Source: Rhizobium tumorigenes (lineage in GTDB: Bacteria; Pseudomonadota; Alphaproteobacteria; Rhizobiales; Rhizobiaceae). From it: 64,000 nt of DNA. Below the pieces are notes generated by a model, which searched no databases, was not told where the DNA came from, and was given only the letters and a program-made list of their open reading frames with translations. Location: assembly GCF_003240565.2 (NCBI RefSeq), contig NZ_CP117255.1:1612001-1676000 (forward strand), read 5' to 3'. The position numbers were made by a program, and so were the translations under genes. Below, in pieces: positions 1 to 64,000 of this stretch (within the stretch, counting starts at the first letter, position 1; every line of letters starts with the position of its first letter).

Positions 1-1026
1 GTGGGTGTGGCTGTTTCCGTCGCTGACGCCGGCCGCTGCAAATGTCGCCATGCCGGAGTGGCAGGCGGCGGCGGCCTTGACGATGCCGGCGGCAAGGGCT
101 GCGCCGGTGCCCTCGCCGAGCCGCATGCCGAGCGCCAGAAGCGGTGTCTTGCCGAGCTTCTCGATTGCCCTCATATGGCCCGGCTCGCCGGAGACATGGC
201 CGATCAGGCAGTGGTCGAGGGCAGCGGGATTGGCAGCCTTGAGGATCGCGCCCGCCGCCGTCGCTACATAGCCGTCGAGGATGACGGGAATGCGCTCGAC
301 GCGCGCGGCCAGGATGGCGCCCGCCATCGCCGCGATCTCGCGACCGCCGAGGCGACGCAGGATTTCCAGCGGATCGGACAAATGGTCGCGGTGCAGCGCC
401 ACAGCCTTTTCGACGGCTGCGGTCTTGCGCTGCAGCATCTCACCCTCAGACCCCGTGCCGGGCCCCACCCAGTCGGCAGCGGTGCCGCCGTAGAGTGCGT
501 AGTTGATTGCCGCCGCGATGGTCGTGTTGCCGATCCCCATTTCGCCGATGCAGAGAAGATCCGTGCCGCCGGCGATGGCTTCCATGCCGAAAGCCATGGT
601 CGCCGCACAGTCGCGCTCGGACAGCGCCGCCTCCTCGGTGATATCGCCGGTCGGATATTCCAGCGCCAGGTCGAAAACCTTCAGGCCAAGGTCGTAGGCG
701 ACGCAGATCTGATTGATCGCCGCGCCGCCGGCCGCGAAATTCTCGACCATCTGTTGCGTGACCTTAGGCGGAAATGGCGTGATTCCCTGGCGCGTGACGC
801 CGTGATTGCCGGCAAAGATCGCCACCAGCGGCCGTGTGACGGAGGGTTTGCGGCCGCTCCAGGCTGCCAGCCAGAAGGCGATTTCCTCGAGCCGGCCGAG
901 AGAGCCGCGCGGCTTGGTCAACTGCGCATCGCGCTCGCGCGCATCGACAAGCGCCCGCTGGTCGGGACCCGGCAGATCGCGCAGCAGCGCACGGAAATCG
1001 TCGAAGGGAAGGCCGCTGACGCTCAT
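1..1026 (-). CDS. cobT: nicotinate-nucleotide--dimethylbenzimidazole phosphoribosyltransferase (CobT/CobU), 3' end cut by window
   Basis: Makes alpha-ribazole phosphate from nicotinate mononucleotide and dimethylbenzimidazole for the lower ligand of cobalamin; cytoplasmic. The reading frame is open for 342 codons and has no stop before the window edge; the family is about 340 residues, so only a few residues can be missing. The C-terminal motif RLGEGTGAA contains the expected catalytic glutamate (E305 here), and GEMGIGNTT and AGNHGVT are family segments. The ATG is preceded by AAGGA. The gene is divergent from cobS, sharing a short spacer of about 125 bp in which I see no cobalamin riboswitch. 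Naming differs between species (cobT in enteric usage, cobU in Pseudomonas/rhizobial usage). Confidence 0.95.
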   Translation of the reverse strand, partial: MSVSGLPFDDFRALLRDLPGPDQRALVDARERDAQLTKPRGSLGRLEEIAFWLAAWSGRKPSVTRPLVAIFAGNHGVTRQGITPFPPKVTQQMVENFAAGGAAINQICVAYDLGLKVFDLALEYPTGDITEEAALSERDCAATMAFGMEAIAGGTDLLCIGEMGIGNTTIAAAINYALYGGTAADWVGPGTGSEGEMLQRKTAAVEKAVALHRDHLSDPLEILRRLGGREIAAMAGAILAARVERIPVILDGYVATAAGAILKAANPAALDHCLIGHVSGEPGHMRAIEKLGKTPLLALGMRLGEGTGAALAAGIVKAAAACHSGMATFAAAGVSDGNSHTH

Positions 1027-1151
1027 CGTTTTGGTTCCTTGTCTTTTGGTCGCAAATCGGCTTTTTTTGCTGGCCACTCTCTTAATCACGGAAGCCGGCG
1101 CGAACAACTGCAAAAGCGTCGCGGCCCCCGCCTTCACAAGGACCGACCACC

Positions 1152-1946
1152 ATCGCCAGGCTGCAAGCCATCACCGCCTACGCCGCCGATATTGCCCGCG
1201 CGATCGGCTTTCTGAGCCGCATTCGCATGCCGAATGCCGTCTTCCATGGCCATGACGGCAATCTCGGGCAAGTCGCCCGCGCCTTCCCCGTTGCCGGCGC
1301 GCTGATTGCGCTCCCCGCAGCCCTGCTGTTCGGCGTGCTCGCAGCCGGCGATGTCGATCCGCTGCTGGCATCGCTTCTGGCGCTCGGCCTGCAGACGCTG
1401 CTGACGGGCGCGCTCCACGAAGATGGCCTCAGCGACACAGCCGACGGGCTCGGCGGCGGACGCGATGCGACGCGGGCGCTCGCCATCATGAAGGACAGCC
1501 GCATCGGCACTTATGGCGCCGTGGCGCTGATCCTCTCCTTCGCCCTGCGTGCCGCAGCCCTTGCAGCCATCGCACGCGGCCTATTTCCTCTCGCAGCAGC
1601 CCTGACGCTGCCCGCCACCGCCGCCCTCAGCCGCGCCGCGCTGGTCTGGCATTGGCACCGGCTTCCGGTCGCAAGGCCAGATGGCGTCGCTGCCGCCGCC
1701 GGCCAGCCGGACCGCGAGGCTACCCTCGTAGCGGTCATAAGCGGCTTGCTGCTCGGCGCGCTGCTCCTCTGGCAGAGCCTGACGACGATAGCCCTCCTCG
1801 ACGTCATAGGCCTTGGCGTCGTCGCCACCCTGGCATTCACCGCCTATGTCCGGCGCAGGCTTTCCGGCCACACCGGCGACACCATCGGCGCAACGCAGCA
1901 GATTTGCGAGATCGCCATTCTCTGCGCCCTTGCCATGGCCGTCTGA
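1152..1946 (+). CDS. cobS: adenosylcobinamide-GDP ribazoletransferase (cobalamin synthase), start codon uncertain
   Basis: Integral membrane enzyme joining alpha-ribazole (phosphate) to adenosylcobinamide-GDP, the last assembly step of cobalamin. Family features are GFLSRI near the N-terminus, [11 protein letters not shown] around residue 85, which carries the conserved acidic/histidine segment, and several hydrophobic spans. The first in-frame ATG (1227) lies inside the conserved N-terminal segment and has no ribosome binding site. Homology reads upstream to about 1152, where an ATC follows AAGGA at normal spacing. I extended to that position, but the start could also be CTG 1161 or ATG 1227. 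An in-frame stop at 1083 bounds the options. Divergent from cobT. Confidence 0.9.
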
Positions 1947-1955
1947 AACCCCGAT

Positions 1956-2150
1956 ATGAGGCCCATGCAAACACCCTGCGTTCTCATCTGCAACATCGAC
2001 GCCGACAGCGGCTTGTGCGTCGGCTGCGGCCGCACCCTTGCGGAAATCGGCGGTTGGTCGACCTACGACGATGCCGGGCGCCATGAAATCATGACGCAAT
2101 TGCCGGACCGGCTGGCGGATCTCGTGCCCCGCCAGGACGCTGCCGAATGA
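1956..2150 (+). CDS. DUF1289 small cysteine-rich protein
   Basis: A 64-residue protein with the DUF1289 pattern: CVLICNID followed by CVGCGRT and a conserved tryptophan (GGWSTYDD). The four cysteines suggest a small metal or iron-sulfur site, but the function of this family is not established. It starts 9 bp after cobS; an alternative in-frame ATG lies at 1965. Its stop overlaps the ATG of the next gene (ATGA), so cobS, this gene and the protease gene probably form one transcript. Membership of the family is clear; any link to cobalamin is only by neighbourhood. Confidence 0.85.
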
Positions 2151-2848
2151 ACCGTGTCACCGTCTTCCTCGGCATCCTTGCCATCGGACTGGCACTTTTG
2201 GTTTTCAACCATGACAGCGGCACTACCTTCGGCATCGACAACGACGATTTCGGCCGGATCGTCTACCTCCTGCCGATCAGCCTGATGCTGGCGGCCGGCA
2301 TCTGGGCCAGCCGGCGCACAGTCAGCGAGACCCTTCGCAACCTGTTCATCTGGCTGGTCATCCTTCTGGCGCTGGCCACCGCCTATCTCTACCGCTACGA
2401 CGCGCTGGATGCCGGAAACCGGCTGATGGCCGGCCTGATCCCCGGCCGCGCCTTCGTCGTCACCACCAGCGAAGGCGGTCAGGAAGTCATCCTGCACAAG
2501 CTCCTGAACGGCCACTTCTCGGCAGACGTGATGATCGATGGCCACCGCATCAACATGCTCGTCGATACCGGCGCCAGCCTGCTGGCCCTCAACCAGGCCG
2601 ACGCAAGGCGCATCGGCCTCGACCCGAAGACCATGAACTACTCGATGACCATCATGACCGCCAACGGGCGCGGCCGTGCGGCACCCGTGACGCTCAAATC
2701 GGTCGGCATCGGCCCCATCGCCCGCCACGACGTTGCCGCCGCCGTCTCCGAGGACGGAAAGCTGGACCAGAGCCTGCTCGGCATGAGCTTCCTCGAAACC
2801 CTCGGCTCTATGCAGATGCAGACGGACGAACTGCGGCTTCGGGACTGA
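2147..2848 (+). CDS. TIGR02281-type retropepsin-like aspartic protease, membrane anchored
   Basis: A 233-residue protein with two or three N-terminal membrane spans (about residues 4-22, 38-55 and 66-85) followed by a single aspartic protease domain. The catalytic motif VDTGAS has its aspartate at residue 140; [14 protein letters not shown] and the later [11 protein letters not shown] segment are typical of the clan AA family known as TIGR02281. One copy of the aspartic motif means it should act as a dimer, as retropepsins do. The domain is expected on the periplasmic side; the substrate is unknown. Overlaps the DUF1289 gene by four bases, suggesting translational coupling. Confidence 0.88.
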
Positions 2849-3039
2849 CTGCTCCGCCACTAAGTCGCCACGGCTGGATGAGCATCGAGATGAAATTCTG
2901 GCGGAAATTGCAGCAGTGATTCCCGAAAATTGATGGTTTGCTTTTTGTGCCTATTGGTGGATTTTCTACCGCCTTGTGCCTTCCTCTGTATGTTTTAAGG
3001 TGCGCGGGCCACCCCCTGTCGACACTTAGGAGAAATGTT

Positions 3040-3528
3040 ATGAAGCTGCCCGTCGCCGCCTTTGTTCTTGCTCTCACGCTTGGTTCTGGCGCATTTGCGC
3101 AAGAGGCCGTTGTGGGTGTTGCCGGTCCCGATCAGCTGTTTACCAGCAAAGATCCAGCGCTGAACCACAACAAACAAGTGACCTACAAGATCATCAAGGA
3201 ACTGCTCGAGGCCAATCAATGGGATCGCGCTGATCAGTATTTGACCGCGCGGTATATTCAGCACAATCCCAATGCTGCGTCAGGGCGTCAGGGTGTGATT
3301 GATTATTTCACAAAGGTCCTCAACAAGAAGCCAAGTCCTGTTCCTGAAAAGATGAGCACCAAGATTGTCTCCGTGGTGGCCGAAGGTGATATTGTCACCG
3401 TCGCCTATCCGCGCGAGGTCAAGGATGCCAAAGATCCGACAAAGACCTATACCACCACCTGGTTTGACAGCTGGCGTTTTAAGGATGGCAAAGCGGATGA
3501 ACATTGGGATTCGGCATTGAAACCCTGA
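3040..3528 (+). CDS. secreted NTF2/SnoaL-like protein
   Basis: A 162-residue protein with a clear Sec signal peptide (MKLPVAAFVLALTLGSGAFA, cleavage near residue 20) and a mature region resembling the SnoaL/NTF2-like cone-shaped fold (YLTARYIQHNPNAASG, then FDSWRFKDGKADEHWD near the end). Such proteins are often annotated as SnoaL-like polyketide cyclases or uncharacterised ester-binding proteins; no reaction can be assigned. GGAGAA lies a few bases before the ATG. Codon use is visibly less GC-biased than its neighbours, suggesting recent acquisition. It is convergent with the glycerophosphodiesterase gene, with only three bases between the stops. Confidence 0.8.
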   Translation: MKLPVAAFVLALTLGSGAFAQEAVVGVAGPDQLFTSKDPALNHNKQVTYKIIKELLEANQWDRADQYLTARYIQHNPNAASGRQGVIDYFTKVLNKKPSPVPEKMSTKIVSVVAEGDIVTVAYPREVKDAKDPTKTYTTTWFDSWRFKDGKADEHWDSALKP

Positions 3529-3531
3529 GGA

Positions 3532-4311
3532 TCAAGGGGATATCGCATGAATGGGCGATCCACGCTGATTGGTCCACAGCAACCGCGGATCGTCGAGCAT
3601 GATCGCATCCGGGGCCAGCTTGCGCAGTTTCTCCAGCCCCTCCGCATCCACCAGTCCGACCGCGAATTGCGGATATTCGGGTAACGGCACGTTGCGCGGT
3701 TGGCCGACCATGATGGCGACCTGCAGGCCTGCTTTGCGGGCCGTGGCGATGCGGTCGGGGCTGGCCTCGCCCTGCCACAGGCGAAACCAGTCCGCTCCGA
3801 GGTCAGCGGCTTCCTCGGACGAATCGGCATCGGGCAACAGTCCGAGGATCGCCATCTCGCAGCCAATGCTGCGGACCTCGGCAATCAGACCCATGTTGCG
3901 CAGCCCGAGGATGGCGCGCCGGGATGCACCTGTCGCCTCGACGGTGCGAATGATCTCGACCAAGTGCGTGCCATCCGTCAATTTGACGTCGAGCAGGATG
4001 CCGAGCGGTGCAGATGCGGCAATCGCCGCTTCGAGAGTGAGAAGGTCCGGGACGAGGTCTTTCAGCGTCTTGAGATCGAGCGCGGAGACCTCCCGGGGAT
4101 CACCGGCGATCCGCTGCATGTCGGCATCGTGCAGGCAGACGAGCATGCCGTCGGCACTGACGCGGACATCCGTTTCCACAGCATCGGCACCGGCCTCGCC
4201 GGCAAGAGAAAACGCCAGCGCCGAATTTTCAGGGCCGAGGGCCGCGCCGCCGCGATGGGCAATGATCAGCGCCTTGTCGCGCGCCGTTTCGAGCCAGGAT
4301 ACGAATGCCAT
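3532..4311 (-). CDS. ugpQ: glycerophosphodiester phosphodiesterase
   Basis: Hydrolyses glycerophosphodiesters to glycerol-3-phosphate and an alcohol. The 259-residue protein carries the GDPD signature at its start (IAHRGGAALGPENS), the metal-binding ETDVRVSADG with a following LHD, and a C-terminal VGLVDAEGLEKL segment; it is single-domain and cytoplasmic (no signal peptide). I chose the ATG at 4311 (GGAAA just upstream) over an in-frame GTG at 4323. It stands apart from any ugp transporter genes here, so the symbol is by family resemblance only. Confidence 0.88.
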   Translation of the reverse strand: MAFVSWLETARDKALIIAHRGGAALGPENSALAFSLAGEAGADAVETDVRVSADGMLVCLHDADMQRIAGDPREVSALDLKTLKDLVPDLLTLEAAIAASAPLGILLDVKLTDGTHLVEIIRTVEATGASRRAILGLRNMGLIAEVRSIGCEMAILGLLPDADSSEEAADLGADWFRLWQGEASPDRIATARKAGLQVAIMVGQPRNVPLPEYPQFAVGLVDAEGLEKLRKLAPDAIMLDDPRLLWTNQRGSPIHAISP

Positions 4312-4402
4312 TATGTTTTCCACGCGCCATGCCGTTGCCCGGCCGCTTTAGACGGCTTTTGTATCGGCTTTGCGACGGAGGGCGCGTGGGCGATAGAAGG
4401 GC

Positions 4403-5164
4403 CTAGTTGCGCAGCCGGTAGCCTGTTCGGAAGATCCAGTAGACGGTGGCCAGACAGATCGCCAGGAAGAACAGTACCATGCCGAGGCTGACCAGCGGAT
4501 TGACGTCGGCGATCCCGTAGAAACTCCAGCGGAAACCGCTGACGAGGTAGAGCACTGGATTGAAGTGGCTGACCGCCTGCCAGAAGGGCGGCAGCATGCC
4601 GATCGAATAGAAGCTGCCTCCGAGAAAGGTCAGTGGTGGCACGACCAGCATCGGAATGAGGTTGAGTTGTTCGAAATTCTTCGCCCAGATCCCGATGATG
4701 AAGCCGAAGAGGCTGAACGTCACCGCCGTCAGCACGAAGAACAGCACCATCATCAACGGATGCTGGATGGTGACGTGCACGAAGAAATTGGCCGTCAGCA
4801 GGATGATAGCGCCGATCAGCATTCCCTTGGTGGCCGCCGCCCCGACGTAGCCGAGCACGATCTCGGTCATCGCCACCGGCGCCGACAGCACCTCGTAGAT
4901 GGTGCCGACGAATTTCGGGAAGTAGATGCCGAACGAGCCGTTGGTGATGCACTGGCTGAGCAGCGTCAGCATGATCAGGCCGGGCGTGATGAAGGCGCCA
5001 TAGGAGATGCCCTCGACCTCCTGGATGCGCGAGCCGACGGCCGCCCCGAAGACGATGAAGTAGAGCGACGTCGAGATGACCGGCGACACCACGCTTTGCA
5101 GCAGCGTGCGACGCGTGCGGGCCATTTCGAACATGTAGATGGCTTTGACGGCCTCGAAATTCAT
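4403..5164 (-). CDS. ABC-2 type transporter permease
   Basis: A 253-residue membrane protein with about six transmembrane helices, of the YadH/NodJ-type ABC-2 permease family (segments [19 protein letters not shown] and [17 protein letters not shown] are typical of the family). It would form an exporter with the ATPase encoded just upstream; the two genes overlap by four bases (ATGA). The substrate is unknown: relatives export polysaccharides, lipids or drugs. A longer reading frame exists upstream in the same frame but lies inside the ATPase gene. Confidence 0.92.
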
Positions 5165-6087
5165 TGATCGTCTCCGACGAGCTGGACGAAAATATCCTCG
5201 AGCGAGCTTTGCCGCGTCGAGAGGTCCTTGAAGGCAATGCCGGCAGCGGCAAGGTCGGTCAGCAGCGCGGCGATGTTGCCGTGCCCGTGCTCGGCATCGA
5301 GCTCGTGGATCAGCGACAAGCCACCCTCCCCGAGTGTCAGGCCGCGGCCTTCCAGGCTGGCCGGAAGGACGGCCAGCGGCGTGCTGAGGTCGAGGATGAG
5401 CTGCTTGCGGCCGAGCTTGGCCATCAGCGCCGTCTTGTCCTCGACGAGCAGCAGCTTGCCGCCATTGATGACGCCGACGCGATCGGCGATCTCCTCGGCT
5501 TCCTCGATGTAGTGAGTGGTCAGGATGATGGTGACGCCCGTCTGGCGGAGCTTTTCGACTACATGCCACATGTCCTTGCGCAGCGTCACGTCGACGCCGG
5601 CGGTGGGCTCGTCGAGAAACAGGATCTGCGGCTCGTGGCTCAGCGCCTTGGCGATCAGTACCCGTCGCTTCATGCCGCCGGAGAGCTCCCGCAGCATGTT
5701 GTCGCGCTTGTCCCACAGCGACAGGTCGCGCAGCACCTTTTCGATATGGCCGGGGTTGGCCTTCTTGCCGTAGAGCCCGCGCGAAAAGCTGACCGTGTTG
5801 AAGACGGTCTCGAACTGGTCGGTCGTCAGTTCCTGCGGCACAAGTCCGATCAGCGACCGCGTCGCGCGAAAATCCTTGACGACATCGTGGCCGTCGACGA
5901 GGACCGTCCCGCCGCTTGGGTTGGCAATGCCGCAGACGATGGAAATCATCGTCGTCTTGCCGGCGCCGTTCGGTCCGAGCAATGCCAGGATCTCGCCCTT
6001 CTGGATATCGAGATCGATCCCCTTCAGTGCTTGAAATCCGTTGTCATAGACTTTGGTGAGATTGCGGATGGAGACGATCGGGGGCAT
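5161..6087 (-). CDS. ABC transporter ATP-binding protein (ABC-2 exporter)
   Basis: A 308-residue ATPase with Walker [10 protein letters not shown] near residue 40, signature LSGGMKRR, Walker [13 protein letters not shown] and a switch histidine in [14 protein letters not shown]. It resembles YadG and the drug/polysaccharide exporter subfamily, with the usual 80-residue C-terminal extension. It is first in a two-gene unit with the permease. About 160 bp separate it from the extensin-like gene upstream, room for its own promoter. Substrate not predictable from sequence. Confidence 0.93.
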
Positions 6088-6248
6088 GGGCGAGATGGGG
6101 CTCTTTGATTATTTTTGCGGCAACAGCCCGCTATATAACCTCGAACCGGAGTTTTGCCAGAGCGCCCCCGGCGAACAATCTATTCGGCAGCAGAGATGAC
6201 CCGTTACAGGGCTGAGTTGCCAGTCGCTGCCATTCGAGCCGCGTACCC

Positions 6249-7484
6249 TCAGTTGCAGTACCGCCGGCCGCCCTTCCTTTCGCGAAGGTCGAAGTGGAAA
6301 TGGTTCCAGTGCTCCGGATTGCTGCCCGGGCCCATGACGGTGTCGAAATAGTTGCAGCTGTCGGTGCGCACCGCCTTCAGCAGCGCGCCTTCACGGAAGG
6401 AGAACAGCCCTTTTTTCCGGATATCGATGGCGTGGCCGTTCTTCAGCACGAATTTGCCGACATCGATGGCGTTCCCGTGCGCATGCTCCGACATCGGGTT
6501 GTAGCGTTGCGCGCTGTTGTTCATCCGCCGGCAGGAATAACCGCCGAGCGGGATGATGGTGCCGATCCCCGAAAGATAGCGAAGCCGCGCCGAGGGAGCC
6601 AGTTCGTTCTTCACCCATTTGGCAAAGGCCAGCGTCACCTGGCAGTTCAACGTCACCGCAGGCCGGACGGCGATGTTGCCGGAGAGGCCGCGCAGCGACA
6701 CCGGATAGGGAACCTGGCAGGCCGGTCCTTGCGAGATAGCCGGCTTGTCCTGGAAGACGACGCCCATCTGGCGCAGCTGCTGACGGCACTGCAATTCGGA
6801 ATTGGGCATGCCGGCCGACATCGGCGGTGGCGCTTGCGGCGCCTCGTACTGCGGCTCCGTGGTGGTCATCGGATTTTCCACGCGCGGCAACATCGCCACC
6901 TGCTGCCCCTGCAGCCGCGGCGCGGTCGATTGCGAGATCTGGCCCTGGGCGCTGGTGCGCAGCACAGGCCGGTTCGCCTGGACGGGATTGTCCGTGCCGA
7001 TGCCGCTGACGACCGGCTCCTCGGACTGGCCCTCGGCGATGTTCTGCTCTTCCTCCTCGGCCAGCCCGACGACCCGTTGCGAGGTGCCACCGACACCGAG
7101 TTCGGCGTCCATGTTGATACCTTCCGCCGGGACCGGCGAGGAATTCTGGACGGAACGCTGCGATGCCAAGCCAGTGGATTGCGGCGCCACCATCGCATCC
7201 GGCGACTGGACCGCAGACTGCCTGCCGCTGACATGGCCGACATCGGCAAGGTTTGGCGTGTCGAGGTAATCGACGGAGGCCGAGCTAACCGGCGTCGTCG
7301 TGCTCTGGTAGGTGTATTGGCTCGGTGCATTCGTCGGCACGGAGCGGCGCGGCTGGATCGAACCGACACGTGTCTTGTTGTCGATGCCCGACGGCGGCAC
7401 GAGGCTGTCGGCAGAACAGGCAATCAGTGTCGACGACAGCAAAACGGGCAGCACTGCCCGCCGCAGAAAGGGAAAATACGCCAT
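6249..7484 (-). CDS. extensin-like C-terminal domain lipoprotein
   Basis: A 411-residue protein. An N-terminal lipoprotein signal (LLSSTLIAC, lipobox cysteine near residue 23) is followed by a long, disordered Ser/Gln/Pro-rich linker of roughly 200 residues and then a C-terminal domain of the extensin-like family. That domain has the pattern SEHAHGNAIDVG and later HWNHFHFDL, matching the zinc-binding HxxxxxxD and HxH layout of D,D-/L,D-peptidases of the LAS group, so a peptidoglycan hydrolase role is plausible. Conserved cysteines (CQVPYP, SCRR, SCNYF) suggest periplasmic disulfides. The start at 7484 was chosen because the signal peptide begins there. Confidence 0.86.
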   Translation of the reverse strand: MAYFPFLRRAVLPVLLSSTLIACSADSLVPPSGIDNKTRVGSIQPRRSVPTNAPSQYTYQSTTTPVSSASVDYLDTPNLADVGHVSGRQSAVQSPDAMVAPQSTGLASQRSVQNSSPVPAEGINMDAELGVGGTSQRVVGLAEEEEQNIAEGQSEEPVVSGIGTDNPVQANRPVLRTSAQGQISQSTAPRLQGQQVAMLPRVENPMTTTEPQYEAPQAPPPMSAGMPNSELQCRQQLRQMGVVFQDKPAISQGPACQVPYPVSLRGLSGNIAVRPAVTLNCQVTLAFAKWVKNELAPSARLRYLSGIGTIIPLGGYSCRRMNNSAQRYNPMSEHAHGNAIDVGKFVLKNGHAIDIRKKGLFSFREGALLKAVRTDSCNYFDTVMGPGSNPEHWNHFHFDLRERKGGRRYCN

Positions 7485-7671
7485 ACACACACCACTTCCG
7501 ACGCCGCAATCGATCGGCAATCGTTTACAAATTTAGGCAAAATTGGTGAATGAAAGCTTAGCGACCTGAAAGCCGGCGAAATGGGAGGGAAAACTCGCCC
7601 CCGGCCCTTTTGCAAACGGCGGCGTTTGCCTTACGGTGCATCATATATCAGGCCCGACAGGAGAAGCCGAC

Positions 7672-8064
7672 ATGAACGACACTGCCAAGCCGCTGGGCGA
7701 ACTGACGCTGCGCACCCTGGCAATGCCCGCCGACGCCAATCCGGCCGGCGACATCTTCGGCGGCTGGGTCATGGCGCAGATGGATTTGGCAAGCGGCATC
7801 CGCGCCGCAGAGCGCGCCAAGGGCCGCGTCGTCACCGCCGCCGTCAAGGAAATGGCCTTCCAGCTGCCGGTGAAGATCGGCGATACGCTGAGCATCTACA
7901 CCCACATCACCCGCGTCGGAACAACCTCCATCACCCTGCTGATCGAGGCCTGGGCACAACGGTCGCGCTATCAGAAGATGGAAAAAGTAACCGAAGGCAC
8001 ATTCATCATGGTGGCACTCGCCGACGACGGAAAGCCGAAAGCCGTTCCGCCGGCGGAGGAATGA
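7672..8064 (+). CDS. acyl-CoA thioesterase, YciA-like hotdog fold
   Basis: A 130-residue single hotdog-domain protein resembling E. coli YciA: LRTLAMPADANPAGDIFGGW, with the Asn/Asp region that lines the active site, followed by the central helix MAQMDLASGIRA and the strand VVTAAVKEMAFQLPV. It should hydrolyse acyl-CoA esters, acting as a multimer in the cytoplasm. AGGAGAAG precedes the ATG at 7672, which decides against the longer frame beginning at 7636. It stands alone, convergent with the membrane acyltransferase. Confidence 0.92.
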   Translation: MNDTAKPLGELTLRTLAMPADANPAGDIFGGWVMAQMDLASGIRAAERAKGRVVTAAVKEMAFQLPVKIGDTLSIYTHITRVGTTSITLLIEAWAQRSRYQKMEKVTEGTFIMVALADDGKPKAVPPAEE

Positions 8065-8076
8065 CGGCCGGCAACA

Positions 8077-9249
8077 TCAGGCCAGGGGCAACTGCGTCGG
8101 AAAAACAGGGGTGGACCTGGCCTTCAACAGCCGGGTTAGTTGACGCTGGACCTCGTAAAGCGCAAGGCAACAGGCAATGGTCGCCACCACGATCAAAAAG
8201 AACGAACCGGTGTCGAGCCCGAAATTTCGCATCCACCAATAGGCAAAGGCGATCAACACCGTCTGGTGCAGCACGTAGCAGGTCAGCACCGACCTGTTCA
8301 GGTAGGTGATCACCGGATGCGGCCCAGTGATCAGGGCGCGACCGTAGCCGAGTATCGCGACCATCGCCGACCACTGGAACATCGACCGCCCGACGCGGTG
8401 CAGCACGGTGACACCGAGACTGCGGGCCCCCGGCGGATAGACAACCAGCAGGCATGCCAGGATCGCCAGCGAAACGACGGCGACAAGCGCCGCGTGCCTG
8501 CGGTAGCCGACGGCGGTCGCCCAGAATTTCTCGTCCTCGGCAATGACATAGCCAAATGTGAAAAGCGAAAAATAGAGGATGTGGGCGTACCAGTCCGAGC
8601 CGACCTCCATCGTCTCGCCGAAGATCGGAAAGAGGACAAGACGCAGAACCGCGAGATATAGGATTGGCCAGACAAGCAGGCCACGGCCCTGTAGCAGGTG
8701 CTTGAGACCTGCTGTGAAAGGCGAAAGCCAGCCGCGCAGAAATGCCAGGCCCAGGGTCAGGACGACCGTGTAGAGCCAGAGATAGCCTATGAACCAGAGG
8801 TGCTGCAGGCTGACCAGCGAGACCGCCTTGCCATCCTGGGCCGTGATGGTGCCAAACCGGAGATAGATCTCCCAGAAATCCAGATACGGAAGGTCGGTCG
8901 CCGACACAGCCTTGAGCGCGAGGTAGAGCTGCGGCGGCACCAGCACGAAGATGCCGAGCAGCAAGGGCGGAATGAGCTGGAGCGAGCGCTTTTTTCGGAT
9001 ATCGGCAGGCGCCAGCCGCTTGGCGAGCGCTGCTGTCGAAATCCCGGACACGAGAAACAGCAGGCCGAGGCGCCACGGATGCAAGGCAAGCAGCAGCAGA
9101 TCGAAGGCCCGGTTCGGACTGCTGGCCTGCAGCAGCCAAGACCTCGTCCCGAAGATAAGTGCGGTATGATAGACCATCAGGAGCGCGAAAAGCACGACGC
9201 GGATCACGTCGATGTCGTGCCGGCGCTCTGCCTGCCCATCCCGCCCCAT
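8077..9249 (-). CDS. acyltransferase 3 family membrane protein
   Basis: A 390-residue polytopic membrane protein (about ten hydrophobic segments) of the acyltransferase 3 family, as in OpgC and O-antigen acetylases. The N-terminus has the family pattern DVIRVVLFALLMVYHTALIF with the conserved histidine, followed by a LLFLVSGIST segment and an arginine-rich cytoplasmic loop (KRLAPADIRKKRSLQ). It probably transfers an acyl group (acetyl or succinyl) to a surface glycan; the acceptor is unknown. ATG at 9249 was preferred to the upstream in-frame GTG at 9312. Confidence 0.85.
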   Translation of the reverse strand: MGRDGQAERRHDIDVIRVVLFALLMVYHTALIFGTRSWLLQASSPNRAFDLLLLALHPWRLGLLFLVSGISTAALAKRLAPADIRKKRSLQLIPPLLLGIFVLVPPQLYLALKAVSATDLPYLDFWEIYLRFGTITAQDGKAVSLVSLQHLWFIGYLWLYTVVLTLGLAFLRGWLSPFTAGLKHLLQGRGLLVWPILYLAVLRLVLFPIFGETMEVGSDWYAHILYFSLFTFGYVIAEDEKFWATAVGYRRHAALVAVVSLAILACLLVVYPPGARSLGVTVLHRVGRSMFQWSAMVAILGYGRALITGPHPVITYLNRSVLTCYVLHQTVLIAFAYWWMRNFGLDTGSFFLIVVATIACCLALYEVQRQLTRLLKARSTPVFPTQLPLA

Positions 9250-9418
9250 GCCGGCCCCCAAGCGCCAAAAAGATTGACACAACTGCGTGCGTCCAGGCAC
9301 CCGGCAATTCACAATCCAAGGTAAGCATGAGAAGTTAATTAAATCGTAACAGGTACCGTCCCGGACGGCGTCCGGGCGGCAGCAACACGGCCTCCGAGCC
9401 GTGCAGTCGGAGGCAAAC

Positions 9419-10585
9419 TCACACCCTCAGGAACTGCGAGCCCTTGCCGAAATCCAGCCCGTGAAAGATCTTGGCGTTCAGGTCGCCGGGCGGCACGTCG
9501 AACTGCTTGTAGAGCATGGCGGCAGCAACCTCGCGGACGTCGGCCGTCGGCATCAGGTCCCGGTCGTCGAGCAGTTGCTGGTCGCCGATGCCCGGCCATT
9601 TGCCGAGCACCTTGCCGCCTTCGATCGCGCCCCCGGCAAGCAGGCAGCAGCCCCCGGTGCCGTGGTCCGTTCCCCCGGAGCCGTTCTGGCGGACGGTGCG
9701 GCCGAATTCGGTCATCGCCAGCACCACCGTCGTTTTCCAGACGTCCGGCCCCATCGTATCTTTCAGCGTCACGATCGCTTGTGTCAGGTCTCCGGCCGCC
9801 TTCTTGAACTGGCCTGCCTGCTGGACATGCGTGTCCCAGCCGTTGATCGAGAAGCTGGCGATCCGATAGTCGCCGCGCAGCATCTTGGCCGCCAGCCCGG
9901 CGATATCGGCGATCTGTTCGCCCCGCTTGGCGCCGGGCGGCATGCCCATCTCGGCCGACTGGTCTGCCCGCGTCGCCTCCTCCATGGCCTTGGCGAAGGC
10001 CGGGTCGTTGGCATAGAGGCGCTTCAGGAACTGCACCTCGTCGCCCCCCGTCCCGAGCGTCGAATCCGATGCCCAAACATCTGCGACGTTCGGCCCGGAG
10101 AGAATGAGTTCCGTCGAGGTATTGATGTCGATCGCCTTGCGCGCCGTCGAGCGCGGTATCACTGCGAGCGCCCGGTTCAGCCAGCCGGTCTTTTCCTCCG
10201 CCACATGGTCGCCGCCCGATTCCAGCATGTCCTGGCCATCGAAATGACTGCGCGCATTGCGGTACGGGGTCGAGACGGCGTGGACGAACGCCAGTTCCCT
10301 CGCCTTCCACATCGGCATCAGCCCGGCGGCTGCGGGGTGAAGCCCGAAAAACCCGTCGAGGTCGAGAAGGCCCTGGTCCGGCCTGATGGCGATATCCGGT
10401 CGCAGTCCCGCAAAGGCAGGCTCGCCATAGGGCTGGACAAGATCAAGACCATCCATGGCACCGCGCAGGACGATGGTGACAAACCGGTTGTCGCCCGGCA
10501 TCGCGGCAAAGCTTATCGGCGTGAACACGGGCGCTGCGGCGAGGCAGCAGGCGGAGGCGAGAAAGCTGCGGCGGGAAAGGGCCAT
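9419..10585 (-). CDS. Tat-exported DUF1501 protein
   Basis: A 388-residue protein beginning with a twin-arginine signal (SRRSFLASACCLAAA). The mature part is DUF1501, a family in the alkaline phosphatase/sulfatase-like superfamily: VTIVLRGAMDGLDLV near the start, then SFSINGWDTHVQQAG and MTEFGRTVRQNGSGGTDHGT, the conserved Asp/His positions. Activity is not established for the family. It follows the DUF1800 gene by 10 bp on the same strand; these two families are very often neighbours. The window also encodes TatABC, needed for export. Confidence 0.92.
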   Translation of the reverse strand: MALSRRSFLASACCLAAAPVFTPISFAAMPGDNRFVTIVLRGAMDGLDLVQPYGEPAFAGLRPDIAIRPDQGLLDLDGFFGLHPAAAGLMPMWKARELAFVHAVSTPYRNARSHFDGQDMLESGGDHVAEEKTGWLNRALAVIPRSTARKAIDINTSTELILSGPNVADVWASDSTLGTGGDEVQFLKRLYANDPAFAKAMEEATRADQSAEMGMPPGAKRGEQIADIAGLAAKMLRGDYRIASFSINGWDTHVQQAGQFKKAAGDLTQAIVTLKDTMGPDVWKTTVVLAMTEFGRTVRQNGSGGTDHGTGGCCLLAGGAIEGGKVLGKWPGIGDQQLLDDRDLMPTADVREVAAAMLYKQFDVPPGDLNAKIFHGLDFGKGSQFLRV

Positions 10586-10595
10586 GATCCTGCTC

Positions 10596-12230
10596 CTAGC
10601 GTCGGTTGAAGTCGGGCGAGGCGAGCACCAGTGTCAGCCCCGTCATCCGGTTGGGTGCCTGCGAAACGACACGGATGGTGTCGTCTCGCGCCGCATCGGC
10701 GAGCGTCGCCTTGAGGAATTCGCGCGGATCGTCCTGCTTGCCATACCGACCGGCGGCACGGCGGGACCAGGCCAGCCGCTCGGACAGGGCGCTGGCATTG
10801 ATCCAGGCATCGAAACTGTCGGGAAAGCCTGCAGGGCTCGGCGGCTCCCACACCGGCTCCCCCATGCGGCGAAGGGCATAGAGCCCGAGGCCGCGCGGCA
10901 CATAGAGGGTCGCGTCGAAGGCCGCCTGCTCCTGCTTGCGCCGCTGCACCTCGTCATCGGCCGCCATATCGCCGGGCGGTGACATCTGTGCGCCCGTGGT
11001 GCCGCCGCTCATGGCATTGGCCATGGTCGCCGCACCGGTTGTAGCGACCGGCGCGCCTGCCTTGGCTGCCACAGGCGCCATGGCCGGGGTGCCCGCCGGC
11101 GACATCGTCGCGGCGGCTGCTGCCGGTGGCGTTGCATCGGCGACTTCGAGGCTTTGCGGCGGCGGGCTGACGGCCACTGGATTACGCGGCATATTGAGGG
11201 CGCGCAGGCCGGCGACGACGAAATCGAACGGCGCACGCGCCTTGGCGCCCTCGCCGCTCCAGGCATCGGGATGGTCGAGCATGGTGGCATAGACGGCGGT
11301 CAGGTCGCCCTTGGTGTTCTTCCAGCAATCGACCATCACGTCGATCATCGCTTGCGGCGGCTGGTCGGCGATAAAATGCGCGACCAGCTTGCGACAGATA
11401 TGCTGGGCGGTCTTCGGATGAAGCGCGAGATCATCGAGCATGGCCAGATAGTCGCCCTCGCGACGGACCTTGTCGCCGTAGGTCACGCCCAGCACGTCAT
11501 GGCTGCCGGGCTCCGACATGCCCGGCTTGAAATCCACCGACACCGCCTGCCGGTCGAGCGCGATACCGGTCAATACCATGGCGGCCGAGCGCACGTCTGC
11601 CTGGGTGTAGCCGCTACCCGCACCGAGCGTGTGCAGTTCGATCAGTTCACGCGCGAGATTTTCGTTAAGGCCCTTTTTCTGTTTCAGGCCGGCAGGCGAG
11701 TTTGGTCCCAGCGATTGCGACTGATCGAGATAGATCAGCATCGCCGGATGGCGCGTCACCGCTTTCAAAAGGACGGGAAACGGGGCACCGATATTCGGAC
11801 GGATCGCCTCTGCCTCAAAGAGAGGCACGATCAACCGCATCTGCTGGCTCTTCTGGACGCTGACGGAAAAATGGTTGACCCAGAAGCTCGCCAGTCGCTC
11901 GTAAAAGCCATTCGGCGAGAACACCGCCTGAGCGATGCGCGCGTCGGCGTCGCGCTGATAGATGGCATCGAGGCGGCGATAGACGGCGTTCTCCCGCGCC
12001 CGTTTTGTTTCATCGGGATCGTTACCCTTGCGGATCGCCTGCAGCTGGTCGGCAACGCCGGCCACCGCCTTGCGGCGGGCATCGAACCCGCCGACGGGAA
12101 ACAGCGGCGGGCTGGCTATACCGTCCCTGATCTGCGCAAGAAGGGCTTGCTTGTCGGCAGGTGGCGTTTCGCCCGGCCGGAGACCGGTACCAAACCGCAA
12201 CGCTGCCATCGTCTGGAAAGAAATGCTCAT
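10596..12230 (-). CDS. DUF1800 domain protein
   Basis: A 544-residue protein of the DUF1800 family, recognised by NGFYERLASFWVNHFSVS, ENLARELIELHTLG, and HICRKLVAHFIAD. A Pro/Ala/Met-rich insert of about 90 residues (roughly residues 350-435, repeated PAG, MAPVAAK and GAP units) interrupts the domain. The function is unknown; the gene is first in a two-gene unit with DUF1501. The start at 12230 is supported by a GGTGG-type site upstream; the same reading frame stays open far upstream through the next gene, but that part is not coding. No signal peptide is obvious on this partner. Confidence 0.88.
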   Translation of the reverse strand: MSISFQTMAALRFGTGLRPGETPPADKQALLAQIRDGIASPPLFPVGGFDARRKAVAGVADQLQAIRKGNDPDETKRARENAVYRRLDAIYQRDADARIAQAVFSPNGFYERLASFWVNHFSVSVQKSQQMRLIVPLFEAEAIRPNIGAPFPVLLKAVTRHPAMLIYLDQSQSLGPNSPAGLKQKKGLNENLARELIELHTLGAGSGYTQADVRSAAMVLTGIALDRQAVSVDFKPGMSEPGSHDVLGVTYGDKVRREGDYLAMLDDLALHPKTAQHICRKLVAHFIADQPPQAMIDVMVDCWKNTKGDLTAVYATMLDHPDAWSGEGAKARAPFDFVVAGLRALNMPRNPVAVSPPPQSLEVADATPPAAAAATMSPAGTPAMAPVAAKAGAPVATTGAATMANAMSGGTTGAQMSPPGDMAADDEVQRRKQEQAAFDATLYVPRGLGLYALRRMGEPVWEPPSPAGFPDSFDAWINASALSERLAWSRRAAGRYGKQDDPREFLKATLADAARDDTIRVVSQAPNRMTGLTLVLASPDFNRR

Positions 12231-12370
12231 GCCTGCCACCGCTATCGTTCGTTCGGGGATCAAGAACGAGTGACAGGCTGACAGCCAATTGCGTCCGGAA
12301 TGTTCGGAAAATGCGGCTTTTTCCAGACATGGACAAGATGTAACCGGACGTGGACGAACCAGTCTGGATG

Positions 12371-13636
12371 TTAATGCAGGGCAATCAAGGCGAGCAGCGA
12401 CAGAAGCAGCGCCGGCACCATCACCACGACGCCGAGTTTCAGGAATGCAAAGGCACCGACCTGCAGCCCTTCGCGCCGGAGTGCCGTTAGCCACAGGATG
12501 GTCGCCAGCGAGCCGGTCACCGACAGGTTGGGGCCGAGATCGATGCCGATCAGGATTGCGCCTGATATGGTATCGGAGGCATGCGCCGCCTGGACCGCAC
12601 CGCCCGCCACAAGACCTGCCGGCAGGTTGTTGACGAGATTGGCGAGGAAGGCGACGGCAACGCCGGCAACCGCCGCCGTCTGTCCCGGTGCCGAGGCAGC
12701 ACCGGCCGAAAGCTGGTCGGCCAGCATCTTGGTCAGCCCGGTCTTCTCCAGCGCCTGGACGACAACGAAAAGCCCACCCACCAGCGGCAACACGCTCCAC
12801 GACATCGCGCGCAAGGTCTCCATCGGGCTTTCCCGGCCGACGACCACGATCAGCGCTGCCGTCACGAGACCGCAAACGAAAGTCGGCAGCCCGAGGTCGA
12901 GGCCGAATGCAGAGGCGCCGATCAGGATCAGCGCGGTGACGACGAGGCCGGCACCGGCAAGCTTTGCCGTCGGCGTCAGATGCGGCGCCTCGACGTCGCT
13001 GGCAACGCTGTCCTGCAACAACACGCGGCGCTGCGTCCAATAGAGTAGCACGTATGTGGAGACGACGGCAGCGATCGACGGCAGCGCGAAGGTCGCAAGC
13101 CAGCGCCCGAGCGGCGGCATGTGACCGCCCCCGAAAATCACCAGATTGGCAGGATTGGAGATCGGCAGCACGAAGCTCGCGGCGTTGGCGATGAACGCGC
13201 AGATAAACAGGTAGGGCAGCGGCTCCTTGACCTTGGCGGCCTTGGTCGCAGCATAGACGGCCGGCGTCAGCACCACGGCCGTCGCATCGTTGGACAGGAA
13301 CACGGTGACGACGGTGCCGACGATATAGATCAGCGCGAACAGCCGGACCGGCGAACCCTTCGCGCGACTGGTGGCGATCGCGGCCAGCCAGTCGAACAGC
13401 CCCTCGCGACGGGCGAGCTCGGAGAGCAGCATCATGCCGACGAGGAAAAGGTAGACGTCCAGCCCCTTGCCGACGCCCTGCCATGCTTCAGGCAGCGTCA
13501 GCAGCCCCAGGGCAACCAGCAGCACGGCGCCAGCCACGGCCCATACGGCTTCAGGCCAGCGAAACGGTCGCGTGATGACGCCAAGTGCTGTCAGGGCGGC
13601 GATGCCCCAAGTCAAGGGAACGGCATGGCTCATCAT
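12371..13636 (-). CDS. ArsB/NhaD-type ion permease
   Basis: A 421-residue polytopic membrane protein of the arsenite/Na+ (ArsB/NhaD) permease superfamily, with about eleven helices. Signature segments are VFLSNDATAVVLTPAVYA and LPISNPANLVIFGG in the first half and FLANLVNNLPAGLVAGGA in the second, the inverted repeat of the family. Arsenite efflux is the commonest annotation, but no arsR, arsC or arsH gene lies nearby, so substrate is open (arsenite, citrate or sodium). It has no good ribosome site of its own; a short leader frame overlaps its start. Confidence 0.88.
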   Translation of the reverse strand: MMSHAVPLTWGIAALTALGVITRPFRWPEAVWAVAGAVLLVALGLLTLPEAWQGVGKGLDVYLFLVGMMLLSELARREGLFDWLAAIATSRAKGSPVRLFALIYIVGTVVTVFLSNDATAVVLTPAVYAATKAAKVKEPLPYLFICAFIANAASFVLPISNPANLVIFGGGHMPPLGRWLATFALPSIAAVVSTYVLLYWTQRRVLLQDSVASDVEAPHLTPTAKLAGAGLVVTALILIGASAFGLDLGLPTFVCGLVTAALIVVVGRESPMETLRAMSWSVLPLVGGLFVVVQALEKTGLTKMLADQLSAGAASAPGQTAAVAGVAVAFLANLVNNLPAGLVAGGAVQAAHASDTISGAILIGIDLGPNLSVTGSLATILWLTALRREGLQVGAFAFLKLGVVVMVPALLLSLLALIALH

Positions 13637-13668
13637 AGGCTCGGGCCCGTCCTCAGAGCTGCCTGCAT
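13633..13668 (-). CDS. possible 11-residue leader peptide upstream of the ArsB-like gene
   Basis: A short frame (MQAALRTGPSL, then stop) whose ATG follows a strong AGGAGG site at normal spacing. Its TGA overlaps the ATG of the permease gene by two bases, in a different frame. The permease ATG itself has no close Shine-Dalgarno sequence, so translation may be coupled through this leader. It is too short to be judged by composition, and the alternative is that the strong site simply serves the permease from a distance. Confidence 0.4.
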   Translation of the reverse strand: MQAALRTGPSL

Positions 13669-13669
13669 G

Positions 13670-13976
13670 TCTTGCCTCCTGGTTTCACGATCAATCATTG
13701 TGCTGAATGTCATAGTCAGCATTGGGCCGGACAGCGAACCCGGCAACGCCGACCCTCTACGTTGCGCGCCCTCAGCGGATCACCTCGGCATCGGGATGAA
13801 GACTGCCGGACACCGGATTCACTCAGGTATGTGGGAGGTGCCGGCTGGGTCCAAGAGTTGGTTGCCCACAGCTCATCCGCAATGAACGTACGGCCGCTTG
13901 GTCGACCACACGGCTGATCGGCGCCAAAGGCTTTCACCCGCGATCAAACAAAAGGGCCTGGCCCTGGATAAGGCGA
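13670..13976. other. intergenic region without a recognisable gene
   Basis: About 300 bp between the permease leader and a small basic-protein gene. It holds the upstream region of the permease. It also contains several inverted repeats, among them TGGTCGACCA near 13906 and complementary GGCGCC/GGTGCC segments. I tested by eye for cobalamin, SAM, fluoride, manganese and guanidine riboswitch cores and for 6S and SRP RNA signatures and found none. The frame on the minus strand at 13716-13937 has no family resemblance. Confidence 0.4.
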
Positions 13977-14192
13977 TTACTCCGCAGCTTTTTTCTTTGC
14001 CGGCTTTTTCTTGGGCGCCGCTGCGGCTGCAGCCTTGGCGTCCTCTTCTTCCTTGGCAAGGCGAAGGGCGCGCAGTCGGGTGGTCTTGGCTTCGCGGGCG
14101 CTGTCGCGTGCGTCGATCAGCGTGTAGGCCGCCTCGTTGGTCGCGTCGATCTTTGTGATTGCGGTTGGTCTTTTTGTCGGCGCGTCGGTCAT
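13977..14192 (-). CDS. small hypothetical protein with Lys/Ala-rich tail
   Basis: A 71-residue soluble protein. The first two thirds are mixed charge and helical (NEAAYTLIDARDSAREAKTT), followed by an acidic/alanine stretch and a strongly basic end (APKKKPAKKKAAE), reminiscent of nucleic-acid-binding tails. I do not recognise a family. The ATG at 14192 begins the compact protein; an earlier in-frame ATG at 14246 would add an unlikely cysteine-containing extension. The upstream region is shared with the divergent histidine kinase gene. Confidence 0.65.
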   Translation of the reverse strand: MTDAPTKRPTAITKIDATNEAAYTLIDARDSAREAKTTRLRALRLAKEEEDAKAAAAAAPKKKPAKKKAAE

Positions 14193-14461
14193 GGGGTCGG
14201 TCTCCGCGTTCTGCTCACAGCCAAACCGGGGCATGAAAATCATCACCCCGGCCGCTATCCAATTGACTCGTCTGCCGTTCCGTGCGGTAACGGACAGACC
14301 TTACTATATAAGCGCAATCAACACTAAGCGGCCTCCAAGGTCAATCGATGGCGCCGCGGATAATCATTCATGGACAAGAACCGGCTGGCAATCCCGTTGC
14401 CATCTTTTATACTCTGCGGCATGGAGACTGTCGTTTGCGTTGAACTGGAACTGAGCTGACG

Positions 14462-16486
14462 ATGAGCGATGACACACCCATCCGTACGCCGTTCGATGCG
14501 ATCGACCTGGACCATCTTCGCCGTCTGGAAGCGCTCGAGGCCTACGACATCCTGGATACCGCGCCGGAGCCGGAATTCGACGATATCGTCTATATCGCCT
14601 CCACCGTCTGCAACACCCCGGTATCGCTCATCAGCCTCGTCGAGGCCGACAGGCAATGGTTCAAGGCACGCATCGGTTTTCAGCCCGGCGAGACGCCGAT
14701 CGACCAGTCGGTGTGCGCCCACGCGCTGACGTCGCCCGAACTGCTGATCATTCCCGACCTCACCGTCGATCCCCGCACCCGCCACAATACGCTCGTCACC
14801 CAATCGCCGTTCATCCGCTTTTATGCGGGAGCACCGCTCATCGTTCCCGGTGGCGCGGTGATCGGCACGCTTTGCGTCATCGATACGATGCCACGCCCGG
14901 AAGGGCTGGACGAAAACCAACAGAACCTCCTGCGGGCGCTGGCGCGACAGGTGGTGGCCTTCATGGAAACGCGGCGCGTATCCCACCGCAAGGACGAACT
15001 CTTCCAGCGGCAGAAACGTCTCGCCGCCAGCATCCGCAACAGCGCCAACAAGAACGTCGCCGCCCAGCAGGCCGGACGCATCGGCACCTTTGAAATCGAT
15101 ATTGCCGCAAGCCAGTTGCGCGCCTCCGACGAATTTTGCCGCATCTTCGACGTCCCCCCGGCCGACACCCATCCGACCGCGCTGTTCGAGTCCATGGTCG
15201 TGCCGGAAGATCGCCATATACAGTCGAACGAAGCCACCCGCAGGAATGGCGAAGCCCCGGTAGAAGTCGAATACCGGATCCAGACGGCAAACCATGGCAC
15301 GCGTTGGATCTCCCGCCACGCCAAATACCAGTACGACGCCGATGGCAAGCCGATCACCATGTTCGGCATGGTTCAGGACGTCACGTCGCTAAAGCGGGAT
15401 GCGGCACGCGTCCAGGCTCTGCTCGATCTCGGCGACCGCCTGCGCGAACTCGACGATATCGAGTCCATGGCACTGGCAGCCTCCGACCTGATGGCCAAGG
15501 CGCTGGACGCCAGCCGTGCCGGTTTCGGGCTCGTCGATGTTGACGCCGAAACCCTGATGATACAGCCGGAATGGCGTGCGCCCGGCGTCGCAAGCATCGC
15601 TGGCCTTCACCACTTCCGCGACTACGGTGATTTCGTCGATGAGCTGAAGGCCGGCCAGACGGTCATCATCACCGACGTCGCGACCGACCCGCGCACTCGC
15701 CACAGGGCAGAGGCGCTGCTCGCTATCGGCATCCACGTCCTCGTCAACCTCCCGGTCTTCGACCACGGGCAATTCAAGCTCGCGGTCTTCGTCCACCACG
15801 ACAGACCGCATGAGTGGACGCAGCAGGAAATCGACTTCGTGCGCAGCTTCGGCGACCGCATGCATCTGGCCATCGCCAGGCTCCAGGCGGAAGCCGACCA
15901 GGATGTACTGAACCGGGAAATCGGCCATCGCCTGAAGAACACCTTTGCGATGGTCCAGGCAATCGCCTCGCAGACATTGCGGCCGATCATCGAGCAGGAG
16001 CACGTGCGCAATTTCGAGCGCCGGCTGTACGCGCTGAGTTCCGCCCACGATTCGCTGCTCACACAGGACAGTGACGAGGCGGATATCGGCGCGGTCCTCA
16101 AGCGGACTGCCGAAACCCTCGGTGTCACCGAGCGCATCGACGCCCACGGGCCGTCCATCAATTTCGGTCCGCGCAGCGCCCTGTCGGTATCGTTGCTGTT
16201 CCACGAGCTGATGACCAACGCCATGAAGTACGGTGCCCTTTCGAACGAGGACGGGCGTGTCGCGGTCGAGTGGCAGGTGCTCGAAAGCAACGGCAACCGC
16301 GTTCTGACGATGCGCTGGACGGAGAGTGGCGGCCCGCCGGTAGCCGAGCCTACACGCACTGGTTTTGGCTCAAGGCTGATTAAACGCGGTTTTATGGGAA
16401 CAGGCGGCGTTACTCAGAGTTATTCAAGCCTGGGCTACTCGGTCGAAATGACCGCCGCGCTTTCACAGCTCCAAAGGGCGAATTGA
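14462..16486 (+). CDS. HWE-family sensor histidine kinase, GAF-PAS-GAF
   Basis: A 674-residue soluble kinase. Order: GAF domain (about 10-170; EFDDIVYIASTVCNTPVSLI), a linker, PAS domain (about 195-305; WISRHAKYQYDADGKP at its end), second GAF (about 318-475), then the HWE-type kinase core. The phosphoacceptor is H489 in EIGHRLKNTFAMVQA; HELMTNAMKYGALS is the N-box. The HWE class is common in rhizobia. There is no membrane segment, so it probably senses a cytoplasmic signal such as light, redox or a small ligand; the ligand is not predictable. The response regulator gene follows after 3 bp. Confidence 0.95.
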   Translation: MSDDTPIRTPFDAIDLDHLRRLEALEAYDILDTAPEPEFDDIVYIASTVCNTPVSLISLVEADRQWFKARIGFQPGETPIDQSVCAHALTSPELLIIPDLTVDPRTRHNTLVTQSPFIRFYAGAPLIVPGGAVIGTLCVIDTMPRPEGLDENQQNLLRALARQVVAFMETRRVSHRKDELFQRQKRLAASIRNSANKNVAAQQAGRIGTFEIDIAASQLRASDEFCRIFDVPPADTHPTALFESMVVPEDRHIQSNEATRRNGEAPVEVEYRIQTANHGTRWISRHAKYQYDADGKPITMFGMVQDVTSLKRDAARVQALLDLGDRLRELDDIESMALAASDLMAKALDASRAGFGLVDVDAETLMIQPEWRAPGVASIAGLHHFRDYGDFVDELKAGQTVIITDVATDPRTRHRAEALLAIGIHVLVNLPVFDHGQFKLAVFVHHDRPHEWTQQEIDFVRSFGDRMHLAIARLQAEADQDVLNREIGHRLKNTFAMVQAIASQTLRPIIEQEHVRNFERRLYALSSAHDSLLTQDSDEADIGAVLKRTAETLGVTERIDAHGPSINFGPRSALSVSLLFHELMTNAMKYGALSNEDGRVAVEWQVLESNGNRVLTMRWTESGGPPVAEPTRTGFGSRLIKRGFMGTGGVTQSYSSLGYSVEMTAALSQLQRAN

Positions 16487-16489
16487 CAG

Positions 16490-16873
16490 ATGGCATCGAC
16501 ATTGCCGACCAAGAAAATCGTTCTCGTCGTCGAGGATGAACCGCTTTTGCGGATGATGGCGGCAGATCTGGTCGAGCGGGCCGGGTTCGATGTGGTCGAA
16601 GCGACCGACGCGGACGAGGCTGTGCACATCCTTGAAACCAGAACCGACATCCGCATCGTCTTTACGGATATCGATATGCCGGGCAGCATGAATGGTATGT
16701 TTCTTGCTGCCGCGATCCGCGACCGCTGGCCGCCGATCGACATCATCATCACCTCCGGCCATGCCACCGCCGAAGAGGTCGTGATGCCGGAGCGCAGCAT
16801 CTTCTTCTCCAAGCCTTACGACTCAACCAAGCTTACGGCTACGCTGCACGCGCTGGCGGCACGCGCTTACTAG
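16490..16873 (+). CDS. single-domain response regulator
   Basis: A 127-residue CheY-like receiver without an output domain. Acidic pair in VVEDEP, phosphoacceptor D60 in FTDIDMPG, a threonine/serine at IITSGH and the conserved lysine in FSKPY are all present, so it should be phosphorylated. It starts 3 bp after the HWE kinase gene and is almost certainly its partner. Single-domain regulators of this kind act by protein contact or as phosphate sinks; no downstream target is identifiable. Confidence 0.95.
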   Translation: MASTLPTKKIVLVVEDEPLLRMMAADLVERAGFDVVEATDADEAVHILETRTDIRIVFTDIDMPGSMNGMFLAAAIRDRWPPIDIIITSGHATAEEVVMPERSIFFSKPYDSTKLTATLHALAARAY

Positions 16874-17051
16874 CGTCATCGACGGGCAAGTTAGCTGGAC
16901 TGGAGCCATCCCAGCAGCGGGGTGGTGTCACAAACCAGCAACGGGCTCTTGCAGCAGGCATTGCGCCTTCATACCTTAAGGCAAGAGATCTGACCGACGT
17001 GGCATCGTCGTCGTGCTCTCCCGACCATCAGACCGCCGTGAGGATAATCCA

Positions 17052-17957
17052 GTGCCGATTGAAAAACTCCTGCCATCCATTGTCGCCCTGCGTTCCAGCA
17101 TCGCAGAGGATGCCTTCACCGCCTCGACGCTTGGAACCATCCGCGAGGGCAGCGGCGTCGTCATTCGCGACAACGGCCTGGTGCTGACGATCGGCTATCT
17201 CATCACGGAGGCTGAAGAGGTCTGGTTGACGCGCAGGGATGGCAAGGTCGTCCCGGCACATGCTCTCGCCTTCGATCAAGAGACCGGCTTCGGGCTGGTC
17301 CAGGCGCTCGGCCCTCTCGACGTGCCGGCGCTGCCGATCGGCGATGCGACAGCAACCCAGCTCGGCGACGCCGTCGTGCTCGCGGATGGCCTCGGCAATG
17401 CGGTGTCGTCGAAAATCGTCGCCAAGCAGGAATTTGCCGGCTACTGGGAATATCTTCTCGACGAAGCGATCTTCATCTCGCCGGCCCACCCATCCTGGGG
17501 CGGCGCGGCGCTGATCGACGAACACGGCAAGCTGCTCGGCATCGGCTCGCTGCGCCTGCAGATGAGCCAGGGCGGCAAGGTCGCCGATATCAACATGGTC
17601 GTGCCGATCAACCTCCTGGAACCGATTCTCGACGACCTGCTGCACCGAGGTCAGATCGACAAGCCGCCACGTCCATGGTTGGGCGCGTTTTCGGCCGAGA
17701 ACAACGGTGAGGTCGTGGTGATGAATGTGGCTGCAGGCGGCCCGGCGGCAGAAGCAGGTCTGCGTCCCGGCGACATCATCTCGGAAATCCGCGATGCGGA
17801 AGTCGATGGGCTCGCAGATTTCTACCGTCAGGTCTGGAAGAGCGGACCGGCTGGCGCCGAGATCCCGATGCGCGTGCTGCGCGATGGCCGAGAAGCATGG
17901 CTGCGCGTCAAATCCGCGGATCGCGGCAGCTTCCTGAAGAAGCCGCAAATGCAATAG
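17052..17957 (+). CDS. Deg/HtrA-like protein with PDZ domain, catalytic residues missing
   Basis: A 301-residue trypsin-fold plus PDZ protein of the S1C family. Strand order fits HtrA: GSGVVIRDNGLVLTIGYLI, where an active enzyme has a histidine after LTN, then DQETGFGLVQ at the aspartate position, and PSWGGAAL where GNSGGPL is expected. The histidine and the nucleophile serine are therefore absent; a PDZ domain (GGPAAEAGLRPGDIISEI) follows at about residues 225-290. No signal peptide. A GTG at 17052 with GAGGAT upstream is preferred over the ATG at 17013. Likely a binding or scaffold protein, not a protease. Confidence 0.87.
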   Translation: MPIEKLLPSIVALRSSIAEDAFTASTLGTIREGSGVVIRDNGLVLTIGYLITEAEEVWLTRRDGKVVPAHALAFDQETGFGLVQALGPLDVPALPIGDATATQLGDAVVLADGLGNAVSSKIVAKQEFAGYWEYLLDEAIFISPAHPSWGGAALIDEHGKLLGIGSLRLQMSQGGKVADINMVVPINLLEPILDDLLHRGQIDKPPRPWLGAFSAENNGEVVVMNVAAGGPAAEAGLRPGDIISEIRDAEVDGLADFYRQVWKSGPAGAEIPMRVLRDGREAWLRVKSADRGSFLKKPQMQ

Positions 17958-17968
17958 GCACATCAAAA

Positions 17969-18006
17969 TCGGCAGCGATCACAAGACCGCTGCCGACATT
18001 TTTCTT
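17969..18006 (+). terminator. Rho-independent terminator
   Basis: A perfect 9-bp stem (TCGGCAGCG at 17969-17977 with CGCTGCCGA at 17988-17996, 10-base loop) followed by a T-rich tract. It ends the Deg-like gene; the same structure lies just past the stop of the convergent small gene. Confidence 0.8.
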
Positions 18007-18218
18007 CAGTTGAATTTTCCGCGCCTGGATTTTTTGGCAAGCCGCAGGACGTGGTCGTCGGCGATGTCGGCAAGTATGACCGCAACTTCCATCTCACGCC
18101 AGCCTGCAGCGGTCGCCTCGGCAACGAGGCGCGCAAAAGCGATTTCCATCGCGCTCGCGCAATCGCCATCGAGTTCGTGATCTTCTTCTGTGGTCTTGGG
18201 CGAAATTTGACTATCCAT
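18006..18218 (-). CDS. small hypothetical protein
   Basis: A 70-residue protein, acidic at the start (TTEEDHELDGD) and basic at the end (KKSRRGKFN), with a helical core FARLVAEATAAGWREMEVAVILADIADDHVL (written here in part) that resembles a compact two-helix domain. No family is recognised. It has no hydrophobic segment. Convergent with the Deg-like gene and divergent from the MFS gene, separated from the latter by about 280 bp in which no other gene is seen. Confidence 0.6.
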   Translation of the reverse strand: MDSQISPKTTEEDHELDGDCASAMEIAFARLVAEATAAGWREMEVAVILADIADDHVLRLAKKSRRGKFN

Positions 18219-18500
18219 AATTCTACCATGGCGTGAATGGGACCGGATGTGAAGTCCGGAGTGATTTGATATCCGCGTGTATCAGTTATCCCTGTGTCAA
18301 TCTGGGGCCCATTTTTGGGTTCACATTTGTGTCGCCCCACTGGCCCTGCGGCGAGGGCCAGCGCTAAAATGAAAACTGCGGGGAACGATTGTTCGCACGG
18401 TGTGTTGGTTGCCGCTTTACAAGACACAGCAAATATATAATTCGCTGGAACTCATGAGCAATCAACGCCATCGGCTGGTGCAGCCGCGGCCCATCCGGAG

Positions 18501-19760
18501 ATGCGAATGCAGCCATCATCGAAAACCGGCCTGTCCGGCCGCTCGCTCGTCGCGCTGGCGTTTCTCAACTTCTTCCTGGCGGATGCACGCGATGGGCTCG
18601 GTCCGTTTCTCGACGGGTTCCTCGCGACAAACGGCTGGAGCCCGATGACGCTGGGCTTCATCGCTACGCTCGGCGGTATACTTGGCATGGTAGCAACGCC
18701 GCTATTCGGCGCCTGGGTTGATGCGTCCAGCCACAAGCGGATGCTGATCATCCTCCCCGTGGTACTGGTCAATGCCGCCGCCGTCTGGACGCTTGTCAGT
18801 CCCGATGATTTCTCGGTGTTCGGCGGCCAGTCGGCAACAGCCATCGTCGGCGCCGTCGTCGGCCCGGCGCTGATGGGGCTAACGCTCGGCCTGGTCGGCC
18901 AGAGAGCGTTTTCACGCCAGGTCTCACGCAACGAATTCTGGAACCACGCCGGCAATGTGGTATCGCTCGCCGGCGTCTACGCGGCCTCGGTGTTCTTCGG
19001 CCTCACAGGCATCATTGTCCTGATGATCGTCACGGCCGTTGCCACGATCATTGCCGTGCTGGCGATCGACCCGGATAAGATCGACAACAGAGTGGCCCGC
19101 GGCCTCGGCTCGGAAGACGGCGACGGCAAGGACCAGCCCTCCGGCTACAACGTTCTCATCGGCACCAAGGGGCTAGTGCTGCTGGCCGTGACATTGCTGG
19201 TCTTCCACTTCGGCAATGCGCCGATCAGCCGCCTGATTGCCCAGGACTTCTCATTGCAGCTCGGCACCCCATTCCGGACCACTGCCATCACCACGGGCGT
19301 ATCGCAGCTGTCGATGATCGTCATGGCGCTCGCCGCACCGTTTCTGATCCGTCGCTTCGGCCTTGCCACGGTGTTCATCCTTGCTCTCTGTGCCCTCCCC
19401 ATTCGCGGCGCCATTGCCGGCAGCTTCCACGAATTCGGCGTCATCTTCCCGGTGCAGGTGCTCGACGGCATCGGCGCCGGGCTGATCGGCATCGCCACGC
19501 CCATCGCAGCCGAGCGCATCCTGTCGGGTAGCGGGCGCTTCAATGTCGGCCTTGCCGCCGTCATGACGGTCCAGGGCATCGGCGCCTCTCTCAGCAACGT
19601 CGTCGCCGGCTGGCTGACATCAGAGGGCGGCTATCCCCTGGCCTACTGGGTGCATGGCGGCGTTGCGGCGATTGCCCTCGCGATCTTCATCTACGGCCGT
19701 CACAGCATCGCGCCGGAAACACGGGACCGCCCGGGCGCAGACGATGGCGCCACCGCATAG
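18501..19760 (+). CDS. MFS transporter
   Basis: A 419-residue major facilitator with about twelve helices. The loop between helices 2 and 3 carries the MFS motif as PLFGAWVDASSHKR (GxLaDrxGrk in typical members). The long central loop after helix 6 contains DGDGKDQPSG. The first helix region begins LVALAFLNFFLADARDGLGP, a pattern seen in a set of uncharacterised alphaproteobacterial permeases. Substrate unknown. The start at 18501 is the first of two nearby ATGs (the second at 18507). Confidence 0.88.
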   Translation: MRMQPSSKTGLSGRSLVALAFLNFFLADARDGLGPFLDGFLATNGWSPMTLGFIATLGGILGMVATPLFGAWVDASSHKRMLIILPVVLVNAAAVWTLVSPDDFSVFGGQSATAIVGAVVGPALMGLTLGLVGQRAFSRQVSRNEFWNHAGNVVSLAGVYAASVFFGLTGIIVLMIVTAVATIIAVLAIDPDKIDNRVARGLGSEDGDGKDQPSGYNVLIGTKGLVLLAVTLLVFHFGNAPISRLIAQDFSLQLGTPFRTTAITTGVSQLSMIVMALAAPFLIRRFGLATVFILALCALPIRGAIAGSFHEFGVIFPVQVLDGIGAGLIGIATPIAAERILSGSGRFNVGLAAVMTVQGIGASLSNVVAGWLTSEGGYPLAYWVHGGVAAIALAIFIYGRHSIAPETRDRPGADDGATA

Positions 19761-19823
19761 CCCTCGCCCTTGACTTCGCAGGCCAACAAGAACATTTTGA
19801 GAACAAATTAAAGGGCATACATC

Positions 19824-20057
19824 ATGGCGGCGGAAAAATTCATCATCATTCCATACAAAAAGGTCCGCAATGGCCTGGCTCCCGGCGAAATGCGCCAGGC
19901 GTCCAACGCAGCCAGCGCGGAAAAGATCGCAGCTGCCATGTCTGAGCGATTCGTCGGTGTTGCCGCCTATGCGGTCACCGTCGACGAGGAGACCGGCGAC
20001 ATGACCTCGCCGCGCCTGCTGGCAAAGCACGGGGACATCGCCGAACTCAATCCGTAA
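19824..20057 (+). CDS. small conserved hypothetical protein
   Basis: A 77-residue soluble protein: FIIIPYKKVRNGLAPGE, an alanine-rich helix with MSERFVGVAAYAV and a short C-terminal part. AAAGGGC lies before the ATG. It follows the MFS gene by 63 bp in the same direction and may be cotranscribed. No domain or function is recognised; the regular codon use supports real coding. Confidence 0.7.
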   Translation: MAAEKFIIIPYKKVRNGLAPGEMRQASNAASAEKIAAAMSERFVGVAAYAVTVDEETGDMTSPRLLAKHGDIAELNP

Positions 20058-20106
20058 TCTGGAGCATTGTCAGGACGCGTCGTCTCGCGCGGCGCACCTT
20101 TGGCGT

Positions 20107-20607
20107 TCAGCGCTTGCCGATCGTCGGGCTCGAAACCGTGTCGCCGACGGCAAGGCCCAGCTTCTTCACGATGCCGCCGTTCAATTCGATGACATATTTC
20201 ACCGGCCCGCCGGAATCGATGATCGTCTGCGAATAGGGCACGGCATTTTCGACGACATGCGTCACGCCACCCGCCGTGTCGACGAACAGCATGTCGAGCG
20301 GCAGGACTGTATTTTCCATCCACATCTGCACGTGCTGCGCTGTATCGAAATCGAACAGCATGCCATGATCGGCAGCCATCTGGCGACGGAACATGAGGCC
20401 GTATTCGCGCTGGGGACCGCTGACAGCGACCTCGACGATGAATGTATGCACTGTTCCCATCTTGCTGGTGATCGTCAGTGTCTCGCTCGCGAAATGCGGC
20501 GCCTGCTTGACCGCATCTGCGGCATCGGCCGTCACGGCATGGCTGGAGACAGCCAAAAAAAGCGCCAGAGGGGCGCTTTTCAGGAGAGATGCGAGACGCC
20601 CGGCCAT
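20107..20607 (-). CDS. DUF192 exported protein
   Basis: A 166-residue protein with a signal peptide (LLKSAPLALFLAVSSHAVTA) and a DUF192 domain, a small beta-barrel of unknown function. Diagnostic segments are REYGLMFRRQMAADHGMLFDFD, MWMENTVLPLDMLFVD and VIELNGG near the end. It overlaps the stop of the cold-shock gene by one base (TGATG), an arrangement I recall as common in Rhizobiaceae. The role of DUF192 proteins is unknown, though the pairing with a Csp gene suggests shared regulation. Confidence 0.9.
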   Translation of the reverse strand: MAGRLASLLKSAPLALFLAVSSHAVTADAADAVKQAPHFASETLTITSKMGTVHTFIVEVAVSGPQREYGLMFRRQMAADHGMLFDFDTAQHVQMWMENTVLPLDMLFVDTAGGVTHVVENAVPYSQTIIDSGGPVKYVIELNGGIVKKLGLAVGDTVSSPTIGKR

Positions 20608-21185
20608 CAGTGCGACCTGCCCACCGGGCTTGGCGTATCCGGATGGATTTCAGCCGCCATCATGCCCTTGTCGCCCGGTCCGAAGCGCACCAGCACCACC
20701 TGCCCCGGACGAAGCTCGGTAAGGCCGAAACGGCGCAATGTTTCCATGTGAACGAAGATGTCCTCCGTACCCTCGCCGCGCGTCAGGAAGCCAAAACCCT
20801 TGGTGCGGTTGAACCATTTGACAATCGCGCGCTCAAGACCGCTGGTGGCGGTAACCTGCACATGCGTGCGGGCTGCCGGCATCTGCGAAGGATGCACCGC
20901 GGTCGACTGATCCATCGAAAGGATCTTGAAGGCCTGGTAGCCGCGCTCGCGGCGCTGGATCAGCGCGACGATCCGCGTTCCCTCGAGGATCGTCTGGTAG
21001 CCGTCGCGGCGCAGGCACGTTACGTGCAGCAGCACGTCCTGCATGCCATTGTCCGGAATGATGAAACCGAAGCCCTTGGCAACGTCGAACCACTTGACCA
21101 GCCCGGTGATCTCGATGAGATCGACGGCTTCACCCGCCAGCTCCTCAAAGTCGGCAATTTCAGTCGATGAAGTTCTGTCACCCAT
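20607..21185 (-). CDS. double cold-shock domain protein
   Basis: A 192-residue protein with two cold-shock domains: first VKWFDVAKGFGFIIPDNG with LLHVTCL, second VKWFNRTKGFGFLTRGEG with IFVHMETL. The aromatic RNA-binding patches (KGFGFI and FVH) are intact in the second and mostly intact in the first (LLH replaces FVH). Such tandem Csp proteins bind single-stranded RNA or DNA. Translationally coupled to the DUF192 gene downstream. Confidence 0.95.
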   Translation of the reverse strand: MGDRTSSTEIADFEELAGEAVDLIEITGLVKWFDVAKGFGFIIPDNGMQDVLLHVTCLRRDGYQTILEGTRIVALIQRRERGYQAFKILSMDQSTAVHPSQMPAARTHVQVTATSGLERAIVKWFNRTKGFGFLTRGEGTEDIFVHMETLRRFGLTELRPGQVVLVRFGPGDKGMMAAEIHPDTPSPVGRSH

Positions 21186-21380
21186 CTTCGCCAGCCCCTT
21201 GGATACACGTTACGCTGTTACGGTTAACTGATTCTCGAAATCAAGATTAACATCTTGGTAACGGAAAAGCGCAAGTCCTGTTTTGTTTATTCCCTGACGC
21301 TGATTTGAGCCGCTACACTTGCCTGGGGCTGGCGTTGGTACAGATAAGACTGGACCCATTCACATTAGAAAGGAAATAGA

Positions 21381-21821
21381 ATGCGTTATCTCCACACGAT
21401 GGTCCGGGTGAAGGATCTCGACGCCGCGCTGCACTTTTACACGACGCTGTTCGGCATGACGGAAATCCGTCGCTACGAGAACGAGAAGGGGCGCTTCACC
21501 CTGGTGTTTCTCGCAGCCCGCGACGATCTCGACCATGCCGGCACGCATATGTCGCCCTGCCTCGAACTCACCTACAACTGGGACACCGAGGACTATGACG
21601 GCGGCCGCAACTTCGGTCACCTCGCCTATGAGGTCGACGACATCTATGCGACGTGCCAGACCCTGATGGATGCGGGTGTCATCATCAACCGCCCGCCCCG
21701 CGACGGTCACATGGCCTTCGTACGCTCGCCGGACGGCATTTCCATCGAGATTCTCCAGAAGGGCGACAACCTGCCGAGCACTGAGCCCTGGGCTTCGATG
21801 ACCAATACCGGCGTCTGGTAG
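21381..21821 (+). CDS. gloA: lactoylglutathione lyase (glyoxalase I)
   Basis: A 146-residue glyoxalase I that isomerises the methylglyoxal-glutathione hemithioacetal to S-lactoylglutathione. Metal ligands are visible: His5 in RYLHTMVRV, Glu in LELTYNW, His in NFGHLAYEV and Glu in SIEILQ. The length and HFYTTLFGMTEIRRYE segment match Ni-type bacterial GloA. AGAAAGGAA precedes the ATG. It is a single gene with a 195-bp upstream region after the divergent cold-shock gene. Confidence 0.96.
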   Translation: MRYLHTMVRVKDLDAALHFYTTLFGMTEIRRYENEKGRFTLVFLAARDDLDHAGTHMSPCLELTYNWDTEDYDGGRNFGHLAYEVDDIYATCQTLMDAGVIINRPPRDGHMAFVRSPDGISIEILQKGDNLPSTEPWASMTNTGVW

Positions 21822-22034
21822 CCCCAGGCTTTCCCGAGGCTTGCAGGAAAGTCGAATGACGGCCTGCAAGCCACCTTCGCCCTTGCCGACGGGCAATGGC
21901 GCCAGCATGGTCCGGCTATCGAAGCATCACGCATCGACTCGTCGCGGCCTTGTCTCTCTCCCGCCGGCGGATCCACGGCGTCGTCCCTCCTGGACAGCGG
22001 TGCTTCTCGAGAGCCAACGCGGGGGACCGATCCT

Positions 22035-22895
22035 TTGGGCACAGTGCAGACGACTTCAAGCAGACAGTTCCTGCTCCGCGCGGCTACGGCCACCGCATGC
22101 CTCGTGATGTTGTCGGGATGCATGACGACCTCGGCCAAGAAGGCCAAGGAACAGCAGGTCGCGGACGCCGCAGAGCCCGCGCCGGAAGTGGTCATGCGGA
22201 CGCCGGGCGAACAACTGGCGGCGGAACTGAACGCCAAGGCGCAGGCACAGGGCCAGAAACCGGGCGCCTATCGCGACCCGCAGGTCCGCACCGGCTCAGG
22301 CCAGCAGACGATAGCCCAGCAATCAGCGACCGGCCTGTTTCCCAACGCGCCGATGCCCGCATCACAGGCGCCCACCGAGCCCGCCAATATCGGCGGCCTG
22401 ATCACCCAGCCGACGGCGGTCAATGCCAACCGCTCCAGCATATACGCCGCCCCGCCACCCATCGCCGTCAACCCAGACGGCACGCTGGCACCGGTCTCCG
22501 CCTATGCGGCACCGGCTTTGCGCAACGTCTACGCCATGCCACCGGGAACGGCGATGCAGCCGCAACCTCAGCAGCAACAGCCGATGATGACGCCGCCATC
22601 CGGCCAGTCCTCGAATGCGATGCCCCAGAGTGCGCCGAGGATGGCATCTGCCTCCGCGACCCGCCCGACAGCAGACGCAACACCTTCCCACGTCCTGCCA
22701 GCCCCCGGTTCGAAGGGCAGGCATCTCGATAGCCAGGAAGCGCTGATGATGGCGCGCAATCTCGCATCGGGCGGCAAGAGCACTCCCGCAAACTCGATGA
22801 TGCCGCCGTCCTCCTCAGGCCTGACCCTGCCGCAAGGCGTCACGTTGCCACCGGGTGTGACATTGACGCCGGGCATGGAAGCCTCGCTGAAGTAG
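22035..22895 (+). CDS. lipoprotein, Pro/Ala/Gln-rich
   Basis: A 286-residue protein starting at a TTG (GGGGGA upstream). Its N-terminus is a lipoprotein signal with lipobox LVMLSGC (cysteine near residue 29). The remainder is low complexity and rich in Pro, Ala, Gln and Met (AMQPQPQQQQPMMTPP), ending in a repeated LPxGVTLxPG pattern near the C-terminus. No known domain is seen; probably outer-membrane associated and disordered. Confidence 0.75.
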   Translation: MGTVQTTSSRQFLLRAATATACLVMLSGCMTTSAKKAKEQQVADAAEPAPEVVMRTPGEQLAAELNAKAQAQGQKPGAYRDPQVRTGSGQQTIAQQSATGLFPNAPMPASQAPTEPANIGGLITQPTAVNANRSSIYAAPPPIAVNPDGTLAPVSAYAAPALRNVYAMPPGTAMQPQPQQQQPMMTPPSGQSSNAMPQSAPRMASASATRPTADATPSHVLPAPGSKGRHLDSQEALMMARNLASGGKSTPANSMMPPSSSGLTLPQGVTLPPGVTLTPGMEASLK

Positions 22896-23041
22896 CGTGT
22901 TGCCCGGTCAAAGCCTGCGCCCCGCACACCTGCAACGACATCCGAAAGCCCCTGCAACCCGCTGTTTCCGCCCGTTATTCGCTTAGTGCCGGAACGACGA
23001 TATAGACCTCGATTTTTTTCGGGAAAAAGCAGATTGCCGTC

Positions 23042-23070
23042 TTGCAGGATCTGAAACGTCCCCCTATAAG
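23042..23070 (+). promoter_or_regulatory. sigma-70 promoter of first tRNA-Glu
   Basis: TTGCAG at 23042-23047 and TATAAG at 23065-23070 with a 17-base spacer. Transcription would begin about 8 bases before the tRNA. The same arrangement is repeated at the second copy, including the following GGGCGCCACA. Confidence 0.75.
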
Positions 23071-23085
23071 GGCGCCACAAGTTAT

Positions 23086-23160
23086 GCGCCCTTCGTCTAT
23101 CGGTTAGGACGACAGATTTTCATTCTGTAAAGAGGGGTTCGACTCCCCTAGGGCGTACCA
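23086..23160 (+). tRNA. tRNA-Glu (anticodon TTC), copy 1
   Basis: A 75-base tRNA including an encoded CCA end. The acceptor stem GCGCCCT/AGGGCGT, the D arm TCGGTTAGGA, the anticodon stem ACAGA/TCTGT with loop TTTTCAT (anticodon TTC, glutamate) and the T arm GAGGGGTTCGACTCCCC fold correctly. Confidence 0.97.
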
Positions 23161-23370
23161 CTTGTTTTCCTTTTCAGTGCCGACCGTTATTTGCCGTGCT
23201 TGCCGCTGTGAGCGCCTGCCTTCTCGTATTCGGCGTTTCCACCACGATAGCAAATTATCGTCTCGCAAAGAGCGCTCGCCTCTCCGAGGCCGCGAGCCAC
23301 TGCAAATCGCGCGCCTCCAAACACCGCTCAAAAAACCGCTTTTCATTGTGGATTTGTGACGATTTTGCGC

Positions 23371-23399
23371 TTGCGGGATCGGAATGGCCTGACTATAAG
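23371..23399 (+). promoter_or_regulatory. sigma-70 promoter of second tRNA-Glu
   Basis: TTGCGG at 23371-23376 and TATAAG at 23394-23399 with a 17-base spacer, nearly the same as the promoter of copy 1; the sequence between the -10 box and the gene is also repeated. Confidence 0.75.
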
Positions 23400-23414
23400 G
23401 GCGCCACAGTGATT

Positions 23415-23489
23415 GCGCCCTTCGTCTATCGGTTAGGACGACAGATTTTCATTCTGTAAAGAGGGGTTCGACTCCCCTAGGGCGTACCA
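23415..23489 (+). tRNA. tRNA-Glu (anticodon TTC), copy 2
   Basis: Identical in sequence to copy 1 (75 bases, CCA encoded), 329 bp downstream. The region between the two copies contains no convincing gene. Similarity to copy 1 extends upstream through the promoter, so the duplicated unit is larger than the tRNA alone. Confidence 0.97.
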
Positions 23490-23547
23490 CTGCTTTTCCC
23501 CAAAATTCGAAATTACTGCTTCCGCGCGTCACTACAGGCAACTTCTG

Positions 23548-25356
23548 TCATGGCGCCTTGGCGGCATCCGTGACCCTTAGCTGGACGCGGCGGGCACCCT
23601 GCCAGTGGTCAGCACCCAGCGTTCCCGCGACGTGCAGCTGTGCTCCGCGTGAACCGAGCAGCAGGTCGCCGAGCGGCGTCTCTGCGGCCCGGAACGCAAT
23701 GCCTTCCAGGCGGCCGCCATCCATTGCCTCGAGCGTCACCTTGATATGGTTCTGGCCGACCAGTCGCGAATCGCGCAGGCGGTGGCTGGGTATGGCGAAA
23801 ATCGGCTGCGGGTGGCCGGAGCCAAACGGTCCCGCAGTTTCCAGTTGATCGACAAGTTCGACCGTGGCGCCGCTCGCCCCCAGCGCGCCGTCGATCTTCA
23901 ACGTCGAATCGGCGACGAGCCCGAACACCTGCTTTTCGGCCCGCTCGGCAAAGAAAGCCCGCAGCTTGCCGAGATTGGCACGTTCGACCGTCAGGCCGGC
24001 AGCCATTGCATGACCGCCGCCCTTGACGAGCAGCCCGGCATCGACGGCGGCGCGCACCATCTTGCCCATGTCGAAGCCGCTGATCGAACGGCCGGAGCCG
24101 GTGCCCTTGCCCTGCGAATCGAAGGCGATGGCGAAGGCCGGCCGGCGGAACGAATCCTTCAGCCGTGACGAGATCAGCCCGACGATGCCCGGATGCCAGT
24201 TGTCATGGGCGGTAACGATGACGGCAGCACCCTCGCCGTTGCCGTATTCGGCCAGCGCTTCCGCCTCGGCCTCCTTCAGCATGACCGCTTCCATCGCCTG
24301 CCGCTCGCGGTTGAGCTCGTCGAGCTTCTCGGCAATGACGTCGGCTTCCGATGCGTCCTCTAATGTCAGTAGCCGGCTACCGAGCGCGGCATCGCCGATG
24401 CGGCCGCCGGCATTGATGCGCGGGCCGATCATGAAGCCGAAATGGTAGGGCGTAACGGGGCCGCCGAGCCCCGCCTTGCGGAACAGCGCCGCCAGCCCCG
24501 GATTACCTTGGTGGCGGGCAGCCAGCAGGCCCTTGACCACATAGGCGCGGTTCAGCCCCTTCAGCGGCACCACGTCGCAGACGGTGGCAAGCGCTACGAT
24601 GTCGAGCCAGGCAAGCAGGTCGATATTGCCGGCTCTGAGATCGCCGGACTGGCGCAGCAGCCGCAACGTCGCCACCAGCACAAGGAAGACCACGCCGGCA
24701 GCGCAGAGATGGCCCTGCCCCGATAGATCGTCCTCGCGGTTCGGATTGACCAGCGCATGGCAATGCGGCAGCGCGTCGCCGACCTGGTGGTGATCGATGA
24801 CGACGACGTCGATGTTCCGCGCCTTGGCAGCATCCAGCGATTCGAAGCTGGTGGAGCCGCAGTCGACAGTGACGATCAGCCTCGCACCGTTGTCGATCAG
24901 CTGGTTGATGGCTGTCGGGTTCGGGCCGTAGCCTTCGAAGATCCGGTCGGGGATATAGATGGTCGCCGGCACGTCGAAGTGCCTCAGGAATTTGTACATC
25001 AGCGCCGAGGAGGCTGCACCGTCGACATCGTAGTCGCCGAATACAGCGACACTCTCGCCTGTCTTGACGGCCTGCAGCAGCCGCTCGGCAGCCTTCTCGC
25101 AATCCGTCAGCCGGTGCGGATCGGGCATCAGGCCGCGAATGGTAGGATCGAGAAAAGCCATAGCCTCGTCGAGACCGACGCCGCGGCCGGCAAGCACGCG
25201 GGCGATCAGGTCCGCCATCCCGTGGGTCTGGGCCATCGCCAGTGCCCGGTTCTGTCCGGCCTGGTCGAGCCGCGACACCCAGCGGTTACCGCCGGCCGAA
25301 CGCTCCACCCCCAGAAATGCCCGCTGTACGGGGTCTGCCGCTTCGATCGGTCCCAT
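23548..25356 (-). CDS. recJ: single-stranded-DNA-specific exonuclease RecJ
   Basis: A 602-residue 5'-3' ssDNA exonuclease used in recombination and mismatch repair. DHH-family motifs in order: FGDYDVDGAASSALMY (about residue 100), VDCGSTSFE, VVVIDHHQVGDALPH, and in the DHHA1 half GSGRSISGFDMGKMVRAA and GGGHAMAAGLTVE, followed by the OB-fold (HIKVTLEAMDGGRLEG). All metal-binding residues appear intact. The start is the first ATG (25356). It lies downstream of hom with a 117-bp gap on the same strand. Confidence 0.97.
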   Translation of the reverse strand: MGPIEAADPVQRAFLGVERSAGGNRWVSRLDQAGQNRALAMAQTHGMADLIARVLAGRGVGLDEAMAFLDPTIRGLMPDPHRLTDCEKAAERLLQAVKTGESVAVFGDYDVDGAASSALMYKFLRHFDVPATIYIPDRIFEGYGPNPTAINQLIDNGARLIVTVDCGSTSFESLDAAKARNIDVVVIDHHQVGDALPHCHALVNPNREDDLSGQGHLCAAGVVFLVLVATLRLLRQSGDLRAGNIDLLAWLDIVALATVCDVVPLKGLNRAYVVKGLLAARHQGNPGLAALFRKAGLGGPVTPYHFGFMIGPRINAGGRIGDAALGSRLLTLEDASEADVIAEKLDELNRERQAMEAVMLKEAEAEALAEYGNGEGAAVIVTAHDNWHPGIVGLISSRLKDSFRRPAFAIAFDSQGKGTGSGRSISGFDMGKMVRAAVDAGLLVKGGGHAMAAGLTVERANLGKLRAFFAERAEKQVFGLVADSTLKIDGALGASGATVELVDQLETAGPFGSGHPQPIFAIPSHRLRDSRLVGQNHIKVTLEAMDGGRLEGIAFRAAETPLGDLLLGSRGAQLHVAGTLGADHWQGARRVQLRVTDAAKAP

Positions 25357-25473
25357 CAGATTGGCCGGATCCGTTCTTTCATTCGCAGAAGCCGGCCATC
25401 AGGGCGCGGCCTGGCGTGCTTTCGGGGCAGATTATCGCAAGCAGGAGGCGCGTCCACGGAAATTGCGGTCGCC

Positions 25474-26799
25474 TCACTGCTCGTGCTTCGGGCGCTCGAT
25501 GCGGATGACCTGCGGTTCGCCGACAAGATAGCCATCGGTCTTGATCGCCGCCACCGCCTTGCGCACCGAATCCTCCATGGTCGCATGAGTGACGAGGATG
25601 ATGGTCTGCTGGTCGGACGGCGACACGTGCTGCTTGGAGCGCTGGACGATCGATTCCAGCGAAATATGGTTTTCCGCCATGTGGCCGGCAATGCTGGCGA
25701 AGACGCCCGTGCGGTCCTGCACGCTGAGACGAATGAAGTAGCCGCCCTCATGGCTCTGCATCTGCGCCTTGCGGTAAGGCTCGAGCGACTTGGCGGGATG
25801 GCCGAGCACGGGCACGCGCTGCGTGCCGGGCTGGCTCTTGGCAATGTCGGCGATATCGCCGAGCACGGCCGATGCCGTGGCATTGCCGCCGGCGCCGGGG
25901 CCGACCATCAGCAGTTCGCCGAGAATATCGGATTCGATCGCCACCGCATTGGTCACGCCGTCAACCTGCGCGATGACTGAATCGAGCGGCACCATCGTCG
26001 GATGAACGCGCTGCTCGATGCCGGTCTCGGTGCGCTGGGCAACGCCGAGCAGCTTGATCCGGTAGCCGAGATCGGCGGCAGCCCGGATATCCTCGATGGA
26101 GATGTTGGAGATGCCCTCGAGATAGATGTCGTCGGCGGCAAGGCGGTTGCCGAAGGCGAGCGTCGTCAGGATCGCCAGTTTATGCGCCGTATCGTTGCCG
26201 TCGATGTCGAAGGCAGGGTCGGCCTCGGCATAGCCGAGCCGCTGGGCTTCCTTCAGGCAATCGGCAAACGACAGGCCTTCCTTCTCCATCCGCGTCAGGA
26301 TGTAATTGCAGGTGCCGTTCATGATGCCGTAGATGCGCGAAATCGTGTTGCCCGTCAGCGACTCGCGCAAGGCCTTGATGACCGGAATGCCGCCGGCGAC
26401 GGCCGCTTCGAAGTTCAAAAGCGTGCCCTTCTCCTCGGCGATCTCGGCAAATTCGACGCCGTGATAGGCAAGCAGCGCCTTGTTGGCGGTAACCACATGC
26501 AGACCGCGAGCCAGCGCCGCGCGCACCGATGCATTGGCCGCGCCCTCGGAACCGCCGATCAGTTCGACAAAGACATCGATATCGGCCTTGTGGGCGAGAT
26601 CGACCGGACCGTCGAACCATTCGACGCCATCGAGATCGATGCCGCGATCCTTGCTGCGATCCCGCGCCGAGACGGCGACGATCCTGATCGGGCGCCCGCA
26701 GGTGGCCGTCAGCTCGGCGCTGCGCTGCTGAATGATACGGACAAGCGAGGCACCAACGGTGCCCAAGCCCGCAATGCCGATTTTGAGGGCATCTGCCAT
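25474..26799 (-). CDS. hom: homoserine dehydrogenase
   Basis: A 441-residue enzyme that reduces aspartate semialdehyde to homoserine for threonine and methionine synthesis. The Rossmann motif GIAGLGTVGASL starts at residue 6; NGTCNYILTRM and GYAEADPAFDIDGNDTAHK are catalytic-region signatures; an ACT regulatory domain (QDRTGVFASIAGHMAENHIS) covers about residues 350-435, implying feedback control by threonine. ATG 26799 was chosen because the Rossmann fold begins directly after it; the longer frame starts at 26835. It follows alaC by 53 bp, probably in one operon. Confidence 0.97.
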   Translation of the reverse strand: MADALKIGIAGLGTVGASLVRIIQQRSAELTATCGRPIRIVAVSARDRSKDRGIDLDGVEWFDGPVDLAHKADIDVFVELIGGSEGAANASVRAALARGLHVVTANKALLAYHGVEFAEIAEEKGTLLNFEAAVAGGIPVIKALRESLTGNTISRIYGIMNGTCNYILTRMEKEGLSFADCLKEAQRLGYAEADPAFDIDGNDTAHKLAILTTLAFGNRLAADDIYLEGISNISIEDIRAAADLGYRIKLLGVAQRTETGIEQRVHPTMVPLDSVIAQVDGVTNAVAIESDILGELLMVGPGAGGNATASAVLGDIADIAKSQPGTQRVPVLGHPAKSLEPYRKAQMQSHEGGYFIRLSVQDRTGVFASIAGHMAENHISLESIVQRSKQHVSPSDQQTIILVTHATMEDSVRKAVAAIKTDGYLVGEPQVIRIERPKHEQ

Positions 26800-26852
26800 G
26801 ATCGATCCTGATATGTCACGAAGCGGCAGCCGCATGGCGGCTGCCCTTGAAG

Positions 26853-28073
26853 TTAGCGGTGGGCGTTGAGCGAGATCACGTTGTGCATGGTCTCGTCTGC
26901 CGTCGATAGAAAGCGTTTCAGATTGCGCGCCGCCTGGCGGATGCGGTGTTCGTTTTCCACCAGCGCGATGCGGACATAGTCGTCACCCATCTCGCCGAAG
27001 CCGATGCCGGGCGCAACCGCAATGTCGGCCTTCTCGACCAGCAACTTGGAAAACTCCAGGCTGCCGAGATGGCGAAACTTCTCGGGGATCTTTGCCCAGG
27101 CGAACATCGTTGCTGCCGGCGGCGGGATCTCGAAGCCGGCTTTGCCAAAACTCTCGACCAGCACATCGCGGCGGCGCTTGTAGATCGAGCGCACCTCGGC
27201 AATGTCGGACCCGTCGCCGTTCAGCGCGTGGGTCGCGGCCACCTGGATCGGCGTGAATGCGCCGTAGTCGAGATAGGATTTCACCCGCGTCAGCGCTGCA
27301 ACCAACCGCTCGTTGCCGACGGCAAAACCCATGCGCCAACCGGGCATGGAAAAGGTCTTCGACATCGAGGTGAACTCAACGGCGACATCGATGGCCCCGG
27401 GCACTTCGAGAACCGAAGGCGGCGGGGCGTTGTCGTCGAAATAGATTTCCGAATAGGCAAGGTCCGACAGCACGATGATGTCGTGTTTCTTCGCAAAGGC
27501 GATGACGTCCTTGTAGAAATCCAGCGTCGCAACATAGGCGGTCGGGTTGGACGGATAGTTGAGGATCAGCGCGATCGGCTTCGGGATCGAGTGCTTGACG
27601 GCCCGCTCCAGCGGCGGAAAGAAGCTTTCGTCCGGCTCGACCGACATCGAGCGGATGACGCCGCCAGCCATAAGGAAGCCGAAGGCATGGATCGGATAGG
27701 TCGGGTTCGGGCAGAGGATCACGTCGCCGGGCGCGGTGATTGCCTGCGCCATGTTGGCAAAGCCTTCCTTCGAGCCGAGCGTCGCCACGACCTGCGTGTC
27801 CGGGTTCAGCTTGACGCCGAAACGACGGGCGTAATAGCCGGCCTGCGCGCGACGCAGGCCTGGAATGCCCTTGGACGAGGAATAGCGATGGGTGCGCGGA
27901 TCCTGCACGGCTTCGCAGAGCTTGTCGACGATCGACTGCGGGGTCGGCAGATCGGGGTTGCCCATGCCGAGATCGATAATGTCGGCACCGCCCGCTCGTG
28001 CGCTGGCCTTCAAACGGTTGACCTGTTCGAAGACGTACGGCGGCAGGCGACGGACTTTATGAAACTCTTCCAT
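26853..28073 (-). CDS. alaC: alanine-type PLP aminotransferase (AlaC/AatC-like)
   Basis: A 406-residue class I/II aminotransferase close to E. coli AlaC (shared RLPPYVFEQVNRLK, DIIDLGMGNPDLPTP and GSKEGFANMAQ segments). The PLP lysine lies in SMSKTFSMPGWRMGF and the phosphate-binding region in PNPTYPIHAFG. It interconverts alanine or related amino acids with 2-oxo acids; automated pipelines often call it LL-diaminopimelate aminotransferase. The start at 28073 begins MEEFHKV; a start four codons earlier is also possible. First gene of the alaC-hom unit. Confidence 0.93.
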   Translation of the reverse strand: MEEFHKVRRLPPYVFEQVNRLKASARAGGADIIDLGMGNPDLPTPQSIVDKLCEAVQDPRTHRYSSSKGIPGLRRAQAGYYARRFGVKLNPDTQVVATLGSKEGFANMAQAITAPGDVILCPNPTYPIHAFGFLMAGGVIRSMSVEPDESFFPPLERAVKHSIPKPIALILNYPSNPTAYVATLDFYKDVIAFAKKHDIIVLSDLAYSEIYFDDNAPPPSVLEVPGAIDVAVEFTSMSKTFSMPGWRMGFAVGNERLVAALTRVKSYLDYGAFTPIQVAATHALNGDGSDIAEVRSIYKRRRDVLVESFGKAGFEIPPPAATMFAWAKIPEKFRHLGSLEFSKLLVEKADIAVAPGIGFGEMGDDYVRIALVENEHRIRQAARNLKRFLSTADETMHNVISLNAHR

Positions 28074-28296
28074 TTCTTCCCCCATGGGACGGCGGTGATC
28101 GAGGCGGCAATGAAGTTCGTCTGTCTCCGGGCAGCCGCGATACGAACCTCAGGATCGCGGCGCCATATTCTCGTTTGACGCGAGTGATGCGGTGAATTTG
28201 GGGCGAGCACGGCACACTTGCCGCCTCAAACCCGAACGATACATGCAAACGCTTCTTGATTGAACCCTTTGCGTGCAAATGGGCTTTTGCACAAGG

Positions 28297-28704
28297 TTAC
28301 TTTTGGAGATCCGAGAGCGTCTGCTGCTGTTCGGCCTGCAGCTTGCGCATCTCAGCGACCTTGGCGTCGTACTGCGCCTGGGTAATCGCTCCGGAATTAC
28401 GCGCGGCGCCGGCGGCCGTCAGCTGCTTGCGGATATCCAGCGCCTGCGGATCGGCGATCTGGACGTTGGCGGACGTGAGCGGGCCGTTGAAGGTAGGATA
28501 GCCGTCCTTGCCGTATTCTAGCGTCTTGGCGGCAGGTTCGCCCTTGCCCGTCTTCATCACCACGGCAGTCGGAGCGGCGCGCTTGCGGGCATCTTCCGCC
28601 TGCTTTTCGGCAATGGTCTTGCAGCCGGTCAGTGTCAGCGCAACGAGCCCGAAGACCACGGAATACCGGTAGAAACTTGCCACTATGCCGCTGCCTATCA
28701 TCAT
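28297..28704 (-). CDS. small lipoprotein with SHOCT-like end
   Basis: A 135-residue lipoprotein; VALTLTGC is the lipobox with cysteine near residue 27. The C-terminal 30 residues (SGAITQAQYDAKVAEMRKLQ) resemble the SHOCT helix-turn-helix found at protein ends, the middle being Lys/Ala-rich. AGGATA lies immediately before tandem ATG codons (28704 and 28701). Divergent from phaC with a 150-bp spacer. Function unknown. Confidence 0.75.
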   Translation of the reverse strand: MMIGSGIVASFYRYSVVFGLVALTLTGCKTIAEKQAEDARKRAAPTAVVMKTGKGEPAAKTLEYGKDGYPTFNGPLTSANVQIADPQALDIRKQLTAAGAARNSGAITQAQYDAKVAEMRKLQAEQQQTLSDLQK

Positions 28705-28857
28705 TATCCTGCCCGGTCCCGCATTGCCCGGAACGACTGTTAAATTCGTCGTCCCAGCAAAGCAAGAGCAGGCGTGCCTGTCATTGGAACTTGTATTCCA
28801 TTTCCCGGGCGATGTACAAACGGAAATGAGAGCAGCACCGCCGCCGGAGAATGACGC

Positions 28858-30702
28858 GTGAGCGACAGCAAACGGGACGATAGCAAGGGCGAACCGGCCA
28901 AATCCGCGTTCGACGCGGCATCGGCGGATCCCTATATCGTCAAGGATCCGGAGACGATGGCGTTGAATTTCGCCCGTGCCCTGGAGAATCTCGGCAAGGC
29001 TGCGTCCGCCTGGCTGGCCCCGCGCGAACGCGGCGAGCGGGTCGAAGGCAATGATTCGATGACCGACATGGTCAAGACGCTGTCGACCGTCTCGGATTAT
29101 TGGATGTCCGACCCCCAGCGCAGCTTCGAGGCGCAGACCAAGCTCCTGTCCGGCTATTTTGGCCTGTGGACGCAATCGATGCAGCGGCTTTCGGAACCGC
29201 AAAGCGAACCGCCGCCGCAAGCGCCGATCAAGGACAAGCGGCTCTCCGGCGATGACTGGCAGAGCAATCCCTTCTTCGACTTCCTCCGCCAGACCTACCT
29301 CGTGACTTCCGACTGGGCGGACACGCTGGTGACTGAGGCCGAGGGGCTCGACGCGCACACCCGTCACAAGGCTTCGTTCTATGTCAGGCAGATCATGGCG
29401 GCGATCTCGCCCGCCAATTTCATCGCCACCAACCCGCAACTTTATCGCGAGACCGTCGCCTCGAATGCGGAGAACCTTGTGCGTGGCATGAAGATGCTGG
29501 CAGACGACATCGGTGCCGGCGGCGGCGACCTGAAGCTGCGCCAGACCGATCTCAGCCACTTCGCCATCGGCCGCAACCTGGCCATGACGCCGGGTAAGGT
29601 GGTGGCCGAGAGCGAGCTCTGCCAGATCGTCCAGTACGAGCCGGCAACCGAGACGGTCTTCAAACGTCCACTGCTGATCTGCCCGCCCTGGATCAACAAG
29701 TTCTACATCCTCGACCTCAACACGGAAAAATCCTTCATCAAGTGGTGCGTCGACCAGGGCCACACGGTTTTCGTCATTTCCTGGGTCAACCCGGATGCCC
29801 GCCATGCGGAGAAAGATTGGGCAGACTACATTCACGAGGGCATAGACTTCGCACTGGACGCGATCGAGACCGCGACCGGCGAAACCGAGGTGAATGCGAT
29901 CGGCTACTGCGTCGGCGGCACGCTGCTGTCGTCGGCACTGGCGCTGCATGCGGCTGAAGGCATCGAGCGCGTCAAGTCCCTGACCCTCCTGACCTCACAG
30001 GTCGACTTCACCCATGCCGGCGATCTCAAGGTCTTCGTCGACGAGGACCAGCTGCAGGCGCTGGAAAAGCAGATGAGCCTGTCCGGCTATCTCGACGGCT
30101 CGAAGATGGCGACCGCCTTCAACATGCTGCGCGCCTCGGAGCTGATCTGGCCCTATTTCGTCAACAACTACCTGAAGGGCCAGGAACCCCTGCCCTTCGA
30201 CCTGCTCTACTGGAACGGCGATTCGACCCGCATGGCAGCGGCCAATCACCTTTTCTACCTGCGCAACTGCTATCTGGATAATACGCTGAGCCAGGGCCGC
30301 ATGGTGATCGACGGCAAGACGCTATCGCTCAAGGACGTCACCATTCCTGTCTATAACCTCGCTACCCGCGACGACCACATCGCACCGGCGAAATCGGTTT
30401 TTCTGGGCGGCTCGTTCTTCGGCGGCCCGGTCGATTTCGTGGTCGCCGGCTCCGGCCATATCGCCGGCATCGTCAATCCGCCAGAAAGGCGCAAGTACCA
30501 GTTCTGGTCCGAGGGTCCTTCGGGCGCAGACTTCGACGGCTGGATGGCTGGCGCCAGGGAGACCGCCGGCTCCTGGTGGCCGCACTGGCAGACGTGGATC
30601 GAGACACTCGATGCGACAAGGGTCGTCCCCCGCATCCCCGGCAACCACTCGCCGGTCCCCCTCGAGCCGGCGCCCGGCTCGTTTGTGATGCAGAAGACCT
30701 GA
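28858..30702 (+). CDS. phaC: class I poly(3-hydroxyalkanoate) synthase
   Basis: A 614-residue polymerase making polyhydroxybutyrate from (R)-3-hydroxyacyl-CoA; soluble, then at granule surfaces. The lipase-like box GYCVGG holds nucleophile C351; the other members of the triad are D506 (RDDHIAP) and H534 (GSGHIAG). It starts with GTG (CCGGAGA upstream). PWINKFYILDLNTEKSFIKW and SGPSGADFDGW regions match class I enzymes. No phaA, phaB or phasin gene lies in the window, as is usual in rhizobia where phaC stands alone. Confidence 0.97.
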   Translation: MSDSKRDDSKGEPAKSAFDAASADPYIVKDPETMALNFARALENLGKAASAWLAPRERGERVEGNDSMTDMVKTLSTVSDYWMSDPQRSFEAQTKLLSGYFGLWTQSMQRLSEPQSEPPPQAPIKDKRLSGDDWQSNPFFDFLRQTYLVTSDWADTLVTEAEGLDAHTRHKASFYVRQIMAAISPANFIATNPQLYRETVASNAENLVRGMKMLADDIGAGGGDLKLRQTDLSHFAIGRNLAMTPGKVVAESELCQIVQYEPATETVFKRPLLICPPWINKFYILDLNTEKSFIKWCVDQGHTVFVISWVNPDARHAEKDWADYIHEGIDFALDAIETATGETEVNAIGYCVGGTLLSSALALHAAEGIERVKSLTLLTSQVDFTHAGDLKVFVDEDQLQALEKQMSLSGYLDGSKMATAFNMLRASELIWPYFVNNYLKGQEPLPFDLLYWNGDSTRMAAANHLFYLRNCYLDNTLSQGRMVIDGKTLSLKDVTIPVYNLATRDDHIAPAKSVFLGGSFFGGPVDFVVAGSGHIAGIVNPPERRKYQFWSEGPSGADFDGWMAGARETAGSWWPHWQTWIETLDATRVVPRIPGNHSPVPLEPAPGSFVMQKT

Positions 30703-30759
30703 CGGGCCTCGTTCACAAGACCTGACGGCCAACGGCCACCCTCCCCACAGAGTATCGCA

Positions 30760-31503
30760 ATGCTGTTCGAACGCCCCCTCGTGCCGGCCCGGCTGATTGC
30801 CCGCTACAAGCGCTTTCTCTTCGACGCCGAACTGGAGAGCGGCGGCATCGTCACCGGCTTCTGCCCCAACACCGGCTCGATGCGCGGCCTGACGACACCG
30901 GGGTCGCTGATATGGCTCTCCGAGCACGACAGCCAGACGCGTAAATACCGTTATGTCTTCGAGTTGATCGAGGCAGACGGAACGCGCGTCGGCGTCAACA
31001 CCGCCTTGCCCAACCGGCTTGCCGAGGAGGCCATCCGCGCCGGCCTCGTTGCCGATCTCGGCACCTATCCCGATCTGCGCCGCGAGCAGAAATACGGGCG
31101 CAATTCGCGTATTGACCTGCTGCTGGCCGCTCCCGGCAAGGCGCCAGCCTATGTCGAGGTCAAGAACGTCCACTTCGCCCGCACGCCCGGCCTCGCGGAA
31201 TTTCCGGATTCGGTGACCTCCCGGGGTGCAAAGCATCTGGAGGAACTCGGCGACATGGTGGAACTCGGTCACCGCGCAGTGATGCTCTACGTCATACAGC
31301 GCGACGATTGCACCCGCTTCCGGATCTGCGATGACCTCGATCCGCAGTACGGCCGCGCCTATCTCAGGGCCCGGCAGCGCGGCGTCGAGGCCTTTGCGCT
31401 CAAATGCTCGATATCGCCGCTCGAAATCACGGCCGCAGGATTGATCCCCATGGACGAACCCGGCATAGCTGCATTACAAACTCAAACGGCAATTGTAGAC
31501 TGA
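30760..31503 (+). CDS. sfsA: SfsA-family DNA/RNA nuclease-like protein
   Basis: A 247-residue SfsA protein, with CPNTGSMRGLTTPG near residue 35, KYGRNSRIDLLL, AYVEVKNVHFAR and FPDSVTSRGAKHLEEL. The E and K of the VEVKNV motif and the acidic residue ahead of it match the PD-(D/E)XK-like nuclease core reported for the family; it was first named for sugar-fermentation stimulation in E. coli. It is read in the same direction as map, nine bases upstream of it. Confidence 0.94.
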   Translation: MLFERPLVPARLIARYKRFLFDAELESGGIVTGFCPNTGSMRGLTTPGSLIWLSEHDSQTRKYRYVFELIEADGTRVGVNTALPNRLAEEAIRAGLVADLGTYPDLRREQKYGRNSRIDLLLAAPGKAPAYVEVKNVHFARTPGLAEFPDSVTSRGAKHLEELGDMVELGHRAVMLYVIQRDDCTRFRICDDLDPQYGRAYLRARQRGVEAFALKCSISPLEITAAGLIPMDEPGIAALQTQTAIVD

Positions 31504-31512
31504 AGGCATATC

Positions 31513-32349
31513 ATGGTGAACTATATCGAAGCAGCGACGGCATCGCCGAAGAATACCGGCGCCATCCGTCTCTACGGAGACGATGCTTTTGCCGGCATGC
31601 GCAAGGCCTGCCAGCTGACGGCACGCTGCCTCGACGAAATGGCTGCCCTCGTCGTTCCGGGCGTCGCCACCGACGTGCTCGACCGCTTCGTCTTCGAATT
31701 CGGCATGGACCACGGCGCCTACCCGGCGACGCTGAATTATCGCGGCTATACCAAGTCGAGCTGCACCTCGATCAACCACGTCGTCTGCCACGGCATTCCC
31801 AACGACAAGGGCCTGCGCGAAGGCGATATCGTCAACATCGACGTCACCTACGTGCTCGACGGCTGGCACGGCGATTCCAGCCGCATGTACCCGGTCGGTG
31901 TCATCAAGCGTTCGGCCGAACGACTGCTGGAGGTCACCTATCACTCGCTGATGCTCGGCATCGCGGCGGTCAAGCCGGGCGCCCGCATCGGCGCCATCGG
32001 CGAGGCGATCCAGACCTATGCCGAGGGTGAGCGCTGCTCGGTGGTGCGCGATTTCTGCGGCCACGGCGTTGGCAGCCTGTTTCACGATTCGCCCAACATC
32101 CTGCATTACGGCCGCGCCAGCGATGGCCCCGAGATGCGCGAAGGGATGATCTTCACCATCGAGCCGATGATCAATCTCGGCAAGCCGCACGTCAAGGTGC
32201 TTGCCGATGGCTGGACAGCCGTGACGCGCGACCGCTCGCTTTCGGCCCAGTACGAACACACCGTCGGCGTTACCTCGACGGGCTGCGAGATCTTTACGCT
32301 GTCGCCCGCCGGGCTCGATCGGCCGGGCCTTCCTCCTTATCAAGGGTGA
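31513..32349 (+). CDS. map: type I methionine aminopeptidase
   Basis: A 278-residue metallo-aminopeptidase that removes initiator methionine. Metal and substrate ligands are visible in NIDVTYVLDGWHGDSSRM (two aspartates), FCGHGVG (histidine), FTIEPMIN and YEHTVGVT (glutamates), and NHVVCHGIP carries the substrate-side histidine. Cytoplasmic and ribosome associated. It lies between sfsA and radC with gaps of nine and three bases, so the three are probably one transcript. Confidence 0.97.
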   Translation: MVNYIEAATASPKNTGAIRLYGDDAFAGMRKACQLTARCLDEMAALVVPGVATDVLDRFVFEFGMDHGAYPATLNYRGYTKSSCTSINHVVCHGIPNDKGLREGDIVNIDVTYVLDGWHGDSSRMYPVGVIKRSAERLLEVTYHSLMLGIAAVKPGARIGAIGEAIQTYAEGERCSVVRDFCGHGVGSLFHDSPNILHYGRASDGPEMREGMIFTIEPMINLGKPHVKVLADGWTAVTRDRSLSAQYEHTVGVTSTGCEIFTLSPAGLDRPGLPPYQG

Positions 32350-32352
32350 ACC

Positions 32353-33195
32353 ATGGCCAAGCGCCCCGGTCTGGAAAACGGACATGGCGAGAGATCACCA
32401 GACAGCGAGGCCATACCGGGCGATAGCGAACCGGCGCTGTTCGACGAACGGATGTTCTTTGCCGAGCAGCCGGCCAAGACCGCCCAGCTGCGAAAACCCA
32501 TCGACCTGCAGAAGGCCGACCCCATGGCCCATGTCCACGGTCATCGCGAACGGCTGCGGACGCGCTACCGGGAAAATGGCGATGCGGCGCTGGCCGACTA
32601 CGAAATCCTCGAACTGCTGCTGTTCCGGCTGATTCCGCGCCGCGACACGAAGCCCATCGCCAAGGCGCTGATCGACCGCTTCCAGACGCTGGGCGGCGTC
32701 ATGGGCGCGCCGATTGCGCTGCTGCAGGAGGTCAACGGCATCGGCGAGGCGGTGGCGCTTGATCTCAAGCTGATGGCCTCAGTCGCCCAGCGCATGCTGA
32801 AAAGCGAGATCCGTGGCAAGAAGGTGCTGGCCTCCTGGTCCTCCGTCATCGATTACTGCCACAGTGCCATGGCCTACGAAACCCGAGAGCAATTCCGCAT
32901 CCTGTTCCTCGACAAGCGCAACACGCTGATCGCCGACGAGGTGCAGGGACGCGGCACCGTCGACCATACGCCGGTCTATCCGCGCGAGGTCGTCAAGCGG
33001 GCGCTGGAGCTGTCGGCAACGGCGATCATCCTCGTCCACAACCACCCCTCCGGCGACCCGACCCCGTCGCGCGCCGACATCGACATGACCAAGACCATCG
33101 TCGATACCGCCAAGCCGCTCGGCATCGTCGTCCACGACCACATCATCATCGGCAAGGACGGCCATGCGAGCTTCAAGGGGTTGCGGCTGATCTGA
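32353..33195 (+). CDS. radC: RadC family JAB/MPN-domain protein
   Basis: A 280-residue RadC/YeeS protein. An N-terminal helix-hairpin-helix region ([18 protein letters not shown]) precedes the MPN+ domain with its metal motif [16 protein letters not shown]. Despite the historical name, a role in DNA repair is not well supported for the family. It follows map by three bases. The first 60 residues are a charged, poorly conserved extension. The downstream 198 bp before the phosphatase gene show no gene. Confidence 0.94.
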
Positions 33196-33393
33196 GGCCA
33201 GCAGGACCCTCACCGGCGCCCACGTTTCGGCGTGCCCTGTCACGATTTCATCATAGTTTCTTCAGGTGGCTGTCAGTCTGGTCTGGCAGAACGGCGATAC
33301 TGCAGATCGCGGCATCTCCGGATGCTCGAGAGGTGCGGGAAAACCGATCGCTTTCACCTCGCCGGGCCTATGGAGCCGGCGCCCGGAGATACC

Positions 33394-33996
33394 ATGCTGA
33401 CAGCAGCTTCGCCGCGCCGCTTTTCATCCCTTCGCCTGATGGCGCGGGGATTTTTCATGTATGGGGTCCTGCCCCTTCTCGCCCTGATCGGCGGCTTCTA
33501 TGCCCATATGATCTGGACCACGAATTTCCATCCGGTCATTTCAGGCGAACTCTACCGTTCGTCGCAGCCTTCTGCTGCCACGATTGCCGCACTGCAGAAG
33601 CAGTATGGCATCAAGACGATCATCAACCTGCGCGGCGAGAATGCCGGCCATGGCTGGTACGATGCCGAAGTTGCCGAAGCCAAGGAACTCGGTATCAACC
33701 ACATCGACTTCCGCATGTCCTCGCGCCACGAGCTGACGCAGGAGCAGGCGGCAACACTGGTGCAATTGATGCGCGATGCACCGAAGCCGCTGCTGATCCA
33801 TTGCCAGGCCGGCGCCGACCGCACGGGGCTTGCCACCGCCCTCTATCTTGCGGCGATCGACAAGACAACGGAGAAGGTTGCCGAAGGCCAGATGTCGATC
33901 ATCTACGGCCATGTCTCGCTGCCGATCAGCGCCGCCTACCCGATGGACGAGACCTTCGAAAAGCTCGAACCCTGGCTCGGCCTCTCCAATTCGTGA
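33394..33996 (+). CDS. membrane-anchored tyrosine/dual-specificity phosphatase
   Basis: A 200-residue protein with one N-terminal transmembrane helix (YGVLPLLALIGGFYAHMIW) and a phosphatase domain. The P-loop HCQAGADRTG matches HCX5R, nucleophile cysteine and arginine included; INLRGENAGHGWYDAEV carries the upstream region seen in cyclin-type and DSP-like bacterial phosphatases. Likely located with its domain in the periplasm or cytoplasm depending on topology. GGAGA precedes the ATG at 33394, which decides against the longer frame from 33232. Substrate not known. Confidence 0.9.
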   Translation: MLTAASPRRFSSLRLMARGFFMYGVLPLLALIGGFYAHMIWTTNFHPVISGELYRSSQPSAATIAALQKQYGIKTIINLRGENAGHGWYDAEVAEAKELGINHIDFRMSSRHELTQEQAATLVQLMRDAPKPLLIHCQAGADRTGLATALYLAAIDKTTEKVAEGQMSIIYGHVSLPISAAYPMDETFEKLEPWLGLSNS

Positions 33997-34099
33997 TTGT
34001 CCGCCGTTAGACAATCTGTAACACTGCTCCGGTACCGATTGAACTGCGTATATTGTGCGACGCACCACTGATTCGCATTCAATCCTGCGGGGCCATTCG

Positions 34100-35506
34100 A
34101 TGTACCAATACGATCTTATTGTTATCGGCAGCGGTCCGGCTGGCCGCAGAGGCGCCATTCAGGCTGCCAAGCTCGGCAAGACGGTTCTGGTCATCGAGCA
34201 GGGCAAGCGCGTCGGCGGCGTCTCCGTCCACACCGGCACCATCCCTTCGAAGACACTGCGCGAAACGGCGCTCAACCTGTCCGGCTGGCGGGAACGCGGC
34301 TTCTACGGCCGCGCCTACCGCGTCAAGCAGCAGATCAGCGCCGAGGACCTGCGCCGCCGCCTGCTGATCACCCTCGACCACGAGGTCGAGGTGCTCGAGC
34401 ACCAGTTTGCCCGCAATCACGTCCAGCACGTTCGCGGCAAGGCGAGCTTCGTCGATCCGCGCACGATCGAAATTACCAAGGACGACGGCGAGGTCGTGCG
34501 GGCGACGGCAACCAGCATCCTGCTTGCCGTTGGCACAAAACCTTTCCGCCCGAGCTACATGCCGTTCGACCACCAGACCGTGCTCGACAGCGACGAAATC
34601 CTCGAGATGGAAACGCTGCCGCGCTCGCTGATCGTCATCGGCGCCGGCGTCATCGGCATCGAATACGCGACGATCTTCTCCTCCCTTGACACGCAGGTCA
34701 CTCTTCTCGATCCGAAATCGACGATGCTCGACTTCATCGACAAGGAGATCGTCGAGGATTTCACCTACCAGCTGCGCGATCGCAACATGAAGCTGCTGCT
34801 CGGCCAAAAAGCCGACAAGGTGGAGAAGCTCGAAAACGGCAAGGTCGAGGTCACCCTCGGCAGCGGCCGCCGCCTGGTGACCGACATGGTGCTGTTTGCC
34901 GCCGGGCGCATGGGCGCCACCGACGAGCTCAATCTGCCGGCCGCAGGCCTGGAGGCTGACAGCCGCGGCCGCCTCTCGGTCAACCCGGAAACCTTTGCCA
35001 CCAGCGTGCCGCACATCTTTGCCGCCGGCGACGTCATCGGCTTTCCGAGCCTCGCCTCGACTTCGATGGAACAGGGCCGCATCGCTGCCCGCGTCGCCGT
35101 CGGCGCCATCGCCAAGGAGCCGCAGAAATATTTCCCCTACGGCATCTACGCCGTGCCGGAAATCTCCACCTGCGGCCTCACCGAGGAAGAGGTCAAGGAA
35201 CGCGGCATCCCCTACGAATGCGGCATCGCTCGCTTCCGCGAAACCTCGCGTGGCCACATCATGGGGCTGGATACCGGCCTGCTGAAGATGATCTTCTCCT
35301 TGAAGACCCGCCGCCTGCTCGGCGTCCACATCGTCGGCGAAGGCGCCACCGAGCTGGTCCATATCGGCCAGGCCGTGCTCAACCTAAAGGGCACCGTCGA
35401 ATATTTCGTTGAGAATACCTTCAACTACCCGACGCTGGCCGAAGCCTACAAGATCGCAGGCCTCGATGCAGGCAACCGCATGGGCGACATCAAGTCGGAG
35501 CTTTGA
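34100..35506 (+). CDS. sthA: soluble pyridine nucleotide transhydrogenase
   Basis: A 468-residue FAD enzyme moving hydride between NADPH and NAD+. FAD site DLIVIGSGPAGRRGAIQAA, NAD site VIGAGVIGIEYATIF, and the C-terminal dimer domain NYPTLAEAYKIA. The dithiol motif of lipoamide dehydrogenases is replaced by GTIPSKTLRE, which is characteristic of SthA. ATG 34100 starts the FAD motif directly. Single gene; a stem-loop follows the stop. Confidence 0.96.
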   Translation: MYQYDLIVIGSGPAGRRGAIQAAKLGKTVLVIEQGKRVGGVSVHTGTIPSKTLRETALNLSGWRERGFYGRAYRVKQQISAEDLRRRLLITLDHEVEVLEHQFARNHVQHVRGKASFVDPRTIEITKDDGEVVRATATSILLAVGTKPFRPSYMPFDHQTVLDSDEILEMETLPRSLIVIGAGVIGIEYATIFSSLDTQVTLLDPKSTMLDFIDKEIVEDFTYQLRDRNMKLLLGQKADKVEKLENGKVEVTLGSGRRLVTDMVLFAAGRMGATDELNLPAAGLEADSRGRLSVNPETFATSVPHIFAAGDVIGFPSLASTSMEQGRIAARVAVGAIAKEPQKYFPYGIYAVPEISTCGLTEEEVKERGIPYECGIARFRETSRGHIMGLDTGLLKMIFSLKTRRLLGVHIVGEGATELVHIGQAVLNLKGTVEYFVENTFNYPTLAEAYKIAGLDAGNRMGDIKSEL

Positions 35507-35982
35507 GGGTTTTCAACCGGCTGAAACCGGTTGAACCTAACCATCGCGGAAAAAACCACGCGATGGAATCCATCGGTGGGATCGAGCGGAAAGTCCGGAA
35601 CAGGCGCTGAAAGCTGCCTCGCAGTGATAGTGGATTGAGTTTCTAAGTGACACCTCTCAGCGCCTCCCGTCCGGCCTGATACCGCCGGGTGGGACCCTCC
35701 GCACCCGCCAGCCGTTCCCATTCGAGCGGCTGACAGGTGCGTCTGCATCTCTGCACACAAGGGGTCTTTCGCAGCCCATTCGCCACGCTGTTCCCCTGGA
35801 GGTGACCTTACCTACGGTCGGAAAAGCAGCCTGCGTCCTGCCCCATCCCCAAACCGGCCCCGCTGAAACTGTCACGCCTGACAGCGACATCGGGACGATT
35901 GGAATATATTCCTATTTATCGGAGATGGGAAGCGAAATCTCGGAAGAGGCAAGATTGACGTCGGTTAGCGCCGCGCCAGCAA

Positions 35983-36032
35983 GCCCCCCTCTGTCACTGC
36001 GTGACATCTCCCCCACCAGGGGGGAGATTGGC
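35983..36032 (+). repeat. palindromic intergenic repeat, copy A
   Basis: A 50-bp element with two internal hairpins: TGTCACTGCGTGACA and ATCTCCCCC/GGGGGAGAT. The pattern resembles the short palindromic repeats common between genes in Rhizobium, Sinorhizobium and Brucella. Confidence 0.75.
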
Positions 36033-36102
36033 TGGGGCAACTTTTTTTTGCAAAACCAGCACCGAACTCACAACGCCCTTCTGGTAAAACCGCGACCTAT
36101 CG

Positions 36103-36154
36103 GCTGATCTCCCCCCTCGTGGGGGAGATGTCGGCGTCGCCGACAGAGGGGGGT
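36103..36154 (-). repeat. palindromic intergenic repeat, copy B (inverted)
   Basis: Same element as copy A in opposite orientation, differing mainly in the small hairpin (TGTCGGCGACGCCGACA on the minus strand). The two copies could pair over about 50 bases to form one long stem with a 70-base loop. Confidence 0.75.
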
Positions 36155-36190
36155 GGCGCCACACCCTATGCAACGCGTTGCCCCAAACGC

Positions 36191-36220
36191 AAAAAGGCCC
36201 CGCCGCGAGCGGCAGGGCCT
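36191..36220 (-). terminator. Rho-independent terminator of trigger factor gene
   Basis: On the minus strand AGGCCCTGCCGC and GCGGCGGGGCCT form a strong stem followed by TTTTTGCG; it lies 27 bases after the trigger factor stop. Confidence 0.85.
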
Positions 36221-36246
36221 CCAAAACTTGCAGAGAGTTCCGAAAA

Positions 36247-37725
36247 TCACTCGGCGGTGTCGTCGGTGGCCTTCTTCTTCGAAGCGGCCTTCTTCTTCGG
36301 AGCGGCTTCTTCGCCCTCGGCTTCGGAAGCGTCTGCCTTGGCAGCCTTCTTCTTCGGTGCCTTCTTGCCGTCGCTCTTCTCGGTGCTGTCGTCGTCTTCG
36401 GCGAGCAGCGCTTCCTTGGTGACCGTCTTGTCCGTCACGTCGACTTCGGAGAGCAGGTGGTCGATGACCTTTTCTTCGAAGATCGGCGCGCGCAGGTTGG
36501 CGGATGCGCCGGGCGTGTTGCGGAAGAATTCCAGGATTTCTTTTTCCTGGCCCGGGAACTGGCGGAGCTGTTCGTAAAGCGCGCGCTGCAGTTCGTCTTC
36601 GCTGACTTCGATGCCGGCCTTTTCGCCGATTTCGGAGAGAACGAGGCCGAGGCGGACGCGGCGTTCGGCAAGCTTCAGATACTCGGCGCGGGCTGCCTCT
36701 TCCGTCGTGTCTTCGTCTTCGAAGGTCTTGCCGCTTTCACCGAGATCGGTCTGGATCTGGCGCCAGATGCTTTCGAATTCGGCTTCGACGAGCTTCTGCG
36801 GGGTGTCGAACTGGTACATCTCGTCGAGCTGGTCGAGGATCTGGCGCTTGACCTTCTGACGCGTGACCGAGCCGTACTGGCTTTCGATCTGGCCGCGAAC
36901 GATTTCCTTCAGGCGATCGGCCGATTCGAGGCCGAGCTTGGTGGCCAGTTCGTCGTTGATCTCGGTGGCGGCAGCAGAGGCCACGTCCTTGATCGTCAGG
37001 TCGAAGGTGGCTTCCTTGCCGGCCAGGTTCTTGGCTGGGTATTCGCTCGGGAAGGTGACCGTGATGACCTTCTCGTCGCCAGCCTTGACGCCGACGAGCT
37101 GCTCTTCGAAGCCGGGGATGAAGCGGTTCGAGCCGATGATCAGCTCGGCATTCTCATCCTTGCCGCCTTCGAAGGCTTCGCCGTCGACCTTGCCGAGGTA
37201 ATCGAGCGTAACGCGGTCGCCATCGGCAGCTTGGCCTTCCTTGGTCTCGTAGGTGCGAGCGCTCTCGGCGATCTTCATGATCTGCTCGGTCACTTCGTCT
37301 TCGCCGATCTCGGCGACTTCGCGGATGACCTTGATGCCGTTCACTGGCTTCAGTTCGATCGCAGGGATGACTTCGTAGGACAGCGTGAATTCGAAGTCGG
37401 CTTCGGCAGCGAGGATCTTCTCGGCTTCGTCCTTGTCTTCGGTCATCGCGATTTCAGGCTGGGTGGCAGACTTTTCGCCGCGGCCGGTAAGGATCTGCGC
37501 CGGCTGGTCGCGAACGATCTCGTTGACGAGATCGGCCATGATCGACTTGCCGTACATCTTCTTCAGGTGCGCTGGCGGGACCTTGCCGGGACGGAAGCCG
37601 TTGATCTTGACCTTGTCCTTGACCTCTGCAAGGCGCTCGTTCATGCGGCCTTCCATGTCCTTGGCCGGAATTACGACCTTGATTTCGCGCTTCAGCCCTT
37701 CAGCCAGCGTTTCGATAACCTGCAT
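36247..37725 (-). CDS. tig: trigger factor, ribosome-associated chaperone
   Basis: A 492-residue chaperone/peptidyl-prolyl isomerase. N-terminal ribosome-binding signature [12 protein letters not shown], central FKBP domain ([17 protein letters not shown] to [15 protein letters not shown]), and the helical C-terminal domain. The end carries a Lys/Ala/Glu-rich tail of about 50 residues ([14 protein letters not shown]), longer than in E. coli but common in rhizobia. I chose the start at 37725: the earlier in-frame ATG (37740) overlaps AAGG, the probable ribosome site of the later one. Confidence 0.97.
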
Positions 37726-37830
37726 TTTCTCAACCTTCATTTCGTAGCGGCGGTGCCCAGACAGCCGTTCGTTTCAATGAGCACGACGCCGGACCGACGA
37801 CCGGGCGTGGCTTTTCATGCAATTCTCAAA

Positions 37831-37851
37831 CATTTTGCAGGAGGCAAAATG
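37831..37851 (-). repeat. perfect hairpin with CTCCT loop
   Basis: CATTTTGC and GCAAAATG enclose a 5-base loop: 8-bp perfect arms. On the minus strand the loop is CTCCT, complementary to ribosome binding sites. It lies about 64 bases downstream of tRNA-Leu and is followed on that strand by TTTGAG, so it may be the tRNA terminator or processing end. Confidence 0.5.
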
Positions 37852-37914
37852 GCGCGTCTTCTCGCAAGCCTTCGGATGAGACTGTATCAGCCTCCCCCGG
37901 CAGCAAAGCAGCCT

Positions 37915-37999
<85 letters not shown>

Positions 38000-38054
38000 G
38001 TCCCTAAAACCGCATAGCAATGCCTACGCATGAGGCCTTCCGGAGCGCGGCGTC

Positions 38055-38082
38055 TCTATATCACCCGTTTCAAACCGCGCAA
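38055..38082 (-). promoter_or_regulatory. possible promoter of tRNA-Leu
   Basis: On the minus strand TTGCGC (38077-38082), a 16-base spacer and TATAGA (38055-38060). Start of transcription would be about 50 bases before the tRNA. The only good pair of boxes seen in this short spacer. Confidence 0.45.
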
Positions 38083-38141
38083 AGGAAAAATGACAGTTGT
38101 GCGGACAGGATCGGGCAATCCCCGATTTTGTTCGAAAACGC

Positions 38142-38744
38142 TCAGTATAGCGGCTCTTCATACACAGGCTTGTTGTCGAGAAGCAGCGCTTTGATCTGTG
38201 CCGTGCCGCCCGGCGATACGCTGGCGGAGATGGCCATCCGGCCGTCCAGCTGCGCCTGCTCGAGCCTGTGCCCCTCGCCTTCCGGCACGTAATAGCTCTC
38301 GATCCCGTAATCGACCCGGATCGTCGCGGTATCGGCCGTCGGGCGATAATCGAAGGGCTTGCTGGCAAGCACGACAGTGCCGTCCTTGGGCGCCAGCGTC
38401 GCGAAGGATGATTCGGCGATGCCCCAGTAGCCATCCGCCTGCTTCGTCAGCCGCACCGAAAGCGTCTGCTCGCCCGCGACGCCAGGCCGCTCGCCCACCA
38501 GCGTCGACACCGGCACATTCGAGATATCGTAGTTGAGGATGACGTAGTCGCCACGCAAAAGATCGCGCGGATCGACCGGCGATGCCTTCAGCAGCACCTC
38601 GGAGCCGTTTCGCAGGATCGTCGCGCGACTGACGATCATGGTGCCGATCACAGCGGTCTGCAGCAGCGCCAATGCGATGGCAGCGATATAGGCGCGGCGA
38701 GCGAACGGCCGGCTCTCACTGGCGGCATCGATCAGAAAGCTCAT
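38142..38744 (-). CDS. GDYXXLXY-domain membrane-anchored protein
   Basis: A 200-residue protein with one N-terminal helix (AYIAAIALALLQTAVIGTMIV) and the defining motif RGDYVILNYDIS (GDYxxLxY family; here GDYVILNY) followed by a beta-rich exterior domain. Functions of the family are not known; it is habitually encoded after a DUF2157 membrane protein, as here, with a four-base overlap (ATGA). Confidence 0.88.
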   Translation of the reverse strand: MSFLIDAASESRPFARRAYIAAIALALLQTAVIGTMIVSRATILRNGSEVLLKASPVDPRDLLRGDYVILNYDISNVPVSTLVGERPGVAGEQTLSVRLTKQADGYWGIAESSFATLAPKDGTVVLASKPFDYRPTADTATIRVDYGIESYYVPEGEGHRLEQAQLDGRMAISASVSPGGTAQIKALLLDNKPVYEEPLY

Positions 38745-39844
38745 GGCGTGACCTCCGGCGATGGGCTTGCAAAGCGGCGTTCCACGCGGATCACCAGCCA
38801 TGCGACGACCGCAACCAGCAGTCCGGCAACCAGGAAGAAACCCGACGTCCCGATGATCGAGCCGATGGTTTCGGAGGCGAGAAACAGGATCTCCCCGGCA
38901 AACACCAGATAACCGGTGTAGCGCACCGCGCCGTTGTCCCGCCCGCAAAGAGCGATGGCGCCGACCGCGATGGCAAGGGTGGCAAGTCCCAGCGCAATGA
39001 GGCGGGGTCCGCTGACGATCTCGATATGCAGCAGCAGAAGACCGATGGCGACAATGCAGAATGTATAGAAGGCCGGCGTCGGCCCGGCAGTGCGCAGCAT
39101 CCTTGCCAGCGGCGAAACCGGAACGCCGACGCACAGGAAGGCGACAAGCCCGATAACTGTGTAGAGCACCGCCATCCCCAACCCGTCGTTCAGGGAATAG
39201 ATCCAGGTCAGCCAGCCGATCAAAAGCAGATAGACCAGATGCCGTGCCCGCCCGGCGCCGGTATAATAGATCAGCGCCAGCACGATGGCGGCCATCATCG
39301 GCGGCGCATATGGCGACCAGCCGATCCAGTTCGAAAGATTATTTTCCAGATAGAGCGCGAAATAAGCCCAGGCGAGAAAGCCGGCAACCACGACCTGGCT
39401 TCCCGAGCGAAACAGCAGGGCCGAGAGGCAGGCAAGCCCGAACCACATCAGCACCATCGTCATCTCGTCGCCCGAGAGATGATACATCTGCGCCACCAGC
39501 GACACGGCGCCGCCAAAGCTCAGGGTTGCCAGCAGCAGCATGGCGGCGGCCAGCGACGGCTGGTTGCGGGAGGAGAAGGCGGCACCGGACAGATAGAAGC
39601 CCCAGATCAGCAGCAGGCAACCAACGACCCGAACCAACCTCGGTATTTCCTCCCAGTTGGAAGCAACCAGCAGCAGGATGGCCGCAGCCACCAGCAGCGC
39701 TGCCAGCACCGAGAGAACACTGCCTAGACTGAAGCTCGCCGGACGGCTGTCGTAATCTGCCATGATGGCGGTTGCCTGGTCGCTCGCGAGCAAGCCCTTG
39801 TCCACCCAGCCACCGAGATCTCTCTGAAGTCTGCCGCGATACAT
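38741..39844 (-). CDS. DUF2157 membrane protein
   Basis: A 367-residue protein: a soluble N-terminal region of about 45 residues (LQRDLGGWVDKGLLASDQA) of the DUF2157 type, then about ten transmembrane helices. The start at 39844 (GAGGCAG upstream) fits the domain boundary; the open frame continues 34 codons further upstream without family support. Forms a likely two-gene unit with the GDYXXLXY protein; the role is unknown. Confidence 0.85.
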   Translation of the reverse strand: MYRGRLQRDLGGWVDKGLLASDQATAIMADYDSRPASFSLGSVLSVLAALLVAAAILLLVASNWEEIPRLVRVVGCLLLIWGFYLSGAAFSSRNQPSLAAAMLLLATLSFGGAVSLVAQMYHLSGDEMTMVLMWFGLACLSALLFRSGSQVVVAGFLAWAYFALYLENNLSNWIGWSPYAPPMMAAIVLALIYYTGAGRARHLVYLLLIGWLTWIYSLNDGLGMAVLYTVIGLVAFLCVGVPVSPLARMLRTAGPTPAFYTFCIVAIGLLLLHIEIVSGPRLIALGLATLAIAVGAIALCGRDNGAVRYTGYLVFAGEILFLASETIGSIIGTSGFFLVAGLLVAVVAWLVIRVERRFASPSPEVTP

Positions 39845-40107
39845 TACTGCCTCATGCTGCACCCGGCGCCATCCGCCTCGCCATTCTCTATAGCGACCAA
39901 ATGTGGCAGGTGGCAAATGCTGGCAAGCTTCGCCTTTTCGCTGCACGACATCAGGATGCGTCGAAATTTAACGCTCCGTTAGGATCGCTACATTATACTC
40001 GGCTAATGGAATGCAGGCTTGAGCAATCAGATATGCAACAGCAGCATGCCTGACAATCGATTGTAGAAGAGTAAACCCGGAGATCACGCCCGTGAAAGCG
40101 GGGCTCG

Positions 40108-40136
40108 TTGACAACTCCAAGCCACCGACCAATAGA
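40108..40136 (+). promoter_or_regulatory. sigma-70-like promoter of candidate sRNA
   Basis: TTGACA (40108-40113), 17-base spacer, AATAGA (40131-40136). Transcription would start near 40143, about 30 bases before the first hairpin of the candidate sRNA. The -35 box is perfect; the -10 box is weak. Confidence 0.6.
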
Positions 40137-40142
40137 ACGCAG

Positions 40143-40288
40143 ACTGACACGCAGACCGAGTTCGTGACGTTTCGGAGCCGCTCGTCCTCCCCGGCTGCTC
40201 CGATTGATCGGCAATCCTCCCCCATCCCTTGCTGATCCAAGCAAACAATGCCCACAGCTCCTCCCGCTGCGGGCATTGTTGTTTCCGT
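40143..40288 (+). ncRNA. trans-acting sRNA of the alpha-r14 (NfeR1-like) type
   Basis: Three consecutive stem-loops, each with an anti-Shine-Dalgarno (CTCC-rich) loop. Hairpin 1: CGG and AGCCG pairing with CGGCT and CCG (40173-40202), loop CTCGTCCTCCC. Hairpin 2: GATCGGCAA/TTGCTGATC (40206-40237), loop TCCTCCCCCATCCC. Hairpin 3: AACAATGCCC.CAGC with GCTG.GGGCATTGTT (40244-40280), loop TCCTCCC, followed by GTTTCC, serving as terminator. This matches what I recall of the alpha-r14 family, which has three hairpins with CCUCCUCCC-type loops, about 120-125 bases long, found across Rhizobiales and acting on ABC transporter mRNAs through Hfq. The remaining bases from 39845 to the next gene hold no other gene. 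Strand and boundaries are inferred, not measured. Confidence 0.78.
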
Positions 40289-40586
40289 CACAAGCCCGCC
40301 CTCCGGGCATCCCTGACAAGCTCAGGCGGCCGACGCTGAGCGAATCGCCAATGGCGACCCACGCCGGCCGCACCCACGCACCCTGCATTTCTGGCAATGC
40401 GACAATTGCGCACATTTTATAACCAATCATGGTGCAAATAGTGGCAAGCAATGCGTCTTACGCATGGGTGGCATGATGCATTGACGCTTTTGGTTTTCGC
40501 GGCATGCGGTATATTCAGCCTCAGTAGAAAGAAGCCAGCGCAAACGATTGCTGCTGGCGGATCAAACCCTCGGAAAGGGGCTTACC

Positions 40587-40733
40587 ATGAACATCACACG
40601 CTCTTACAACAACTGGCGCAAGTATCGTCAGACCGTTACCGAACTCGGCCGCATGAGCACACGCGAACTGCACGACCTCGGCATCGACCGTTCTGACATC
40701 CACCGCGTTGCCCGCGAAGCCACTGGTCGCTAA
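40587..40733 (+). CDS. DUF1127 micro-protein 1
   Basis: A 48-residue basic protein with the DUF1127 core RTELGRMSTRELHDLGIDRSDI in slightly different form (TELGRMSTRELHDLGIDRSD). AAAGGGG precedes the ATG. Members influence phosphate, RNA turnover or motility in other alphaproteobacteria; here function is unknown. The downstream terminator and the second DUF1127 gene follow. Confidence 0.9.
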   Translation: MNITRSYNNWRKYRQTVTELGRMSTRELHDLGIDRSDIHRVAREATGR

Positions 40734-40768
40734 GTAGACCCTGGCATCGCCACCTGCGATAGCCTTAC

Positions 40769-40807
40769 AACGCCCGTTGCGGATCCCGCGGCGGGCGTTC
40801 TTTTTTG
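40769..40807 (+). terminator. terminator after DUF1127 gene 1
   Basis: AACGCCCG and CGGGCGTT arms with an inner GCGG/CCGC extension, followed by CTTTTTT. Confidence 0.88.
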
Positions 40808-41021
40808 TCTTTTATCAACCGGCGCCGTGTCACTGAAACCTACGCTATTTTGTCGCCTAAATTTTAAGTCGCGACTGTTATTTATGCGGCGTAGTGCACA
40901 AACGCATGGCAGTAGCCTTTTAATTGCACTGCACATTTTTCGGTCTATCGCCTATATAGAGGTCAACCGATGACACGGCAATCAAGCCTGTCTCAAACCT
41001 GATAGAACCGAGGATACCACC

Positions 41022-41165
41022 ATGAACCCGATCCGTATTGCCAAGAGCTGGATTTCCTACCGCCGCACACTGAGCGAACTCGGCAGCCTGTCGAACCAGA
41101 CGCTCTCCGACATCGGCATCAGCCGCTACGAAATCCGCAACATTGCCAACCGCTCGTTCCGTTAA
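41022..41165 (+). CDS. DUF1127 micro-protein 2
   Basis: A 47-residue basic protein (RIAKSWISYRRTLSELGSLS, then a DIGISRYEIRNIA core), the second DUF1127 gene, 289 bp after the first. It is too short for many gene finders. A GAGGATACCACC stretch precedes the ATG and a TATATA element lies upstream near 40953. Ends in FR and is followed by a strong terminator. Sequence differs from copy 1 by more than half, so the pair is old. Confidence 0.88.
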   Translation: MNPIRIAKSWISYRRTLSELGSLSNQTLSDIGISRYEIRNIANRSFR

Positions 41166-41186
41166 TAGTCTACGGAACGTTCTTCT

Positions 41187-41215
41187 AAAAACGGCGCCCG
41201 GGTGGCGCCGTTTTT
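41187..41215 (+). terminator. terminator after DUF1127 gene 2 (works on both strands)
   Basis: AAAAACGGCGCC, a five-base loop and GGCGCCGTTTTT; near-perfect symmetry gives a run of T on either strand. Confidence 0.9.
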
Positions 41216-41254
41216 GATTCTGAAGTTTTTGATTCTGGCGTTTTTGATTCCGGG
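41210..41254 (+). repeat. 15-bp tandem repeat, three units
   Basis: GTTTTTGATTC occurs at 41210, 41225 and 41240 with variable 4-base tails; the first copy shares its T-run with the terminator. A slippage-type array just before trmFO. Confidence 0.8.
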
Positions 41255-41293
41255 TGATTGGAAGCGGCGAGCCATCGTGCTATTCAGCCGCCC

Positions 41294-42739
41294 ATGAAAA
41301 CAACCCTATCTCCCATCCACGTCATCGGCGGCGGCCTTGCAGGCTCGGAAGCCGCCTGGCAGATCGCAGCCTCCGGTATACCGGTAATCCTGCACGAAAT
41401 GCGCGGCGTTCGCGGCACCGATGCTCATAAGGGCGACGACCTCGCAGAACTCGTCTGCTCCAATTCCTTCCGCTCCGACGATGCCACCAGCAATGCCGTC
41501 GGCGTCATCCATGCGGAAATGCGGCTGGCCGGTTCGCTGATCATGGCCTGCGCCGATCGCAACCAGGTGCCGGCCGGCGGCGCACTCGCCGTCGACCGTG
41601 ACGGCTTTGCCGCCGATGTCACGCGGGAAGTCGAAAGCAACCCGCTGATTACCGTCGTTCGCGAGGAAATCACCGGACTGCCCCCGAAGGAATGGGATCA
41701 GGCGATCATCGCCACGGGACCATTGACCGCGCCGGGCCTTGCGGCCGCGATCCAGGCGGAAACCGGCGCCGATGCGCTGGCTTTCTTCGATGCGATTGCG
41801 CCGATCGTCTACCGCGACAGCATCGACATGGATATCTGCTGGTTCCAGTCTCGTTACGACAAGGTCGGCCCCGGCGGTGACGGCAAGGACTACATCAACT
41901 GTCCTATGGACGAAGCCCAGTACAATGCCTTCATAGATGCGCTGATCGGCGGCGACGCCGTCGGCTTCAAGGAATGGGAAGGCACCCCCTATTTCGACGG
42001 ATGCCTGCCGATCGAGGTCATGGCCGAGCGCGGTCGCGAGACGCTTCGCCACGGGCCGATGAAGCCGATGGGGCTGACGAACGCCCACAACCCGACTGTC
42101 AAGGCCTATGCAGTCGTCCAGTTGCGCCAGGACAATGCGCTGGGTTCGCTCTACAACATGGTCGGCTTCCAGACGAAACTGAAATATGGCGCGCAGGCGG
42201 ATATCTTCCGCATGATCCCCGGCCTGCAGAATGCCGAGTTTGCCCGCCTGGGCGGCCTTCACCGCAATACCTACATCCACTCGCCGGTGCTGCTCGATCA
42301 CTCGCTGGCGCTGAAGTCGCGGCCGGGCCTGCGTTTTGCCGGACAGATCACCGGCTGCGAGGGCTATGTCGAAAGTGCCAGCATCGGGCTTCTCGCCGGA
42401 CGGTTCGCAGCTGCTGAACGCCTCGGGAAAACGCCGAGCCTGCCGCCGGCCACCACTGCGCTCGGCGCACTTCTCAACCACATTACCGGTGGCCATATCG
42501 TCAGTGACGAGGAGCCCGGCAAGCGCTCGTTCCAGCCGATGAACATCAATTTCGGATTGTTCCCGGAGCTCGAACCCGGTTCGATCGTCAAGCCGGAAGG
42601 CATCAAGCGCTTTCGCGGCAAGGACAAGACGATCATGAAGCGGCAGCTGGTGGCAAAGAGAGCGCTGGCGAATTGCGCTCAATGGCTCGGTCTTGAGCCG
42701 GCTGCCGAACCAGTCGAGGCCATGGCCGCTCAGGGCTGA
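41294..42739 (+). CDS. trmFO: methylenetetrahydrofolate-tRNA-(uracil-5-)-methyltransferase TrmFO
   Basis: A 481-residue folate/FAD-dependent enzyme that makes m5U54 in tRNA. FAD fingerprint [19 protein letters not shown], then [35 protein letters not shown], and the C-terminal half [29 protein letters not shown] segment ([12 protein letters not shown]). The family uses two cysteines for catalysis; CSNSFRSD carries the first. ATG 41294 begins the FAD motif. Converges tail to tail with the next gene, overlapping by 10 bases. Confidence 0.96.
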
Positions 42740-43191
42740 TTGGCAGCTGTCTTTTCCGGCAGGACGAGATCATCGGTCGCGATATAGTTGCCGAGCAGCC
42801 ACAGCGACACCTCGGCAGCCTCCTTTGCCGAGGTGAATTCGTAAGTGCCGTTGTGATGCGGCACGTCGAGGAAATCGATGGTGATGCGGCGATGGTCGGC
42901 TGCATCCCGCACCCGCGCCCTGCCCGGCTCGATCACGTGGCAGGCGAAATGCTTGCCGAGATCCTTCATGAAGCCCGCCTTGTTGTCGTGCAGGCGGACG
43001 AACAGCGCCTTGCCGTCTCTCGTCTTCTGCAGCTGGCGGATCGCCTCGGTCGGGAAGGCCCGGCCGAATTCGAGGATGGCGAGACCGAGGTCGTTGAGGC
43101 TCTCTTCCTTGTCCTGCGCCACCATGCGGGTGGCGTAGAACCCGAAACCTACGACAGCAACAAAGATCGCCAACCAGATAAACATTGCCAT
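42730..43191 (-). CDS. membrane-anchored hypothetical protein
   Basis: A 153-residue protein with one N-terminal helix ([21 protein letters not shown]) and an alpha/beta remainder with [31 protein letters not shown] and [20 protein letters not shown]. No family is recognised. It overlaps trmFO by 10 bases at the 3' end. The phytoene-synthase-like gene lies 71 bp upstream in the same direction, so it may be the last gene of that group. Confidence 0.72.
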
Positions 43192-43262
43192 GGCGATTCT
43201 CCCTTAAGGACGAGTACGTTGAAGCCGCATAGCGCGCGAGACTTGCGCGAGTTTGACGGGCG

Positions 43263-44117
43263 TCAGAACTTTCCGCGCATCGCGGCGACGGCCATGACGA
43301 GCTGGCGACGCCATTGCGACGCTTGTATCGGCCGATCGAGAATGCCGGCGCCGAGTTTCTGCGCCTTGCGAAGGATAGGCCCTGCCAGCGCAACAGGCAA
43401 GAAGGCCGGCATGAGGCCGGGTGCGACGGGCGCTGAGGCGCGGGCTTTGGCCAGATGCTCCTGCCCGAGACCTGCAAATGCGTCGATGGCAGCGGTGATC
43501 CGGGAGATATCCTTGCCCGCGAGAAAGCTGTCACGGTCGAGCCCGACGGCGGAGAGGATTTCCAGCGGCAGGTAGAGCTGGCCACGATGGCGATGCAGCG
43601 GCATCAGCAGCAGACAGCCGGCGATCGCCTGGGCGACGCCCGCATGGCCGGCAGCATCGGTCGAGCGGACGGCATCGGACGGCGACAGCACCAGGCCGGC
43701 CAGCTGTATCAGCGCCGATGCGGTCTCGCCCGCATAGCCTTCGAGGGCATTCCGGTTTTCCATCGGGTCGTCATAGAGATCGAAGATCCGGGCGTCGATC
43801 ATGTTGACCAGCGTGGCGCGTGGCAGCCTGTGTGCCTCGATTGCCTGCAACAACTCCGACGCCAGAGGATTGGCCTCGGTCGACCCGTGCGACTGGCCTT
43901 CGAGCAGGTCGCGCCAGTATTGCAGTCGCACTTCGCCGGGCAGTGGCTCGTGGACCAGATCGCGAATGCGGGCAAGTTCGGCATGAAAACCATAAAGTGC
44001 GGCCAACGGCCGGCGCTTGTCCTCCGGCGACAGCAGGCACGCGAGATAACGGTCGCGATCGGTGTCGCGAAGGGTGGCGAGGCAGATCTCCTCGTTGCTG
44101 CGAAGCGCTGCCGCCAT
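43263..44117 (-). CDS. squalene/phytoene synthase-family protein, NDUFAF6-like
   Basis: A 284-residue member of the squalene/phytoene synthase fold. The first aspartate-rich motif DxxxD of the prenyl synthases is absent: the region reads GFHAELARIRDLVHEP and then VRLQYWRDLLEG, which matches human NDUFAF6 (AFNVELAQVKDSVSE, then MQFWKK) rather than crtB. It therefore probably acts in complex I assembly, not in carotenoid or hopanoid synthesis. It lies 9 bp after the NDUFAF3-like gene. The usual domain length is kept. Confidence 0.88.
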   Translation of the reverse strand: MAAALRSNEEICLATLRDTDRDRYLACLLSPEDKRRPLAALYGFHAELARIRDLVHEPLPGEVRLQYWRDLLEGQSHGSTEANPLASELLQAIEAHRLPRATLVNMIDARIFDLYDDPMENRNALEGYAGETASALIQLAGLVLSPSDAVRSTDAAGHAGVAQAIAGCLLLMPLHRHRGQLYLPLEILSAVGLDRDSFLAGKDISRITAAIDAFAGLGQEHLAKARASAPVAPGLMPAFLPVALAGPILRKAQKLGAGILDRPIQASQWRRQLVMAVAAMRGKF

Positions 44118-44126
44118 CTCGGGCCC

Positions 44127-44516
44127 CTAGTCGACGGCGATCAGGGCGCAGGCAACCGCCCGCGATTCGGACAGCATGATGTTGAAGGTCCGCACTGCTG
44201 CTCCCGTATTCATCGGATCCGACGACATGCCGGCATCGCGAAACGCCGTCTTCAGCGCCTGCGGCAAGGGTCGCATGTCGTCACCGGTGCCGACCAGCAG
44301 GAATTCGATCTCGGCAGCCTCATCGATGACCTTCTGGAAGCGATCCGGCGTCAGTGCATCGGCGGCCGTCATGTCCCAGCCGTAGATGCCAGACGGCAGG
44401 CAGAGGATCGAGCCGCGATGTGACATGTCGGCAAAACGAAAGCCGCCATTGCCATAGACGTCGATCGGCGCGCGGCCGGGAAAATGGGCGGAGCGGATCT
44501 CTATGCCACGGGCCAT
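44127..44516 (-). CDS. Mth938/DUF498-domain protein, NDUFAF3-like
   Basis: A 129-residue Mth938-like protein (FRFADMSHRGSILCLPSGI, WDMTAADALTPD, EFLLVGTGDDMRPLPQ and MNTGAAVRTFNIMLSE). Human NDUFAF3, a complex I assembly factor, is the same family. It overlaps secDF by one base (TGATG) and precedes the NDUFAF6-like gene by 9 bp. Conserved placement next to secDF and yajC in alphaproteobacteria was used in earlier work to connect NDUFAF3 with membrane insertion. Confidence 0.9.
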   Translation of the reverse strand: MARGIEIRSAHFPGRAPIDVYGNGGFRFADMSHRGSILCLPSGIYGWDMTAADALTPDRFQKVIDEAAEIEFLLVGTGDDMRPLPQALKTAFRDAGMSSDPMNTGAAVRTFNIMLSESRAVACALIAVD

Positions 44517-47065
44517 CAGGCCACCGCCTTGCCGGCTGGCGGCACATCAGGCTGCGGACCGGGCTGCACACCGCGCGGCCGAAGCTTGAAGGCGATCAGC
44601 ACCGGTGCGGCGATATAGATCGACGAGAAGGTGCCGACCGCAACGCCGAAGAACATCACGAAGGTGAACGAGCGGATGACCTCGCCGCCGAAGATCGACA
44701 GCGCCAGCAGCGCCAGCAATGTGGTTGCCGCCGTCAGCACGGTGCGCGACAGGGTCTGGTTGATCGACGCATCGATGAGGATCGGCAACGGCATCTGCTT
44801 GTAGTGCCTGAGGTTTTCACGCATCCGGTCGTAGACGACGACGGTATCGTTGAGCGAATAGCCGATGATCGTCAGCACCGCTGCGATGCTCGTTAGGTTG
44901 AATTCGATACCGGTGACAACGAACAGGCCGAAGGTCAGGATGATATCGTGCAGGGTGGCGATAATCGCGCCCAGCGCATACTGCCAGGCAAACCGCACCC
45001 AGATGTAGATGAAGATCGCCGCCAGGGAGGCCATCACGCCGAACGTACCCGCCCTCGTCAGTTGGCCCGAGATTGCCGGACCCACCACCTCGACACGGCG
45101 GAACTCGTACTTGTCCTGCAATTCGCCACGCACCAGCGTGACCGCCGACTGCTCGGCATTTTCGCCGCCATCCTGCGACTGCAGACGGATCAGCGCACCG
45201 GTCGCATTGCTGATCGGTTGCGCCTGCACATCGCCGATATTCAGCTGCCCGAGCCGCGTCTTGATATCCGGGATATCGACCTTGCCCTGCTTGGCACGAA
45301 CCTCGATCAGCGAGCCGCCGGTAAAATCGACACCGAGATGCATGCCGAACGAGAAGAAACCAATCATCGACAGCACCGAAAGCACGGCCGAGATCGTGAA
45401 AGTATAGCGGCGGATGCCCATGAAGCGGATATTGGCACCGTCGAAGACAGCAGTCCGCACACCCTTCGGCAAATGCTTGGGCCGGCGGCGCTTGATCCAG
45501 ATAGCAATCAGCCAGCGCGTCAGCGTGAAAGCCGTAAACAGCGACGCGATGATGCCGATCCCGAGCGTCACGGCAAAGCCGCGCACGGGACCGCTCCCCA
45601 TGGAGAACAGGATGGCAGCGGCAATCAGGGTCGTAACATTGGCATCGATGATGGTCGTGTAGGCGCGCGCAAATCCGCTTTCGCAAGCCTGCACGAACGG
45701 CGTCCCACCTTTCAGCTTTTCGCGTATACGCTCATAGATCAGCACGTTCGAATCGACCGCCAGGCCCATCGTGAAGATGATGCCGGCGATACCGGGCAAG
45801 GTCAGCGTCGCCTGGAAAAGGCTGAGGATCGCCATGATAAGAATGATGTTGAAGACCAGCGCCGCAGTCGCGAAACCACCAAGCGAACCATAGAAGAACA
45901 CCATGAAGGCAACCACGGCCAGCGCGCCGACGATGCCGGCGATGATGCTGGCCCGGGCGGAATCCGCGCCGAGCCCGGGCTCGACAGTGCGCTCCTCGAC
46001 GACGGTCAGCGTTGCCGGCAACGAGCCGGAGTGCAGGAGGATAACCAGATCGGCAGCCCCCTCGGGCGAAAAATTGCCTGCCAGCATGCCCTTGCCATCG
46101 GTCACGGGCTGCTTGATCAGCGGCGCCGAGATCACCTGGTCGTCAAGCACGGCGACATAGGATTTTCCGACGTTCTTCGCCGTCGCCTGTGCGAATGCCT
46201 GGGTGGCCTTCGCGTCAAGCTGGAAGGTCACGACATTCTGCTTGGTCTGGGTATCCAGCATCGGCTCGGCGGCGATGATGCTCTGGTCGTTGGCAACGGG
46301 CCGCTTGAAGGCAAGGTAGCTTTCCGGCGGATCGTCCTGTGAATACAGTACTTCGGAATTTGCCGGTGGCTGGGTGTCGATCGCCGTCTGCACCGGCATG
46401 CTGGTATCCAGCATGTTGAAAGTCAGCTTGGCCGGCTGGTTCAGCAGCGTCTTCAGCCGCTGGGGATCGGTCAGGCCGGGCACCTCGACGATGAGCCGGT
46501 CGTTGCCCTGCCGCTGGATCAGCGGCTCGCGGCGGCCGACCTGCTTGACGCGGCTGCGAACCACTTCGATCGACTGGTCTAGCGCCTCTGCAGTACGGAA
46601 GGCGATGCCTTCGTTTGTCAGTGCCACGGTAATCAGGCCGCCATCGCCGGGGACGACGGTCGCCTCGCGGATTGAACCGCCAGTGGCCGAACTGCCGACG
46701 CTGTCGGTCAAAGGCTTGAGTGCATCGGTTGCCGCCGCCATCTGGCCGACGTCGGTCAGGTGCATGGTGATGGTCTGGACGGTACCGGAAAGATCGACGG
46801 TGGGAATTTTCGCATCACGCAGCCGACGGGCGACATCGTTGATCGTCGATTGCAGCCGGGCGGCGACGATCTCGTCGCGCTCGATCTTCAGCGAGATCCG
46901 CGATCCGCCCTGGAGGTCGAGACCGAGGATTGCCTTGTGGTGCGGCAGCCAGCTCGGGAAACGCTCGAGCTGGCGGTCGCTGAACAGGTTGGGAAGTGCG
47001 ACGAGGACGCTGGCAACGACGGCAAGCCAAACGAGGATTGTCTTCCAGCGGGAGAATTGCAGCAT
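44516..47065 (-). CDS. secDF: protein translocase SecDF fusion
   Basis: An 849-residue fusion of SecD and SecF, helper subunits of the Sec translocon that use proton flow to pull preproteins. SecD half: first helix at about residues 10-26, large P1 domain, then helices with the motif GLAVDSNVLIYERIREKLK. SecF half begins about residue 540 with GVDFTGGSLIEV and ends with SLNDTVVVYDRMREN. Twelve helices in all. It follows yajC by 60 bp in the same direction. Confidence 0.97.
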   Translation of the reverse strand: MLQFSRWKTILVWLAVVASVLVALPNLFSDRQLERFPSWLPHHKAILGLDLQGGSRISLKIERDEIVAARLQSTINDVARRLRDAKIPTVDLSGTVQTITMHLTDVGQMAAATDALKPLTDSVGSSATGGSIREATVVPGDGGLITVALTNEGIAFRTAEALDQSIEVVRSRVKQVGRREPLIQRQGNDRLIVEVPGLTDPQRLKTLLNQPAKLTFNMLDTSMPVQTAIDTQPPANSEVLYSQDDPPESYLAFKRPVANDQSIIAAEPMLDTQTKQNVVTFQLDAKATQAFAQATAKNVGKSYVAVLDDQVISAPLIKQPVTDGKGMLAGNFSPEGAADLVILLHSGSLPATLTVVEERTVEPGLGADSARASIIAGIVGALAVVAFMVFFYGSLGGFATAALVFNIILIMAILSLFQATLTLPGIAGIIFTMGLAVDSNVLIYERIREKLKGGTPFVQACESGFARAYTTIIDANVTTLIAAAILFSMGSGPVRGFAVTLGIGIIASLFTAFTLTRWLIAIWIKRRRPKHLPKGVRTAVFDGANIRFMGIRRYTFTISAVLSVLSMIGFFSFGMHLGVDFTGGSLIEVRAKQGKVDIPDIKTRLGQLNIGDVQAQPISNATGALIRLQSQDGGENAEQSAVTLVRGELQDKYEFRRVEVVGPAISGQLTRAGTFGVMASLAAIFIYIWVRFAWQYALGAIIATLHDIILTFGLFVVTGIEFNLTSIAAVLTIIGYSLNDTVVVYDRMRENLRHYKQMPLPILIDASINQTLSRTVLTAATTLLALLALSIFGGEVIRSFTFVMFFGVAVGTFSSIYIAAPVLIAFKLRPRGVQPGPQPDVPPAGKAVA

Positions 47066-47127
47066 GGCGTTCTCGACTTTACTATTCGTCGCGACGCGGC
47101 CGGACGGCCGGCCGCCCGTTATCGATG

Positions 47128-47478
47128 CTAGGCTGCGTCCGCCTTGACCGGTTCACCCTTGACGCGGACTTCCGATATCGCCGTACGGACAACGCGGACC
47201 TTGACGCCTTCGGCAATCTCGACTTCGAGTTCCTTGTCGTCGACGACCTTGACGACCTTGCCGACAATGCCGCCGCCCGTGACGATCTGGTCGCCGCGAC
47301 GGATATTCTTCAGCACGTCGTCACGCTTGCGCGCCTGGGCGCGCTGTGGCCGGATAAGGAGAAAATACCAGACGACCATCAGCGGAACGAAGAGGAAAAC
47401 CATTTCCATGCCGGAACCGCCAAACACGCCCATGGCGGTGTCGGTGGCGCTCTGGGCGTATGCGTTGGTGACAAACAT
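47128..47478 (-). CDS. yajC: preprotein translocase subunit YajC
   Basis: A 116-residue single-span protein: helix FLFVPLMVVWYFLLI followed by RPQRAQARKRDDVLKNIRRG and the conserved GDQIVTGGGIVGKV. It partners SecDF and YidC at the translocon. First gene of the yajC-secDF-NDUFAF3-NDUFAF6 group. A 200-bp spacer separates it from the divergent DUF815 gene. Confidence 0.97.
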   Translation of the reverse strand: MFVTNAYAQSATDTAMGVFGGSGMEMVFLFVPLMVVWYFLLIRPQRAQARKRDDVLKNIRRGDQIVTGGGIVGKVVKVVDDKELEVEIAEGVKVRVVRTAISEVRVKGEPVKADAA

Positions 47479-47677
47479 CGGGAACTCCTCAAAATCCAGG
47501 CGGGAAACAACCCGTACACCGCGCGAGATATCATTGTGATCGTGGCAAATGCAACAAAAACAGCCGATAACCGTACCGTTTTCTCAGCCTCTTAACCTTT
47601 CGGCCGGGGAAAGGCCATGCTACCCGGCAGCGAAATAAACTTTTGCCGCTGCGTCCCATAACCCATCCGGAGTAAAC

Positions 47678-48553
47678 ATGGTGACCGAAGATCAAAACGC
47701 ACTGATCCTTGCCGAACTCCGCCGTCTGGCATCGGCGGTCGAAAGGCTGGCCGGCCCGCCACCGGCCGTCAATGACTGGGATGTTGCAGACTGCTTCGTC
47801 TGGAGCCCTGCCCGCGAGCACCTGCAGCCAGTGCCGCGTCCGAACCGCGTGGCAATCGGTCTCATCCGGGGTGTCGATCATGTTCGCGACATCCTGCAGG
47901 AAAACACGCTGCGTTTCGCCGAGGGCTTTGCTGCCAACAACGTGCTGCTCTGGGGCGCGCGCGGCATGGGCAAATCCTCGCTCGTAAAAGCCGTGCACGC
48001 CGACATTATCCGCTCGACCGGCGTCGCATTGAAACTGGTTGAGGTCCACCGGGAGGATATCTCGACGCTGCCCCTGCTGCTCGACATCGTCAAGGCCGCG
48101 CCTCTGCGTGTCATCGTCTACTGCGACGACCTCTCCTTCGATCACGACGACACCGCCTATAAATCGCTGAAAGCAGCGCTCGACGGCGGTGTCGAGGGCC
48201 GACCCGACAATGTCCTCTTCTACGCCACGTCCAACCGGCGCCACCTCTTGCCGCGCAGCATGATGGAAAACGAGCAGTCGACGGCGATCAATCCGTCAGA
48301 GGCCGTCGAGGAGAAAGTCTCGCTCTCCGATCGTTTCGGTCTTTGGCTCGGCTTCCACAAATGCAGCCAGGACGACTACCTGTTGATGATCGATGGTTAC
48401 GCCGAGCATTTCAACCTCGCGCTTGACCGAGAAGAAATGCACCGGGAGGCACTGGCTTGGTCCACGACCCGGGGAGCACGCTCTGGACGCGTTGCCTGGC
48501 AATACATCCAGGATCTCGCCGGCCGACAGCGGATCGACCTGCCGCGCGACTGA
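47678..48553 (+). CDS. DUF815 AAA-type ATPase
   Basis: A 291-residue P-loop ATPase of DUF815: LRFAEGFAANNVLLWGARGM holds the start of the Walker A (GARGMGKSS), VIVYCDDLSFDHDDTAYKSL the Walker B, and VLFYATSNRRHLLPR the sensor 1 region. The cellular role is unknown. Divergent from yajC; the same ATPase commonly lies between the dipM and yajC regions of rhizobia. Confidence 0.93.
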   Translation: MVTEDQNALILAELRRLASAVERLAGPPPAVNDWDVADCFVWSPAREHLQPVPRPNRVAIGLIRGVDHVRDILQENTLRFAEGFAANNVLLWGARGMGKSSLVKAVHADIIRSTGVALKLVEVHREDISTLPLLLDIVKAAPLRVIVYCDDLSFDHDDTAYKSLKAALDGGVEGRPDNVLFYATSNRRHLLPRSMMENEQSTAINPSEAVEEKVSLSDRFGLWLGFHKCSQDDYLLMIDGYAEHFNLALDREEMHREALAWSTTRGARSGRVAWQYIQDLAGRQRIDLPRD

Positions 48554-48765
48554 TATCGCCCGACCCGTTCAAGGACGCGCTGAGATGTGCGAGCGTTCAG
48601 CCTGAACGTTCCCACAATACTTTCCACGCAAAGTATAGGAATAAAACATCATTTCCAATTGGAACTTGCTAATTAAGATTTACTTTATGATGCCGCGATA
48701 TGTTCGGGCCGAGGAAAATGAGTGACCTCTGAGAAGGCTATGACAGCCACCGCCTGGGAGATGTC

Positions 48766-50313
48766 ATGCCTTTTTTTCGAAGCAAAGCTGGCCACGAAGC
48801 GATATTCCTCGGTGTCTTCGGCACCCTCATCTGGGCGTTGGGCACCGAATTCCAGGCATTCGAGGCGGTTTCCGACTTTGTCATCCGCAATGACCAATAC
48901 CAGCTCGACGACCTGGCGCTGGCGGTCACCGTCACCGGGTTCGTCAGCCTGATCTATTCCATCCGCCGCATCCGCGATCTCAGCCGTGAAGTTGGGCGCC
49001 GCGAGATTGCCGAGCGGGGAGTAAAGTGGATGTCCGGTCACGACGAGACGACAGCGCTCCCCAATCGCCGGTCTCTCGAAGAACGCATTAGCTGCCCTCC
49101 CCATAGCGGGGAGGAGAAGCTTGGCGTCTTCGCCGTCCAGCTCGACGGCTTTAAAAAGATCAAGGACCTGTTCGACCACAAGACGGCAGACGACGTTCTG
49201 CGGGTGATGGCGGAGCGCCTGAAGGCAATCTTCCCGCCTGACGATATCTTCAGGACCGGTGGACGGGACTTCGTTGCATTCATCGCCGGAGAAGACCACG
49301 CCGAGATCGCCGAGCGGGTAGCGGCTGTGATGACGAGACCGTTAGCCGTCAAGGGACAGGCAGTCGAAATCGGTGTGGCAATCGGCCACGCGCTCCTTCC
49401 CGACGATGGAACTGACGTGGCAAGCGTCGTGCGCTGCGCCGAAGTGGCCATGGAAGCCGCAAAGAACGACCCGGCACGAAAAATCCGGGCTTTCGAACCG
49501 ACGATGCGCGAGCGGTGGCAGGAAAGCTCCGAGCTCGAGAAGCAGCTTCGTCAAGCGGTGAGAAAAAATACGATAAAGCCCTATTACCAGCCGATCGTCG
49601 ACCTCCATACGGGCAGGATCAACGGCTTCGAAGCGCTCGCCCGCTGGGAACAGGAACCGGGCAAGTTCGTGCCGCCCACCGTGTTCATCGACCTTGCCGA
49701 ACGCACCGGGCTGATCGGCGAGCTGACGGTCAAGCTCTTCAGGGTTGCCTGCGCCGATGCAGCCACCTGGCCGAACGGCGTCATCCTCTCTTTCAACCTG
49801 TCGCCGACCCAGCTGCACGACGGGCTGCTGGCGATCCGCATCCTGACGATACTTTCCGAAGCCGGACTCCCTCCCTCGCGCCTCGAGATCGAGATTACCG
49901 AATCGGCGCTCATCCAGGATCTGGTCGCCGCCGAGCGCATCATCGCGGATCTCAAGAATGCCGGCATACGAATTGCGCTCGACGACTTCGGTACGGGCTA
50001 TTCGAGCCTTGGCCAGCTGTCGCGATTTAGCTTCGATAAGATCAAGATAGATCGCATGTTCGTCTCGGAAGCCGCCGACGGCAAGAAGAACGAGAAGATC
50101 CTGAGAACGATCATCGGCCTCGGCAAGGGGCTGGATATCCTGACGACGGCGGAAGGCATCGAGACCGAAGAGCAACTTCAGGCACTGACCCGGATGGGAT
50201 GCAATCTCGGCCAGGGCTACCTGTTTGGCAAAGCCGTCCCCGCCGCCGAAGCATCCCGCCTCCTCGAACTCGATTGCAAACTGGTGGAAACCTCGGAGAT
50301 GATGGTCGCCTGA
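48766..50313 (+). CDS. EAL phosphodiesterase with degenerate GGDEF domain
   Basis: A 515-residue membrane protein: two N-terminal helices (about 10-30 and 45-65), a GGDEF domain whose signature is GGRDF (R167 in place of the catalytic acid), and an intact EAL domain: FEALARWE with E289, NLSPTQLHD, EIEITESAL, ALDDFGTGYSSLG, and AEGIETEEQL. Expected to degrade cyclic di-GMP and to be unable to make it. The degenerate domain may bind GTP as a regulator. Single gene with a palindromic upstream region. Confidence 0.93.
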   Translation: MPFFRSKAGHEAIFLGVFGTLIWALGTEFQAFEAVSDFVIRNDQYQLDDLALAVTVTGFVSLIYSIRRIRDLSREVGRREIAERGVKWMSGHDETTALPNRRSLEERISCPPHSGEEKLGVFAVQLDGFKKIKDLFDHKTADDVLRVMAERLKAIFPPDDIFRTGGRDFVAFIAGEDHAEIAERVAAVMTRPLAVKGQAVEIGVAIGHALLPDDGTDVASVVRCAEVAMEAAKNDPARKIRAFEPTMRERWQESSELEKQLRQAVRKNTIKPYYQPIVDLHTGRINGFEALARWEQEPGKFVPPTVFIDLAERTGLIGELTVKLFRVACADAATWPNGVILSFNLSPTQLHDGLLAIRILTILSEAGLPPSRLEIEITESALIQDLVAAERIIADLKNAGIRIALDDFGTGYSSLGQLSRFSFDKIKIDRMFVSEAADGKKNEKILRTIIGLGKGLDILTTAEGIETEEQLQALTRMGCNLGQGYLFGKAVPAAEASRLLELDCKLVETSEMMVA

Positions 50314-50412
50314 GGCGGGCCTGTCGGCCCAACGCGGTCATGCCGCTGATCTGTCGCAATGGCACGGGGTGTGGCATATTGGATGGATCATCTGCATAAC
50401 CAAGGAAGAGCC

Positions 50413-50852
50413 GTGCCAGTAGACATTAGACTTGCCGAACCCGCTGATGTTCCGGCGCTGTTTTATGTTCGGACTTCCGTGCGGGAAAACCACATATCCC
50501 GAGAGCGTCTTACAGAAATGGGTATTACGGACGCTTCGATCTCTGCAATGATTTCCGCCTCGCCGTGCGCTTGGGTCGCCGTCCTCGACGGTGAAATGTT
50601 GGCTTCTCAATGATCGCTATCACTGACGCCTCACTTTTTGCAGCATTCGTTCTTCCTTCGCATCAGGGAAAGGGGTTGGGCACCAGGCTCGTGCTTGAGG
50701 CGGAAAGCGAGCTGTTCCGACATCATTCCGAGATCTGGCTTGAAACTGACAAAGACAGCCGCGCTGCGGATTTCTACAAACGTCTCGGCTGGAGCAACGA
50801 GCGGCAGGCAAAAGGTAGCGAAATCCGACTTACAAAAACACGCCCTGGATAA
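50413..50852 (+). pseudogene. GNAT acetyltransferase, split by a frameshift
   Basis: The first part (GTG 50413 with AAGGAAG upstream; VDIRLAEPADVPALFYVRTS) ends at a TGA at 50611-50613 after VAVLDGEMLASQ. The second part starts at an ATG overlapping that TGA (50610) and reads MIAITDASLFAAFVLPSHQG, holding the acetyl-CoA loop HQGKGLG and ending at 50852. A one-base loss near 50600 (GCTTCTCAATG where GCTTTCTCAATG would keep the frame) explains both halves. The lower GC of the surrounding bases suggests transfer. The TGA/ATG overlap could allow re-initiation, so residual activity cannot be excluded. Confidence 0.8.
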
Positions 50853-51006
50853 CTGCCTCAAACATGCCAGTCTTCCCATCGCGCTGAAGTCATCGATATC
50901 GAGGGAGGCCGAATATTCGAGGTCTCATTGCAACACTCGCTTGCACTGAGGCTACGGGTCGCAATTGCCACGCAGCGTTGCCACGCAGACGCGCCGTCCA
51001 AACGAC

Positions 51007-51033
51007 AAAAAGCCCGGCATGACCGGGCTTTTT
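51007..51033 (-). terminator. terminator of the DipM-like gene
   Basis: AAAAAGCCCGG and CCGGGCTTTTT with a 5-base loop, just past the stop of the DipM-like gene; symmetric, so it can work for both strands. Confidence 0.88.
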
Positions 51034-51057
51034 GCATAACTCCTCGAGACGCACTAT

Positions 51058-52659
51058 CTATTCAAGGAAGGTCATTGGGTTAACCGGCGAAGCATTCTTG
51101 CGGACCTCGAAGTGCATCTGCGGCTGCTTGGCATTGCCGCTCATGCCGGAAGTTGCGAGTGTCTGGCCGCGCTGCACTTTCTGTCCACGGGTCACGCTCA
51201 GCGTGTCGGCATGGCCGTATACGGTAACCGTGCCGTCGTCGTGGCGTACCAGAACCGTGTTGCCGAGCGCCTTCAGGCCATTGCCTGCGTAGATAACGAC
51301 GCCGTTCTCGGCGGCCTTGATCGGCGTGCCCGATGGCACAGAGATGTCGATACCGTCGTTGCGGCTGCCTTCGACATTGGCACCGTAGGCTGCGATGACC
51401 GCGCCGCGCACCGGCCAGCGATACTTGCCGATGCCCGTCGATTCCGGTGCGGCGGAGCCGGCATCCGTTTTCTGGGCGTCATTGACGGACTGCGTCGGCA
51501 GCGATGCGACCTTGGTCGGCTCCTCGGCAGCGACGGGTGCCGTTGCCTTGACCGGCGCCTTTTCCGGCGCGATCGAAGCCGTCTTCAGATCGTCGGCAGC
51601 AGGCGTTGCGCCACCGTGGGGCAGTTTTAGCGTCTGGCCGACCTGGATGCCGTTCTTGCCGATGCCGTTGGCCGCCTTCAGCGCGTCGATATGCGTTCCG
51701 GTTGCCTTGGCGATCTTGGTGAGCGAATCGCCCGGCTTGACCACGTAGCTGCCTGGCGTCGGACCCTTGCCTGCGCCGGCCGAAAGCTTGCCGGAGCCGT
51801 TTTCGGCGCTCATCTGCTGTTTGTCGCGGGCCGTATTGCCGTTCGGAAGAACAGCGGCGTCCTGTTCGGGCGCCTTTGACGGGATCGGCTGCTTGCCGCC
51901 CTTGTCGAGATCTGCGGCCTGCGACGATGCCTTAACGACATTGGCGCCGCCGTTCATGGTCGGAATAATGATGGAGCGGCCCGGCTGGGCGGACGCGGAG
52001 TTCTGCAGGCCGTTGACGCGCAGGATTTCCTTTTCCGGCACGCCGTAGCGGCTGGCAAGCGTCTTTGTCGTCTCGCCGGGGCGCAGCGTAACGGTTGGCG
52101 CGTTATCGCCGGTCCAGGCAGACGGCTTGCCGGGCGTGCTGCCGGTCGCCATGCGATCTGGAGCCTCGCGTGGTGGGGCCAGCGAATGCGGAGCAGACCC
52201 GCGGTTCGGCGCGGCATCGGGATAAGGCTGCGCAAGAGCCTGCTGCTCTTCGCGCGGCGGCCGTGTCGACAGGTGGTCGGATGTCGCGATCCCGGCAGGT
52301 GCGGCCAGCTGCGAACGCTGGACAGAAGGAGCGGCCGCGCTCCGGGCGTTGGAATAAGCCGGCTTGTAGGTCTGCGGCTGCGACGGATAGGGCTGGTTCA
52401 TGGCAGCATTGCCATTGCCGTAATCCGATCGACCGGAAGCCACGTTTGCGGGCGGGACAGGATCGCGGTCGAGACCGCTCAGCTGCCGGCGCGGGATGGA
52501 CCCCGTCGTCATGGTGTCGGAGCTCGAACCGGAGCTTGCGAACATCCCCGAGAAACGAGAGGCATCCGAACTGCAGCCTGTCGCGGCGCTCGCGAGAAAT
52601 GCTGCAATCAGGACCTTGCCTGTCGTTGTGCTGATATGTAACGGAAAGCTGAAACGCAT
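51058..52659 (-). CDS. DipM/NlpD-like LysM and LytM (M23) lipoprotein
   Basis: A 533-residue envelope protein: lipoprotein signal (FLASAATGC), a long disordered Ser/Pro-rich part, two LysM domains (TLRPGETTKTLASRYGVPEK and VVKPGDSLTKIAKATGTHID), another linker, and a C-terminal LytM domain. The LytM domain has NDGIDISVPSGTPIKAA where an active M23 enzyme has a histidine before GID, though VYGHAD and MHFEVRKN keep the later histidines. As in NlpD and DipM it should activate amidases at the septum instead of cutting glycan-linked peptides itself. Start at 52659 fits the signal. Confidence 0.93.
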   Translation of the reverse strand: MRFSFPLHISTTTGKVLIAAFLASAATGCSSDASRFSGMFASSGSSSDTMTTGSIPRRQLSGLDRDPVPPANVASGRSDYGNGNAAMNQPYPSQPQTYKPAYSNARSAAAPSVQRSQLAAPAGIATSDHLSTRPPREEQQALAQPYPDAAPNRGSAPHSLAPPREAPDRMATGSTPGKPSAWTGDNAPTVTLRPGETTKTLASRYGVPEKEILRVNGLQNSASAQPGRSIIIPTMNGGANVVKASSQAADLDKGGKQPIPSKAPEQDAAVLPNGNTARDKQQMSAENGSGKLSAGAGKGPTPGSYVVKPGDSLTKIAKATGTHIDALKAANGIGKNGIQVGQTLKLPHGGATPAADDLKTASIAPEKAPVKATAPVAAEEPTKVASLPTQSVNDAQKTDAGSAAPESTGIGKYRWPVRGAVIAAYGANVEGSRNDGIDISVPSGTPIKAAENGVVIYAGNGLKALGNTVLVRHDDGTVTVYGHADTLSVTRGQKVQRGQTLATSGMSGNAKQPQMHFEVRKNASPVNPMTFLE

Positions 52660-52825
52660 GACTCGACCCACTTAAGACGCAACCCATTTCTGAGTTCCAT
52701 TAAAGCGCGTTAATCTTACCATGCGGTTAAGGCGCTGGAGTCATGTGGATTTTTTTGAGAAATTGCTAACCATAGTCCACAGCCCAGTGACTGCGGCGTG
52801 CCGAAGCGCTTCAATCCCGCAAGCC

Positions 52826-53479
52826 TCAGAGATAGGCAGCAAGCTTGGGGATGATCGGCAGGTAGGGAACTTCGAACAGTTCCTCGCGCTCGAACCGGCT
52901 GCCTGTCTTGGTCAGGCGCACCATGCGGCATACGGTATCCGTTATCATTACAGGCGTGATCATCGAGCCGCCGGATACCAGCTGGTCGGCATAGAAGCGC
53001 GGCATGGTGGGGAAGGCCCCGGTCACCAAGATGCGGTCGAACGTGCCCTCGCCCGGCATGCCGGCGCTGCCGTCCGCCTGGCGCACGATGACGTTGCGCA
53101 TCGCCAGCGTCTCGATGCGCTTCTGGGCTGCAACCGTCAGTGTCTTGTAGCGATCGACCGTCAGGACCCGTTCACCGAGCCGGCCCATGACGGCGGCTGT
53201 GAACCCGGTGCCGGTGCCGACTTCGAGTACGCGGTGGCCCGGCCGGACCTTCAGATGGTGGAGAAGCCTGATGACGAGATCGATGCCTTCCATGAAGGAT
53301 CCGCATTCGATCGGGATAGTCCGGCTGGAATAGGCGTCGGAGACAGCCTGCGGCGGCACGAACAGCGAGCGCGGCGTCTGCTCCACGGCCGTCAGGAGGT
53401 CTATGTCGGAAATGCCTTCGGCACGCAGCCGCAGCACGACGGCCGCAAAACCTTCCCTCTCAAGAAGTCGAGCTGTCAA
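52826..53479 (-). CDS. pcm: protein-L-isoaspartate O-methyltransferase
   Basis: A 217-residue SAM-dependent enzyme repairing isoaspartyl residues. The SAM motif VLEVGTGTGFTAAVMGRLG, the preceding acidic-polar segment TIPIECGSFMEGIDLVIRLL (divergent from the classic PCMT pattern) and FDRILVTGAFPTMPR are seen. It starts at a TTG (GGAG seven bases upstream); no ATG or GTG is available in frame before an upstream stop. The start overlaps the stop of the surE remnant by two bases (TTGA), suggesting former coupling. Confidence 0.9.
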   Translation of the reverse strand: MTARLLEREGFAAVVLRLRAEGISDIDLLTAVEQTPRSLFVPPQAVSDAYSSRTIPIECGSFMEGIDLVIRLLHHLKVRPGHRVLEVGTGTGFTAAVMGRLGERVLTVDRYKTLTVAAQKRIETLAMRNVIVRQADGSAGMPGEGTFDRILVTGAFPTMPRFYADQLVSGGSMITPVMITDTVCRMVRLTKTGSRFEREELFEVPYLPIIPKLAAYL

Positions 53480-53682
53480 ACCGCTACTCCGTGACCAACC
53501 GCCCGCGATGTGCCGGACTGAGGGACATAATTGGCGTGATCGGGTTTCAAAGAAGTTACCGGCAGCTGTTTTTGCTGTGAGGCGCGCATCTCGCCACGCT
53601 CACCCGACAGGACACAGGCGGCGACGCCCGCAGCCACTGGCAGCGAGGTCGCGAAGGTGTGGTCAGTCTTCGTCGATGACAC
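53476..53682 (-). pseudogene. surE: remnant of surE (C-terminal end)
   Basis: In related genomes surE (about 255 codons) lies between serS and pcm. Here the gap is only 216 bp. On the minus strand an open frame ends with LPVTSLKPDHANYVPQSG followed by RAVGHGVAV; I compare this with the C-terminus of rhizobial SurE as I recall it (VTPLKLDLTDYSV, then RALG). Agreement in position and frame, and overlap of its stop with the pcm start, support a decayed 3' end. The first 39 codons show no similarity. The catalytic N-terminal motif (LLTNDDG) is absent, so no SurE activity is encoded here. Confidence 0.55.
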
Positions 53683-53695
53683 TGGCGCTGTCCTG

Positions 53696-54979
53696 CTATG
53701 CTGCCCGCTCGATAGTCTTCAACCCAGCCATATAGGGCACCAGAACCTCAGGCACAGTCACGGAGCCGTCCTCGTTGAGATAATTCTCGAGCACTGCGAT
53801 CAGGCAGCGGCCAACGGCCGTGCCGGAGCCATTCAGCGTATGCACGAAGGTGGTGGCCTTGTCGTCCTTGCCACGGTAGCGGGCATTCATCCGCCGGCCC
53901 TGGAAGTCTCCGCAGACGGAGCACGAAGAGATTTCGCGATAGGCATCCTGGCCGGGGAGCCAGACCTCGATGTCATAGGTCTTGCGGGCGCCGAACCCCA
54001 TGTCGCCGGTGCACAGCATCATCGTGCGGAAATGCAGCCCGAGACGTTTTAGCACTTCTTCGGCGCAGGCGGTCATCCGCTCGTGCTCGGCAACGGCGCT
54101 GTCGGCGTCGGTGATGGATACCAGCTCGCACTTCCAGAACTGGTGCTGGCGCAGCATGCCGCGCGTGTCACGTCCGGCAGAACCTGCTTCCGAACGGAAG
54201 GAGGGCGTCAGCGCGGTAAAACGCAAAGGCAGCTTGTCCTGCTCGAGGATATCGCCCGAAACCATGTTGGTGAGCGGCACCTCGGCAGTCGGGATCAGCC
54301 AGCGGCCATCGGTCGTGCGGAACAGGTCCTCGGTGAATTTCGGCAGCTGTCCGGTTCCATACATCGCCTCGTCGCGCACCATCAGCGGAGCGCTGACTTC
54401 GGTATAGCCATGCTCGGCCGTATGAAGGTCGAGCATGAACTGGCCGAGCGCCCGCTCGAGCCGCGCCAGCGGTCCCGTCAGCACGGTAAAGCGCGAACCG
54501 GAAATCTTGGCGGCCCGCTCGAAATCCATGTAGCCGAGCGCTTCGCCGATCTCGAAGTGCTCCTTCGGCGGATGGTTCCACCGCGGCTTTTCACCGACCA
54601 CGCGGGCAACGACATTGTCGTGCTCGTCCTTGCCGACCGGTACGTCGTCGAAGGGAATGTTCGGCAGGCGCGACAGGGCATCCGTCAGGGCCGCCGTCAA
54701 CTCGCGCTCCTCGGCCTCGGCGGCCGGCATGGCGACCTTGATCTCGGCCACTTCCGCCTTCAGCGTCTCGGCGAGCGCACTGTTCTTCTGGGCCATGGCG
54801 GCGCCGATATCCTTGGACGCGGTATTGCGGCGGGACTGCATGTCCTGCAGCGCCTGGACGACGGAGCGGCGCTTTTCGTCCAGTGCGATGATGCTTTGCG
54901 CCTGCGGCTCGGCGCTGCGCTTGGCAAGCGCGGCATCGAGGGCTTCGGCATTGTCACGGATCCATCTGATATCGAGCAT
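53696..54979 (-). CDS. serS: seryl-tRNA synthetase
   Basis: A 427-residue class II synthetase: an N-terminal coiled-coil arm (about 30-110) and the catalytic core with motif 2 ([20 protein letters not shown]) and motif 3 ([17 protein letters not shown]). It charges tRNA-Ser and tRNA-Sec. Ends in ERAA; the tatC gene lies 102 bp upstream in the same direction, which fits the common tatABC-serS order. Confidence 0.98.
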
Positions 54980-55081
54980 CGTCGTTCCCGGTCGCTTCGT
55001 GAAAACAGCTCCGGCCGGGGCCTGACCAAGCCTCCGGCCGGAGTTAAAAGGCGATACCGCAAGGAATGCGGCGTTAAAAAA

Positions 55082-55909
55082 TCAATCTTCGTCGCGCGGT
55101 ACGACGGCCGAAGAGGACGCGGTCTCTTCTTCACCCTGTCGCTTGCGGCTGCGCTCCACCATGCGTGCAGCGTAGATCGAAATCTCGTAGAGAAGGATGG
55201 TTGGAACGGCAAGGCCGATCTGCGACATCGGGTCCGGCGGCGTCAGTATGGCAGCAGCGATAAAGGCAAGCACGATCGCGAACTTGCGCTTCTCCGCAAG
55301 CCATGTCGAGGTTAGCAATCCGACCCGGGCAAGCAGCGTGGTGATGACCGGCAACTGGAAGACCAGGCCAAAAGAAAACACCAGCGTCATGATCAGGCTG
55401 AGATATTCCGACACCTTCGGCATCAGCGAGATGGCGATTTCACCATCGGCCGGCGACTGCTGCATCTTCAGGAAGAACCACATCACCATCGGGCAGAAGA
55501 AGAAATACACCAGCGCCGCGCCCATCAGGAACAGCACCGGCGAGGCGATCAGGAATGGCAGGAAAGCATTGCGCTCGTTCTTGTAGAGACCGGGCGCGAC
55601 GAATTTGTAGATCTGTGCCGCGATGATCGGGAAAGCGATGACCAAGGCGCCGAACATAGCCACCTTGACCTGCGTGAAGAAGAATTCCTGCGGCGCCGTG
55701 TAGATCAGCTGCGACTTGGCCACATCGAGATGGGCCCAGATCACGGCCCATTTGTAGGGGTAGACGAGATAGTTGAACAGCTGCTTGGCGAAGGCGAAGC
55801 ACACCATGAAGGCGACGAAGAACGCGGCGATGGACCACATCAGCCGCGTCCGCAATTCCATGAGATGTTCGATAAGCGGCTGCGGCTTATCGCCGATATC
55901 ACTGGTCAT
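55082..55909 (-). CDS. tatC: Sec-independent translocase TatC
   Basis: A 275-residue core of the Tat translocase with six helices. The N-terminal MELRTRLMWSI region is conserved for signal recognition, followed by PQEFFFTQVKVAMFGALVIA and FALIAGLVTSTWL-type helices. Overlaps tatB by four bases. The tail is Ser/Glu-rich. Exports folded proteins such as the DUF1501 protein in this window. Confidence 0.97.
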   Translation of the reverse strand: MTSDIGDKPQPLIEHLMELRTRLMWSIAAFFVAFMVCFAFAKQLFNYLVYPYKWAVIWAHLDVAKSQLIYTAPQEFFFTQVKVAMFGALVIAFPIIAAQIYKFVAPGLYKNERNAFLPFLIASPVLFLMGAALVYFFFCPMVMWFFLKMQQSPADGEIAISLMPKVSEYLSLIMTLVFSFGLVFQLPVITTLLARVGLLTSTWLAEKRKFAIVLAFIAAAILTPPDPMSQIGLAVPTILLYEISIYAARMVERSRKRQGEEETASSSAVVPRDED

Positions 55910-56769
55910 GCATCGTCTTCCTTGGTGGCAGGCGTGTTCGAGGTCCCATCCGCCTGCTGTGGAGCAGCGTTATCGACAGCAGGCTTCGGCGCGGCTGGCT
56001 TGCGCGCCCGCTTCGGCTTGTCGGCAGCGGGCAGCCCGACCTGGGCTGGCTCCACGACGGAAGACCCTTCCATATCAGCAGCCTGCGCCATTGCGCCGGT
56101 CCGGCGAGCGGGGCTCGAGGGGGAAAGAACTTCCTTGACGACGGGCACTGACGCGACGACAGGAGCCGAGGCCTGCACGTCGAGCGCTTCGGCCCGCACG
56201 CGCGGCTTGCGCGCGACCTTCGGCGCCGGGATCGCTTCGACCATCGTCTCGGGGGTCGGCACCTCGGTGGCGATCAGCTCCGGCTTGGCGCGCGGTTTGC
56301 GCACCGCCTTGGGCTTCACGGCTGCCCCGGATGCCACCGCAGCTGCCTCTGCGATCACGGCAGGTGCTGGAGCCACGACCGGGGCTTCGGCAACAACCGG
56401 AGTGGTGGGCGCCGGCGCAACGCCATCGGCGTTCGGCAGCATCTGCGGGTCTGCTGGGCGTTCGACTGCGGTCGAACGCTGCAGGTCGGCCTTGATGTCG
56501 TTGCCCATCTGCCGCAACGGGTTCATTGCCTCGCGCAGGCTGTGCGCCGGATTGAGTTTCTGGGCATCGGCAATCGTCTGGCGGACATCGTCGAGGTCAG
56601 CCTCTCGCAGGGCATCGTCGAACTGCGCCCTGAAATCACCGGCCACCTTGCGAAAACGCGTCATCATCTTGCCGAAAGTTCGCAGCATGGGCGGCAAGTC
56701 TTTCGGGCCAACGACAACGATCAAAACAACCGCTATGACGAGCAGTTCGCTCCAACCTATATCGAACAT
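55906..56769 (-). CDS. tatB: Sec-independent translocase TatB
   Basis: A 287-residue protein: N-terminal helix IGWSELLVIAVVLIVVVGPK, the amphipathic helix and hinge (PPMLRTFGKMMTRFRKVAGD), then an unusually long Ala/Pro/Lys-rich C-terminal region of about 150 residues not seen in E. coli TatB but usual in rhizobia. The start at 56769 directly begins the helix. Coupled to tatC. Confidence 0.95.
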   Translation of the reverse strand: MFDIGWSELLVIAVVLIVVVGPKDLPPMLRTFGKMMTRFRKVAGDFRAQFDDALREADLDDVRQTIADAQKLNPAHSLREAMNPLRQMGNDIKADLQRSTAVERPADPQMLPNADGVAPAPTTPVVAEAPVVAPAPAVIAEAAAVASGAAVKPKAVRKPRAKPELIATEVPTPETMVEAIPAPKVARKPRVRAEALDVQASAPVVASVPVVKEVLSPSSPARRTGAMAQAADMEGSSVVEPAQVGLPAADKPKRARKPAAPKPAVDNAAPQQADGTSNTPATKEDDA

Positions 56770-56823
56770 CAAAGGCTCCTGGGCGGGCAAGGCACGAGAA
56801 GGCCGCCATGCACCCCATCCTGG

Positions 56824-57057
56824 TTATTTCGTTTCGTCGGCCTTGTGATCGACGGTGCGGCCCATTTCGGGGCGGATGGGATCGCCACGGGGTTGATCGC
56901 GCGGCGCAGCCGTTTCGTCCTCGTCGGTCATGCCCTTCTTGAAACTCTTGATGCCCTTGGCAACGTCGCCCATCAGTTCCGGGATCTTGCCGCGGCCGAA
57001 CAACAACAGCACGATGGCCAGAACGATCAGCCAGTGCCACATACTAAAAGAACCCAT
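56824..57057 (-). CDS. tatA: Sec-independent translocase TatA
   Basis: A 77-residue protein with the short helix [18 protein letters not shown], the amphipathic helix [18 protein letters not shown], and an acidic/basic tail. ATG 57057 begins the conserved protein; the open frame upstream has no TatA similarity. Fifty-four bases precede tatB. Confidence 0.95.
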
Positions 57058-57244
57058 GACGATACCCCTTGTGTTATGTCCCTTGGATGTAAGCGGTTTG
57101 CCGAGCTTTTTCAAACACCAAAATCGCCCGGTCGCTAAGACTTGATACCACCATCCATCGCTGCCCGCTTTCGCCATCCATAGTCATCTCATCCTGTGGC
57201 GGAACAAAGACGGGTTGTCGAAGCAATCGTGGCCGCAACCGGCG

Positions 57245-57952
57245 TCAATCCGGCGCACCCGTCGGCGCCAGCAATCCCAGTTCCTCGAGGTCGAGCTGGG
57301 TGATCGGATCCTCGTCCTCGGTAAGCTCGTCGCTCATCACAGGCGAGGGCATGGCGAAATTGGCGGGGATACGCCCGGTGAGAAGCCCTGCTCCCTTGAG
57401 CTCTTCGATCCCCGGCAGGTCGCGCAGCTCTTCCAGCCCGAAATGATCGAGAAAATCGCGTGTCGTGCCCAGTGTTACCGGCCTTCCCGGTGTGCGCCGG
57501 CGTCCCCGGAAGCGGACCCAGCCCGCCTCCATCAGCACGTCCAGCGTTCCCTTCGATGTCTGCACGCCGCGGATATCCTCGATCTCGGCCCGCGTCACCG
57601 GCTGGTGGTAGGCAACGATCGACAGCACCTCAAGCGCGGCGCGCGACAATTTGCGGACCTCGTGCTCGTCGCGCCGAATTACGAAGGACAGGTCGGCAGC
57701 CGTCCGGAATGCCCAGGCATCGTCGACCTGGACGAGATTGACGCCCCGCCCCGCGTAATTTTCGCGCAGCCGCAGCAGCATGGCGCGGACGTCGATGCCG
57801 GCGGCAATCCGGTCGCGGATATAGGCTTCGGAGACCGGCATCGCCGAGGCGAAGATGAGTGCCTCGGTAATCCGCTCGGCCTCTGTCAGCCGCGCTGCAT
57901 CAGCTGCTGCGCCCTCGCCCGTCATCTCACCCTCTGCCTGCCCCTCCGACAC
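57245..57952 (-). CDS. scpB: segregation and condensation protein ScpB
   Basis: A 235-residue subunit of the SMC condensin complex. Two winged-helix units are seen: ITEALIFASAMPVSEAYIRD and KLSRAALEVLSIVAYHQPVT with GTTRDFLDHFGLEELRDLPG at the second. Start chosen as GTG 57952 (TAGGAG site) just after the scpA stop; ATG 57925 is the alternative. The C-terminal tail is acidic. Downstream of scpA by 8 bp. Confidence 0.93.
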   Translation of the reverse strand: MSEGQAEGEMTGEGAAADAARLTEAERITEALIFASAMPVSEAYIRDRIAAGIDVRAMLLRLRENYAGRGVNLVQVDDAWAFRTAADLSFVIRRDEHEVRKLSRAALEVLSIVAYHQPVTRAEIEDIRGVQTSKGTLDVLMEAGWVRFRGRRRTPGRPVTLGTTRDFLDHFGLEELRDLPGIEELKGAGLLTGRIPANFAMPSPVMSDELTEDEDPITQLDLEELGLLAPTGAPD

Positions 57953-57960
57953 GGCCACTC

Positions 57961-58782
57961 CTATTCCGCAGCGTCGAGAATGGCGTGCTTCGGGCCACGA
58001 CGCATGTAGAGCGGCTGGAAGGCGCCTTCCTGACGGATCTCCATCTTGCCCTCGCGCACAAGCTCCAGCGACGCCGCAAAAGCGCTGGCGATGGCGGTCA
58101 CGCGCTCGCTCGGGCTTGTCATGTAGCGCAGCAGGTAATGCTCGAGCGCCGTCCATTCAGGCACGTCGCCGATCATCCGTGTCAGGATGGCGCGCGCCTC
58201 GACGAGCGACCACACGGTCCGCCGCTCGATCGTCACCTGGGTGATCGCCTGACGCTGGCGCAGGCCTGCATAGGCATTGAGAAGATCGTAGAGGCTGGCG
58301 TCGAAGGCCGACTGCCGCTGGTCCGGAATGTGCTCCGGCGCCCCCCGGGCGAACACATCGCGGCCGAGCCGGTTGCGGTTGACGAGGCTGGCGGCGGCAT
58401 CCCGCATCGCTTCGAGCCGCTTCAGCCGGAAGGCCAGCGCCTCGGCCATTTCCTCGCCGCTCGGTCCGTCATCCTTGTTCTGCTGCGGAATGAGCAGCTT
58501 CGATTTGAGAAAGGCAAGCCACGCCGCCATGACAAGGTAGTCGGCGGCAAGCTCGATGCGGACCCGGCGCGCGGTTTCGACGAAGACCAGATATTGTTCG
58601 GCCAGCGCCAGCACCGATATCCGCGCCAGATCGACTTTCTGGTTGCGGGCAAGATGCAGCAACAGGTCGAGCGGCCCTTCGAACCCGGCGATGTCTATTA
58701 CCAGTGCCGGCTCCTGCGGATCGCGATCGACGGCAGGTTCTTGCCACAGCCGATCCATCGGCGTTGCCGCCGCTTTGGTCAT
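57961..58782 (-). CDS. scpA: segregation and condensation protein ScpA
   Basis: A 273-residue kleisin linking SMC and ScpB. The N-terminal kleisin motif GFEGPLDLLLHLARNQKVD with RISVLALAEQYL and LLIPQ is conserved; the C-terminal winged helix reads TAIASAFAASLELVREGKME. The start at 58782 (MTKAAATP) leaves 49 bp after the nagZ stop; an internal ATG at 58758 is possible. Confidence 0.94.
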   Translation of the reverse strand: MTKAAATPMDRLWQEPAVDRDPQEPALVIDIAGFEGPLDLLLHLARNQKVDLARISVLALAEQYLVFVETARRVRIELAADYLVMAAWLAFLKSKLLIPQQNKDDGPSGEEMAEALAFRLKRLEAMRDAAASLVNRNRLGRDVFARGAPEHIPDQRQSAFDASLYDLLNAYAGLRQRQAITQVTIERRTVWSLVEARAILTRMIGDVPEWTALEHYLLRYMTSPSERVTAIASAFAASLELVREGKMEIRQEGAFQPLYMRRGPKHAILDAAE

Positions 58783-58831
58783 ATCCGTGGCCTTGCCGTT
58801 ATCCAATCTCGCCCCTCGCAGATCGCTCTTG

Positions 58832-59845
58832 TCAGGCGATCGACAGCATCCCGTCGAACTCGGCGCGAATGGCCGCCTCGTCGGCACCATCGCCCTGCCC
58901 GAACGCAGCCTCTACAGCCTTGGTCCGCGCAAGAGCCTCGCCCGAAAGCGCAGGCACTGCGCGCACCACCTGCTTCATTTCGTCCATAATGCCATTGCAA
59001 TGCAACACGATATCGCAGCCGCCGCCAATGATATTCCGAGCCCGCTCGCCAATCGTGCCAGCCAGCGCATTCATAGAGGTATCGTCGGAGATCAGAAGTC
59101 CCCTGAAGCCGATGAAGTCGCGAATGACCTCGTCGATGACGATCTTCGATGTCGTTGCAGGGTTGTCGGGATCGATGGCGGTGAAGACGACGTGACAGGT
59201 CATGGCCATCAACTCGTCCTTCAGCGCGACGAACGGAGGGAAATCATGCGCTTCGAGGTCTGCCCGGGACACGGATACCTCAGGCAATTCATGATGCGAA
59301 TCCGCAAAGCCCCGGCCATGGCCCGGCATATGCTTCATGACAGGCAGCACGCCGCCGGCCTTCAGGCCCTCCGATGCGGCGCGGCCCATCTCGGTCACGG
59401 TTACCGGGTCGCCGCCATAGGCGCGGTTGCCGATGACATTGCTGCTGCCCTCGACGGGAACGTCGAGCACCGGCAGGCAATCGATGTTGATGCCGAATTT
59501 CAGGAGATCGAAGGCGTGCAGTCGTGACATCAGCCAGGCGGCGCGCAGGCCCGCATCGCGGTCGCGGCGGTAGATATCTCCGAGCGCCTGGCCTGACGGA
59601 TAGTGCTGCAGGATCGGCGGACGGATACGCTGCACCCGTCCGCCCTCCTGGTCGATCATGACGGGCACATCGGCACCGACGCTGTCGCGAAGGGCAGCCA
59701 CGAGGTCGGCGATCTGCGCCGGCTCGCCAATGTTGCGGCCAAACAGGATGAAACCCCACGGCCGCTCGCCGGCATAAAAGGCGCGCTCTTCGGGAGTGAT
59801 GGACAGGCCGCTACAGCCCAGGATCATTGCTTTCGATTCGGTCAT
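58832..59845 (-). CDS. nagZ: beta-N-acetylhexosaminidase NagZ
   Basis: A 337-residue family 3 glycoside hydrolase that removes GlcNAc from recycled muropeptides; cytoplasmic. The motif KHMPGHGRGFADSHHELP carries the mobile catalytic histidine, and LLISDDTSMNAL the nucleophile aspartate; MIDQEGGRVQRIR binds the sugar. ATG 59845 was chosen from the conserved N-terminus. It lies after a terminator that closes the SPOR gene, yet may be read into scpA. Confidence 0.95.
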   Translation of the reverse strand: MTESKAMILGCSGLSITPEERAFYAGERPWGFILFGRNIGEPAQIADLVAALRDSVGADVPVMIDQEGGRVQRIRPPILQHYPSGQALGDIYRRDRDAGLRAAWLMSRLHAFDLLKFGINIDCLPVLDVPVEGSSNVIGNRAYGGDPVTVTEMGRAASEGLKAGGVLPVMKHMPGHGRGFADSHHELPEVSVSRADLEAHDFPPFVALKDELMAMTCHVVFTAIDPDNPATTSKIVIDEVIRDFIGFRGLLISDDTSMNALAGTIGERARNIIGGGCDIVLHCNGIMDEMKQVVRAVPALSGEALARTKAVEAAFGQGDGADEAAIRAEFDGMLSIA

Positions 59846-59902
59846 GCCAGAATCATAAGGGTGGCAGGGCTCGATGACGAGCGCAGGCGGCCACTCGTGC
59901 AC

Positions 59903-59934
59903 AAAAAAGAACGGCGGACCGAGGTCCGCCGTTC
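59903..59934 (-). terminator. terminator of the SPOR-protein gene
   Basis: On the minus strand GAACGGCGGACC and GGTCCGCCGTTC form a 12-bp stem with a two-base loop, followed by TTTTTT. Confidence 0.9.
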
Positions 59935-59957
59935 ACTGTCTGCGATAGCTGGATCGC

Positions 59958-62900
59958 TTATTTCGAGATCAGGCACGTGCCGCCGGCAGCCCGGAACTTG
60001 ACGCAGAGCGCTGCGGCGTCGTCCTTGGAGCCAACCGCGACACGGACGCGGTAGTATGTACCCTTGCCGGCGATGTCGACCTTGCGAACCTCCATCGGAT
60101 GGCCACCGATGACGCTGGCATATTTCGCCGCCATGTTGGCCTGCGAGCGCTTGGCCTCCTGCTCGGAAGGCAGCGACGCGATCTGCATGCCATAGCCGCC
60201 GGCCGAGGCCGTAGCTGCGGGTGCGGTCTTGACCGGCTGCGCTGCCTGCGTGGCCGAAGCCACACGAACAGGCTGAGGAGCAACCGGAGGCTTGGCGGCT
60301 ACGGGGGCTGCCGATGCTGTTTGCGTCGGACGGGCCGTCGGCACCGGTGCTGCGTCGGTGGAGCCGGCGGCAGGCGTGTTGGCCGGCGGCTGGGCAGCAG
60401 CGGGTACGTTGGCAAGCTGCGTCGTCTTCACCATGCGGATCGGAGCGCTGTCGGCACTCGGCGCATCGCCGTCGTCGGACGATGCAATCTGGGTGTTGCC
60501 GGCAGCAGGCGTCGTCGGCGCTGCAGTCGCAGCGGGGGCGGCTGGCGTTGCGCTGTCATCTGCGGGAGCCGCCTCTTCGCGAGCCACGAGCGAGCCGTCA
60601 GGCTTGACGATCATGGTGCGAACGCGGCGCGCCGCAACGCCGGAATTGCCGTCCTGGCTGGTGGCCGCAGGGTTGCCTTGGCCTGGCAACAGGCGCGGAT
60701 CTTCGGTTTCGCCGACGGGTGTCGACAGGTTGGCTTCTCCGCTGCCGTCATTGTCATCGGGAAGGCTGTTTTCGGGGATCAGCGTCTTCTGGACGACGTC
60801 GACCGGCTGCTCGTCCGAAGTCACGAGTTCCTTCTGCTTCGGCGGCTGGGTGGCCGCGCCGGCAACACGGTCGTAGACCGCCTTGTCCTGGTTCGGCACC
60901 ACCTTGCCACCCGGATCGGTCGGAACGACCTTCACGGGATCCTTGTCGGCAGTGATGACGCGTGGCTCACCAGATGCAAAGCTGATCGGCGACCCGTTAT
61001 GGGAGACCCAGCGGTACATGCCATAGGCGCCGCCACCGAGCACGACGACAGCGGCAGCAGCGATGGCGATCCCGCGCATGGAACGCGCCCGCCAGCGGTC
61101 GTTGGCCGTGTGCGACGATTCGAACATCATCGGCGAGACATTCTCAGGCCGGCTGGATGTTTCGCGGAAACTCTGGCGGAAATCTTCCTCCAGCGCCCGT
61201 TCGAACTCGTCGAGGCCTCCGCCGGTCTTCTGCTGCATCGTGACGCCGCGAACGGGAACAGACGTTGCCACTCCCGGTGGGAATGCAGCTTCCGTCATGG
61301 ATGGCGCCGAGGCTGGCTCGGGCGAAGTATCGGCCGGCGCACTGAACAGGCTCGCCATCTCCGCATCGATGTCGAAATCGTAGTCCGGAGCCGCAGCGAC
61401 CGGCTCGTCCGGTTCCGCCGGCGGCAGTGCCGGAACGTGGATATCCTCGAACGTCTCGACCCGGTCTTCCGTCTCCGAAATCTCATTGGGATCGAATGGC
61501 AGTTCCTGGTAGCTGTCGACGACGGGTTCAGCCTCGTGGACGGCGGCTCGCGGTTCTGCAGGCGCAGCAGCGCTGGCATAAGTTGGCGCAGCAGCGCTGG
61601 CATAGGTAGCGGCGGCTGCAGCAGCATAGTTTGGAGAAGGCTGGACGGCGGCCACAGGCTCCGGCTGTCTCCAGTCGGTTGCCGGCTCAGCAGCCTTTGC
61701 AGGCTTTTCGACCTCTGCGAGCGACTTCGGGTCGGCAAAATCGAGTTCCGCCAGTTCCAGTTCGATATCGGCAAGATCGAGGTCGAAATCATGCTCGTCG
61801 AAGCCATCGAAGTCTTCGTCCGCAGCAGCAACGACCGGCTCGGGGTCAGGTAACTTCACCGGTTCAGGCTGGGCCATGACAGGCGTGGCCATCGTCGGAC
61901 GTGGTGCTGCCGGATTGACGAGTGAAGGATCGATCCGCGCGGCGATTTGTTCGCGCGACGGCACGGGATAACGCGATACGTCTGCCAGGAGATCGTCGAT
62001 ATCAAGACCCTGGTAGCTGCTCGCAGCCGGCACATGGACAGGTTCCGGCACAACAGAAGCGGAAGCCATTTCGTCTTCGCGGGCCGCAGGTGCGAGATCG
62101 ACGCTGGCAGCCGGGGATTCTTCTTCCATACGAGCCAGAGTCGGCTCGTGCTCGGAAACCACAGGCGCCTCGGCCTGTATTGCTTCGTCACGGTCCATAT
62201 CCACACGATAGGCAGGCTGCTCGTGCGCCACGAATTCTGCGACGGGTTCGTGTGCAACGGTCGCGACTTCCGGCGGCGCAGCAGGCGCAACAGCTTCAAC
62301 GGTGGGCACAGGCTCGACCGCGCCGAAGGCATCCATCGTCGGCTCGCGGCGTGGAGCATTGAAATTCGCAAGCGGCAATCGAATGGTGGCTGCAGCCCAC
62401 TGCTGCGTTCTCGGCGCGGCCGGCTGCACGTCCGGTGCGGAGATCGACATTTCCAGTTCGTCGACCAGATCGCGGTTGCCAACCTCAGGCGCAGACGCCA
62501 GTTCTTCCAATTCTTCGGCAGCGACCGGCATGGTGGTCGGCTCGACGACCGAATCCCAGCTCTCCGCAGCCGGTTCAAAATGCGAGGCATCGACGACCGC
62601 TGGCTCAGCATGAACTGGCTCTTCCGGCTGCAGCACCTGCTCTGCATGCGGAGCTTCGTACGCGGCCTGCACTTCGGCCTGCGGCTCCGGCGCATGCGTC
62701 GGTTCGACGGCGGCGAAATCGTTGGCAGGCGTCCCGTTCCCGTACACAGGCTCAGAATAAACGGCTGGGCTGGGCTGGGATGCCTGGGGAGTGCGCGGCG
62801 CGTCGTAACGCTCGAACTCGCGGAGCAACTCGTCCTCGAGATCGAAAGCCGGCTCCTGCCGCTGGTTTGCAGCGACAGGTGTGGATGGCCGCTTGTCGTA

Positions 62901-62993
62901 TCCGACGATGCGGGCGAGTTCGGCGAGCGGATCGTCGTCCGCGAAGAACTCATCTTTTCCGCCTGCGCGGTACGCCAACTGTTTTTCAGCCAT
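59958..62993 (-). CDS. large SPOR-domain membrane protein
   Basis: A 1011-residue protein. The first about 630 residues are cytoplasmic, acidic and disordered (many Pro/Glu/Val repeats such as VEPTHAPEPQ). One helix (IAIAAAAVVVLGGGAYGMY) follows at about residue 640-660, then a 270-residue Pro/Ala-rich periplasmic linker, and a C-terminal SPOR domain (YGMQIASLPSEQEAKRSQAN to the end) that binds denuded glycan at division sites. Rhizobial homologues exist but this length is large. It lies between argS and nagZ, as in relatives. A 24-bp direct repeat encodes two AAAPTYAS units. Confidence 0.9.
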   Translation of the reverse strand: MAEKQLAYRAGGKDEFFADDDPLAELARIVGYDKRPSTPVAANQRQEPAFDLEDELLREFERYDAPRTPQASQPSPAVYSEPVYGNGTPANDFAAVEPTHAPEPQAEVQAAYEAPHAEQVLQPEEPVHAEPAVVDASHFEPAAESWDSVVEPTTMPVAAEELEELASAPEVGNRDLVDELEMSISAPDVQPAAPRTQQWAAATIRLPLANFNAPRREPTMDAFGAVEPVPTVEAVAPAAPPEVATVAHEPVAEFVAHEQPAYRVDMDRDEAIQAEAPVVSEHEPTLARMEEESPAASVDLAPAAREDEMASASVVPEPVHVPAASSYQGLDIDDLLADVSRYPVPSREQIAARIDPSLVNPAAPRPTMATPVMAQPEPVKLPDPEPVVAAADEDFDGFDEHDFDLDLADIELELAELDFADPKSLAEVEKPAKAAEPATDWRQPEPVAAVQPSPNYAAAAAATYASAAAPTYASAAAPAEPRAAVHEAEPVVDSYQELPFDPNEISETEDRVETFEDIHVPALPPAEPDEPVAAAPDYDFDIDAEMASLFSAPADTSPEPASAPSMTEAAFPPGVATSVPVRGVTMQQKTGGGLDEFERALEEDFRQSFRETSSRPENVSPMMFESSHTANDRWRARSMRGIAIAAAAVVVLGGGAYGMYRWVSHNGSPISFASGEPRVITADKDPVKVVPTDPGGKVVPNQDKAVYDRVAGAATQPPKQKELVTSDEQPVDVVQKTLIPENSLPDDNDGSGEANLSTPVGETEDPRLLPGQGNPAATSQDGNSGVAARRVRTMIVKPDGSLVAREEAAPADDSATPAAPAATAAPTTPAAGNTQIASSDDGDAPSADSAPIRMVKTTQLANVPAAAQPPANTPAAGSTDAAPVPTARPTQTASAAPVAAKPPVAPQPVRVASATQAAQPVKTAPAATASAGGYGMQIASLPSEQEAKRSQANMAAKYASVIGGHPMEVRKVDIAGKGTYYRVRVAVGSKDDAAALCVKFRAAGGTCLISK

Positions 62994-63053
62994 TACTTCA
63001 TCCACCCGCAACTGCTACGCTATTGCCAGCGCAATGTGGGTAAATGGTGACGT

Positions 63054-64000
63054 TTATCGCATTTCAGCCGGTGCTGCGGTCCCGGTAATACCGAGACCAG
63101 ATTTCAAAACCGACGCGACAGCGTGCACCAGCCCAAGTCTGGCAATGCTCAATTCTCGGTTTTTATCGTTAACAAATCGTAATTCCGGAAAATCTTTACC
63201 TTTATTCCAGTGTCCGTGGAAGAAACTCGCCAGGTCATACAGGTAAAATGCGATGCGATGCGGCTCCTGGGCCAGCGCCGCACTCTCGATGATTCGCGGA
63301 AACTCCGCTAGTTTGGCGACAAGCGCCAGCTCCGTCGGATCGACAATCGCACCATGGACGGCAGCCGCCATTTCCTCGACAGATACTTCCAGACCCGGGA
63401 ATGCTTCCTTCGCCTGGCGGAAGATCGACATGCAGCGCGCGTGGGCATATTGCACGTAGAAGACAGGGTTGTCCTTCGACTGCTCGGTCACCTTGGCGAA
63501 GTCGAAGTCGAGCGGCTCGGAGCTCTTTCTGTAGAGCATCATGAAGCGCACAGAGTCGCGGCCGACTTCGTCGACGACCTCGCGGAGCGTCACGAAGTCG
63601 CCGGAACGCTTCGACATCTTCACCGGCTCACCGTTGCGCAACAGCTTGACCAGCTGGCACAGCAACACCGTCAGCTTGGCCTTACCGTCGGAGACCGCAC
63701 GGGCCACCGCTTCCAGCCGCTTGACGTAGCCCCCATGGTCGGCGCCGAGGACGTAGATCATTTCGTTGAAGCCACGGTCGTACTTGTTCTTGAAGTAGGC
63801 AACGTCGGCAGCAAAGTAGGTGTAGGAGCCGTCCGACTTAATAAGTGGTCGATCCATGTCGTCGCCGACCTCGGTCGAGCGGAACAGCGTCTGCTCGCGA
63901 TCTTCCCAGTCCTCTGCCACCTGCCCCTTAGGCGGCGGCAGGGTTCCCTTGTAGACGAAGCCCTTGAAGGTGAGGTCGTTGATCGCGGTGCGGATCGGCG
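63054..64000 (-). CDS. argS: arginyl-tRNA synthetase, 5' part cut by window
   Basis: The C-terminal 314 codons of ArgRS; the frame is open across the right edge. Visible segments are [57 protein letters not shown] (the KMSK-type loop reads KMSKRSG) and the anticodon domain [20 protein letters not shown]. It charges tRNA-Arg. Sixty bases separate it from the SPOR gene. Confidence 0.96.

Follow-up and report, generated by a model that had tools for sequence, protein, structure and literature searches.

A widespread alphaproteobacterial yajC-secDF cluster encoding NDUFAF3- and NDUFAF6-type proteins with a probable part in complex I assembly

The window, the whole 64,000-nucleotide stretch of Rhizobium tumorigenes DNA analyzed here, contains a run of five genes on its minus strand, in the following order:

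47128..47478, minus strand: yajC, Sec translocon accessory (PF02699, 86.3 bits; TIGR00739, 76.4 bits against a cut-off of 44.2)
44516..47065, minus strand: fused secDF (NF011315, 1282.4 bits against a cut-off of 1249; PF02355, PF22599, PF21760, and PF07549)
44127..44516, minus strand: Mth938-domain (DUF498) gene of the NDUFAF3 type (PF04430, 101.9 bits; nearest solved structures 2fi9 and 2fvt)
43263..44117, minus strand: SQS/PSY-fold gene without the catalytic aspartates, of the NDUFAF6 type (PF00494, 174.2 bits; empty Asp columns; JGI names)
42730..43191, minus strand: unnamed fifth gene, 153 amino acids, with a predicted membrane helix at the N terminus and perhaps a PH-like domain (tentative model and fold match; unmatched in Pfam and NCBIfam)

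The list of open reading frames and Pfam confirm the layout described in the initial annotation, namely the five genes at these coordinates and in this order, a one-base overlap, and gaps of 9 and 71 bases. The stop codon of secDF and the start codon of the Mth938 gene share one base in the sequence TGATG, 62 bases separate yajC from secDF, and the gaps of 9 and 71 bases lie on either side of the SQS/PSY-like gene, before it and ahead of the fifth gene, respectively. YajC, SecDF, and the SQS/PSY-domain protein are named by both Pfam and NCBIfam, and the Mth938/DUF498 protein by Pfam alone. YajC scores above the curated cut-off of TIGR00739, and SecDF matches NF011315 above its curated cut-off as a full-length fused SecD-SecF protein, with a SecD_SecF_C match of 273.2 bits in Pfam. 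The Mth938 product passes the PF04430 cut-off of 33 and covers the profile completely (positions 1–109 of 109), while the SQS/PSY-like product passes the PF00494 cut-off of 26 with a full-length domain. PF04430 and PF00494 have one match each in the whole genome (5.98 Mb, 6 contigs), so that no second SQS_PSY copy is available for a hopanoid or carotenoid pathway.

No Rfam match was found in 40000–50500, and pattern searches of 42500–47900 returned one promoter-like site against 1.4 expected by chance and two terminator-like sites against 4.3 expected. Following an idea from the accessible part of PMC10987492, the open reading frame list was inspected by eye 5′ of yajC, where no arrest-peptide frame stood out. 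A DUF815 ATPase gene (47678–48553, 346.4 bits) lies divergent from yajC.

The catalytic motifs of the SQS/PSY-like protein were compared in an alignment of the window copy with 38 of 51 other same-strand copies, 13 of lower score or length being left out. In motif one, the first Asp column is occupied by Ala, Ser, or Val (35, 3, and 1 of the 39 aligned copies) and the second by Arg, Lys, or Gly (23, 15, and 1). In the second motif, the first Asp is missing from all 39 copies and the second from 37. In the 13 left-out copies, too, Asp is missing from the first pair; several of them do not cover the second motif, and any letter present at its first Asp is another residue. With the first Asp pair lost in 52 of 52 copies examined, the earlier statement that the protein lacks the DxxxD motifs is upheld. 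Eight enzyme-like controls from the same loci, hand-picked from 14 profile matches with a DDxxD string, all carry Asp at both columns of the second motif, which alone gives a clean contrast since motif one is gap-shifted in six of the eight.

The product scores 82.8 bits with the HpnD model and 34.3 bits with the HpnC model, against NCBIfam cut-offs of 278.6 and 250.45, and further synthase models give 26.4 against 500 and 25.2 against 550 bits. Below these cut-offs and without the catalytic aspartates, it does not belong with HpnC, HpnD, or phytoene synthase, whereas it has the features of the NDUFAF6 type, an SQS/PSY domain devoid of DxxxD motifs. HpnC (4hd1) and CrtM (8is6) possess the same domain but, unlike the window protein, not the loss of the catalytic aspartates. 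Eukaryotic NDUFAF6/NDU1 and its orthologues likewise combine the domain with absent DxxxD motifs, according to the accessible part of PMC8007014; the window protein differs in being bacterial, and the likeness is drawn from the domain, the motif loss, and the names of relatives.

The neighborhood was examined in a class sample of 290 genomes, 174 of which contain PF04430. Using profiles built on the window proteins, we scanned 64 class loci: the window and 63 loci, from 60 families, picked from the listed places in the other 173 Mth938-positive genomes. The added loci extend about 7 kb to either side where the contig permits, and one family gave three loci and another two. All 64 were picked for having the Mth938 gene, and the neighbor counts are conditional on it. 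SecDF is found near Mth938 in 63 of the 64 loci (missing in L020) and YajC also in 63 (missing in L030). An SQS/PSY-like gene lies on the same strand in 52, its profile also catching true synthases, some of them on the opposite strand, and its spacing from the Mth938 gene is in many loci larger than in the window. The conservation of the neighborhood proposed in the initial annotation is thereby borne out within the class, where yajC-secDF-Mth938-(SQS/PSY-like) is a usual, widespread gene cluster. The exact order yajC-secDF-Mth938-SQS/PSY-fifth gene, with trmFO convergent, recurs in 78 of the 80 titled loci that ranked best among 335 carrying a relative of the fifth gene; of the other two, one has no yajC and one has two open reading frame midpoints swapped. 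Outside the class, SecDF and YajC adjoin Mth938 in three of 19 usable loci (17 families), and no SQS/PSY-like gene was found near Mth938 in any of the 19.

At one class locus, L008, a gene for a Urate_ox_N membrane protein (6237–6866; PF06181, 63.8 bits) sits between the Mth938 and SQS/PSY-like genes. Eight loci were grouped by such an open reading frame, of which the L008 copy alone was checked with Pfam, and in seven of the eight it lies on the strand opposite Mth938; this clustering of the longest downstream frames is noisy, being spoiled by shadow frames in high-GC DNA, and was used for this observation alone.

We then compared the distribution of the Mth938 gene with that of complex I, marked by NuoA (PF00507). 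NuoA is present in 255 of the 290 class genomes: Mth938 and NuoA occur together in 173, Mth938 alone in one, NuoA alone in 82, and neither in 34. The sole Mth938-positive, NuoA-negative genome of the class, G289, has a strong NuoH match, so that a complex I marker (NuoA or NuoH) accompanies Mth938 in 174 of 174 genomes. NuoH is matched in nine of the 35 NuoA-negative class genomes, which shows that the absence of NuoA overcalls complex I loss, and not in the remaining 26, none of which has Mth938. As 25 of these 26 genomes are smaller than 2 Mb, genome reduction is a confounder. Complex I dependence was not drawn from the SQS_PSY family, present in 224 of the 290 genomes, because that count lumps true prenyl synthases together with the inactive type. 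Three other genomes of the window's genus (G309, G547, and G702) have two NuoA matches each, against one in the window's genome.

A phylum sample of 347 genomes, overlapping with the class sample, has Mth938 in 188 and NuoA in 297. Both are present in 187, Mth938 alone in one, NuoA alone in 110, and neither in 49 (Fisher p 6.9e-18, a value that overstates the evidence, given the relatedness of the genomes and the overlap between the samples). The confounder is eased here, as 13 of 20 listed genomes, out of the 50 that are NuoA-negative, measure 3.1 to 5.3 Mb. Outside the class, NuoA is found in 79 of 80 Mth938-positive genomes. With SecDF linked at three of 19 loci there, this indicates that linkage to SecDF is not needed for the association of Mth938 with complex I. 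Conversely, Mth938 is absent from 82 of 255 NuoA-positive class genomes and 110 of 297 in the phylum, and hence is not required for complex I generally.

The exception in the phylum sample is G571, given as 100% complete, which has a Mth938 gene and neither NuoA nor NuoH; NuoH was sought in five of the 50 NuoA-negative phylum genomes, G571 included, with no match. Its Mth938 copy is divergent, keeping two of eight residues that are invariant in a 20-sequence class alignment. It also differs from the class copies in gene context: it lies on a 4.1 kb contig (L198 156–3959) beside two radical-SAM-like frames, read as such from their cysteine motifs, and the contig has a GC content of 36.7% compared with 42.9% in one other contig. 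This context hints that the Mth938 fold is also put to a different use; several functions may share it, and the family (PF04430) includes 2fi9, 2fvt, and C11orf67 (2ab1), and the window product has the domain over its whole length. The initial annotation had named the presence of the gene in genomes without complex I as evidence against its own proposal. A marker accompanies the gene in 187 of 188 phylum genomes and 174 of 174 class genomes, counts that are not corrected for relatedness, and the one exception is the divergent copy of G571.

Taken together, these data favor, with a probability of roughly 0.7, a usual alphaproteobacterial cluster whose Mth938 and inactive SQS/PSY-like proteins would aid the building of complex I and would be made together with SecDF-YajC. 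The two proteins, of NDUFAF3 and NDUFAF6 type, could act where the quinone module meets freshly inserted NuoH (ND1). The operon would co-produce both factors with the SecDF-YajC part of the translocon, which may aid the insertion of such subunits, so that insertion capacity and assembly factors would be supplied together; the overlapping secDF/Mth938 junction fits such co-production. According to the accessible part of PMC6056720, human NDUFAF3 stays bound to the Q module up to a late stage, and normal ND1 synthesis in mitochondria depends on NDUFAF3, 4, and 6. By analogy, the bacterial genes most likely carry out the equivalent of the NDUFAF3/NDUFAF6 step at NuoH.

The connection itself has a precedent. 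From gene conservation, Saada et al. in 2009 (Am J Hum Genet 84:718) reportedly linked NDUFAF3 to a bacterial membrane-insertion cluster, SecF/SecD/YajC, and to C8ORF38. The association is already known from that work, reportedly with the same genes, the same neighborhood, and the same membrane-insertion and complex I inference as in the window. Beyond it, the present analysis provides presence/absence counts (290 and 347 genomes, overlapping), the motif census, and a lineage-specific fifth gene. The accessible parts of PMC3436739, PMC8007014, PMC4992684, PMC7050145, PMC6056720, PMC4793296, and PMC10987492 contain no statement of the bacterial gene association; four of them cite Saada et al. 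The original proposal of a pathway common to the translocase and the two factors, in membrane insertion or complex I maturation, is partly supported, namely for the neighborhood, the motif loss, and the co-occurrence of Mth938 with complex I; it is not new, its fifth member is weakened, and linkage to SecDF is not needed for the tie to complex I. The genome counts strengthen the association of the Mth938 protein with complex I, and the neighborhood provides an experimentally accessible bacterial system for two human disease genes.

The fifth gene had been put forward as a candidate for the same pathway. Its product has no match in Pfam or NCBIfam and is 99% identical to a protein of Rhizobium sp. 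L51/94; the differences to the nearest relative are mostly synonymous, which marks the gene as real. It was found in two of 149 genomes of the order and in 40 of 121 genomes of the family, three of the 40 matches (L074 and L080 among them) having one in-frame stop, by gene decay or sequencing error. A role in the complex I pathway in Rhizobium draws support from this mostly synonymous change and from its position: it immediately follows the SQS/PSY-like gene in 29 of 30 family loci, window included, and in all 80 titled loci, the best-ranked among 335. Against this stand its patchy presence within the family, the 71-base gap that precedes it, its occurrence in L086 without the two upstream genes within 3.4 kb, and its absence from five family members (G346, G376, G399, G420, and G452) that keep Mth938 and NuoA. 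Given this absence, it is no core factor and cannot be a general part of the pathway; its candidacy is weakened, and we regard a role confined to Rhizobium as doubtful. A weak model suggests one membrane span followed by a PH-like domain, a tentative fold match, and a sequence search of solved structures with the fifth-gene profile gave a single match (E 0.91). The gene is best described as a predicted lineage-specific, membrane-anchored passenger or accessory, seen in part of the Rhizobium family so far. It seems quite unlikely that it founds a new set of Rhizobium-family PH-like membrane anchors, added to a complex I assembly module, that would hold the NDUFAF3- and NDUFAF6-type factors at the membrane beside the translocon. 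As a small lineage-specific family, it holds little general interest unless a connection with complex I emerges. The gene shares a 10-base 3′ overlap (42730–42739) with the convergent trmFO-like gene (41258–42739, plus strand, Pfam GIDA), and in 25 of 30 family loci, each about 3.4 kb long, a trmFO match likewise lies convergent.

Alternatively, the Mth938 and SQS/PSY-like proteins could serve the Sec/YidC holotranslocon generally, through chaperone activity or lipid binding in membrane-protein insertion, with complex I as one client. The tight, overlapping linkage to secDF in the window and the nearness of SecDF in 63 of 64 class loci agree with such a function. SecDF is, to our knowledge, near universal, yet Mth938 follows complex I and is missing from 49 of the 50 NuoA-negative phylum genomes; outside the class, moreover, the linkage is mostly gone (3/19 loci) while the tracking of NuoA stays (79/80). 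A general translocon role is for these reasons unlikely, and a role in complex I assembly is preferred.

It is highly improbable that the 43263–44117 product functions as a prenyl synthase by means of an atypical metal site: its domain is full-length (174.2 bits) and 38 of 39 relatives carry an acidic residue at position 53, but the first Asp pair is replaced in 39 of 39, the second-motif aspartates are lost in 39 and 37 of 39, and the HpnD and HpnC matches fall far under their cut-offs. Names are a poor guide here, as the named relatives mostly carry phytoene-synthase names despite the lost catalytic aspartates; among 120 listed relatives (of 3444), the names are phytoene, 15-cis-phytoene, or squalene/phytoene synthase, and three are NDUFAF6 (JGI). 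Position 170 of the window protein is Leu, against Arg in 37 of the 39 aligned copies.
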